From: Clostridiaceae bacterium
GTDB lineage: Bacteria > Bacillota > Clostridia > Acetivibrionales > DUMC01
Direction: 5' to 3'
Length of the DNA stretch: 35,223 bases
Assembly (NCBI GenBank): GCA_012840075.1
Contig: DUMC01000055.1
Location: forward strand, 1 to 35,223
Each line of letters opens with the position of its first letter. The stretch's first letter is position 1. Below the pieces are notes generated by a model that saw nothing but the letters and a program-made list of their open reading frames with translations, ran no database searches and was not told the origin of the DNA. Shown in pieces: positions 1-35,223 of the stretch. Both the position numbers and the translations under genes were made by a program.

Positions 1-2
1 AA

Positions 3-887
3 AATGAACTTCCTTCTCCTTCAGTATTTGAGGAATTAGCTGAAATAGCACTTCATTTTTGTACTTTTTCTATTCTGTATAATGATATGTGTATATTGCT
101 GTGGTTCAAAGATAAAGAAGATGCTAGTAAAAAATTTGATGAAATAATAGACCGGATAACTGAAATATCAGGAGATAAGTTCTTCTTATCATTTTCAACT
201 ATTCTTCAGGATATTAAAAGCATGGGAGAAAGCTACCTTGCGCAAAAAGCCGAGATTGCAGAAAAAAGACATACCCAGCTTGATCTGCCTATATCATTCC
301 AAATAGAGCTTATAAGTAAATTACGAAAGAATAAATATGAAGAGTGTAAAGAACTTCTAAACAAGGTCAAAACTATATATAATCCTAGCGCAATAATGCA
401 ATTGCTGGTACGTATCGCATCAAAATATAATATAAACTCAGAAGAGGCTATCAGCAGATATCATAAGAGGAAAAAAGCAAGAGATGAAAACGAACAATGG
501 AATGTCTTGATTAATTTTGTCGGTGATTTATGCAAAGCAATAAATGACGTTAAAAGCGTAAGCAAAGATGAAACTGCTGAAATAATCCGTAAGTATATCG
601 ATGAGCACTTCTGGGATCCGAACTTATGTATGAAACAGCTTGCAGAACGTTTTTCCATGCATCGCACATTGATTTCAAAAATTCTCAAAGAACACCTTGG
701 AATGACTTTTTCAGAATACCTGCTCGAATTAAGGATGAAAAAGTCCATGGAGCTTCTTAAAAATACTAAAATGAATATTTATGAAGTGGGCGAAGCAGTA
801 GGATATGAGAATTATATCAGTTTTAAACGTGCGTTTTTAAGATACAAAGGGATTTCTCCACATGATTTCCGAACGTTAATGCAATGA
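3..887 (+). CDS. AraC-family transcriptional regulator, 5'-truncated by the window edge
   Basis: The reading frame is open to the left edge (the first full codon is at base 3), so the ATG at 87 is probably internal and the true start lies outside. The last ~100 residues form a classical AraC/XylS DNA-binding domain with two helix-turn-helix units: one around CMKQLAERFSMHRTLISKIL, and a second followed by the family signature region (VGYENYISFKRAFLRYKGISP). The preceding ~190 visible residues are charged and helical and I do not recognise them. In Clostridia, long AraC proteins of this kind often carry N-terminal sensor or membrane domains, but none can be seen here. The next gene, a nitroreductase, lies 322 bp downstream behind degenerate repeats, so it is a possible target, though nothing shows this directly. 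The AraC assignment is secure; ligand and targets are unknown. Confidence 0.9.
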   Translation, partial: NELPSPSVFEELAEIALHFCTFSILYNDMCILLWFKDKEDASKKFDEIIDRITEISGDKFFLSFSTILQDIKSMGESYLAQKAEIAEKRHTQLDLPISFQIELISKLRKNKYEECKELLNKVKTIYNPSAIMQLLVRIASKYNINSEEAISRYHKRKKARDENEQWNVLINFVGDLCKAINDVKSVSKDETAEIIRKYIDEHFWDPNLCMKQLAERFSMHRTLISKILKEHLGMTFSEYLLELRMKKSMELLKNTKMNIYEVGEAVGYENYISFKRAFLRYKGISPHDFRTLMQ

Positions 888-1209
888 TCAATGCATCTGC
901 ATCAATACAATTGCATCAATGCATCAAGTCAATGGTGTCAGAACTTAATTATTTACTTTATTTTCTCAACTTCATATAATATATAAGTGAAGTAAAAAAT
1001 ACAGTATAAATATAGTAAATGTCGGTGCAATAAGTGTTGTCAAAGTAAAAATACAATATAAGCACAACAAATACCGGCGGAGTAAAAAAGACGACATAAA
1101 TCAATATATACATTATAAAAAAATGAGATATAATATAAATAAATGAAAGGATAAAAATAAATTATTACAACTTCTGGAATTTTAAATTCTGAAAGGGGTT
1201 GAATGGAAA
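888..1209. other. Intergenic region with degenerate repeats and a possible promoter
   Basis: No gene is visible. Just after the stop codon the motif GCATC(A) recurs four times (890-925). A possible promoter is TTTACT (952-957), a 17-bp spacer and TATAAT (975-980). It is followed by three imperfect copies of a roughly 45-50-bp unit beginning AGTAAAAA (990-1034, 1043-1088, 1081-1103). The nitroreductase ribosome-binding site (GAAAGGGG) closes the region. Confidence 0.5.
990..1103. repeat. Three degenerate direct repeats upstream of the nitroreductase gene
   Basis: Copy 1 (990-1034) and copy 2 (1043-1088) align over most of their length: AAGTAAAAAATACAGTATAA against AAGTAAAA-ATACAATATAA, then TGTCGGTGCA against TACCGGCGGA. 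A shorter third copy (1081-1103) starts AGTAAAAAAGACGACATAAA and overlaps the end of copy 2. They lie downstream of the candidate -10 at 975-980, within the presumed 5' leader. Function is unknown. Confidence 0.45.
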
Positions 1210-1731
1210 ATGTCATTTATGGATCTCGTAAAGAAAAGATATTCGGTCAGAAATTATAAAGATACTCCTGTAGAAAAGGAGAAAATTCTTCAAATACTGG
1301 AAACAGTCAGGTTTGCACCTTCTGCTACAAACGCACAACCATGGCATTTCATTGTGGTTACGGATGAAAAATTAAAAGATGAGATTGCTGAAGCGTACCC
1401 GAGAGAATGGTTTAAAAAAGCCCCTGTTGTCATAGTTGCCTGCGGAGATCATTCCAAGTCATGGAAGAGAAGGGACGGAAAAGACCACTGTGATGTTGAT
1501 ATAGCTATTGCAGTTGACCATCTGACACTTGCTGCAACTGAACTGGGACTTGGTACTTGTTGGGTATGTGCTTTTGATTCTGAAAAATGCAGTAAAGTGT
1601 TAAACTTACCAAAACACCTGGAACCAATTGTTCTTATACCCTTAGGATATCCTGCGGAAGCAGAACAGAAAGAAAAAAGGAGAAAGGCTTTGGAGGAGAT
1701 CGTGAGCTGGGACGGATATAAGGGTGAATGA
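1210..1731 (+). CDS. Nitroreductase-family FMN oxidoreductase
   Basis: This 173-residue protein belongs to the small, single-domain nitroreductase family, which binds FMN as a homodimer and uses NAD(P)H to reduce nitro compounds, quinones or similar acceptors. The N-terminal KKRYSVRNYKDTPV segment is the usual FMN-phosphate-binding start, and RFAPSATNAQPWHFIVV is the conserved FMN-contact region. The stretch AATELGLGTCWVCAF and the late LIPLGYPAE are also typical of the family. The start has a good ribosome-binding site (GAAAGGGG, 9-10 bases upstream). The gene stands alone. Its substrate cannot be read from the sequence; the family call is secure. Confidence 0.93.
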   Translation: MSFMDLVKKRYSVRNYKDTPVEKEKILQILETVRFAPSATNAQPWHFIVVTDEKLKDEIAEAYPREWFKKAPVVIVACGDHSKSWKRRDGKDHCDVDIAIAVDHLTLAATELGLGTCWVCAFDSEKCSKVLNLPKHLEPIVLIPLGYPAEAEQKEKRRKALEEIVSWDGYKGE

Positions 1732-1901
1732 TAGTTAAGAACGGAGAGTAAATAATAACTATTAAATGGAGTTAATAATGGTTATGAGAACAAATATTAA
1801 TAAATCATAAACCCAGTCTATCAGGGTATTGAGAAAACGTACGAGACTGAATAAGAAAACAACTACTGTTAAATCATAATGGATAATAAGGAGAAATTTG
1901 A

Positions 1902-2663
1902 ATGAAATTCAGGCCATGCATTGATATACATAACGGAAAAGTGAAGCAGATAGTTGGGAGCACTCTAAAAGACGGGGCCGGTAATACTGTTGTGGAAAAT
2001 TTTGTTTCTGAAAAGGATGCCGATTATTATGCCGAGATGTTTAAGAAAGATAATCTTACGGGCGGTCATGTTATTATGTTAGGTCCCGGAAATGAAGAAC
2101 AGGCATTAAAAGCATTGAAGGCTTATCCTGGGGGATTACAGGTAGGCGGTGGAATTACACCTGAGAATGCGGTGCATTATATTGAAAACGGAGCAAGCCA
2201 CGTGATAGTAACATCTTACGTATTTACAAACGGGGAAATAAATATGGAGAGGTTGCAAAAAATTGTTGCAACAGTCGGTAGGGACAAGCTGGTATTGGAT
2301 TTAAGTTGCCGGAAAAGAGGAGATACTTATTTTGTAGTTACGGATAGGTGGCAGAAATTCACCAATTTTGAAATCAATGAGGAAAACTTGCAAGAACTTT
2401 CAAAGTATTGTGCTGAGTTTTTAATACATGCAGTTGATGTTGAAGGGCAGTGCAGAGGTATTCAAAAAGACCTTGTTAAAAAATTGGGGCAATGGACCAC
2501 TATTCCTACAACATATGCAGGAGGAGCGAGAACTTTTGATGATATAAGGCTTGTATATGAGCTAGGCGAAGGAAAGATTGATTTGACTATAGGAAGTGCC
2601 CTTGATATATTTGGAGGGAATTTGCCTTATAAGAAGGTTGTTGAGTGGTTCAAGAGGATATAA
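1902..2663 (+). CDS. hisA: Eukaryotic-type HisA: 5-ProFAR isomerase (phosphoribosylformimino-AICAR-P isomerase)
   Basis: This 253-residue (beta-alpha)8-barrel protein catalyses the fourth step of histidine synthesis, the Amadori isomerisation of ProFAR to PRFAR. Its closest resemblance, from memory of the families, is to yeast HIS6 and not to ordinary bacterial HisA. Shared stretches include [14 protein letters not shown] at the N-terminus, [38 protein letters not shown] and the C-terminal [16 protein letters not shown]. The two expected catalytic aspartates are Asp8 (CIDIH) and Asp133 (VLDLSC). A good site (AAGGAGA) precedes the ATG. No other his gene lies nearby, so it is an orphan copy. 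A weak stem (2670-2677 with 2684-2691) follows the stop codon. Bacteria with this HisA subtype are known but uncommon. Confidence 0.9.
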
Positions 2664-2976
2664 GAATAAAGGTTATCAATAAAGATAATCTATGCCTTCT
2701 TTTAAGTTTGAGTTTATAATATATTTAAGTTCATGAAGTTTAGGTTCGTTAAGTATTTATGGAGGCTAGCTTTACAAGTACAATATTTATATATGGTTCT
2801 GTGAAGCATAATATTTGCTATCAAAATATTGATTTTAAATACGTGAAAAAGTTAGCTTGGAGCAGTTTGAACAATTAATATGAAGATAGAGGGGAAAATA
2901 TTAAAAAAACCGTGGAAAACAGTATTGACATTGTTAACGAATTTATATATACTAAATGATGTTCGCGACAACAAGC
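2664..2976. other. Intergenic region before tRNA-Val
   Basis: Apart from a weak hairpin at 2670-2691 and the tRNA-Val promoter at 2925-2953, I see no gene or clear structure here. A 39-codon open frame at 2759-2878 lacks a ribosome-binding site and was not accepted. Confidence 0.5.
2925..2953 (+). promoter_or_regulatory. Sigma-A promoter of tRNA-Val
   Basis: A perfect -35 TTGACA (2925-2930), a 17-bp spacer and -10 TATACT (2948-2953) lie 23 bases before the tRNA. Confidence 0.85.
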
Positions 2977-3052
2977 GGGCGCTTAGCTCAGCTGGGAGAG
3001 CACCTGCCTTACAAGCAGGGGGTCATAGGTTCGATCCCTGTAGCGCCCACCA
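2977..3052 (+). tRNA. tRNA-Val (anticodon TAC)
   Basis: This is a full cloverleaf of 76 nt. The 5' acceptor strand GGGCGCT pairs with AGCGCCC, and the loop CTTACAA (anticodon TAC at 3010-3012) sits between CCTGC and GCAGG arms. The T-loop is GTTCGAT, and discriminator A plus CCA are encoded. It has its own promoter and terminator, so it forms a single-gene transcription unit. Confidence 0.97.
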
Positions 3053-3057
3053 ATAAT

Positions 3058-3092
3058 AAAGCATGTGAAGTATTCATGTGCTTTATTTTTTT
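3058..3092 (+). terminator. Rho-independent terminator of tRNA-Val
   Basis: A 12-bp stem with two G-T pairs (3058-3069 with 3073-3084), a 3-base loop and a following T-run. Confidence 0.8.
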
Positions 3093-3241
3093 GTTTACAT
3101 AAGACAATAACACTCAACTAACCATACTTCCCCCCTCCTTTGCTTTTTTTATAATTATTTATATATTTCTTTATTTATATCTTCTATGAAAATATCTTTT
3201 GGAATTATTAATGAATGGTATAATATCTTATAAGTATTGAA

Positions 3242-3309
3242 TTCACAGCAGTATTTGTAGCTGTATTTATTATATTTGGGTTCACAGCAGAATTCGTAGC
3301 TGAATTCAT
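3242..3309. repeat. Two 29-bp direct repeats upstream of manA
   Basis: Two copies 39 bp apart (3242-3270 and 3281-3309) both begin TTCACAGCAG and continue with an ATT.GTAGCTG.ATT pattern. They differ at only four positions. The second contains the self-complementary stretch GAATTCGTAGCTGAATTC, and a further CGCTGAATT follows at 3310. The ManA start is about 75 bp downstream, so a regulatory role is possible but unproven. Confidence 0.65.
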
Positions 3310-3384
3310 CGCTGAATTATAGGATGCAATATATAATCCGTTTAGTATTAAGATACGTAACATTAAGATATGGAGGGATTGATT

Positions 3385-4428
3385 TTGCTATATCCTTTAA
3401 AATTTTTTCCGGTATATAAAAATTATATATGGGGAGGCAGAAATTTGGAAAAATTGGGTAAGTCTCTTCCTGACGGTATTGTTGCAGAAAGTTGGGAGTT
3501 ATCTTGCCACCCTGATGGTGAAAGCATAATTGCAAACGGGATATATAAGGGTAAAAGCCTTTCTTGGTTTATTGAAGAGCATGGTTATGAAGCTGTAGGA
3601 ACTTCAGTAGGCAAACCTTTTTCCTGGAAACCGGGGGATAGATTCCCGTTACTTATAAAATTCATTGATGCTAATGATAAATTATCTGTACAAGTACACC
3701 CTGATGACACATATGCTTCTATGCATGAAGATGATAAGAGCGGGAAAAATGAAATGTGGTATATAATATGGGCAAAGCCTGGGGCAAAACTCGTATACGG
3801 ATTAAAACCGGGCACTACTAAAAAGATGTTTGAAGATGCAATTCAAAATGAAAATATAGAAAATCTTTTGAATTACGTTGAAGTTTCTGCGGGGGATGTA
3901 ATATATATACCTGCAGGTCTGGTGCATGCTATCGGGGAAGGAATATTACTTGCGGAAATTCAACAGAATTCTAACAATACTTATAGAGTATATGATTATA
4001 ACCGTGTTGACAGCACGGGTAAAAAAAGACCTTTGCATATAAATAAAGCCCTGGATGTAATCAATTTTGATGCAACAGGAAGGATATATCATAAGGATGA
4101 CGGGAGCGAGATTAATAACAATTCGGACGATTATAAGATTTCTTCATTAATTAGCAATCAATATTTTACTGTGGATCTCGTCAACTTGCAGGGTGAAATG
4201 AAGGAAATTGCCGATGGCAGCAGATTCTACTCATATGTCGTAATAGAAGGAGAAGGCAGTATAACGCAATCCCACAGCGTAATACAAGCAGGTTCTGCCT
4301 CAAATAACGATATGAAAACAAATAATGAGATAGAAATAAAGATGGGAGAAACCGTATTTATACCTGCTGCGATGGGCGAGTACACTATAAAGGGCAACTT
4401 AAAGGCACTTAAAGCATATATTATCTAA
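3385..4428 (+). CDS. manA: Mannose-6-phosphate isomerase, class I
   Basis: This cupin-fold zinc enzyme interconverts mannose-6-phosphate and fructose-6-phosphate, feeding mannose into glycolysis and supplying GDP-mannose precursors. I place the start at the TTG at 3385, giving 347 residues. The GGAGGG at 3372-3377 sits 7 bases before it, and the in-frame ATG at 3370 overlaps that site. The resulting N-terminus (MLYPLKFFPVYKNYIWGG) is typical of Firmicutes ManA. Zinc ligands are visible in LSVQVHPDD and in the later IPAGLVHAIG segment, with the EIQQNSNNTYRVYDYNR motif near the active site. The C-terminal ~100 residues form the second cupin. It is a single gene, closed by a strong bidirectional terminator. 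Confidence 0.93.
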   Translation: MLYPLKFFPVYKNYIWGGRNLEKLGKSLPDGIVAESWELSCHPDGESIIANGIYKGKSLSWFIEEHGYEAVGTSVGKPFSWKPGDRFPLLIKFIDANDKLSVQVHPDDTYASMHEDDKSGKNEMWYIIWAKPGAKLVYGLKPGTTKKMFEDAIQNENIENLLNYVEVSAGDVIYIPAGLVHAIGEGILLAEIQQNSNNTYRVYDYNRVDSTGKKRPLHINKALDVINFDATGRIYHKDDGSEINNNSDDYKISSLISNQYFTVDLVNLQGEMKEIADGSRFYSYVVIEGEGSITQSHSVIQAGSASNNDMKTNNEIEIKMGETVFIPAAMGEYTIKGNLKALKAYII

Positions 4429-4441
4429 AAAATTAAAAAAT

Positions 4442-4476
4442 AAAACCTGTCTTAAGAGAATCTTAAGACAGGTTTT
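4442..4476. terminator. Bidirectional terminator between manA and the minus-strand tRNAs
   Basis: A perfect 16-bp stem (4442-4457 with 4461-4476) with a 3-base GAA loop. T-rich sequence follows on the plus strand, and an A-rich run at 4427-4445 provides a U-tract on the minus strand, so it can serve both manA and the tRNA-Met/Glu unit. Confidence 0.88.
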
Positions 4477-4478
4477 TC

Positions 4479-4553
4479 TGGTGACCCATAGGGGATTCGA
4501 ACCCCTGTTACCGCCGTGAAAGGGCGATGTCTTAACCACTTGACCAATGGGCC
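4479..4553 (-). tRNA. tRNA-Glu (anticodon TTC)
   Basis: Minus-strand cloverleaf of 75 nt with 5' GGCCCAT pairing with ATGGGTC. The anticodon loop TTTCACG carries TTC, the T-arm has GGTTCGAAT, and discriminator A plus CCA are encoded. It is transcribed after tRNA-Met and ends directly at the shared terminator. Confidence 0.97.
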
Positions 4554-4573
4554 GTGAGCAAAAAAATAAAACA

Positions 4574-4650
4574 TGGTAGCGGCGGTCGGATTCGAACCAA
4601 CGACACTGCGGGTATGAACCGCATGCTCTAGCCATCTGAGCTACGCCGCC
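4574..4650 (-). tRNA. tRNA-Met, elongator type (anticodon CAT)
   Basis: Minus-strand cloverleaf of 77 nt. The 5' GGCGGCG pairs with CGCCGCT, with a G1-U72 pair as I recall for Bacillus elongator tRNA-Met. The loop TTCATAC has anticodon CAT, and ACCA is encoded. The acceptor stem does not start with the CGCGGGG of initiator tRNA, and the body does not look like tRNA-Ile2, so elongator Met is the best call. Confidence 0.93.
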
Positions 4651-4723
4651 ATGTTTAATGAACAAGAATTATTCATTAATCACCATCTTGATTAATTACA
4701 TAAATCATTCAACGTGCTTTTAT

Positions 4724-4753
4724 ATTGTAGCAGATAGTTGCTAAAAAAGTCAA
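4724..4753 (-). promoter_or_regulatory. Sigma-A promoter of the tRNA-Met/tRNA-Glu unit
   Basis: On the minus strand, -35 TTGACT (4753-4748), an 18-bp spacer and -10 TACAAT (4729-4724) lie about 75 bases before tRNA-Met. Confidence 0.75.
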
Positions 4754-4784
4754 TAGGGTAAATGAATATTTTTATTGCTTAAAA

Positions 4785-4820
4785 TAGCATTTTTTATTAG
4801 CGTAGCATTTTTTATTAGCG
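4785..4820. repeat. Perfect 18-bp tandem duplication
   Basis: TAGCATTTTTTATTAGCG occurs twice with no gap (4785-4802 and 4803-4820), between the two divergent tRNA promoters. It looks like a recent slippage duplication. Confidence 0.85.
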
Positions 4821-4884
4821 AAAATTATTTACTAATATAGCATTATTCTCCTGATAGTAATACAACAAAAATTAAAAAAAACAC

Positions 4885-4914
4885 TTGACAACGCATGTGT
4901 TATTGTTGTAACAT
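4885..4914 (+). promoter_or_regulatory. Promoter upstream of tRNA-Asp
   Basis: A perfect -35 TTGACA (4885-4890), an 18-bp spacer and a weak -10 TAACAT (4909-4914). The tRNA starts 86 bases further on. Confidence 0.65.
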
Positions 4915-4999
4915 ATTACTTGCAGTTGTTAATCGTTGAAGCATTTAGAAGCTTGTACTTGTAGGGTTTATATTTATAAGTTATATTTAATGGACAGGA

Positions 5000-5076
5000 G
5001 GCCCGGTAGTTCAGTTGGTTAGAACGCCAGCCTGTCACGCTGGAGGTCGAGGGTTCGAGCCCCTTCCGGGTCGCCA
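5000..5076 (+). tRNA. tRNA-Asp (anticodon GTC)
   Basis: Cloverleaf of 77 nt with GGCCCGG pairing with CCGGGTC. The anticodon GTC is at 5034-5036, the T-loop is GTTCGAG, and discriminator G plus CCA are encoded. Confidence 0.97.
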
Positions 5077-5085
5077 CAATAGCTC

Positions 5086-5114
5086 TTGACAAAGAGAAAG
5101 AAACATGGTTTAAT
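5086..5114 (+). promoter_or_regulatory. Sigma-A promoter of tRNA-Phe/tRNA-Gly
   Basis: Perfect -35 TTGACA (5086-5091), 17-bp spacer and -10 TTTAAT (5109-5114), located between tRNA-Asp and tRNA-Phe. No terminator separates the tRNAs, so read-through from the Asp promoter is also possible. Confidence 0.8.
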
Positions 5115-5187
5115 ATGTAGTAGCTAAATTAGAGATAGCAATTATAAATTAGATGCAAATGTACAAAGTGTAAAATTAGAAGAACAT

Positions 5188-5263
5188 GCCCAGATAGCTC
5201 AGTTGGTAGAGCAGTGGACTGAAAATCCTCGTGTCGCTGGTTCGATTCCGGCTCTGGGCACCA
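5188..5263 (+). tRNA. tRNA-Phe (anticodon GAA)
   Basis: Cloverleaf of 76 nt with GCCCAGA pairing with TCTGGGC. The loop CTGAAAA carries anticodon GAA (5221-5223), and discriminator A plus CCA are encoded. The anticodon stem GTGGA/TCCTC has a T-T mismatch at its second pair. Confidence 0.95.
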
Positions 5264-5302
5264 ATTTTGGTTAATAAATATTTGATTTAAAAATCTAATA
5301 AT

Positions 5303-5377
5303 GCGGGTTTAACTCAGCGGTAGAGTGTCACCTTGCCAAGGTGAAAGTCGCGAGTTCGAATCTCGTAACCCGCTCCA
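5303..5377 (+). tRNA. tRNA-Gly (anticodon GCC)
   Basis: Cloverleaf of 75 nt with GCGGGTT pairing with AACCCGC. The anticodon GCC is at 5335-5337, the T-loop is GTTCGAA, and discriminator T plus CCA are encoded. It lies 39 bp after tRNA-Phe and is probably cotranscribed with it. Confidence 0.97.
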
Positions 5378-5386
5378 AAATCCAAA

Positions 5387-5425
5387 AAAAGCGTTAAAGA
5401 TTAGAAAATAATCTTTAACGCTTTT
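5387..5425 (+). terminator. Terminator of the Asp-Phe-Gly tRNA cluster
   Basis: A perfect 17-bp stem (5387-5403 with 5409-5425) and a GAAAA loop. The descending arm ends in TTTT and a T-rich stretch follows. Confidence 0.85.
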
Positions 5426-5800
5426 AGTTTTGTTAAATACAATAGTATTTGAGGGATGCATTCTTTATAAAAAAATGTACCTGTGTTTAAATATACTTTT
5501 AGTATATTTAGTTTTGTGGGGTTTATGAAATCTCAATTTTAGTATTATGAAATTTATGAAATCTAAATTTTATGCAAAAAGCAACTTTTTTAGTGAGTTT
5601 TCCTATTTTACAAAAGTATCAAATAAATTCAATATAAATTAATGGAAATATTATTGAAAATAACGTATTGTCATTGTAATTTTATGTTAATATATAATAA
5701 ATAATACGGTTTTACATAAACATTTTTACATAAGTAAAAATAATATATTATAACTAAGCAAATTAGGGTATTTAAAAATAAAGAATGAGAGGTTTTAATT
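5426..5800. other. AT-rich intergenic region with a candidate promoter
   Basis: No gene is visible. The motif TTATGAAATCT(C/A)AATTTTA recurs (about 5524 and 5563). A candidate promoter for the gene at 5801 is TTGTCA (5668-5673), 17-bp spacer, TATATA (5691-5696); an overlapping TATAAT at 5693-5698 gives a 19-bp spacer. The ribosome-binding site GAGAGG lies just before the start. Confidence 0.5.
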
Positions 5801-6907
5801 ATGGAACAAAGTTTCAATAATTTATATAGACCTGAACCTACTTTGGATGAATGGAGAAGGCTTTACGAAGCTACAATTGAATTTAAAAAACTTAAACCCT
5901 GGAAATGGATGCACGATAATGACTTGTTCGCAGTTAAGAATCCGGAAACAGACGAATATGCATATTGCAGCATAATGGGCAGTATGGATGGGTACTATGG
6001 CATTACTGCTTATCTTGGTGCGGAAGGCTTGAATGGCGCGTTCAAATTAATTAATGACGAGATAAGTCCTGAGGACCCTGATTCCATGTTTATGTTAAAT
6101 TGCCTCATGTTATCGTTGGAAGACAGGCAATTCTTAACTGAAGAGGACAGAAAAGTTATCAAGCAATTAGGGTTGAGGTTTAGAGGTAAAAACGAATGGC
6201 CGCTTTTCAGAAGTCACAAACCCGGGTATTTTCCGTGGTATATTTCATCAGATGAATGCCGTTTCCTTACGGTTATAATAAACCAGTGTATTTATGTTGC
6301 ATTGAAATGCAAGGAAGAAGGGTCAGACTTTCTAAGATATTCAAAGGCGGTTAATGAGCCCGAAAGAATAGCTTTTTATACCCGTATTCCCGAAAGGAAG
6401 AACGGCGGTATCAAATGGAATGATGATTATGTAACGCCTCCTGAATACACACCCAGCTATAGTACCTTTGAGATAAAAGACGAGCTAAAAGTAAGGCGCT
6501 TAAAGAAATTAGGCAAACAAAAAGGAGCGGCGTGGGAAATTGATACTTTTTACAGCCCCGGACCGGTCCAGGAAAGACCAGGTTTACGTCCTTATTACCC
6601 GAAAGTATGTCTGGTTTTTGAACAGGGAAGAGGCAGAATACTTGGATTTAATATTATTAAAAACATAGAGACCGAGGGTATTAAATTTCTTGAAATGATT
6701 AATGAAATAATCGAAAAGTACAAAAGATTCCCGTTTAAGATAATGGTTCAGAGGGATGAAACGTATTACCTGTTATATAGTTATTGTAAGCAATTGGGTA
6801 TTACCTTGGAGAAGGTCGATCGATTGTTAAACTTAGAGGAAGCCAGGTATCAAATGCATAATTTCTTTGAATATGTAAGCGATACCGGAAGTGAATCGGA
6901 TGATTGA
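5801..6907 (+). CDS. Conserved protein of unknown function (DUF7309/DUF6930-like)
   Basis: This 368-residue soluble protein has no signal peptide or membrane segment. It resembles, from memory, a Firmicutes family with an N-terminal module (TLDEWRRLYEATIEFKKLKPWKWM, then GYYGITAYLGAEGL; DUF7309-like) and a C-terminal module (PYYPKVCLVFEQGRGRILGFNII; DUF6930-like). The two are joined by a basic linker near residues 225-245. The function of these domains is not established. No catalytic motif is recognisable. It is rich in aromatic residues (Trp, Tyr, Phe) and ends in an acidic tail. The eetA-like gene begins 75 bp downstream in the same direction with no terminator between, so it may share a transcript with the electron-transfer genes. 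That link is inference only. Confidence 0.75.
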   Translation: MEQSFNNLYRPEPTLDEWRRLYEATIEFKKLKPWKWMHDNDLFAVKNPETDEYAYCSIMGSMDGYYGITAYLGAEGLNGAFKLINDEISPEDPDSMFMLNCLMLSLEDRQFLTEEDRKVIKQLGLRFRGKNEWPLFRSHKPGYFPWYISSDECRFLTVIINQCIYVALKCKEEGSDFLRYSKAVNEPERIAFYTRIPERKNGGIKWNDDYVTPPEYTPSYSTFEIKDELKVRRLKKLGKQKGAAWEIDTFYSPGPVQERPGLRPYYPKVCLVFEQGRGRILGFNIIKNIETEGIKFLEMINEIIEKYKRFPFKIMVQRDETYYLLYSYCKQLGITLEKVDRLLNLEEARYQMHNFFEYVSDTGSESDD

Positions 6908-6982
6908 TAAAAATGCAGAAATCATTGTTTCATACAGTATCATTCCAATGCAGCTGAAATGTAAAATGATGCTTGATATGCG

Positions 6983-7378
6983 GTGATAGTCGTGAAAAAC
7001 AAGTTGAAGCCGGGGGATTTCCTTGTAGTAGCATTAATAATTTCATTGGCGGTAATTTCTACAGCTTTATTCGTCCAAGGAGAAGCTGAGGCTACCAGGG
7101 TGGTAATCAGTAAAGACGGGGAAGTATTGTATGACGTAAACCTGGAAGAAGTAAAAGAAAGGCTTGAAATAAAGAATTTAAGTGAATACAACGAGTTGAT
7201 TGTAATAGAAGACGGTAAAGTGCGTTTTGAAAGATCAAATTGTCCGGATCAGGTATGTGTAAGGACAGGATGGATATCAAAACCGGGACAAGCAGCGGTG
7301 TGTTTGCCGGCAGGAATAATAGTCAAAATCGTCGGTGAAATAAAAGATAACGATGAGATAGATATTATATTAAGATGA
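6983..7378 (+). CDS. eetA: NusG domain II protein, EetA-like
   Basis: This 131-residue protein has one N-terminal membrane segment (residues ~12-31) and an extracytoplasmic NusG-II domain. The family hallmark is CPDQVCVRTGWISKPGQ followed by VCLPAGIIVKIVG, giving cysteines 87, 92 and 107. In Listeria monocytogenes EET loci, EetA is a NusG-II protein encoded beside a Gx transporter (EetB), and the pair is needed to move electrons from quinone to the surface flavoprotein; the same pair occurs here. The GTG start at 6983 has no clear ribosome-binding site, and the GTG at 6992 is an alternative. The domain call is strong; the EetA role rests on gene context. Confidence 0.82.
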   Translation: MIVVKNKLKPGDFLVVALIISLAVISTALFVQGEAEATRVVISKDGEVLYDVNLEEVKERLEIKNLSEYNELIVIEDGKVRFERSNCPDQVCVRTGWISKPGQAAVCLPAGIIVKIVGEIKDNDEIDIILR

Positions 7379-7413
7379 GAAGGATAAGTCGGATATATTA
7401 AGGTGAAGATGAT

Positions 7414-7953
7414 TTGAAAAATATTGTTTACAAAAGAACCATTAAAAGTACCATTGTAGAAGGCATATTAGTCACAATGGCGTTGATACTTTCTTATGTT
7501 GAAAGAATGATTCCAATCGGACTTATAATACCGATTCCTGGGATAAAATTGGGATTGGCGAATATCGTCACATTATTTGCTTTGTTTTACCTTGGAATAA
7601 AATCCGCATTATTAATTAGCCTTTTAAGATGTATTATTGCAGCCATGCTTTTTGGGGGTATTTATTCTTTTTTGTTTTCATTATCCGGAGCACTTCTGTC
7701 ATTGTTAGTGATGTCCATTCTTATGGGAGGCTATAGCAGGTATTTTTCAATATTCGGCATCAGTATAGGAGGGGCTGCAGCCCATAATATAGGACAAGTA
7801 ATCATCGCATCTTTGGTGCTGCAGAGCACAGCGGTGTTGCCTTATCTGTCATTACTCTTGCTCTCGTCGCTAATCACCGGCAGCCTTACGGGTTTTACTT
7901 CAGCATTGTTGATAAATCATTTTGACAAAATAGGAGTATCAAAAATAAATTAA
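7414..7953 (+). CDS. eetB: Gx transporter family membrane protein, EetB-like (heptaprenyl diphosphate synthase component I family)
   Basis: This 179-residue, very hydrophobic protein has about five or six membrane segments. It carries the Gx family pattern PIPGIKLGLANIVTLFALFYLGIKSALLISLLR and a later GGAAAHNIGQVIIA. The family is often misnamed heptaprenyl diphosphate synthase component I, but it resembles ECF transporter S components. It starts at a TTG (7414) behind AGGTGAAGATGAT, 35 bp after the eetA-like stop codon, so the two genes form an operon. In Listeria-type EET loci the equivalent gene is eetB. Its precise role in electron relay is not settled. Confidence 0.82.
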   Translation: MKNIVYKRTIKSTIVEGILVTMALILSYVERMIPIGLIIPIPGIKLGLANIVTLFALFYLGIKSALLISLLRCIIAAMLFGGIYSFLFSLSGALLSLLVMSILMGGYSRYFSIFGISIGGAAAHNIGQVIIASLVLQSTAVLPYLSLLLLSSLITGSLTGFTSALLINHFDKIGVSKIN

Positions 7954-8028
7954 AATTACAAAAAACCATAAATAATTGATATTAAAAAAGTTATATATAA
8001 GTATAATTTTATTTTAGAATAGTTTATA

Positions 8029-8068
8029 TTTGGTTTGTACTGATCATTTTTGGTTTATACCGATCATT
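8029..8068. repeat. Tandem 20-bp direct repeat upstream of the dmkA-like gene
   Basis: Two adjacent copies (8029-8048 and 8049-8068) read TTTGGTTTGTACTGATCATT and TTTGGTTTATACCGATCATT, identical at 18 of 20 positions. Each carries a GATCA core. The spacing is close to two helical turns, as expected of a direct-repeat operator, but no regulator is identified. Confidence 0.7.
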
Positions 8069-8232
8069 TCGTGGTATATATTTTGTGTTCAATGAAATTA
8101 AGATTGTTAATGAAGCAGATTTATAAATATGCGAATTTATAAACTAGCGGTAAATAATAACGAAAAAATTGCTAAAAATATGGATAGCAAGGTTGAAAAA
8201 GCTATTGTAAACTCAATATAAAAGTGATATAA

Positions 8233-8261
8233 CCTTAGACGCTAAAATATAGCATCTGAGG
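8233..8261. promoter_or_regulatory. Inverted repeat next to the -10 region of the dmkA-like gene
   Basis: CCTTAGACGCTA (8233-8244) pairs with TAGCATCTGAGG (8250-8261) with one mismatch and one G-T pair around a 5-base loop. TATAAT boxes begin 6 bases later. No T-run follows, so an operator or an activator site replacing the missing -35 is more likely than a terminator. Confidence 0.45.
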
Positions 8262-8328
8262 ATGTGTATAATATAATGGTAAAATAAAAATTATAATTTC
8301 ACAAAAAAGTAAGGGGATTGATTTTATA

Positions 8329-9258
8329 TTGAGTACAAAAATATCTACCATTCAAAAAGGATTCTGGCAGCTTGCCGATCCTAAAATATGGGTAGCTTCA
8401 ACTGTCCCGATGATTTTAGGGGTAGTTCTGTCCTGGGCATTAGGGAGAGGATTTGACCTCTTCTGGATGGTTGTTTCATTTATAGGCGTATATTTAATTG
8501 AAATAGGCAAAAATGCCATAAATGAAATCGTTGACTATATGTCAGGGGCAGATGTGTATGTTGACAAAGAGCACCGAAATCCTTTTTCAGGAGGAAAGAA
8601 AACAATAGTTGACGGTTTGCTGGATGTAAAACAAGCTGCCGTTATTGCGTTTGTCACCATGTTTTTGGCAGGCTGTATAGGTTTCATGGTAGTATTTTTT
8701 AAAGAGCCCTTGGTTATATTTGTAGGGGCAGCAGGTTTTATCCTTGCTATCATATACAGTTTACCGCCTTTTAAGCTCTGCTACAGAGGACTGGGTGAGT
8801 TTACGGTAGGACTGGTATTTGGTCCTCTCGTTTTAAACGGTATGTATGTAGTGATGGCAGGGCAATTTGAAATGTTGCCGGTGCTCGTGTCTATTCCCGT
8901 GGGATTGTTAATAGCCAATGTGCTGTGGATTAATCAATTTCCTGATTATGAAGCAGATGCCCGGGCTAATAAGAGAAACTGGGTTGTTAGGCTGGGGAAA
9001 CAAAAATCATCTATAGTATATGGAATAATATTTGCTCTTACATATGTTTTTATTGGGATTATAGCTATATATGCTAATAATCCCATTTGGCTTATTGGAC
9101 TTTTGAGCGCACCATTGGCAGTAAAAGCTGTAAAAAACTGCATGCAGAATTTTAACAACATACCTGAGCTTTTGGAGTCTAATAAGGCCACCATACAGAT
9201 ATATATGCTAAATGGACTGTTATTAGGAATTGCCGCTATTATTTACGGCAGGTTTTAA
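8329..9258 (+). CDS. dmkA: UbiA-family prenyltransferase, DmkA/MenA-like (demethylmenaquinone synthesis)
   Basis: This 309-residue integral membrane protein belongs to the UbiA superfamily, which attaches polyprenyl chains to aromatic acceptors. In MenA-type members the acceptor is 1,4-dihydroxy-2-naphthoate and the product is demethylmenaquinone. The first Asp-rich motif is NAINEIVDYMSGADVYVD (usual N-x-x-x-D-x-x-x-D pattern). The second is NQFPDYEADARANKRNWVVRLG (D-x-x-x-D). About eight hydrophobic segments are visible. The start is a TTG, with AAGGGG 12 bases upstream. It sits between the eetAB-like pair and ndh2, as expected of dmkA in flavin-based EET loci, so it probably supplies the dedicated quinone. 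The exact acceptor is inferred from context. Confidence 0.85.
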   Translation: MSTKISTIQKGFWQLADPKIWVASTVPMILGVVLSWALGRGFDLFWMVVSFIGVYLIEIGKNAINEIVDYMSGADVYVDKEHRNPFSGGKKTIVDGLLDVKQAAVIAFVTMFLAGCIGFMVVFFKEPLVIFVGAAGFILAIIYSLPPFKLCYRGLGEFTVGLVFGPLVLNGMYVVMAGQFEMLPVLVSIPVGLLIANVLWINQFPDYEADARANKRNWVVRLGKQKSSIVYGIIFALTYVFIGIIAIYANNPIWLIGLLSAPLAVKAVKNCMQNFNNIPELLESNKATIQIYMLNGLLLGIAAIIYGRF

Positions 9259-9331
9259 ATTTATGATGTATTTGTATTATGTGATTTTATTGTTAGTGCA
9301 ATTTATTGTTGTTATTTTATTTTGATTTTTG

Positions 9332-9457
9332 TTGTTAAAAATTTAGCTAATTTTGTTAAAATTTTAGCTATTATTGTTAAAGATTTGTTTAGCTTTGTTA
9401 AAATGTTAGCCAATCTTGTTAAAACATTAATTAACCTTGTTAAATTGTTGGCTAACG
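9332..9457 (+). repeat. Six phased 21-bp direct repeats with TTGTTAA cores upstream of ndh2
   Basis: TTGTTAA occurs at exactly 9332, 9353, 9374, 9395, 9416 and 9437, always 21 bp apart with no gaps. Most units continue as TTGTTAA-N4-TTAGCTAA, for example AAAT then TTAGCTAA in unit 1, AATG then TTAGCCAA in unit 4, AACA then TTAATTAA in unit 5. This is a near-dyad resembling the clostridial Rex operator pattern TTGTTAA-N4-TTAACAA. Twenty-one bp is two helical turns, so all copies face the same side of the helix. The array ends 56 bp before the ndh2 start codon. Confidence 0.85.
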
Positions 9458-9513
9458 TTTATAAATTAAATTAGTTATTTATATATAGGCTTACTCAAAA
9501 TTTAGGAGGAAAG

Positions 9514-11472
9514 ATGAAAGTGCCAAAAAGGGTTGTTATTGTCGGAGCCGGTTATGCCGGTATTAAAGCTGCTTTAACATTGAACAAACACAAAACAAAG
9601 GAAGATATTGAAGTCGTAATAATTGATAAAAATCACTATCACACCCTACTTACTGAAATTCATGAAGTAGCGGGTAACAGGGTTTCTGAAGATGCCGTCC
9701 GCATACCTCTTAATGAGATATTTAAGTTTACCAAAGTAAAAGTTATAAACGATGAAATAACAAATTTTGAGTTTGAAAAAAATAAAGTTTCTTCGGAAAA
9801 TCACGAGTATGAATATGATTATTTGATAATGGCTATGGGAAGCATGCCGAACTTCTTTGGAATCCCTGGTCTAAAAGAGCACGGATTTACTCTTTGGTCT
9901 CTTAATGATGCCATAAAAATTCGTGAACATATACGTTCATGTTTTATTCATGCATCCCAGGAGAAAAACGAGGAAAAAAGAAGAGCTTTGCTGACTTTCG
10001 TTGTGAGCGGTGCAGGATTCACCGGGGTGGAAATGGTTGGTGAGCTGGCTCATTGGACTAAAGATCTGGCCAGGGAATACGGGGTTAAAAAAGAGGAAGT
10101 TCGCCTGGTAATTATAGATATGCTCCCGAGGATTTTAAATTCACTCAGTGAGAAAAATGCTCAAAAAGCCCACAAGTACATGGAGAAGAAACTGGGAATT
10201 GAAATAATGCTCAAAACCGCTGTTAAAGAAGTTACTCCGGAAAAGATCATTACTGACAAAGGTCCTATTGATACAAGAACTGTTATATGGGCAGCAGGAA
10301 TAACAGCATGTGAAATGAACGGAGATTGCGACATAGAGAAAGTAGGAAGGAGCAACAGGTTAAAAGTTGACCGGTTCTGCCGCACGGATCATCATAATGT
10401 TTATGTAGTGGGAGATCTTTCCGGGCTTTCTGACGACCAAGGCAGGCCTTATCCTGCAATGGTGGAAAATGCGTTGCAAACCGCCGAGGGAGCAGCAAAG
10501 AATATAATTCGTGATATTGAAGGGAAAGAGCTGAAGGAAGTTAAAGTAAAATTACATGGCACAATGGTTTCCGTAGGCAATTATTACGCAGTATCCGAAA
10601 TCATGGGTAAAATTCTTCCCGCGTGGATTTCTATGATCATGAAATACCTAGTAAATGCCCATTATTTGTGGGAGATTACGGGATTTAGGGGTGTAGGACG
10701 TTACTTTTATCATGAACTTCTTGAAAGAAAACAGAGAAAGATCTTTTTGGAAAAGCACTGGTCTACAAGAATGCAAGCTTGGTGGATAACATTGCTCAGG
10801 GTATTTCTGGGTGGAATGTGGCTGTATGAAGGTATAGAGAAGATAAAGGAAGGATGGCTCAATTCGCCTAAACTGGCAAGTTTCCTTGGAATGGCAAATG
10901 ATGCCGTAAGCAGTGCCACATCTGCAGTCACGGATGCTACAACCGGCGCTACGCCTACAAGCTTGTTTGTAAGAAGAATTGATGAGCTGTTTAAATTCGA
11001 CATAGGGATTATTAATTTTATTATCGGTAAGGAAAGCAGGCTGGTTGAAGGAAATGCCATTTCAAGTGAACTGTTTGCTAAACTTGATCTGTTGCATATC
11101 GGCGATTTTAACCTGATGCCTTGGGTGCTTAAAAACATAGTCCTTGCAAATGATGGTATTGCAATGTTTTTCCAAGTTCTTGTAGTCGTATTCGAAATTT
11201 TAGTCGGTTTAATGTTAATCGGCGGTGCGCTTACGTTCTTAGGTTCATTGATTTCGCTTGGCTTGTTAGCAATGTTTATTACCTCCACAGGATTATATAA
11301 GAGCACATGGTGGATGATTTTTGCTTCCATTGCAACCATGGGCGGTGCAGGACGTGCATTCGGGCTTGATTATTATTTGATACCTTATTTGGCAAATGTC
11401 TGGGACTATTTTTGGAAAAATAGAAAGCTACGCTTATTTTTCTCCGGAAGTCTTGAAAGGTTTGAAAGATAG
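9514..11472 (+). CDS. ndh2: Type II NADH dehydrogenase fused to a C-terminal DoxX-like membrane domain (EET-type Ndh2)
   Basis: This 652-residue protein has two parts. Residues 1-~400 form an NDH-2 flavoprotein, which oxidises NADH with FAD and reduces a membrane quinone without pumping ions. FAD binding is shown by VVIVGAGYAGIKAA (residues 7-20), NAD binding by FVVSGAGFTGVEMVGEL, and the FAD ribose motif by VYVVGDLSGL. From ~416 onward there is a DoxX-like region of about four membrane helices, beginning AWWITLLRVFLGGMWLYEGIEKI. Ordinary NDH-2 is about 400 residues, so the ~250-residue membrane extension is the distinctive feature; EET-dedicated Ndh2 of Listeria also has an extra membrane domain. 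GGAGG precedes the ATG with good spacing. The six phased repeats at 9332-9457 probably control it. Confidence 0.92.
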   Translation: MKVPKRVVIVGAGYAGIKAALTLNKHKTKEDIEVVIIDKNHYHTLLTEIHEVAGNRVSEDAVRIPLNEIFKFTKVKVINDEITNFEFEKNKVSSENHEYEYDYLIMAMGSMPNFFGIPGLKEHGFTLWSLNDAIKIREHIRSCFIHASQEKNEEKRRALLTFVVSGAGFTGVEMVGELAHWTKDLAREYGVKKEEVRLVIIDMLPRILNSLSEKNAQKAHKYMEKKLGIEIMLKTAVKEVTPEKIITDKGPIDTRTVIWAAGITACEMNGDCDIEKVGRSNRLKVDRFCRTDHHNVYVVGDLSGLSDDQGRPYPAMVENALQTAEGAAKNIIRDIEGKELKEVKVKLHGTMVSVGNYYAVSEIMGKILPAWISMIMKYLVNAHYLWEITGFRGVGRYFYHELLERKQRKIFLEKHWSTRMQAWWITLLRVFLGGMWLYEGIEKIKEGWLNSPKLASFLGMANDAVSSATSAVTDATTGATPTSLFVRRIDELFKFDIGIINFIIGKESRLVEGNAISSELFAKLDLLHIGDFNLMPWVLKNIVLANDGIAMFFQVLVVVFEILVGLMLIGGALTFLGSLISLGLLAMFITSTGLYKSTWWMIFASIATMGGAGRAFGLDYYLIPYLANVWDYFWKNRKLRLFFSGSLERFER

Positions 11473-11633
11473 GAAATGGCAGGTGGAATATCGGGTAGTG
11501 GAGTTTTAAGAGCTTAGATTTAAGAGATTTAGGAGTTTAGCGGAATTTTAGAATCTGTAGAAGCTAAGTATTGGAGTTAAGATTATTTGAACAGGATAAG
11601 AGTGGAGTAAACAGATTTGGAGTTGATAACCTT

Positions 11634-12662
11634 ATGTGGAGTAAGGACAGCTTTGTAGTTAAAGAATTAAACGCTTTCGAAGAATATCTTAGGGATAAAT
11701 ATAAACCGGGTAACAGTTTTTTGAATAACGTTTCCCAAAAGATTATTTTCTCGGGAGGAAAGCGTTTAAGACCGGCGTTAGTAATAATATCAGGTATGAT
11801 GGGAGAATATGACAGAAACAAAATTTTCCCGTTGGCAGCAGCTATTGAAACTCTCCATACAGCAACCCTTGTTCATGATGATATTATTGATAATGCCAAA
11901 ACAAGGAGAGGTCAGATTACAACTTCTGAAAAACACGGGATAAATATAGCAATTTACACGGGAGATTATTTGCTTGCAAATTCCATTTTGCTCCTGGCTG
12001 AGTCGGGTTTAGCTGTAAAAGAATTGGACAGACTTGCCAAAGCTGTAAAGATGATTTGCACCGGGGAAGTGAGCCAGTTTTTAAATAGGTATAAATTGAC
12101 ATCCGTAAGCGGTTATCTGAAAAGAATAATGAAAAAAACCGGCATACTGTTTTCAGCTTCATGCGCTATTGGATCTTTTGCATCAAATTGTGATTATAAA
12201 CAGGTGAGAACAATGGCACGTATTGGTATGAACATAGGTATAGCTTTTCAAATTCGCGACGACCTGCTGGATATCGAGATTTACGGCAAAGGAGCTGAAA
12301 AAATAGGCAAACCTATAACAAATGATATTAAAAACGGCATTATTACATTACCTTTCATATATTCAGCAAAACGATCCGAAACAGTAAGGCGGAGTATTGA
12401 GGAATTGTTTCAAATTACGGATGATTTAAGTAATGTTAAACAAAGAGAAGAAGTATTTACTGACAAAAATGTAAACAATAATAAAGACATTAATAGCTAC
12501 ATCAGGCAAATAATCAATGATGTAATAGAAAGCGGTGGGGTCAGTGATGCAAAAGCATTAAAGAACAGGTACATACAAAAGGCAAGAAACCTGCTTGAGA
12601 CCTTACCGCAAATAACAAATGAAGCCAAGCAGGCACTTGAAGATATTATAAACTGGTTGTAA
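11634..12662 (+). CDS. dmkB: Polyprenyl diphosphate synthase, DmkB/HepT-like
   Basis: This all-helical trans-prenyltransferase builds the long isoprenoid tail that the neighbouring UbiA-type enzyme attaches. Key features are SGGKRLRPALV, the first aspartate-rich motif VHDDIIDNAKTRRG, the second QIRDDLLDIEIYGK, and GEVSQF. I prefer the ATG at 11634 (342 residues), which has GGAG 11 bases upstream and yields a normal family N-terminus (MWSKDSFVVKELNAFEEYL). The frame stays open to a TTG at 11571 with no ribosome-binding site. A charged, Asn-rich insertion around DKNVNNNKDINSY, near residues 275-290, is unusual. Chain length cannot be read from the sequence. It follows ndh2 by ~160 bp in the same direction. 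Confidence 0.9.
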   Translation: MWSKDSFVVKELNAFEEYLRDKYKPGNSFLNNVSQKIIFSGGKRLRPALVIISGMMGEYDRNKIFPLAAAIETLHTATLVHDDIIDNAKTRRGQITTSEKHGINIAIYTGDYLLANSILLLAESGLAVKELDRLAKAVKMICTGEVSQFLNRYKLTSVSGYLKRIMKKTGILFSASCAIGSFASNCDYKQVRTMARIGMNIGIAFQIRDDLLDIEIYGKGAEKIGKPITNDIKNGIITLPFIYSAKRSETVRRSIEELFQITDDLSNVKQREEVFTDKNVNNNKDINSYIRQIINDVIESGGVSDAKALKNRYIQKARNLLETLPQITNEAKQALEDIINWL

Positions 12663-12678
12663 CCATTAATTTAGTTGC

Positions 12679-12694
12679 AAACCCAAAAGGGTTT
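12679..12694 (+). promoter_or_regulatory. Small hairpin in the dmkB-pplA gap
   Basis: AAACCC-AAAA-GGGTTT forms a 6-bp stem with a 4-base loop. No U-tract follows, so partial attenuation or an mRNA-processing signal is more likely than full termination. Confidence 0.35.
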
Positions 12695-12746
12695 CATATA
12701 AAAAAAGAGCTTATAGACTAGAAAACAGAAACAGGGAGGTTTAATT

Positions 12747-13319
12747 ATGAAGAAGAAAATTTTTGCAATTGTTGTTGCAGTTACCCTAATATTAACGCTA
12801 TTTACTGCATGCGGGGGCGGAGCATCATCAGGAGGAGCATCAGCAGGAGGTATAAAAACCGGACTTGGTCATGTAGTATTAATTGACAAGTCAGTAGAAG
12901 CATCTGCAGATGCTGACGGTTATGCACAGGTAGATACTATCATGGCTGCTGTTAGTGTCGATTCCAGCGGCAAAATAGTAAGTGTAACCATTGACACTGC
13001 CCAAACAAGAGTTCCTTTTGATGCAAGCGGCAAGTTGAAAGCAGATCTTACTGAACCTCAAAAAACAAAGGTAGAGCTTGGTAAAGATTATGGTATGATC
13101 AGAGCTTCCAGCATAGGGAAAGAATGGTATGAACAAATAGCTGAGTTAGAAAAATGGATGATAGGAAAAACAATTGACCAAGTCAAAGCTATGAAAGTAA
13201 AGAAGGTAGACGATGCTCACCCAAGTGTTCCGGACGAACCTGATCTTGTAAGCAAAGTAACAATTTCCGTTCAAGACTACATCGCTGCAGTAGAAGAGGC
13301 AGTTAAAAATGCTAAATAA
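12747..13319 (+). CDS. pplA: Surface lipoprotein in the PplA position, with a variant flavinylation motif
   Basis: This 190-residue exported lipoprotein has a basic start, a hydrophobic core and a lipobox ending at Cys22 (LFTAC), then a Gly/Ser/Ala linker. The rest (residues ~35-187) resembles a single FMN-bind-like domain: TIMAAVSVDSSGKIVSVTIDTAQT, then WMIGKTIDQVKAMK, then DLVSKVTISVQDYIAAVEEAV. In classical FMN-bind proteins the last segment reads D-x-x-SGAT-x-T/S, and ApbE links FMN to that Thr. Here it reads D166-L-V-S169-K-V-T172-I-S, keeping the Asp, Ser and Thr but replacing Gly-Ala. Listeria PplA has two such domains; this protein has one. The AGGGAGG site is ideal. The PplA role is inferred from ApbE next door and the EET context. 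Confidence 0.75.
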   Translation: MKKKIFAIVVAVTLILTLFTACGGGASSGGASAGGIKTGLGHVVLIDKSVEASADADGYAQVDTIMAAVSVDSSGKIVSVTIDTAQTRVPFDASGKLKADLTEPQKTKVELGKDYGMIRASSIGKEWYEQIAELEKWMIGKTIDQVKAMKVKKVDDAHPSVPDEPDLVSKVTISVQDYIAAVEEAVKNAK

Positions 13320-13406
13320 TATTTAAAAATTTAAGAAAATTAAATATTTGAGAATTTAAGTAGGTTATATTTATTAAAATTTAAAGTGAAAGTGGTATAC
13401 TTAAAG

Positions 13407-13438
13407 TTTCAGTGGGGAACTTGTAATCCCCACTGAAA
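13407..13438 (+). terminator. Terminator or attenuator hairpin after the pplA-like gene
   Basis: TTTCAGTGGGGA (13407-13418) pairs perfectly with TCCCCACTGAAA (13427-13438) around an 8-base loop. Only a short TTTC follows, so termination may be partial. It could set a high lipoprotein-to-ApbE ratio. Confidence 0.65.
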
Positions 13439-13490
13439 TTTCAATGGCAATTATTTCGAATAAAAAGCGTTAACAATTTGGAATAATCAT

Positions 13491-13525
13491 TATACTAGTT
13501 TTGCTCTCGTTATTAGAAGCGAGAG
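13491..13525 (+). promoter_or_regulatory. Possible second promoter and leader hairpin of fmnB/apbE
   Basis: TTAACA (13470-13475) and TATACT (13491-13496) are separated by a short 15-bp spacer. A hairpin CTCTCG (13504-13509) with CGAGAG (13520-13525) follows in the leader. TTAACAA at 13470-13476 also matches one half of the Rex operator pattern. Confidence 0.35.
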
Positions 13526-13571
13526 ATTTATTTATTTTAGATTGCTGTCTGCAAAATATAGGGGTGATTTT

Positions 13572-14726
13572 TTGAAAAATAAGAAAACAGTGTTTTTATT
13601 AACAACTGTTATATTGATTATCTTAATAATAGGTGGGATAAGCTTCAAAGCCATCTTCGGCAATGAGGATTTCAATTTGCATGTACCGGGTTCTGATGAA
13701 AAGAACACAGGAAATGTAAAGTATAGTAAATACAGTTACGAGTTTCTAGGTGCTTTTGATACTGTAATTCAATTTGTCGGTTATGCAAAAAGCGAACAGG
13801 AATTTGAAACAATGGTCAAGGCAGGGCAGAAAAGATTTGAAGAATTACACAAGTTGTTCGATATTTATAACGATTATGAAGGCATTAATAATATTAAGAC
13901 TATAAATGATAATGCAGGTATAACTCCGGTAAAAGTAAGTCCTGAAATAATAAGCCTGATCGAATTTTGTAAGGAATGGTATTATAAAACCGGCGGAGTA
14001 GTAAATATTGCTTTAGGACCCGTTCTTTCAATATGGCATGAATACAGGGAAGAGGGGTTAATTAATCCTGAAAAAGCGAGAATACCGGATATTGAATTAT
14101 TGAAACAAGCAAATCTGAAAACTGATATAGAAAAAGTAAAGATTAATAAAGAAGAAAGTACCGTATTTCTGGAAGAGGCGGGAATGAAACTGGATGTTGG
14201 AGCCGTAGCAAAGGGTTTTGCTACGGAAATTGTTGCAAAAGAGCTGGAAGAACAGGGATATACATCATTTATAATAAGCGGCGGCGGAAACATAAAAATA
14301 GTCGGCAAACCTTTGGGAGGCAACCGCAGCAAATGGGCAATCGGAATCCAGGACCCCGACGGAAATCCTTTAATACCAAATAGTGAAACTGTGGATACAG
14401 TCTATGCAAATGATACATCCATCGTTTCAAGCGGGGATTATCAAAGATTTTATGTGGTTGATGGAAAGAGGATGCACCACATAATCGATCCAGAAACACT
14501 TATGCCTGCAAGTCGCTATCGTGCAGTTACGGTTATGACACCTGATTCGGGTCTTGCAGATTTGCTTTCAACAACGATATTTATACTTCCATATGATCAA
14601 GGCCGCAGGTTGGTAGAAAGTCTTGAAAACGTTGAAGCATTATGGATCTTTCCTGACGGTACCATCACTGCTACGGAAAATATGAAAAAGGTTTTAAAAA
14701 ATTTAGGAGGAGCTACTGGGGAATAA
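13572..14726 (+). CDS. fmnB: FAD:protein FMN transferase (ApbE family), FmnB-like
   Basis: ApbE enzymes transfer FMN from FAD onto a Thr/Ser of exported flavoproteins. The start is the TTG at 13572 (384 residues), since AGGGGTGA lies just upstream; the in-frame TTG at 13542 has no such site. An N-terminal membrane anchor (VFLLTTVILIILIIGGISF) places the enzyme outside the membrane, and I see no lipobox cysteine. Family motifs are GGVVNIALGPVLSIW, LDVGAVAKGFATEIV, FIISGGGNIKIVGKP, HHIIDPETLMPA and the metal-binding region GLADLLSTTIFIL. The neighbouring lipoprotein is the obvious substrate. It closes the EET locus; tRNA-Cys follows. Confidence 0.92.
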   Translation: MKNKKTVFLLTTVILIILIIGGISFKAIFGNEDFNLHVPGSDEKNTGNVKYSKYSYEFLGAFDTVIQFVGYAKSEQEFETMVKAGQKRFEELHKLFDIYNDYEGINNIKTINDNAGITPVKVSPEIISLIEFCKEWYYKTGGVVNIALGPVLSIWHEYREEGLINPEKARIPDIELLKQANLKTDIEKVKINKEESTVFLEEAGMKLDVGAVAKGFATEIVAKELEEQGYTSFIISGGGNIKIVGKPLGGNRSKWAIGIQDPDGNPLIPNSETVDTVYANDTSIVSSGDYQRFYVVDGKRMHHIIDPETLMPASRYRAVTVMTPDSGLADLLSTTIFILPYDQGRRLVESLENVEALWIFPDGTITATENMKKVLKNLGGATGE

Positions 14727-14802
14727 GGTGGAAATAGGAGAATAAGGAATAGGATAGAAAATAAGGAAGAAGATATATGAAGATAAAATTATTTTTTTGG
14801 AC

Positions 14803-14831
14803 TTGACGATATCGATAATAGCTGGTATAAT
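14803..14831 (+). promoter_or_regulatory. Sigma-A promoter of tRNA-Cys
   Basis: TTGACG (14803-14808), a 17-bp spacer and a perfect TATAAT (14826-14831). A T-rich stretch (14790-14798) upstream may act as an UP element. Confidence 0.85.
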
Positions 14832-14947
14832 GTTTTTGCAAGTGATGAATTTTATGTTTTTTGCGAAAGGTGATAAATTTAAATAGCTAAAAGTATAGCT
14901 AAAAGTAAATATTTTAAGTGGCAATAAGCAGCCACAAAGCAAGCAGC

Positions 14948-15022
<75 letters not shown>

Positions 15023-15023
15023 G

Positions 15024-15057
15024 AACCTACGGAATTAATAGTTTCGTAGGTTTTTTT
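15024..15057 (+). terminator. Rho-independent terminator of tRNA-Cys
   Basis: An 11-bp stem with one G-T pair (15024-15034 with 15042-15052), a 7-base loop and a run of seven T. Confidence 0.88.
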
Positions 15058-15112
15058 ATTGCTTTTATATTAAAATTTATACAGGAACTTTTTAACTATA
15101 GAAGTTTTGTAA

Positions 15113-15874
15113 TTATATAGGAAGTTTTGTAATTAAATACCCTCCTGCAACCAAACTTAAAAAATTTGCAACTATTACGTATAGAAATGTTATAAGGGAA
15201 TTGCGTTCTTTTACGGATACTAAATATGCGAAAGATTCTACAATGAAGATGCGAATTTCTGCAAATATTAAGCTTAATATAATATAGCTTTGTAAAGGAG
15301 AAGCTCCGTTAATCCATATGTTTAAAGCACCTTGTGTACCAAGGTTGATTAATATGAAGGCAATCCATGACCTTTTCTGCCGGTATCCGAATAGGTAAAA
15401 AACAATGCCTTCTATTAATAGCGTAAAAATCACCCTGGCAGATACCAACACACTTGACCTGACAAGTGATTTTCCTGGGGTTAAGGTTTGATTTTTTAAA
15501 TCGAGAGTATATATATTATTGTAGTATTTTAGAGGCTTATCCAGAGATATTTCAAATGAACTGTTACCTGTAGCAACTTTTATTGTATAATCACCTGCAG
15601 TCTTTATATCCATTGAGTAAAAAGTATAATAACTTTCAAATAATTTATCCGTTCTTTTGGCTTTTACGAGAGTATGTACTGACCCCATGCTAATTTCCAG
15701 ATCTTCCGGGGCATTGAAGACTATGATTAAAATTGACGGAGGTTCTGCCGCATTTGCATAACAAATTAATGTATGTATTGAAAAAGCTAATGTTAAAATA
15801 ATGAAGAAAAACAAAAGCTTGCTATTTATGGTTTTTATTATAAGAAAAAATGAAGAACTGATTTTAGTAAGCAA
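15113..15874 (-). CDS. Exported membrane protein of unknown function
   Basis: The start is a TTG at 15874 behind a perfect GGAGGTG with 6-base spacing. The 253-residue product has a hydrophobic N-terminal signal or anchor (residues ~20-38, possible cleavage after YANA), then ~90 residues of beta-rich extracytoplasmic sequence (ILIIVFNAPEDLEISMGSV, TIKVATGNSSFEISLDKP). About four membrane helices make up the C-terminal half. It is the only minus-strand gene between tRNA-Met and tyrA, and no neighbour is close enough to share its transcript. I do not recognise the family. A sensor- or carbohydrate-type exported domain on a membrane anchor is one reading, but no motif supports a function. A short sequence, GGAAGTTTTGTAATTA, is repeated where the C-terminus ends. 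Confidence 0.75.
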   Translation of the reverse strand: MLTKISSSFFLIIKTINSKLLFFFIILTLAFSIHTLICYANAAEPPSILIIVFNAPEDLEISMGSVHTLVKAKRTDKLFESYYTFYSMDIKTAGDYTIKVATGNSSFEISLDKPLKYYNNIYTLDLKNQTLTPGKSLVRSSVLVSARVIFTLLIEGIVFYLFGYRQKRSWIAFILINLGTQGALNIWINGASPLQSYIILSLIFAEIRIFIVESFAYLVSVKERNSLITFLYVIVANFLSLVAGGYLITKLPI

Positions 15875-16292
15875 AATTACACCTCCGAATGGTCCAGATA
15901 TACTAGATGTTTTATATACTATGTGTTTAATTCTACCTGATTTTTAATACCATTTCAATAATCAAAAGATTTAGCTTTCAAAATCTTCAAAATTTGACTT
16001 TCAAAATCTCTAAATTTAGCTTTGTAATTTTAAATTGGTATTTTTCAACTGATAATTGCTTTTTAAAAATTGAAATTTGATAGCTGTTTTTCAGATGAAT
16101 TTTCGAAGTAGTTCATATTTAGTTCATATTTTCTATTTATAATATTAAATTGCACTATTATAAAATTTAATTTATTGTTATGTTGGATATAGTAAATTAA
16201 TAATTACATAATTAAATTTTAAATATAAGTAAAATTAAGTTTTAAATCAAATATAAATTTAAATAAAAAATGATGACTAAGTGGGTGTGGGT
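15875..16292. other. Divergent intergenic region with three 23-bp repeats
   Basis: No gene is visible. It carries the 23-bp repeats (15969-16034), a doubled GTTCATATTT motif (around 16110-16130) and very AT-rich sequence. I cannot single out a convincing promoter for the exporter genes. Confidence 0.5.
15969..16034. repeat. Three degenerate tandem 23-bp repeats
   Basis: Copies at 15969-15991, 15992-16014 and 16015-16034 share ATTT(AG/GA)CTTTCAAAATC, the third being the most diverged (TTTAGCTTTGTAATTTTAAA). They lie in the gap between the divergent orphan membrane gene and the exporter operon. Confidence 0.65.
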
Positions 16293-17624
16293 ATGAAGAA
16301 GAGAAAGATCATTATATGGTGTGTAGTTATATTTGCCGTGATAATCATATTTTTTGGTTTAAGACTTTCTATGATCAGGGCATTGGAACAAGTAGAAATA
16401 CGGACTCATACTTTGGAGAAGACTGATCTTATGGACTCGGTCTTCGTATCCGGCACAATTTTAAGTAGCAATACAAAGTATGTGTATTCAAATGTGGCAA
16501 GTTATTCTATAAAAGAAGTATATGTTGAGGTCGGGGATAAAGTAAAAGCAGGGGATATTCTAGCTCGACTTGATACAACTTCTCTTGAACTTGATATAAA
16601 GCAAACGGAACTGAATATAAAAAATGCTGAAGAGTCGCTTAAAAATGAAAAAGCATCTATTGAGACTAATTTGCAAAAAGCTTTAAATAATCTGGAGTTA
16701 GCTTTACTTGACCTTGAGGAAGCCAAAAAAAACTATGAAAAGATAAAAACGAAATACGAAGCTTCGGCAAGTACCGAAGATGAATTTTCCAAAGCAAAAA
16801 CAGCGCTGGAAAAAGCCCAGATTGCTTATGACAATGCCCTTGTTACTCTAGAGGATGTTAAAAACAGAAGTACAGCATCAATAGAAAATAACATTGAAAT
16901 ACAAAAAGCAACTTTAGAAAAACAGAAAAAAATACTTAATGATTCCATAATAGTTTCTCCTATAGACGGAACGGTCACAATGGTAAATGCTAAAGAAAAC
17001 GGACCAGCATCGGGCTTATTATTTGTAATAGAGGACACTGAGAATCTAATTGCATCTACTGCAATTGGAGAATATGATATAGGATTTATAAAAGTTGGAC
17101 AGGAGGTTATAGTAAAAGCTGACGGCTTAGGAGATAAAGAAATAAAAGGCGTTGTTTCGGAAATATCTCCTACCGCTATGAAGGATGCAAGTGGGAATAC
17201 GGCTTCTACCTCCAATGTTCAATTTGAAACAAAAATCACATTGACGGAAAAAGATCCGAATTTGAAGATAGGTATGAATGTGAGGCTTACTATTATATTA
17301 GAAGAAAAGAATGATGTTTATTCGGTACCCTATGATGCGGTGGTAACGGAAGATGACGGAAACCAATATATTTATGTACTTGAGGGAGAAAAAGATCAAT
17401 CCCAAAGCGGATTGCCAAGTTTATTAAGGACTGGGCTGCGAGATATTAATGCGAGAAAAATACAAGTTCAAACAGGGCTTGAAACTGATATGTATGTTGA
17501 AATTATATCATCTGAATTGGAAGATGGAATGAGAGTTATCGCTGATCCTTCACAAATTCAATTTGCATCTCTCAGGAGCGCAAGACAAAACCGCCTCCTT
17601 AGGAGACTTAGAGATGGCTTTTGA
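16293..17624 (+). CDS. MacA-like membrane fusion protein (efflux adaptor subunit)
   Basis: This 443-residue HlyD/MacA-type adaptor anchors in the membrane and projects outward to work with the ABC exporter encoded next. After an N-terminal membrane segment (IIIWCVVIFAVIIIFFGL) come a first biotinyl-lipoyl half (VYVEVGDKVKAGDILARLDTTSL), a long coiled coil (about residues 95-220, ALEKAQIAYDNALVTLEDVK), the second lipoyl half (IVSPIDGTVTMVNAKENG) and beta-barrel regions (GLGDKEIKGVVSEISPT). I prefer the ATG at 16293; a GTG four codons earlier is in frame, and the ribosome-binding site is weak in both cases. It forms a three-gene unit with the ATPase and permease. Substrate is unknown; peptide or lipid-like molecules are usual for the family. 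Confidence 0.9.
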   Translation: MKKRKIIIWCVVIFAVIIIFFGLRLSMIRALEQVEIRTHTLEKTDLMDSVFVSGTILSSNTKYVYSNVASYSIKEVYVEVGDKVKAGDILARLDTTSLELDIKQTELNIKNAEESLKNEKASIETNLQKALNNLELALLDLEEAKKNYEKIKTKYEASASTEDEFSKAKTALEKAQIAYDNALVTLEDVKNRSTASIENNIEIQKATLEKQKKILNDSIIVSPIDGTVTMVNAKENGPASGLLFVIEDTENLIASTAIGEYDIGFIKVGQEVIVKADGLGDKEIKGVVSEISPTAMKDASGNTASTSNVQFETKITLTEKDPNLKIGMNVRLTIILEEKNDVYSVPYDAVVTEDDGNQYIYVLEGEKDQSQSGLPSLLRTGLRDINARKIQVQTGLETDMYVEIISSELEDGMRVIADPSQIQFASLRSARQNRLLRRLRDGF

Positions 17625-17753
17625 TTTCGCTTAATTTTAGCTGCACCGGTGCCGTTATTTGTATGAAAGAATTTGCGGCTATTAGAAGGAAGTTGTTGCT
17701 ATTATTTGCATATTTTCAGGTATGGGCAGATGATTGAAGGGAGGTGCGGGTAG

Positions 17754-18446
17754 ATGATTGAAGTAAGGAATCTGGTAAAGAAATATTTTGCAGGTACTCC
17801 AAATGAAATTCTTGCACTGGATAACATCAATTTAAAAATTGAAGATGGTGAGTTTGTAGCACTTGTCGGTGCATCGGGTTCCGGAAAGTCAACTTTTATG
17901 AATATAATAGGTGCTCTTGATCGTCCTACCCAAGGGGAATATCTAATTGACGGCATCCCTGTCCACACCATGACTCAAAATCAACTGTCAGATATACGTA
18001 ATAAAAAAATAGGATTCGTTTTTCAATCTTTTAATTTGATAGCGCGTTCAAATGCGTTGAAGAATGTGGAACTACCCATGCTATATGCAGGCGTTTCCGG
18101 AAGAGAACGTGCAAGGCGTGCAAAGGAACTTTTAGAACTCGTAGGAATGGGGGACAGGCTTTATCATTTACCTAATGAGCTTTCAGGAGGACAAAAACAA
18201 AGGGTTGCTATAGCCAGGGCTCTGGCAAATGATCCTTCAATTATACTTGCTGATGAACCGACAGGGTCATTGGATTCCAAAACCGGAATTTTGATTATGA
18301 ATATATTTAAGGAAATACACAGGGAAAAAAAGAAGACTATTTTAATTGTTACCCATAATCCCGATGTTGCGAAAATGACTCAGCGGATTATTACAATCAA
18401 AGACGGAAAGATAGTAAGTGATGTGCCCAACACTCCGGTGGCATAA
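17754..18446 (+). CDS. MacB/LolD-type ABC transporter ATP-binding protein
   Basis: This 230-residue ATPase powers the adaptor-permease complex. Walker A is GASGSGKST, the Q-loop region is VFQSFNLIARSNALKNVELPM, the signature is LSGGQKQRVAIARAL, Walker B is IILADEPTGSLD and the H-loop is THNP. The FNL..R.. pattern after the Q-loop is typical of the MacB/LolD/FtsE group, which uses mechanotransmission rather than direct transport. GGGAGGTG precedes the ATG. The bases just upstream partly duplicate the start region (AGATGATTGAAG occurs twice), and the upstream copy is probably not used. It lies 129 bp after the adaptor gene and 116 bp before the chosen permease start. Confidence 0.94.
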   Translation: MIEVRNLVKKYFAGTPNEILALDNINLKIEDGEFVALVGASGSGKSTFMNIIGALDRPTQGEYLIDGIPVHTMTQNQLSDIRNKKIGFVFQSFNLIARSNALKNVELPMLYAGVSGRERARRAKELLELVGMGDRLYHLPNELSGGQKQRVAIARALANDPSIILADEPTGSLDSKTGILIMNIFKEIHREKKKTILIVTHNPDVAKMTQRIITIKDGKIVSDVPNTPVA

Positions 18447-18562
18447 AAAGATAAGTGAATTATTCAAGCTTAATGCAGTTTATTTTCTTTGCATTTACAT
18501 CGTTTTATCGTACGGTAAAGGTACCGTACAGTATAGAGGCACCATATAGTGGAGGTGATGTG

Positions 18563-19825
18563 ATGTTTTTTAAGGAAAATTTAATACAAGCATTGGAAAG
18601 CTTAAAAGCAAATAAAATGCGCTCTTTTTTGACAATGCTTGGTATAATTATAGGCATAGCATCGGTTATTGCAATAATAACAGTGGGGAATTCTCTCTCT
18701 TCTTCTATTACAACTGAGATGCAAAGACTTGGTGCCAATAATTTTATGGTTATTGTAAGAGAAAAAGGCAACCGTTTTTCCATGCCAGGTTCAGGTTCAG
18801 TGGCCAGGGAAGAGGATCTTATAAGCGATGACATGTTGGAAATGTTTCAGGAGTATTATAATGATCAGGTCAATGCCATAAGCCTTAGTGAAACATTGGG
18901 TTCAGGTCAGGTGAAAGATGGAAGGTTATATGCTAATGTGTCGGTTACCGGCGTTAATCCCGGGTATATGCTGGTTAATGATGTAAAAATGATAAGCGGA
19001 AGATTTATTAATGAACGGGATGTGGCAGGAAGAAAAAGCGTAGCTGTTGTTTCCGATAGACTTGTGAAAAATATTTTTGGTGAAAATGTGGATCCTTTAG
19101 GGAAGGAAATAAAACTTTATGATTCCAGGGGCATTAGGACATTTGTAATAGTAGGAGTTTATGAATATCAAGAGTCAGCAATGTTTATGGCGTATTCATC
19201 TTTACCGGAAAAAGATATAAGGACTTACATGTATGTCCCCGTTACGCTGGTGAAGCAGGAAAAATCAACAAGCAATTATTCTACCGTAACTATCATGAGC
19301 AAGCCCGGGGTGGATGCTGATAAATTTGAAGAAGATATTGAAAATTTTTTCAATAAATTTTACGAGAGGAATCCAAAATGGGAAATAGCTGCGATTAGCA
19401 TGTCCAGTCAAATTGAGATAGCAGCAACAATTATGAACACCGTATCCACAGCTGTAGCGGTAATTGCTGCAATATCCCTCCTTGTAGGAGGCATAGGTGT
19501 AATGAATATCATGTTGGTATCCGTCACTGAAAGGACCAGGGAAATCGGTATCAGGAAAGCTTTAGGAGCAAAAAATTTCCACGTACGTATGCAATTTATA
19601 ACTGAAGCTATGATAATTTCTCTTATTGGAGGTATTATCGGCCTTATTTTAGGGCTCATAATGGGAAGCATTGGAAGTACACTTATAAATACTGAGCCTG
19701 TATTTACATTCCCGACTATAATTGTCACAATTATTTTCTCAATGGCAATAGGTGTTTTCTTTGGTTACTACCCTGCCAATAAGGCAGCAATGCTTGATCC
19801 TATAGAAGCTTTGAGGTATGAGTGA
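18563..19825 (+). CDS. MacB/FtsX-type ABC transporter permease
   Basis: The start is the ATG at 18563 (420 residues), preceded by a strong GGAGGTGAT at 18551-18559. The frame runs back to a GTG at 18455, but that part has no ribosome-binding site and does not look like the family. The domain order is typical: N-terminal helix (MRSFLTMLGIIIGIASVIAI), a large extracytoplasmic MacB domain of ~220 residues (GRFINERDVAGRKSVAVVSD), then the FtsX-like C-terminal membrane domain (GGIGVMNIMLVSVTERTREI and ALGA). The ending PIEALRYE is also typical. With the two preceding genes it forms a MacAB-like exporter. Confidence 0.93.
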   Translation: MFFKENLIQALESLKANKMRSFLTMLGIIIGIASVIAIITVGNSLSSSITTEMQRLGANNFMVIVREKGNRFSMPGSGSVAREEDLISDDMLEMFQEYYNDQVNAISLSETLGSGQVKDGRLYANVSVTGVNPGYMLVNDVKMISGRFINERDVAGRKSVAVVSDRLVKNIFGENVDPLGKEIKLYDSRGIRTFVIVGVYEYQESAMFMAYSSLPEKDIRTYMYVPVTLVKQEKSTSNYSTVTIMSKPGVDADKFEEDIENFFNKFYERNPKWEIAAISMSSQIEIAATIMNTVSTAVAVIAAISLLVGGIGVMNIMLVSVTERTREIGIRKALGAKNFHVRMQFITEAMIISLIGGIIGLILGLIMGSIGSTLINTEPVFTFPTIIVTIIFSMAIGVFFGYYPANKAAMLDPIEALRYE

Positions 19826-19914
19826 TTAAGTAATTTTAGTAATTAAGTAATTCAAGTAGATTTAAGCAATTAAGTAATTAAGCAAATAAGCAAATAAGCA
19901 ATTAAGTAATTTAG
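19821..19914. repeat. 8-bp microsatellite-like tandem repeat
   Basis: About ten degenerate copies of an 8-bp unit, AGTAATTA or AGCAATTA (also AGCAAATA), start in the last codons of the permease gene and run into the gap before the SLH gene. The regular unit suggests slippage; no function is evident. Confidence 0.7.
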
Positions 19915-19986
19915 TGGTATGAATAATTTATATGAATATTCTAGTAATTTATATTAACAAATATGAGCAGGTTTGGGGGTATATTT

Positions 19987-22900
19987 ATGAGCAAAACTTT
20001 CAGCAAGTATTCTGACGGGAATAATTCTAACAGAATCAAAAAGAAACTTATCAATGTTAATGCTAAATCTATTGTAGCTATCATACTTCTCATATTCATG
20101 CTTGCAATGGTCATAATAACTACAATACTTCCATTTGCTGAGATAGTTAATGCGGAGTCGATAATAGAATTATCAGGCGAGAGGGTAAGATTGATAAGTG
20201 AGGGAAATACTGATGTTAGTTTAAAAATTACGGCTGTTAATCAGGAATTAGTTAATGGATGGTATTTGGATGTTCCGGAAAATTCCATATATGCTGACGC
20301 ACTGAAAAGACTTACTGTTCTTGGAATATTTCAAGGAGGAATCAATAATGTTTTCAGACCGGATGACGTTTTGACCAGGGAAGAGTTGGCTAAACTTATA
20401 ATTGCTGCATCAGGATTAGAAGAAACAGTAAATAGTTCAGGTGTTTTCAAAGTGGATTTGAATGCAGGAAAAAGCATTTTCCCCGACGTTTCTTCCGACA
20501 GATGGTCGAGCAAGTATATAAAGGCTGTAGTAGAATACGGGTATATGGGAGGGATGGCTGACGGAAACTTCCATCCGACCAGGGGAGTTTCATATGCTGA
20601 AATGTGCACCATCCTGGTTAAGGTACTTGGATATACCGAACAAGACCTGATAGGAGAATGGCCGGTTAATTATATTGATAAAGCAATTAAATTGGGTTTA
20701 TGCGAAGGTTTAAGTTTTAGCAGAGACGATAGGGTTCCGAGATGGGCTGCTGCAATAATGATTGATAAATTGTTGGAAACAAATATAAAAAGTGCTTCCA
20801 TCAGCGGGGAAAACAAAACATACTCCGAACATGCAGGTTTATACGCAAAATATATAATTCTCGCAACGTCTGAGACATCTTCAAGACTGGCAGATAATCA
20901 GGTTCAAACGGATAAAGGAATATTTTACATTTACGATAAAAAACAAAAACCGGAAGTAGGAAATGTATATCAACTAAAAGTGGAAAATGACATTATCAAG
21001 AAAGTATATAACAAGCTAAAATCTACCGTACAAATCAAAGTTGAAAGCTTCGGCAACAATAAAATTACATATGTTGAAGAAGGCATAAGCAGCGAAAATA
21101 AGAGCATGGTATTATCGGAAAAAACAATCTATTATTACAATGGTGTAAGGCAAAGCTATGATAATCTAAAAAATATAATTAAAGAAAATATGATCATGGT
21201 ATTTGCTTATAACGATGATAAGACCGGGTTTGATCATGCCGTAATAATAGATCCTGAGGATTACAGGCTGGGAACATATGTTGAAGCCATAATTCTTGCA
21301 GATTCCAGGATATCTAAGAAACTTGCAACCAACCAGGTACTGACTGATAAAGGAATCTACAAGCTGACCGGTGAAGCATATAACCAAAGACATTTATTGG
21401 AACCCGGAGCAACAATGGGATTTGTCATAAATGACCATGATGAAATAATCAAAATAAGTTCCAAGATTAATCCAACAACCCAAATTACCGTTGAAAGCGC
21501 GGTAGGGACGAGGATTACCTATAAAGAAAATAAGAATGCGGCTTTGGAATATGTGATGACGCTTCCTGAGAAAATAAAATATTATTATAATGGTGCTGAG
21601 TGCAAGTATGAGACCTTAAGAGATATTCTTAAGAAAAATACCTCCATAGTGTTCAGCGGCAATCTCAGCAGTAAATATGAGTACGAAAAATACAATAATG
21701 AATATGAAAAATACAGTAATGAAAAAGATAAATATGACGAGTACGAATATGCTGTTATATTCGATCCGGTGTACAGTGATCCGGAAAGAGTTGTTAATCC
21801 AGATTTATTTGTGCAAAGGAATCAATCATTAGCAGATGTGCCTGTTATTAGAGAAGGTAAAGTGTCATCAATAAAAGATATTAAGCAAAATGATATTGTA
21901 TACCATGTAACTGATATATGGAATAATAACAAATATCTGCTAGCCTTAAACGATCATATAAGCGGCGAGATAACCGACATACTTCCGGATAAAATTACGC
22001 CTAAAACAGTCGGAATAGATGGTGTAATTTTCGAATTGGGGGAGCATTTTAACCCTGCTAAGGTGAATCATAGCATTGGTGCTTTTAATGTTGGTGATGA
22101 AGTAATAGCTTTCTTGGGATATGACGGTAAAATTGTTGATATAGAGTTTCCTGGAAGCGAAGACAACATTAATTTTGCAATTGTTTTAGATGCATATAAA
22201 CAAAGAGTTTCAGATTCAAAAGGAAACACGGAATTTGCATATACAGCCAAGCTTTTAACAGCCGACGGGAAAACGGCAACGTATGATACATTACATGATG
22301 CATCTTCTTATAAGGGTGAGCTTGTACGATACAGATATATTGACGGGAAACTTTATCTCAATACGGTTCCTTTGGTAATACCAAGCAACGTTAAAATAAA
22401 TAAGGGCGAAAGAAAAATTAACTCAGATTATGTAGCTGATAATGTTAAAATATTCAATTTAATATCAAATGAGGAAGGAGAAGAAGCAAGAGCGGAAGTA
22501 TTGGAGTTTAATGATTTGCCTGACGGCAAGTTGCCGGACGGAAAAATACTTTACATCAACAGGGCAGGGGATTTCCAGGATATAAACCTTATAATGACAT
22601 CGGATATCTATGATGAAAAACAAAAACCGGCTATTGTCAAAGATATGAGAATAATTGAAACTGACGGTATCTTTGGGAAATCTTATACTTATACTTACAC
22701 ACTGCTGGTAGGAGACAAGGAATATCAATATAATAAATTAATAGGAAATGCAGGAGTAGGATCAATCGTAGATGTAGAATTGTCATCTAAAGGTATACAA
22801 AAAGTCGGAACGGGCAAAAAAGCGGAAATCGTTGGCACTGTCATTCAAGCCATGGATACTAAAAGGATTAAAATACAGGGCGAAATTCACAAGTTGAAAC

Positions 22901-23061
22901 CGCGCTTTTATATCTACTATATTAACAAGTCGGGAGAAATATCAAAAGTTGATATGGCAGCCATAGAGAAAAACAAAAAGTATGGATCTGTTTCAATATT
23001 CTATGACAAGGATAGATCGGAAGGAGGAATGGTTGAGGCAATAGTTATAAAGGAGAGTTAA
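19987..23061 (+). CDS. Large SLH-domain surface protein with duplicated internal modules
   Basis: I place the start at the ATG at 19987 (1024 residues), since GGGGG lies 7 bases upstream; an ATG 8 codons earlier lacks one. A signal peptide covers about residues 22-50 (VNAES cleavage region). Three SLH domains follow: ~92-150 (YADALKRLTVLGIFQGG), ~164-215 (FPDVSSDRWSSKYIKAVVEYG) and ~224-264 (YIDKAIKLGLCEGL). SLH domains bind pyruvylated cell-wall polysaccharide. Residues ~280-426 and ~427-590 are two copies of one module, each with LA(D/T)NQV(Q/L)TDKGI, a TQI.VES..  segment and YYYNG. A Tyr/Glu/Lys/Asn-rich low-complexity stretch sits near 568-590, then ~430 unrecognised residues. It is not an obvious enzyme; a structural or wall-anchored role is likely. 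Confidence 0.88.
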   Translation: MSKTFSKYSDGNNSNRIKKKLINVNAKSIVAIILLIFMLAMVIITTILPFAEIVNAESIIELSGERVRLISEGNTDVSLKITAVNQELVNGWYLDVPENSIYADALKRLTVLGIFQGGINNVFRPDDVLTREELAKLIIAASGLEETVNSSGVFKVDLNAGKSIFPDVSSDRWSSKYIKAVVEYGYMGGMADGNFHPTRGVSYAEMCTILVKVLGYTEQDLIGEWPVNYIDKAIKLGLCEGLSFSRDDRVPRWAAAIMIDKLLETNIKSASISGENKTYSEHAGLYAKYIILATSETSSRLADNQVQTDKGIFYIYDKKQKPEVGNVYQLKVENDIIKKVYNKLKSTVQIKVESFGNNKITYVEEGISSENKSMVLSEKTIYYYNGVRQSYDNLKNIIKENMIMVFAYNDDKTGFDHAVIIDPEDYRLGTYVEAIILADSRISKKLATNQVLTDKGIYKLTGEAYNQRHLLEPGATMGFVINDHDEIIKISSKINPTTQITVESAVGTRITYKENKNAALEYVMTLPEKIKYYYNGAECKYETLRDILKKNTSIVFSGNLSSKYEYEKYNNEYEKYSNEKDKYDEYEYAVIFDPVYSDPERVVNPDLFVQRNQSLADVPVIREGKVSSIKDIKQNDIVYHVTDIWNNNKYLLALNDHISGEITDILPDKITPKTVGIDGVIFELGEHFNPAKVNHSIGAFNVGDEVIAFLGYDGKIVDIEFPGSEDNINFAIVLDAYKQRVSDSKGNTEFAYTAKLLTADGKTATYDTLHDASSYKGELVRYRYIDGKLYLNTVPLVIPSNVKINKGERKINSDYVADNVKIFNLISNEEGEEARAEVLEFNDLPDGKLPDGKILYINRAGDFQDINLIMTSDIYDEKQKPAIVKDMRIIETDGIFGKSYTYTYTLLVGDKEYQYNKLIGNAGVGSIVDVELSSKGIQKVGTGKKAEIVGTVIQAMDTKRIKIQGEIHKLKPRFYIYYINKSGEISKVDMAAIEKNKKYGSVSIFYDKDRSEGGMVEAIVIKES

Positions 23062-23239
23062 TCATATTGCTCTTGCCTCAAGTCATTATATTTTGATACA
23101 ATTTAAGGGGAATTAAGACAAATCAAGGGTAGTTAAAAACAGCCAGAGGAAGGATTAAGATACTTAAGGGAAATTAATTAAAGTAATTTGGGAATAAATG
23201 TAAAGTAAAATTAAACAATTTTTTGTGGAGGGAGAGCTA

Positions 23240-23848
23240 ATGTTGAAAAATTACATAAAGAACGGGTTGAAAGTTTTAGGGGATTACTGTGCTGGACTTT
23301 TAATCTACTTTATATTATTGTATACCTTTATAGCGATAACAGGAGAGAAATTTTCATTTTGGCTTCCGCTGTATTCAGTATTAATGTTTATAATAATAGC
23401 GCTTTTAATATATTCGGATATGTGGAATCTGGCAGTTAAGGAGAAGAGACCTCAATATGATTTAAATCCTTATCCTATGAAAGGATTGATTATAGGTCTT
23501 ATCGGCTTTTTCCCCATTGTTGTTATTTCTCTTGTTGCATTTTTAGTAAGCTTTAGTGAACCTGTCCTTAATAATTTGAAAGATGCCTTGCTGCATAATA
23601 TATTGTTAGGCCCACTATATTTTGTAATAAGCATTTTCGGCAAAAAGGTTTATGGATATATAATAGGCATGTTGCTTGTTCCGCTTTTTTCAATGTTTGG
23701 TTATTTAATGGGATTTTATGGTAAAACTATAAGAAAAAGAAAGGAAGTTACAATGGAAAAGAAACAGGAGCTTTCGCCGTGGAATCCTTATCGCAAGGAT
23801 ACGGATGATAAAAAGAAAAAGAAGAAAAAGAAGACTAATAGAGTTTAG
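23240..23848 (+). CDS. Small multi-pass membrane protein of unknown function
   Basis: GGAGGGAG (23227-23234) sits before the ATG at 23240, which I take as the start (202 residues); a GTG at 23225 overlaps that site. About four or five membrane helices are visible (CAGLLIYFILLYTFIAI, WLPLYSVLMFIIIALLIY, LIGFFPIVVISLVAFLV, LGPLYFVISIF, MLLVPLFSMFGYLMGF). The C-terminus is a cytoplasmic basic tail ending in a run of lysines (codons AAA/AAG). I do not recognise the family. It is followed 98 bp later by another unrecognised gene in the same direction. Confidence 0.75.
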   Translation: MLKNYIKNGLKVLGDYCAGLLIYFILLYTFIAITGEKFSFWLPLYSVLMFIIIALLIYSDMWNLAVKEKRPQYDLNPYPMKGLIIGLIGFFPIVVISLVAFLVSFSEPVLNNLKDALLHNILLGPLYFVISIFGKKVYGYIIGMLLVPLFSMFGYLMGFYGKTIRKRKEVTMEKKQELSPWNPYRKDTDDKKKKKKKKTNRV

Positions 23849-23946
23849 CTAAAGGCTAATAAAGTTAAACTAATTATAATAAAGCTTATCTTATGAAAAA
23901 GAAGCTTAATTTAAAAAATACAATTGGCAACGGAGGTATGAAGTGA

Positions 23947-25290
23947 GTGGAAAATATTCAAGAAAACACTGTCCAAGATGATATGTTGAACAGAGAAGAT
24001 ATACTTAATAAGGCAAGGGAAGTACTGGAATCATATAATTCACTTTTTAATGAAGGTTTTGATGAACGAATGGATAGTTTTAAGAAAGAGATACGAAAAC
24101 TATACAAACAGAATATGAAAAAGTTTAAAAAGCGACTTAAAAAAAGTAAAACAAACAAAGACTTAGATGACACCCATATTTATGAAGACATGGAAGATGA
24201 TTTTGCTTTTGAAGAATTCTTCCATGAAAAGTTTTTAAAGAAAATTGACGAAATTAAAGAAGAAGTATATGATATATGGAAAAAAACTCGCTTATCACAA
24301 CTGGGAGATAAGTCCGTAGAAGAGTTTTTTAAAAGTATAGATGATCTTGATCTGTTGATTGAGATATTGTGCATGGGAGCTGTTATAATTCACGAAGATG
24401 TCCCTAGAATATTGGCGGAAAAATTATACACATTTGGAGAAGAAGGCATAAATAAAGTAATTGAAAAAATGCTGGATGTATCTCATATTACAGCTTATTA
24501 TTCAAAAATAAAAAACATTTTCGAAAGTAATACTGATGATAAACATCAAGAATCGGATTTGAAGGATGAGTCTAAAGCCGATGTTGACGATGAAAGCCAT
24601 GCGGATGAGTATGATTATAAAGGGCATTTCCTTGTTCCTTTGGAAGCAATAAAGATACTTGGCGGTTGGAGAACCGAAAAGTCAGCAAACACAATAATTG
24701 AATTTTTGAAGAAATTCCAAGACTTGAGGGAATATTATGAGTCCGTTGAGAGTAATGAAGAATTAAAAGGTGATAAAGATAATTATGAGATAGAAGACAG
24801 CGGTGATAGTGAAGATATCGAAGATGATATTGAATATAATTCCTTTGCTTTCGATGATTATATTGATCCAACTTTATTTGGAGATACTGCAAGGGATGCT
24901 CTGATTTCCATCGGTGAACCTGCAATAAGACCGTTGTTGAACGTGCTTACAAAAGCAACGGAATATGAAGAATACCATGAATATCTGGCTATGGCACTAG
25001 CGAAAATAGGAAAAATTTATAAGTCCGATGAAATCTATAAATGTTTAAGAAAAATGTTTAGGGAATATGATGATAAAATTGTCATGGCCGATTGCCTTGG
25101 TGAATACGGAGACGGAAGGGCGGTACCTGTCTTAAGAGGATATGTTGAAAGAAATATTGATAATGTTGATTCTGATACACTCTTTACCATAGATTCAGCA
25201 ATAAGAAAACTAGGAGGAAGTATTGACGACCTGTTAGATGATTATATTCGAGATTATATGCTAGAAAAATATGAATCAAATTACTACTAA
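23947..25290 (+). CDS. Charged cytoplasmic protein with C-terminal HEAT-like repeats, function unknown
   Basis: This 447-residue, highly acidic and Lys-rich protein has no signal peptide. Residues ~35-75 are basic and helical (KKEIRKLYKQNMKKFKKRL), and the middle has two acidic low-complexity stretches (near 205-225 and 270-295). The C-terminal ~130 residues look like HEAT-type alpha solenoids (TARDALISIGEPAIRPLLNVL, LAMALAKIGK, GEYGDGRAVPVLRGYV), which usually serve as binding scaffolds. The start is unusual: GGAGGT (23932-23937) is followed at once by ATG-AAG-TGA (23938-23946), and the in-frame GTG at 23947 comes next. GTG is therefore used, 9 bases from the site, or translation restarts there. 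Confidence 0.75.
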   Translation: MENIQENTVQDDMLNREDILNKAREVLESYNSLFNEGFDERMDSFKKEIRKLYKQNMKKFKKRLKKSKTNKDLDDTHIYEDMEDDFAFEEFFHEKFLKKIDEIKEEVYDIWKKTRLSQLGDKSVEEFFKSIDDLDLLIEILCMGAVIIHEDVPRILAEKLYTFGEEGINKVIEKMLDVSHITAYYSKIKNIFESNTDDKHQESDLKDESKADVDDESHADEYDYKGHFLVPLEAIKILGGWRTEKSANTIIEFLKKFQDLREYYESVESNEELKGDKDNYEIEDSGDSEDIEDDIEYNSFAFDDYIDPTLFGDTARDALISIGEPAIRPLLNVLTKATEYEEYHEYLAMALAKIGKIYKSDEIYKCLRKMFREYDDKIVMADCLGEYGDGRAVPVLRGYVERNIDNVDSDTLFTIDSAIRKLGGSIDDLLDDYIRDYMLEKYESNYY

Positions 25291-25306
25291 ACCGTCCGGT
25301 TTTTTT
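25289..25306 (+). terminator. Short terminator overlapping a stop codon
   Basis: AAACC-GTCC-GGTTT followed by TTTT. The stem is only 5 bp and begins within the stop codon of the HEAT-like gene, so efficiency may be modest. Confidence 0.55.
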
Positions 25307-25403
25307 ATTTAAGGATTTATGCATATATAACCCATGTCCCTGAATATGCATATAGTAAAATTTATTATTTAAGCAATATTTAGGGACGGGGTGCAAATAA
25401 ATC

Positions 25404-26273
25404 ATGATTGTAATTATAAGGAAGAGAAATATAGGAATAATAACACTGGTTTTTGTGTTACTGTTGGCTGTGTATAGTTTTAGCTTTAATATTGAAGATA
25501 AAATCAGGGAAAAAGACATAAGCGCAGATATAACGGGAGAAAGTACAGGTGATGTTCAAGATGAGGCAGAGGAGGTTTCCAGCAGCATAAGTACGGATGA
25601 TATAGAAAATAAACTAGTTGAAAATACCGGAAAGGATGGGGAAAAAGCAGCCGACCCAAAGGATGACGGGCAAAGAACGGTAGTTGTGGATGCCGGCCAT
25701 GGGGGAGAAGACCCAGGTGCTGTCAGTGACAACGGATTAAAAGAGAAGGATGTTACCCTGAAAATTGCTTTTAAACTTAAGGATAAACTGGAAAAAGAAA
25801 ATTACAAGGTTATAATGACGAGAACGGAAGATATCCTACAATATGATGCCAATGTTACTGATATATATGAAAAAAGAAGACAGGATTTAACGAGAAGAAA
25901 AAGTATTATGGATAGTCCGGAAGCTGATATTGTAGTGAGCATACATTTAAATAAGTTTACTCAACCACAATATTACGGAGCCCAGGTATTTTATCCTCCC
26001 GAATCCCCGGAGAGCAGAAAGCTTGCTCAGATTATTCAAAGTGTTTTAAAGGAAAAAGTCGATCCTACAAATAAGAGGGTTGCTTTGGAGAAAAAACCTC
26101 TTCCGGGGCAGAAACCAATAGTGATTTTAAGAGATATTAAAACACCTACGGTTATTGTGGAATGCGGTTTTTTATCAAACCCTGAGGAAGAGAGAAAGCT
26201 TGGAACCGATGAATACCAGGAAAAGCTGGCAGAAGCGATTAAGGAAGGGATAGATAAATATTTTGCTGAATAA
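25404..26273 (+). CDS. cwlD: N-acetylmuramoyl-L-alanine amidase (Amidase_3, CwlD-like)
   Basis: This zinc amidase cleaves the bond between MurNAc and L-Ala in peptidoglycan. The 289-residue protein has an N-terminal membrane anchor (NIGIITLVFVLLLAVYSFSF), an acidic linker of ~60 residues, and a catalytic domain from ~90. Zinc ligands are expected in VVDAGHGGEDPGA (His), GLKEKDVTL (Glu) and VVSIHLNKF (His), with the catalytic Glu in VIVECGFLSNPEE. Overall form and the single domain match CwlD, which makes muramic-delta-lactam in spore cortex, though the linker makes it longer than the ~240 residues usual there. A general amidase cannot be excluded. GGGACGGGGTG precedes the ATG with a rather long spacer. 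Confidence 0.85.
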   Translation: MIVIIRKRNIGIITLVFVLLLAVYSFSFNIEDKIREKDISADITGESTGDVQDEAEEVSSSISTDDIENKLVENTGKDGEKAADPKDDGQRTVVVDAGHGGEDPGAVSDNGLKEKDVTLKIAFKLKDKLEKENYKVIMTRTEDILQYDANVTDIYEKRRQDLTRRKSIMDSPEADIVVSIHLNKFTQPQYYGAQVFYPPESPESRKLAQIIQSVLKEKVDPTNKRVALEKKPLPGQKPIVILRDIKTPTVIVECGFLSNPEEERKLGTDEYQEKLAEAIKEGIDKYFAE

Positions 26274-26365
26274 GCCTATAAATAATTTTTATAAATAATT
26301 TTTTTAAATAATTTATAAATTAATGTGATTAAAATAATTAATAATTCTAGGATATAATATACAGG

Positions 26366-26406
26366 TTGACACAAATTTGACAAAAATGATATTATTATGA
26401 TATAAA
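26366..26406 (+). promoter_or_regulatory. Two overlapping promoters far upstream of rex
   Basis: TTGACA (26366-26371) with 18-bp spacing to TATTAT (26390-26395), and TTGACA (26377-26382) with 18-bp spacing to TATAAA (26401-26406). Both -35 boxes are perfect. If used, they give a leader of ~510 nt. Confidence 0.65.
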
Positions 26407-26673
26407 ATAGGGACATTTTATTTTTGTTTCAAATTCAGTAAAGTTTATTTTTAGTATTTTTTATATTTTTAACTTTTTAATTTTTTAATAAATAATTGAT
26501 TTAATATAATTTGATTTTATTTTGTTTTAATGTTTTTAACGTTTTTATGCAAATCTATTAATGGTTTTTATTGATTTGGAGGTTATGATATTAATTTATT
26601 TTGATTTTAGTTTTAATATTAATTTACAGATAGTTTATAATTATATATAATCATACTATCTGATTTTATAATT

Positions 26674-26703
26674 TGACAAACTGGTATCATAATTTTTATA
26701 ATT
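26674..26703 (+). promoter_or_regulatory. Promoter upstream of rex
   Basis: Perfect TTGACA (26674-26679), 18-bp spacer and perfect TATAAT (26698-26703), about 215 bp before the start codon of rex. Confidence 0.75.
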
Positions 26704-26918
26704 TAATAGTTTTTACAATTTGAGATACTATCATAAATATACAAATGGGTGTTTAAAGCAAGTGAAAAATGAATATATATTATAATATAGAGATATTATA
26801 TAATGTACTATAATATATAATAACTATAGTATAATATCATGAAATATTTTTCATAAAACGAATTTCGAAAGTAAAATTAATTTCAAAAAGAAAAATTTAA
26901 TAAAAAAGGGAGAAGAAA

Positions 26919-27626
26919 ATGGCGAACAGTAAGAAGATTTCAATAGCAGTTATAAGGCGTTTACCAAGGTACTATAGATACCTAGCTGATTTACTGAGGA
27001 TGGATATAACCAGGATATCTTCAAAAGAATTAAGTCAAAGAATGGGGATTACTGCCTCTCAAATACGCCAGGACTTAAATTGTTTCGGGGGTTTTGGACA
27101 ACAGGGCTATGGATACAATGTAGAAGTCCTGTATAAAGAAATTGGAAAGATTTTAGGAGTAGTAAACAATAGATTCCATTTTATAATTATCGGCGCCGGA
27201 AATATGGGGCAGGCACTTGCAAACTACGAAAATTTTGAAAAAAGAGGTTTTCAGCTTGTAGGAATATTTGATATAAATCCTCAGTTAATCGGCAAAAAAA
27301 TACGCAATGTGGAAATAATGCACATGGATCAGTTGGATGAATTTGTTAAAAATAATAAAGTAGATATTGCCGTTTTAACAGTACCTTATAAAAACATACC
27401 TGAAGTTGCAGAAAAAGTTGCAAGCCTTGGGATAAAAGGTTTGTGGAATTTTTCTGCCATGGATTTGAAACTTCCGTATGATGATATTATTATTGAAAAT
27501 GTCCATTTAAGCGATAGCTTAATGGTTTTGGGATATAGATTAAAAGAAAGCCAGAAAAAGAAAAAGAAAAAGGAAGGAACTAATGACAGCGGCAACACAA
27601 ATAATGAAAGTAACACGAATAATTAG
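26919..27626 (+). CDS. rex: Redox-sensing transcriptional repressor Rex
   Basis: Rex senses the NADH/NAD+ ratio; NADH releases it from operators of fermentation and respiration genes. The 235-residue protein has an N-terminal winged helix (AVIRRLPRYYRYLADLL, ISSKELSQRMGITASQIRQDLN, then the wing GGFGQQGYGYNVEVL). A Rossmann fold follows with IIGAGNMGQALANY, the GIFDINPQLIGKKI region and a final domain-swap helix (LSDSLMVLGYRLKESQ). A tail of ~20 residues (poly-Lys, then Asn/Ser/Thr-rich) is extra; usual Rex is about 210-215 residues. GGGAGAAG precedes the ATG. Rex operators in clostridia read TTGTTAA-N4-TTAACAA, which is relevant to the repeats at 9332-9457. Confidence 0.95.
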   Translation: MANSKKISIAVIRRLPRYYRYLADLLRMDITRISSKELSQRMGITASQIRQDLNCFGGFGQQGYGYNVEVLYKEIGKILGVVNNRFHFIIIGAGNMGQALANYENFEKRGFQLVGIFDINPQLIGKKIRNVEIMHMDQLDEFVKNNKVDIAVLTVPYKNIPEVAEKVASLGIKGLWNFSAMDLKLPYDDIIIENVHLSDSLMVLGYRLKESQKKKKKKEGTNDSGNTNNESNTNN

Positions 27627-27812
27627 AGTAAAACGAATAATTAAAAATAACGAATAATGAAAATAATACAAAATAATACAAATGATAAGATTGCCGCAAA
27701 TGAAGGGAAAAATGCTAATAACGGCAAAGAAAATGGCAGCAAAGAAATGATGAATGATAATTGAAAATTCAAAGAAAAGATGAACGATAATTGGAAATTG
27801 ATGCTGCCGTCT
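27627..27812. other. Low-complexity region between convergent rex and tyrA
   Basis: The repeated Asn-codon pattern of the rex tail (AACGAATAAT units) continues past its TAG stop with further stops. It then resumes in another frame as an Asn/Gly/Lys-rich open stretch (about 27673-27763). A second duplication, GATGAA(T/C)GATAATTG(A/G)AAATT, lies at about 27748 and 27779. No bidirectional terminator is evident. Confidence 0.5.
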
Positions 27813-28937
27813 CTACCTTTTGTAAGCTTTGAACCCACAAGAATTCAATAATTTAAGAGATAGCTCCAAGCTTTCATTGTCGGGAAGAGAGATGATGATA
27901 CATCCCTGCTCAAATTCTCTGCTGTGTGTAACATTTATGTTTTTTATATTAATGTTATTATTGCCTAAAATTGTAGCAATTTCCCCTATGACACCCGGTC
28001 TGTCTGCAACATCAATAGTTATTTCATAAACGGGACTTATTAAGCCTCGACGCATAACGTCGAAGGAATCCCTGTAATCTTTAGCTGATGAGAAAAAATC
28101 AAGTATTTCTTTGTAGTTTGAGAATTCCAAATGCTCTATAAATTCTTTTATTTCTTCTGCAAATGCCATAAGAATTTCTTTTATATAATGTTTATTACTT
28201 ATGACGATATTTTGCCATAATTCGGGATTTGAAGAAGCAATCCTGGTTATATCTTTAAAGCCGCCTGCTGCAAGCATCCTCATTTTCCCATCCGGGAAAT
28301 CAATTTTTTTGACCATGTTGACCAAAGCAGAAGCAATAACATGGGGAACGTGGCTTATGCCGGCTGCTGCTTTATCATGAACTGAGGAATCCATTACTAT
28401 GGGTATTCCTCCTATTTCACTTACCAATTTTTTCATTAATTCAATTGAATATTCGCCGGAACTCTTTGAAGGTGTTAAGATATAATAAGCATTTTCAAAT
28501 AGATGAGCAGAACTGAATCTGTACCCTGCTTTTTCGGAACCTGCCATAGGATGGCCGCCTATGAAGCATGGAGGGTCCGGCAGATTGTTGACAAAATGTA
28601 TTATTTCTTCCTTGGTGCTTCCTACATCGGTAATTATAGTGCCAGGTTTTGTTTTTTTGTGAAGTTTTTCAATGTATTCTATAGTGTGTTTAACCGGGGT
28701 ACACAGAAATATTAAGTCAGAATCCAGGATGTATTCATTGATATATGTAAATCCCCGAGTAATACTGCCCTCTTTCAGAGCAGTATTTATACTATCGGGG
28801 TTGTTGTCAATAACACTAATATCCAATTTACCAAAACGGTAATTTAAAGCTTTTGCAATTGAGCCACCTATTAGTCCCAACCCTATTATGGCATACTTAA
28901 ATTTTTTAAATTCCGTTTGCATATTGTTTTTATCCAT
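27813..28937 (-). CDS. tyrA: Prephenate dehydrogenase with C-terminal ACT domain
   Basis: TyrA oxidises prephenate to 4-hydroxyphenylpyruvate with NAD+, the committed step to tyrosine. The ATG at 28937 is chosen (374 residues), because AGGTGG lies 8 bases upstream; a GTG four codons earlier overlaps it. The N-terminal Rossmann motif is YAIIGLGLIGGSIAKAL. The substrate region contains GGHPMAGSEKAGY and GISHVPHVIASALV, and a helical dimer domain follows. The last ~75 residues form an ACT domain (ITIDVADRPGVIGEIATILG), usually the tyrosine feedback site. It lies 300 bp downstream of aroF on the same strand, so the two form a short aromatic amino acid unit. Confidence 0.94.
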   Translation of the reverse strand: MDKNNMQTEFKKFKYAIIGLGLIGGSIAKALNYRFGKLDISVIDNNPDSINTALKEGSITRGFTYINEYILDSDLIFLCTPVKHTIEYIEKLHKKTKPGTIITDVGSTKEEIIHFVNNLPDPPCFIGGHPMAGSEKAGYRFSSAHLFENAYYILTPSKSSGEYSIELMKKLVSEIGGIPIVMDSSVHDKAAAGISHVPHVIASALVNMVKKIDFPDGKMRMLAAGGFKDITRIASSNPELWQNIVISNKHYIKEILMAFAEEIKEFIEHLEFSNYKEILDFFSSAKDYRDSFDVMRRGLISPVYEITIDVADRPGVIGEIATILGNNNINIKNINVTHSREFEQGCIIISLPDNESLELSLKLLNSCGFKAYKR

Positions 28938-29237
28938 GTTTTTAACCACCTGTTATAGCATCGATTATAGTATAGTACTGTTCAATACTTATTACCGCTT
29001 ATAGTACTTTTTATGGCTTATAGTTTACTATAGCTTATGGCATTTATTATCGTCTTATCATCTTTGGCACTTATTATAGCAACGGTTGCTGCACGGAATT
29101 ATACAATTTTAAATTATAATTTAAACTTTTAAAACTATTATGTTAAAACTAATATTTTAAAACTATTATATTAAAACTATTATATTAGAACTATTATATT
29201 AGAATTATTATAATAAATAGTAAACTATAGCAAATGT
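28938..29237. other. Gap between aroF and tyrA
   Basis: The gap contains the six 14-bp repeats (29131-29214) and a looser set of CTTATAG/CTTATNG motifs (28965-29080). No gene and no clear terminator are visible, so read-through from aroF into tyrA is plausible. Confidence 0.5.
29131..29214. repeat. Six tandem 14-bp repeats between aroF and tyrA
   Basis: Six gapless copies starting at 29131, 29145, 29159, 29173, 29187 and 29201. Units 3 and 4 are identical (AAAACTATTATATT); the others differ by one to four bases. The array begins 23 bp downstream of the aroF stop codon on the minus strand. Confidence 0.85.
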
Positions 29238-30263
29238 TTAGCAAGCCGCCGTAAATGTTCTTCCTAGCAATGGTGCAATTCCTCTTATGTCTTTACATAA
29301 ATCACTGAATAAATCCGGGGTTATCTGCTGTGAAGCGTCAGATAGGGCACACATAGGATTGGGATGAACTTCTACAATTAACCCATCTGCCCCTGCTGCT
29401 ATTGCAGCCCTTGCTAATGGTGCCACATATTGGGCTTTGCCGGCAGCATGGCTTGGATCTACGATTATTGGAAGATGGCTTAAGCTTTTAATAACAGGAA
29501 CGGCACTGACATCAAGGGTAAAGCGGGTAGCGGTTTCGAAGGTCCTAATACCCCTTTCACATAAGATTACATTATAATTACCTTCGCTCATGATATACTC
29601 TGCTGCATTCAGCCATTCCTCTATAGTTTGGGAAGGCCCTCGCTTATAAACTACCGGTTTCCTGGAGCGGCCAACTTCTCTTAAGAGCTGGAAATTTTGA
29701 GCATTTCTTGCACCAATTTGAAACATATCAACATACTTATCGGCAATTTCAAGTGCCCTTTCACTTGTGACTTCAGTCAGAAGCAGCAAACCTGTAGCTT
29801 CTTTTGCATCTTTCATCATTTTAAGGCCCTCTTCTTCCAATCCCTGGAAGCTATAAGGGGAGGTTCTTGGTTTAAAAGTACCACCGCGAAGTATTTTTGC
29901 GCCTGCTTCTTTTACCTTGCGGGCAGTTTCCATAATCTGCTCAGGATTTTCAACTGCACAGGGTCCTGCTATCATGACCAGCTCGGAACCACCTATTTTA
30001 ACACCGTCTATTTCGATAACACTAGGTTCCGGTTTAAAGGTTTTGCTGGCTAATTTGTAACTTTCAACAATTGGAACCAGTTTTTCTACACCTGGCAATA
30101 AATCAAGAGGGATGTCCCTCAATAAATTTTTATCTCCGATAACTCCTATTATAGTTCTTTGGGTTCCTTTTGAAATGTGGACACCAAGTCCTAGCTTTTC
30201 AAGAAGCCTTGATATGCTCTCAATATCTTTTTCTTTTGAGTCAGGTTTCATTACAATGATCAT
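29238..30263 (-). CDS. aroF: 3-deoxy-7-phosphoheptulonate (DAHP) synthase, type I-beta
   Basis: This enzyme joins phosphoenolpyruvate and erythrose-4-phosphate in the first step of the shikimate pathway. The 341-residue protein has an N-terminal ferredoxin-like regulatory domain (residues 1-~75, MIIVMKPDSKEKDIESI), as in the Thermotoga-type enzyme. The TIM barrel follows with VMIAGPCAVEN (metal-binding Cys), ILRGGTFKPRTSPYSFQGL, FQIGARNAQNFQLL, VVYKRG, CERGIRTFE, IVDPSHAAGK and IVEVHPNP (metal ligands). AAGGAAGG precedes the ATG. The FL domain usually mediates inhibition by Tyr or Phe, which fits the tyrA gene downstream. I found no T-box leader upstream. Confidence 0.95.
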   Translation of the reverse strand: MIIVMKPDSKEKDIESISRLLEKLGLGVHISKGTQRTIIGVIGDKNLLRDIPLDLLPGVEKLVPIVESYKLASKTFKPEPSVIEIDGVKIGGSELVMIAGPCAVENPEQIMETARKVKEAGAKILRGGTFKPRTSPYSFQGLEEEGLKMMKDAKEATGLLLLTEVTSERALEIADKYVDMFQIGARNAQNFQLLREVGRSRKPVVYKRGPSQTIEEWLNAAEYIMSEGNYNVILCERGIRTFETATRFTLDVSAVPVIKSLSHLPIIVDPSHAAGKAQYVAPLARAAIAAGADGLIVEVHPNPMCALSDASQQITPDLFSDLCKDIRGIAPLLGRTFTAAC

Positions 30264-30423
30264 AATTAATCATTCCTTCCTTTCTACCTTGCTACTAATA
30301 GTTTAATTAAAATAATAAAAATAACAATAATAAGTTCATTAATAATTAACATCTTTAATTTTACATCTTTAATTTTTGCAAAAATTCATATTCAGTAATT
30401 TTTGCAAAAATCTAATCCAAAGC

Positions 30424-30517
30424 GTTATTGCAATACACTGCAGCTTATTATTAATACCCTGCGGTACTTTAATGCTTTGCTGTATTGTAATACTTCGCGG
30501 TATTGTAATACCGCCGG
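30424..30517. repeat. Degenerate ~18-bp tandem repeats with an internal palindrome
   Basis: Units at 30424-30442, 30444-30463, 30464-30481, 30482-30499 and 30500-30517 share a TATTGTAATAC-like core followed by a GC-richer CTGCG/TCGCG/CGCCG end. Where the last two meet, GCGGTATT-GT-AATACCGC (30497-30514) forms a perfect 8-bp inverted repeat. They lie 160-255 bp upstream of aroF. Confidence 0.6.
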
Positions 30518-31154
30518 TGTATAATTGATTAAACCGTACTACCGTGCTACCGTTCTATCCATCTAAATTAACGTGGAAAATTGTATGTTTATATTATTAT
30601 AGTACTATTATGTTAGGATTACAACTATTATAAATAGATCCTTTTTATTTTGCCAACTATAAATTTTACTCTGAGATGGGTACATTCAATAAATATGAAT
30701 AATTGTTTTCCGGAGACTGACGTTACAGATTGGATTTGTGCAATTTGATGAAAATATTTAATGAAAATATTCGTTCCTACTGTGCGTATCTGCTGCTTCT
30801 TCAGCTTCCCGTATTTTGAATAAACATTAAAAAATATTAATAAAAAAACTATTCAAAAACAATGGTTATATGTTATAATGTAATAGCTGTCTAAAGATAA
30901 ATGTCGTTTACTTTAATATTCTAATGAATATATGTAAATTTATTAGATTTAGAACTATTTATTATTAGCTATTTTTAGCTATTTTTTGTGAATTATTTAT
31001 TAGCTGTTTATTTTATTAGCTTTGGGATTATTATCTTTAGAAACGGAAAAATGATTTGTGAATGGCAATTGACAATTGATTTGAGAATTGCGAAATTAAT
31101 TTATTGTTTGTTTTGTTTAAATATTGCATAATAATACAATAATAGTATAAGATT

Positions 31155-31202
31155 AGTATTAAAATAAATAAGTATTAAAATAAATAAGTATTAAAATAAG
31201 TG
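31155..31202. repeat. Three tandem 16-bp repeats
   Basis: AGTATTAAAATAAATA is repeated at 31155 and 31171, with a third copy ending AAGTG at 31187-31202. Confidence 0.75.
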
Positions 31203-31222
31203 TAAAAATAAGCATAAGTATA

Positions 31223-31288
31223 AATTAAATTTTGGATGAGTATGAATTAAACTTTAAATGAATATGAATTAAATTTTAAATGACATTG
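31223..31288. repeat. Three tandem 22-bp repeats upstream of the EF-G-like gene
   Basis: Gapless copies at 31223-31244, 31245-31266 and 31267-31288, each starting AATTAAA(T/C)TTT and ending ATG or TTG. They differ by a few bases and lie 156 bp before the start codon. Confidence 0.75.
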
Positions 31289-31443
31289 TTAATTTATTTA
31301 TTTTTAAGTTTACTTTTATAAATGCTGTAAGGAATTATTTTGCAGAAACGGGTAGATTACATAATATGTATTGCTGCCTGAGTTCTGGATTATTGTCCCG
31401 AAGATAGGAGAGAATAATAATAACCAAGGGGGAGTTTAATATA

Positions 31444-33534
31444 ATGAAAGATTATTCTACAGGAAAACTACGCAATGTTTGTTTGTTGGGCCATGGCGGC
31501 TCAGGAAAGACTACTTTGGCAGAAGCATTTTTGTTTAATACGGGAGTTTTGGACAGGTTTGGAAAAGTACCGGATGGTACAACAACAACAGATTACGATC
31601 CGGAAGAGATTAAGAGGAAATTTAGTATTTATACCGCTTTGGCTCCTTGTGAGTGGAAACAAACTAAGATAAATTTTATTGACACTCCTGGATTCTTTGA
31701 CTTCGTAGGTGAAGTAAAACAAGGTGTAAGAGTTGCGGAAAGTGCAATAATTACATTACCCGCAAAAGGCGGAGTTGCAGTAGGAACTGAGAAGTCATGG
31801 GCATATGCTAATGAAAATAAGCTGTCAAAAGTATTTTTTGTAAGTAAAATGGATGAAGAACATGCTAATTTCTTCGAAGTGTATGATCAACTTGTGAATA
31901 CTTTTGGTATTTCAGTTGTTGCTTTCCAGATACCAATTATTGAAAATGAAAAATTTGTTGGAATTGTTGATCTGATCAATAATACTGCTAAGAGATTTGA
32001 AAAAGATAAACTGGTAGATGCACAGATACCTGCTGACTTAGCAGATAAAGTTGAGGAAATCCGTGAAAAACTGAAAGAAGCTGTAGCAGAAACAGATGAA
32101 GAATTAATGGAAAAATATTTTTCCGGTGAAGAATTTACTCCCGAAGAATTTAAAAAGGGACTTCGAGCTGGTATTGCTGATGGTTCAATAGTGCCTGTAT
32201 TCTGCGGTTCGGCTATAAACAATCAAGGTGTCACTTTACTTATGGATGCCATAGTAGATTATCTGCCTTCACCGGCGGACGTAAAAGTTATTAAGGCTAA
32301 AAAGCCGGGAAGCGATGAAGTCGTTGAATTGAAACCTTCAGAAGATGAAACTACTTCAGCATTAGTATTTAAGACGATTGCAGACCCGTTTGTAGGTAAG
32401 CTTTCTTTATTCAGAGTTTATTCCGGTGTGATTAAACCTGATACGACTGTATATAATCCTACAACTGAAAAAACTGAAAAAGTATCACAAGTATTTATTT
32501 TGAGAGGTAAAAAACAAATTCCCGTTGATAAACTTATTGCAGGGGATATAGGTGTAATAGCGAAGATGCAGTCTGCAAATACCAATGATACGCTGTGTGA
32601 CCCTGCAAAACCTGTTGTATTGGATAAAATTATTTTCCCTGAGCCTGCGATTACCATGGCTGTAGAGCCTAAATCCAAAGGTGATGAAGAAAAAATCAGT
32701 GCAGGATTACAGAGAATACAGGATGAAGATCCTACATTCAAAGTTACATTAAATACCGAAACACGTCAAACTCTAATTTCAGGTGTAGGCGAACAGCATC
32801 TTGATGTTATTGTCAGCAAGTTGAAATCTAAATTTGGCGTTAGTGTTAATCTGGTTGATCCAAAGGTACCTTACAGAGAAACAATAAGGAAAAAGGTTAA
32901 AGCAGAAGGAAAACATAAGAAGCAGAGCGGTGGCCATGGTCAGTATGGACATGTCTTTATTGAATTTGAGCCAGGTGAAAGCGAAGATTTGATTTTCGAA
33001 GAAAAGATATTCGGAGGAGCTGTTCCTAAGCAATATTTCCCTGCTGTTGAAAAAGGTTTAAGAGAATCAATACAAAAAGGAGTCTTAGCCGGATATCCGG
33101 TAGTTAACTTGAAGGCTACTTTGGTAGATGGTTCATTCCACCCTGTAGACTCTTCGGAAATGGCATTTAAAATAGCCGCCAGCCTTGCATACAAGAAGGG
33201 TATGGCTGAAGCATCGCCGGTTCTTCTGGAACCAATTATGCATGTTGAAGTTTATGTCCCGGAAAGCTACATGGGTGATATTATAGGTGATTTAAATAAA
33301 AGAAGAGGAAGAATTCTCGGTATGAATCCTATGGAAGGCGGAATTCAGCAAATAGTTGCCGAAGTGCCTCAAGCTGAAATGTTCAAATATGCAACTGACT
33401 TAAGATCCATGACACAAGGTAGAGGATATTTCAGTGAAAGTTTTGCAAGATATGAAGAAGTTCCGCCGAATATAAGCCAGAAGATAATTGAAGAAGCCAG
33501 AAAGAACATGGCTGACGAAGATAATGATGAATAA
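31444..33534 (+). CDS. Elongation factor G-like GTPase (EF-G paralogue)
   Basis: This 696-residue translational GTPase has the five-domain EF-G layout. The GTPase domain is ~1-270, domain II ~290-385, III around ISAGLQRIQDEDPTFKV, IV around GGHGQYGHVFIEFEPGES, and V around HVEVYVPESYMGDIIGDLNKRRGRI. It is not the standard FusA. The P-loop is GHGGSGKT rather than AHIDAGKT, switch I lacks the RGITI motif (IKRKFSIYTAL), and the G4 motif is SKMD rather than NKMD. It also stands away from ribosomal genes. These changes match the EF-G-like subfamily in many bacteria, whose cellular role is poorly defined (translocation or ribosome recycling under special conditions). It forms a single-gene unit with a long leader and a strong terminator. 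Confidence 0.9.
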   Translation: MKDYSTGKLRNVCLLGHGGSGKTTLAEAFLFNTGVLDRFGKVPDGTTTTDYDPEEIKRKFSIYTALAPCEWKQTKINFIDTPGFFDFVGEVKQGVRVAESAIITLPAKGGVAVGTEKSWAYANENKLSKVFFVSKMDEEHANFFEVYDQLVNTFGISVVAFQIPIIENEKFVGIVDLINNTAKRFEKDKLVDAQIPADLADKVEEIREKLKEAVAETDEELMEKYFSGEEFTPEEFKKGLRAGIADGSIVPVFCGSAINNQGVTLLMDAIVDYLPSPADVKVIKAKKPGSDEVVELKPSEDETTSALVFKTIADPFVGKLSLFRVYSGVIKPDTTVYNPTTEKTEKVSQVFILRGKKQIPVDKLIAGDIGVIAKMQSANTNDTLCDPAKPVVLDKIIFPEPAITMAVEPKSKGDEEKISAGLQRIQDEDPTFKVTLNTETRQTLISGVGEQHLDVIVSKLKSKFGVSVNLVDPKVPYRETIRKKVKAEGKHKKQSGGHGQYGHVFIEFEPGESEDLIFEEKIFGGAVPKQYFPAVEKGLRESIQKGVLAGYPVVNLKATLVDGSFHPVDSSEMAFKIAASLAYKKGMAEASPVLLEPIMHVEVYVPESYMGDIIGDLNKRRGRILGMNPMEGGIQQIVAEVPQAEMFKYATDLRSMTQGRGYFSESFARYEEVPPNISQKIIEEARKNMADEDNDE

Positions 33535-33661
33535 ATTAATAAATAATTGATTAATAAGATAGATAATTTATTAATAAATTAATGAATAATTGATTTAAGA
33601 ATAATTAATTTATAAATTACTAAATAATTGATTAATAAATTGTTGAATAAAGAGAATTTAG

Positions 33662-33716
33662 AGGGGACATTTAGTTCTTACTTATAAGAAAAGATGTCCC
33701 CTTACCTTTCTCTTTT
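33662..33716 (+). terminator. Terminator of the EF-G-like gene
   Basis: AGGGGACAT (33662-33670) pairs with ATGTCCCCT (33694-33702), with a nested TTCTTA/TAAGAA stem (33675-33690). A long T-rich stretch follows. Confidence 0.8.
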
Positions 33717-33984
33717 TATTTTTTATTTTTATTTTTAGCGAAGCAATGAGGAATAATTACCGAGTCTATTAATTTACATTTTCCGGTCTTAATAAAATCC
33801 TTATAAATTAATATCTTTCCGGTCTAAATAATTCATCTCTTCCAGGTCTTAGTAATTCATATTTTCAGTTTTAATATTTTCTATTTTAATGATTCATAAT
33901 GTTTCGGTGATATGGTTCGGTTCAAAGCCGCATCGTAACGCTTAAACCTGCATTGGATTTAATATACATTTATTAAAAAAATAC

Positions 33985-34013
33985 TTGCAAATAATAAATA
34001 TATAATTTATAAT
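33985..34013 (+). promoter_or_regulatory. Sigma-A promoter of the ctsR operon
   Basis: TTGCAA (33985-33990), 17-bp spacer, perfect TATAAT (34008-34013). Confidence 0.85.
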
Positions 34014-34022
34014 ATAAGTGAA

Positions 34023-34039
34023 GGTCAAAGATAGTCAAA
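34023..34039 (+). promoter_or_regulatory. CtsR operator (heptad direct repeat)
   Basis: GGTCAAA-GAT-AGTCAAA is a perfect match to the CtsR consensus (A/G)GTCAAA-NAN-(A/G)GTCAAA. It starts 9 bases after the -10 box, over the likely transcription start, as expected for autorepression of ctsR. Confidence 0.93.
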
Positions 34040-34078
34040 ATCAATTTAACCGTTGAAGAAGGAAGGTGGGTGATACTC

Positions 34079-34537
34079 ATGGCGGTTCTTAGTGATATGA
34101 TAGAGCAATTTATTAAAAAGATGATAGAAGAGATGGACGGAGTAATTGAAATTCAGAGAAATGAGTTAGCCGATTATTTTAACTGCGTTCCTTCACAGAT
34201 TAATTATGTTATAGATACACGTTTTACTAGTGAAAGAGGATATTATGTTGAAAGTAGAAGAGGTGGAGGAGGGCACATTAAAATAAGGCGGATCAATTTT
34301 AAAGAACCCTCTTCATATCTCATGCATATTATAAACTCATTGGGAGACAGTATAACACAGCAGCTTGCTGAAGTTTTTATTGTCAATCTGGCTGAAAATA
34401 ATATTATAAACGAAAGAGAAGCTCTGCTGATGAAGGCGGCAACTAACGACAAAGTTCTGGGAAGTTTATCCAAGACAAATAAGGATAGAGTGAGAGCTTC
34501 TATTTTAAAAAATATGTTAGTAAGTCTTTTGGTATGA
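34079..34537 (+). CDS. ctsR: Heat-shock repressor CtsR
   Basis: CtsR represses clp and other protein quality-control genes and is inactivated by heat or by the McsA/McsB system. The ATG at 34079 (152 residues) follows AAGGTGGG with 8-base spacing and gives the family's normal N-terminus (MAVLSDMIEQFIKKMIEE); a GTG three codons earlier is in frame. The helix-turn-helix is RNELADYFNCVPSQINYVI, and the glycine-rich wing GGGGHIKIRR, the heat sensor in Bacillus, is intact. The C-terminal dimerisation domain contains NEREALLMKAAT. It heads a ctsR-mcsA-mcsB operon under its own operator. Confidence 0.95.
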   Translation: MAVLSDMIEQFIKKMIEEMDGVIEIQRNELADYFNCVPSQINYVIDTRFTSERGYYVESRRGGGGHIKIRRINFKEPSSYLMHIINSLGDSITQQLAEVFIVNLAENNIINEREALLMKAATNDKVLGSLSKTNKDRVRASILKNMLVSLLV

Positions 34538-34568
34538 ATCTTTATTTTTTTATAAGGGAAGTGGTTTA

Positions 34569-35123
34569 ATGTTATGTGAATTATGCCATATGAGGCCGGC
34601 AAGAGTACATTTTACTAATATTGTAAACAATCAGAAAGTGGAAATGCATATTTGTGAACAGTGTGCCAATGAAAAGGCACAGCTTAGTTTTGCATTTCCT
34701 TCATTTCCCGCAAATCTGAACGGTTTAATCACGGAACTTCTAGGATTTGATATTGACAGCGGAAGTAGTGCTAAGTTCCAGAATCAGTATTTAGGAACTA
34801 TACCTAGAAGAAAACAGTGTGAAAAATGCGGGATGACATTGGATGAATTTTTAAAAGCAGGCAAGGTTGGTTGCAGCAATTGTTATACTGCTTTTGATGA
34901 GAAGCTCAATCCTTTAATAAGAAGGCTTCAGGGGAGTGTTAAGCATAACGGAAAAGTGCCTGCTAATGTAGCGAAGAAAGCGTCTGTAAATCAGAAAATT
35001 GAAGAATTAAAAGAAATGCTAAATAGGGCTATAGAAAGAGAAGAATACGAGAAAGCGGCAGAGATTCGGGATAAGATCAAGAGCTTGGAGGTGAGTCTTA
35101 ATGATGATGGGGGGAACGACTAA
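34569..35123 (+). CDS. mcsA: McsA, zinc-binding activator of the McsB arginine kinase
   Basis: McsA binds metal and stimulates McsB, helping to control CtsR and to mark damaged proteins. The 184-residue protein has four CxxC pairs: Cys3/6 and Cys29/32 (LCELC and ICEQC), then Cys84/87 and Cys102/105 (QCEKC and GCSNC). The C-terminal UVR domain covers ~146-180 (QKIEELKEMLNRAIEREEYE). It starts 31 bp after ctsR behind AAGGGAAG, and its end overlaps mcsB by 23 bp, so translation is probably coupled. Confidence 0.94.
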   Translation: MLCELCHMRPARVHFTNIVNNQKVEMHICEQCANEKAQLSFAFPSFPANLNGLITELLGFDIDSGSSAKFQNQYLGTIPRRKQCEKCGMTLDEFLKAGKVGCSNCYTAFDEKLNPLIRRLQGSVKHNGKVPANVAKKASVNQKIEELKEMLNRAIEREEYEKAAEIRDKIKSLEVSLNDDGGND

Positions 35124-35223
35124 AAACAGCGGGATAGTAATGAGCAGCAGAATAAGGCTCGCCAGAAATTTAAATGAATATCCCTTTCCAATAAAGATGA
35201 ATAATGCACAAGCAGGAGAAATC
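35101..35223 (+). CDS. mcsB: Protein arginine kinase McsB, 3'-truncated by the window edge
   Basis: The first 41 codons of a frame different from mcsA are visible. The N-terminus contains SGIVMSSRIRLARNLNEYPFP, the conserved start of the McsB/guanidino-kinase fold (SSRIRLARN). GGAGG (35087-35091) lies 9 bases before the ATG at 35101. The two following codons are also ATG, so 35104 or 35107 could be used instead. McsB phosphorylates arginines on client proteins, targeting them to ClpCP. The rest of the gene lies outside the window. Confidence 0.9.
   Translation, partial: MMMGGTTKNSGIVMSSRIRLARNLNEYPFPIKMNNAQAGEI

Follow-up and report, generated by a model that had tools for sequence, protein, structure and literature searches.

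We consider it fairly probable that the window (the whole stretch of 35,223 nucleotides analysed here) contains a flavin-based extracellular electron transfer (EET) module whose NADH dehydrogenase, Ndh2, is itself a predicted substrate of the FMN transferase ApbE. The flavin-based EET locus of Listeria was reportedly described by Light et al. in 2018. What goes beyond the known EET gene set is the presence of ApbE-type motifs in a loop of Ndh2 and of an altered motif in the lipoprotein, both of which the first-pass annotation had overlooked.

Gene set and flavin and quinone supply

An ORF check recovered seven reading frames at 6983-14726 on the + strand, arranged in the order eetA-eetB-dmkA-ndh2-dmkB-pplA-fmnB.

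6983..7378, + strand: eetA, protein with a NusG_II domain and a hydrophobic stretch at the N-terminus, 131 aa (Pfam NusG_II, 3.5e-31)
7414..7953, + strand: eetB, ECF-S-like membrane protein, PF07456, 179 aa (Pfam Hpre_diP_synt_I, 2.1e-39)
8329..9258, + strand: dmkA, UbiA/MenA-like prenyltransferase, 309 aa (Pfam UbiA, 7e-30)
9332..9444, + strand: six exact copies of TTGTTAAA at exact 21-bp spacing, upstream of ndh2
9514..11472, + strand: ndh2, type II NADH dehydrogenase carrying a fused MauE/DoxX-like membrane domain, 652 aa (Pfam, alignments)
11571..12662, + strand: dmkB, polyprenyl diphosphate synthase, 363 aa (Pfam polyprenyl_synt, 3.9e-60)
12747..13319, + strand: pplA-like gene, exported lipoprotein with lipobox C22 and one FMN-bind2-like domain, 190 aa (alignment A2)
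13542..14726, + strand: fmnB/apbE, FMN transferase with an N-terminal hydrophobic anchor, 394 aa as listed (Pfam ApbE, 5.1e-67)

For eetA, dmkB and fmnB the coordinates use the earliest possible start codon, and translation may in fact begin slightly further downstream. Intergenic gaps of 375, 255 and 222 bp precede dmkA, ndh2 and fmnB, respectively. Coordinates and family matches bear out the earlier assignment of this same-strand set to eetA, eetB, dmkA, ndh2, dmkB, a PplA-like lipoprotein and apbE/fmnB. The EET genes eetA, eetB, dmkA, dmkB and fmnB are all present, and the Listeria-type module is backed by family matches, by the gene set and by alignment with Ndh2 from four and PplA from two Listeria species. 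Below their NCBIfam cut-offs lie a weak match of eetB to an ECF S component family and every match of dmkA to 1,4-dihydroxy-2-naphthoate prenyltransferase models (up to 4.4e-37).

PMC9973259 describes EetB as an ECF-S-like protein that exports FAD, with FmnA acting as the ECF-T partner; FmnA, which the first-pass annotation had taken for a flavin transporter, is accordingly not a flavin importer. By analogy with the Listeria protein, EetB of the window is a predicted FAD exporter subunit. No fmnA was found in the locus, and the genome holds one CbiQ/EcfT-family match, on another contig. Since ECF-T subunits are partly redundant (PMC9973259), we treat this absence as non-essential.

The quinone-route search covered menB and MqnC. 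It gave no menB match and no MqnC over cut-off in a genome that is 97% complete, so that a gap is possible, and the quinone ring is therefore probably scavenged. The lack of any route to DHNA or another quinone ring had been proposed as grounds for rejecting the module. Our result goes part of the way towards such a lack: it tells against self-made DHNA and leaves the module standing, because Lactiplantibacillus plantarum, according to the available part of PMC9888254, carries out EET with DHNA from outside.

The repeat array before ndh2 may be an operator array or the remnant of a short reading frame; a 21-bp-spaced TTGTTAA array was found in none of the loci of 12 relatives. A Rex operator upstream of ndh2 was rejected, as only partial matches with 2-3 mismatches occur there. 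An Rfam scan at gathering threshold returned tRNAs and nothing else.

ApbE-type motifs in the Ndh2 loop

Ndh2 matches Pyr_redox_2 (Pfam, 9.5e-42) and, in its C-terminal part, a MauE-like (DoxX-type) family (1.2e-6). Its AlphaFold model (mean pLDDT 82.7) places C-terminal helices at 418-445, 547-570, 574-591, 596-608 and 619-636. A single predicted helix follows the NADH domain, and after it, before the next membrane helix, comes a loop predicted to be disordered, whose segment 462-485, with pLDDT below 50, holds two motifs.

10900..10920, + strand: DAVSSAT, Ndh2 residues 463-469, first ApbE-type motif, predicted acceptor T469
10933..10953, + strand: DATTGAT, Ndh2 residues 474-480, second motif, predicted acceptor T480 (alignment)

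DATTGAT fits the ApbE consensus D-x-x-[ST]-G-A-[ST] (PMC12052999) exactly, whereas DAVSSAT departs from it at G. According to the same work, the motif can serve as a tag of 7 residues placed terminally or within a loop, and in one protein that was tested a G-to-A change left about 50% of the flavinylation. A479 of Ndh2 is invariant among the 27 rows of alignment A3.

With helix 418-445 taken as membrane-spanning, the motif loop would probably lie on the outer side of the membrane. The best 19-residue hydropathy of this helix is 1.01, which is weakly hydrophobic and below the cut-off of 1.3 used for a membrane helix in a 19-residue window; at the matching helix 60 of 109 Ndh2 proteins reach 1.3. 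Strongly hydrophobic, by the same measure, is the helix at 555-573. EET systems are defined in PMC8238504 by an NADH dehydrogenase with a transmembrane helix inside a flavinylation gene cluster, and the locus fits this definition, as ndh2 lies near apbE and encodes helix 555-573.

Comparison with relatives shows, at the level of sequence, that an ApbE-type motif is conserved in the loop behind helix 1 of the membrane domain of Ndh2. The pattern D-x-x-[ST]-[GSA]-A-[ST] is found in 58 of the 80 loops compared (those of 79 named loci and of the window, truncated L168 being left out), as against a mean of 0.5 and a maximum of 4 in 1000 shuffles; the shuffles preserve composition, and as the proteins are homologous the significance is overstated. 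The same pattern has 0 matches in the 37313 residues N-terminal to the loop. Among 106 distinct loops, 69 carry the motif (109 sites) and none the reversed motif, and Asp stands at -3 in 69 loops as against 0-5 at other spacings. Up to seven tandem copies occur in the Ndh2 of one relative (L092). The motif is also kept in all ten short-type Ndh2 proteins of the same order, where the loops are non-repetitive.

Several observations count against Ndh2 flavinylation. The D-form motif is missing from 22 of the 80 loops, many relatives have A or S at the consensus G position, and apbE was not seen in 32 of the 80 named stretches, Paenibacillus loci included. The shorter core [ST][GSA]A[ST] is absent from 16 of 109 loops, most of which have near variants such as VAGAS, SGSS or DAVASAS.

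Low complexity was deemed an unlikely source of the motif in view of the shuffles, the absent reversed motif and the single register of D. A general DoxX feature was rejected: the D-form was found in 0 and the core in 1 of 24 stand-alone DoxX picks, frames chosen by hydrophobicity of which a few are doubtful (L214, L218) and three (L205-L207) carry an extra domain. We found no description of an Ndh2 flavinylation site in the literature covered, to which the 2018 Nature and 2019 PNAS EET papers do not belong.

The lipoprotein, the proposed electron route and its alternatives

The gene product following DmkB had been called an FMN-bind-like lipoprotein. Homology by profile and by structure upholds this, although its score against FMN_bind (PF04205) stays under the Pfam cut-off (E 0.0087, 17.1 against 22 bits, at a loosened threshold), so surveys relying on that cut-off would miss it. 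No family was found at E<=0.001 in Pfam or NCBIfam. The single sequence gave nothing significant against PDB sequences (2kzx at E 1); the A2 profile matches 2kzx (6.4e-32) and 3o6u (7.6e-18). With the AlphaFold model (pLDDT 88.0), Foldseek returned no PDB match at E<=0.001, and the VIA ranking put 3o6u first with a middling Z of 7.7, several IscU chains following at about 5-6. The motif has SKVT in place of SGAT and retains the flavin-accepting threonine.

13242..13262, + strand: DLVSKVT, lipoprotein residues 166-172, changed motif, predicted acceptor T172 (alignment)

We propose the following electron route. EetB would export FAD via a shared ECF motor, and FmnB would attach FMN to T480 of Ndh2 and probably to T469; T172 of the lipoprotein is a less certain target. 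NADH would reduce the FAD of Ndh2 on the inner side; the DoxX-like domain and a prenylated quinone, for which DmkA and DmkB would use a scavenged ring, would carry electrons across the membrane. Tethered FMN on the outer face would then accept them, and the next acceptor would be the lipoprotein, a free flavin or ferric iron. In relatives, tandem motifs would form multi-FMN tethers.

It is rather unlikely that the locus is a standard Listeria-type system, in which Ndh2 only reduces a demethylmenaquinone pool, no carrier other than the lipoprotein is flavinylated and the loop is a flexible Ala/Ser/Thr-rich linker resembling the motif. This is the published Listeria model as given in the available parts of PMC9888254 and PMC8906456, and it agrees with the richness of many Ndh2 loops in A, S and T and with the weak hydrophobicity of helix 1. 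Against a linker stand the 58 loops where composition-preserving shuffles give 0.5, the missing reversed motif, the one register of D and the retention of the motif in short non-repetitive loops. Moreover, the supposed sole carrier lacks the canonical motif, and no PplA-like gene was found in 10 of 48 apbE-bearing stretches, some of the 48 being cut by contig ends. In those ten, Thermoclostridium caenicola (L118) among them, the Ndh2 loops carry the motif core. Unlikely to a somewhat lesser degree is that the clostridial lipoprotein is no longer flavinylated and serves only as scaffold or quinone/flavin binder, Ndh2 being the sole flavinylated member of the locus. G is missing from the second motif position in 23 of the 34 rows of alignment A2, and 21 of those 23 have V as the third residue; the single changes G-to-A and A-to-V each lowered flavinylation in a tested protein (PMC12052999). 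Against this, every one of the 34 rows retains the acceptor T/S, the intermediates SGVS/SGVT occur in five rows from Paenibacillus, and the domain still adjoins apbE in many loci. Loss of lipoprotein flavinylation is compatible with our main explanation for Ndh2.

ApbE was present in all 45 genomes whose Ndh2 was judged to be fused, compared with 15 of 35 whose NDH-2 is plain (Fisher p 9e-10). This presence does not by itself name Ndh2 as substrate, because fmnB is the sole ApbE match found in the genome and must also serve Rnf, which is encoded elsewhere and whose RnfG and RnfD carry canonical SGAT. As eetB frequently adjoins Rnf genes in Clostridia (PMC9973259), one may suppose that apbE and eetB mainly serve Rnf, Ndh2 and the prenyl genes forming a separate quinone reductase for redox balance. 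We hold this very unlikely, since the pplA-like gene sits between ndh2 and fmnB both here and in 5/5 nearest relatives of the order (L065-L069), and other loci, too, hold ndh2, pplA and fmnB as a group.

According to the available text of PMC9888254, riboflavin-dependent iron reduction by L. plantarum needed ndh2 and eetA/B and not pplA, dmkA or dmkB, which favours our main explanation; the section heading speaks of 'an unknown, protein-mediated mechanism'. We lean slightly towards a general view, in which ApbE would attach FMN to Ndh2 of Bacillota EET systems, that of Listeria included, within a disordered loop on the outer side. The one to seven tandem FMNs would provide the missing outward step from inner FAD to PplA or soluble acceptors; PplA, and perhaps quinone, would be optional. 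Against a quinone-free route tells the need of riboflavin-dependent EET in L. plantarum for pregrowth with quinone (PMC9888254, available text). If Ndh2 is indeed flavinylated, a respiratory membrane enzyme without FMN_bind domain would join the ApbE substrates, some apbE genes without known substrate would gain a partner, and the flavinylation motif would widen to SAAT/SSAT and perhaps SKVT.

Comparison with known systems

The Listeria EET locus (PMC9973259) shares eetA, eetB, dmkA, dmkB, ndh2, a PplA-type lipoprotein and fmnB with the window. The window differs by its gene order and by having no fmnA in this locus, and its genome gave no match to menB. Ndh2 was sampled from four Listeria species other than L. 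monocytogenes and carries ATSGAS in the corresponding loop in all four, whereas Ndh2 of the window has two motif copies with Asp and its lipoprotein is single-domain with SKVT. The L. plantarum FLEET system, in the available parts of PMC9888254 and PMC8837199, likewise shows Ndh2-dependent EET, with DHNA from outside. Relatives from the phylum with an Ndh2 of ~580-640 aa, some of them taken as lactic acid bacteria, carry VAGAS or SGSS and not the D-form.

The short-type clostridial locus, ndh2 / apbE-eetA-eetB-dmkB, likewise encodes a fused Ndh2 whose loop bears the motif, together with apbE, eetA, eetB and dmkB. Its arrangement is divergent, and a PplA-like lipoprotein of the kind seen in the window is absent; four of ten such loci encode a small FMN_bind-like protein with SGAT, and none turned up in the remaining six.

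SaFMN3 and CbFMN4 have several ApbE sites per protein, as predicted for Ndh2, but theirs lie in folded FMN_bind domains and those of Ndh2 in a loop without such a domain (PMC10339131, available part). The Clostridium NosR-ApbE module, proposed for Fe(III) reduction, is alike in having an ApbE-flavinylated membrane protein proposed to pass electrons from quinone to outside iron; NosR has FMN-binding domains, and the available part of PMC13134045 does not mention an Ndh2 fusion.

Gene set of the locus and its surroundings

The genome that carries the locus comprises 3.78 Mb in 193 contigs and is 97% complete. The first-pass annotation had claimed seven same-strand genes of an extracellular electron transfer (EET) system, and all seven were recovered as open frames, each of the kind it had named:

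EetA, + strand, NusG_II family match
EetB, + strand, PF07456 family match
DmkA, + strand, UbiA family match
Ndh2, + strand, pyridine nucleotide-disulphide oxidoreductase match plus MauE/DoxX-like tail
DmkB, + strand, polyprenyl synthase family match
Exported lipoprotein, + strand, encoded between dmkB and apbE/fmnB
ApbE/FmnB, + strand, ApbE family match

Similar Ndh2 proteins occur in named loci including those of Thermoclostridium caenicola, Acetivibrio mesophilus and Ruminiclostridium, from which the organism is probably of the clostridial order to which these belong (the order, below). The locus would probably fall under the EET cluster definition of PMC8238504.

The gap between dmkA and ndh2 (window 9332-9444) contains six exact copies of TTGTTAAA at exact 21-bp spacing, one reading frame of which gives, by eye, a short amphipathic heptad-like peptide. 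The copies may be an array of operators or what is left of a short gene; the loci of 12 relatives have no 21-bp-spaced array of this type. Window 16281-19825 encodes an HlyD/MacA-like adaptor (family match), then ABC ATPase-like and MacB-like permease frames recognized by eye. The frame at 26919-27626, 15 kb from ndh2, we take to resemble the redox-sensing repressor Rex.

Flavinylation-type motifs in the Ndh2 loop

Two motifs are present in the loop of the Ndh2 membrane domain, DAVSSAT at residues 463-469 and DATTGAT at 474-480. The latter exactly matches the consensus D-x-x-[ST]-G-A-[ST], which functions as a 7-residue flavinylation tag (PMC12052999). In the structural model (27-row alignment, mean pLDDT 82.7), both lie between helices 418-445 and 547-570, pLDDT falling under 50 in segment 462-485, and A479 is the sole column listed as invariant within residues 446-546 of that alignment. 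The loop would face outward provided that helix 418-445 crosses the membrane and that the NADH-binding domain sits in the cytosol. This helix is weak in the window (best 19-residue hydropathy 1.01); across 109 Ndh2 proteins this best value has a mean of 1.32, and 60 of them reach 1.3.

Loops were compared from the window and from 79 named loci, truncated L168 being left out. Of these 80, 58 contain the relaxed form D-x-x-[ST]-[GSA]-A-[ST], whereas 1000 shuffles gave 0.5 such loops on average and never more than 4. The strict G form is present in 13/80, and the core [ST][GSA]A[ST] in 74/80 versus 8.0 in shuffles. No relaxed form occurs in the 37313 residues preceding the loop; among 24 stand-alone DoxX proteins picked as control, it was found in none and the core in one. 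Addition of 29 further loci from the phylum gave 109 loops, 106 of them distinct, 69 of which bear the motif at 109 sites in total. The reversed motif is absent from all 106, though the reversed core alone was found in 48, and Asp stands three residues ahead of the core in 69 loops, as against 0 to 5 for other spacings. Motif copies are frequently tandem, up to seven in one relative's locus (L092), whose DAVTAAT units make up the longest such run in any loop that was read. The relaxed form is missing from 22/80 loops and the core from 16/109, the latter mostly having near variants, e.g. GDKLVAGAS; the four sampled Listeria species have ATSGAS, without Asp. Since all Ndh2 are homologues, these counts represent conservation and repetition of the motif and not independent events.

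The exported lipoprotein

The lipoprotein matches no Pfam or NCBIfam family at E<=0.001; its FMN_bind match reaches 17.1 bits (cut-off 22), and the single sequence finds no significant relative in the PDB (2kzx at E 1). A profile of 34 relatives, which contains rows bearing canonical motifs, retrieves 2kzx at 6.4e-32 and 3o6u at 7.6e-18. With the AlphaFold model (mean pLDDT 88.0), Foldseek gave nothing at E<=0.001, and the top VIA row is 3o6u (Z 7.7 across 106 residues). The protein fits the FMN-bind2 subtype as described in PMC10979944. It was matched in 26 of 58 genomes of the order, one of these (G034) by signal peptide only, and has one domain in the five nearest relatives and two in most others.

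Its motif in the window is DLVSKVT. Acceptor Thr/Ser is present in 34/34 alignment rows. The two residues ahead of it are GA in six rows, which include two from Listeria as well as small FMN_bind-like proteins; five Paenibacillus rows have GV, 21 rows xV, and one row each xA and xC. The departure from the canonical form is graded, and the Thr of the window's motif is a predicted acceptor for ApbE. Paenibacillus SGVS/SGVT is intermediate between SGAT and SxVT; seven Paenibacillus stretches (L143, L144, L170, L181, L186, L190, L191) read pplA-ndh2-dmkB, apbE not being in the stretch read.

ApbE, absent parts and electron path

NDH-2 was matched at E<=1e-60 in 94 of 398 genomes of the phylum. In 45, Ndh2 was judged fused (E 2e-156 or better, frame about 580 aa or more), the tail being read in 30 (the window and L086-L114) and the length criterion serving for the other 15. 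ApbE is present in 45/45 fused genomes versus 15/35 plain ones (35 of 49 taken; Fisher p 9e-10, the genomes being related and so not independent). The window's FmnB is the sole ApbE match in its genome, which also encodes a 133-aa FMN_bind protein and, on contig C66, an Rnf operon with SGAT in what we take, from the sequence plus an FMN_bind match, to be RnfG and RnfD. Because of these, ApbE is needed regardless of Ndh2; FmnB must serve Rnf as well, and this counts against a simple interpretation of the co-occurrence.

Within the named set, apbE occurs in 48/80 stretches. By profile, 11/48 have no PplA-like match, or 10/48 after excluding Listeria floridensis (L169), whose frame with two SGAT sites was overlooked; some of these stretches end at contig ends. 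The Thermoclostridium caenicola stretch (L118) reads eetA-eetB-ndh2-dmkB-fmnB, no pplA-like gene being found, and its Ndh2 loop has DSQSAAT. In a second conserved locus of the order (n=10, L075-L084), apbE adjoins ndh2 of a short Ndh2. There eetA-eetB-dmkB are also present in nine of ten, L083 being incomplete, and a small SGAT FMN_bind-like protein was seen in four (L075, L077, L079, L084) and not in the other six.

A search for a flavin ECF transporter had been proposed by the first-pass annotation. FmnA is absent from the locus, since the only CbiQ/EcfT-family match in the whole genome sits on a different contig. The EetB of Listeria is an ECF-S subunit that exports FAD and is paired with FmnA, an ECF-T subunit; the ECF-T subunits are partially redundant (PMC9973259). 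For menB there is no match in the window's genome (above cut-off in 2/58 genomes of the order), and for MqnC nothing above cut-off there or in any of the 58, matches under cut-off in 52/58 being disregarded; the organism therefore probably cannot synthesize 1,4-dihydroxy-2-naphthoate (DHNA). The first-pass annotation had named the lack of any route to DHNA or a quinone ring as a refutation of EET. The menB and MqnC result touches that condition and is not fatal, because Lactiplantibacillus plantarum performs EET using externally supplied DHNA (PMC9888254).

What the analysis establishes is the gene set, the motif, its conservation and the co-occurrence. FmnB would flavinylate Ndh2 on the outer side of the membrane. 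Electrons may then pass from NADH to FAD, next to a quinone bound in the DoxX-like domain and on to the tethered FMN, from which the lipoprotein, free flavin or else iron could take them up. No statement of Ndh2 flavinylation was found in the available parts of the EET/ApbE literature covered (PMC9973259, PMC10979944, PMC8238504, PMC12052999, PMC9888254, PMC8837199, PMC9094743, PMC10339131, PMC13134045, PMC12455635, PMC8906456, PMC7074142). In L. plantarum, where the riboflavin effect, as a counterpoint, needed pregrowth with quinone, iron reduction with riboflavin requires ndh2 and eetA/B, pplA, dmkA and dmkB being dispensable (PMC9888254). This result would suit an Ndh2 able to deliver electrons outside without PplA.
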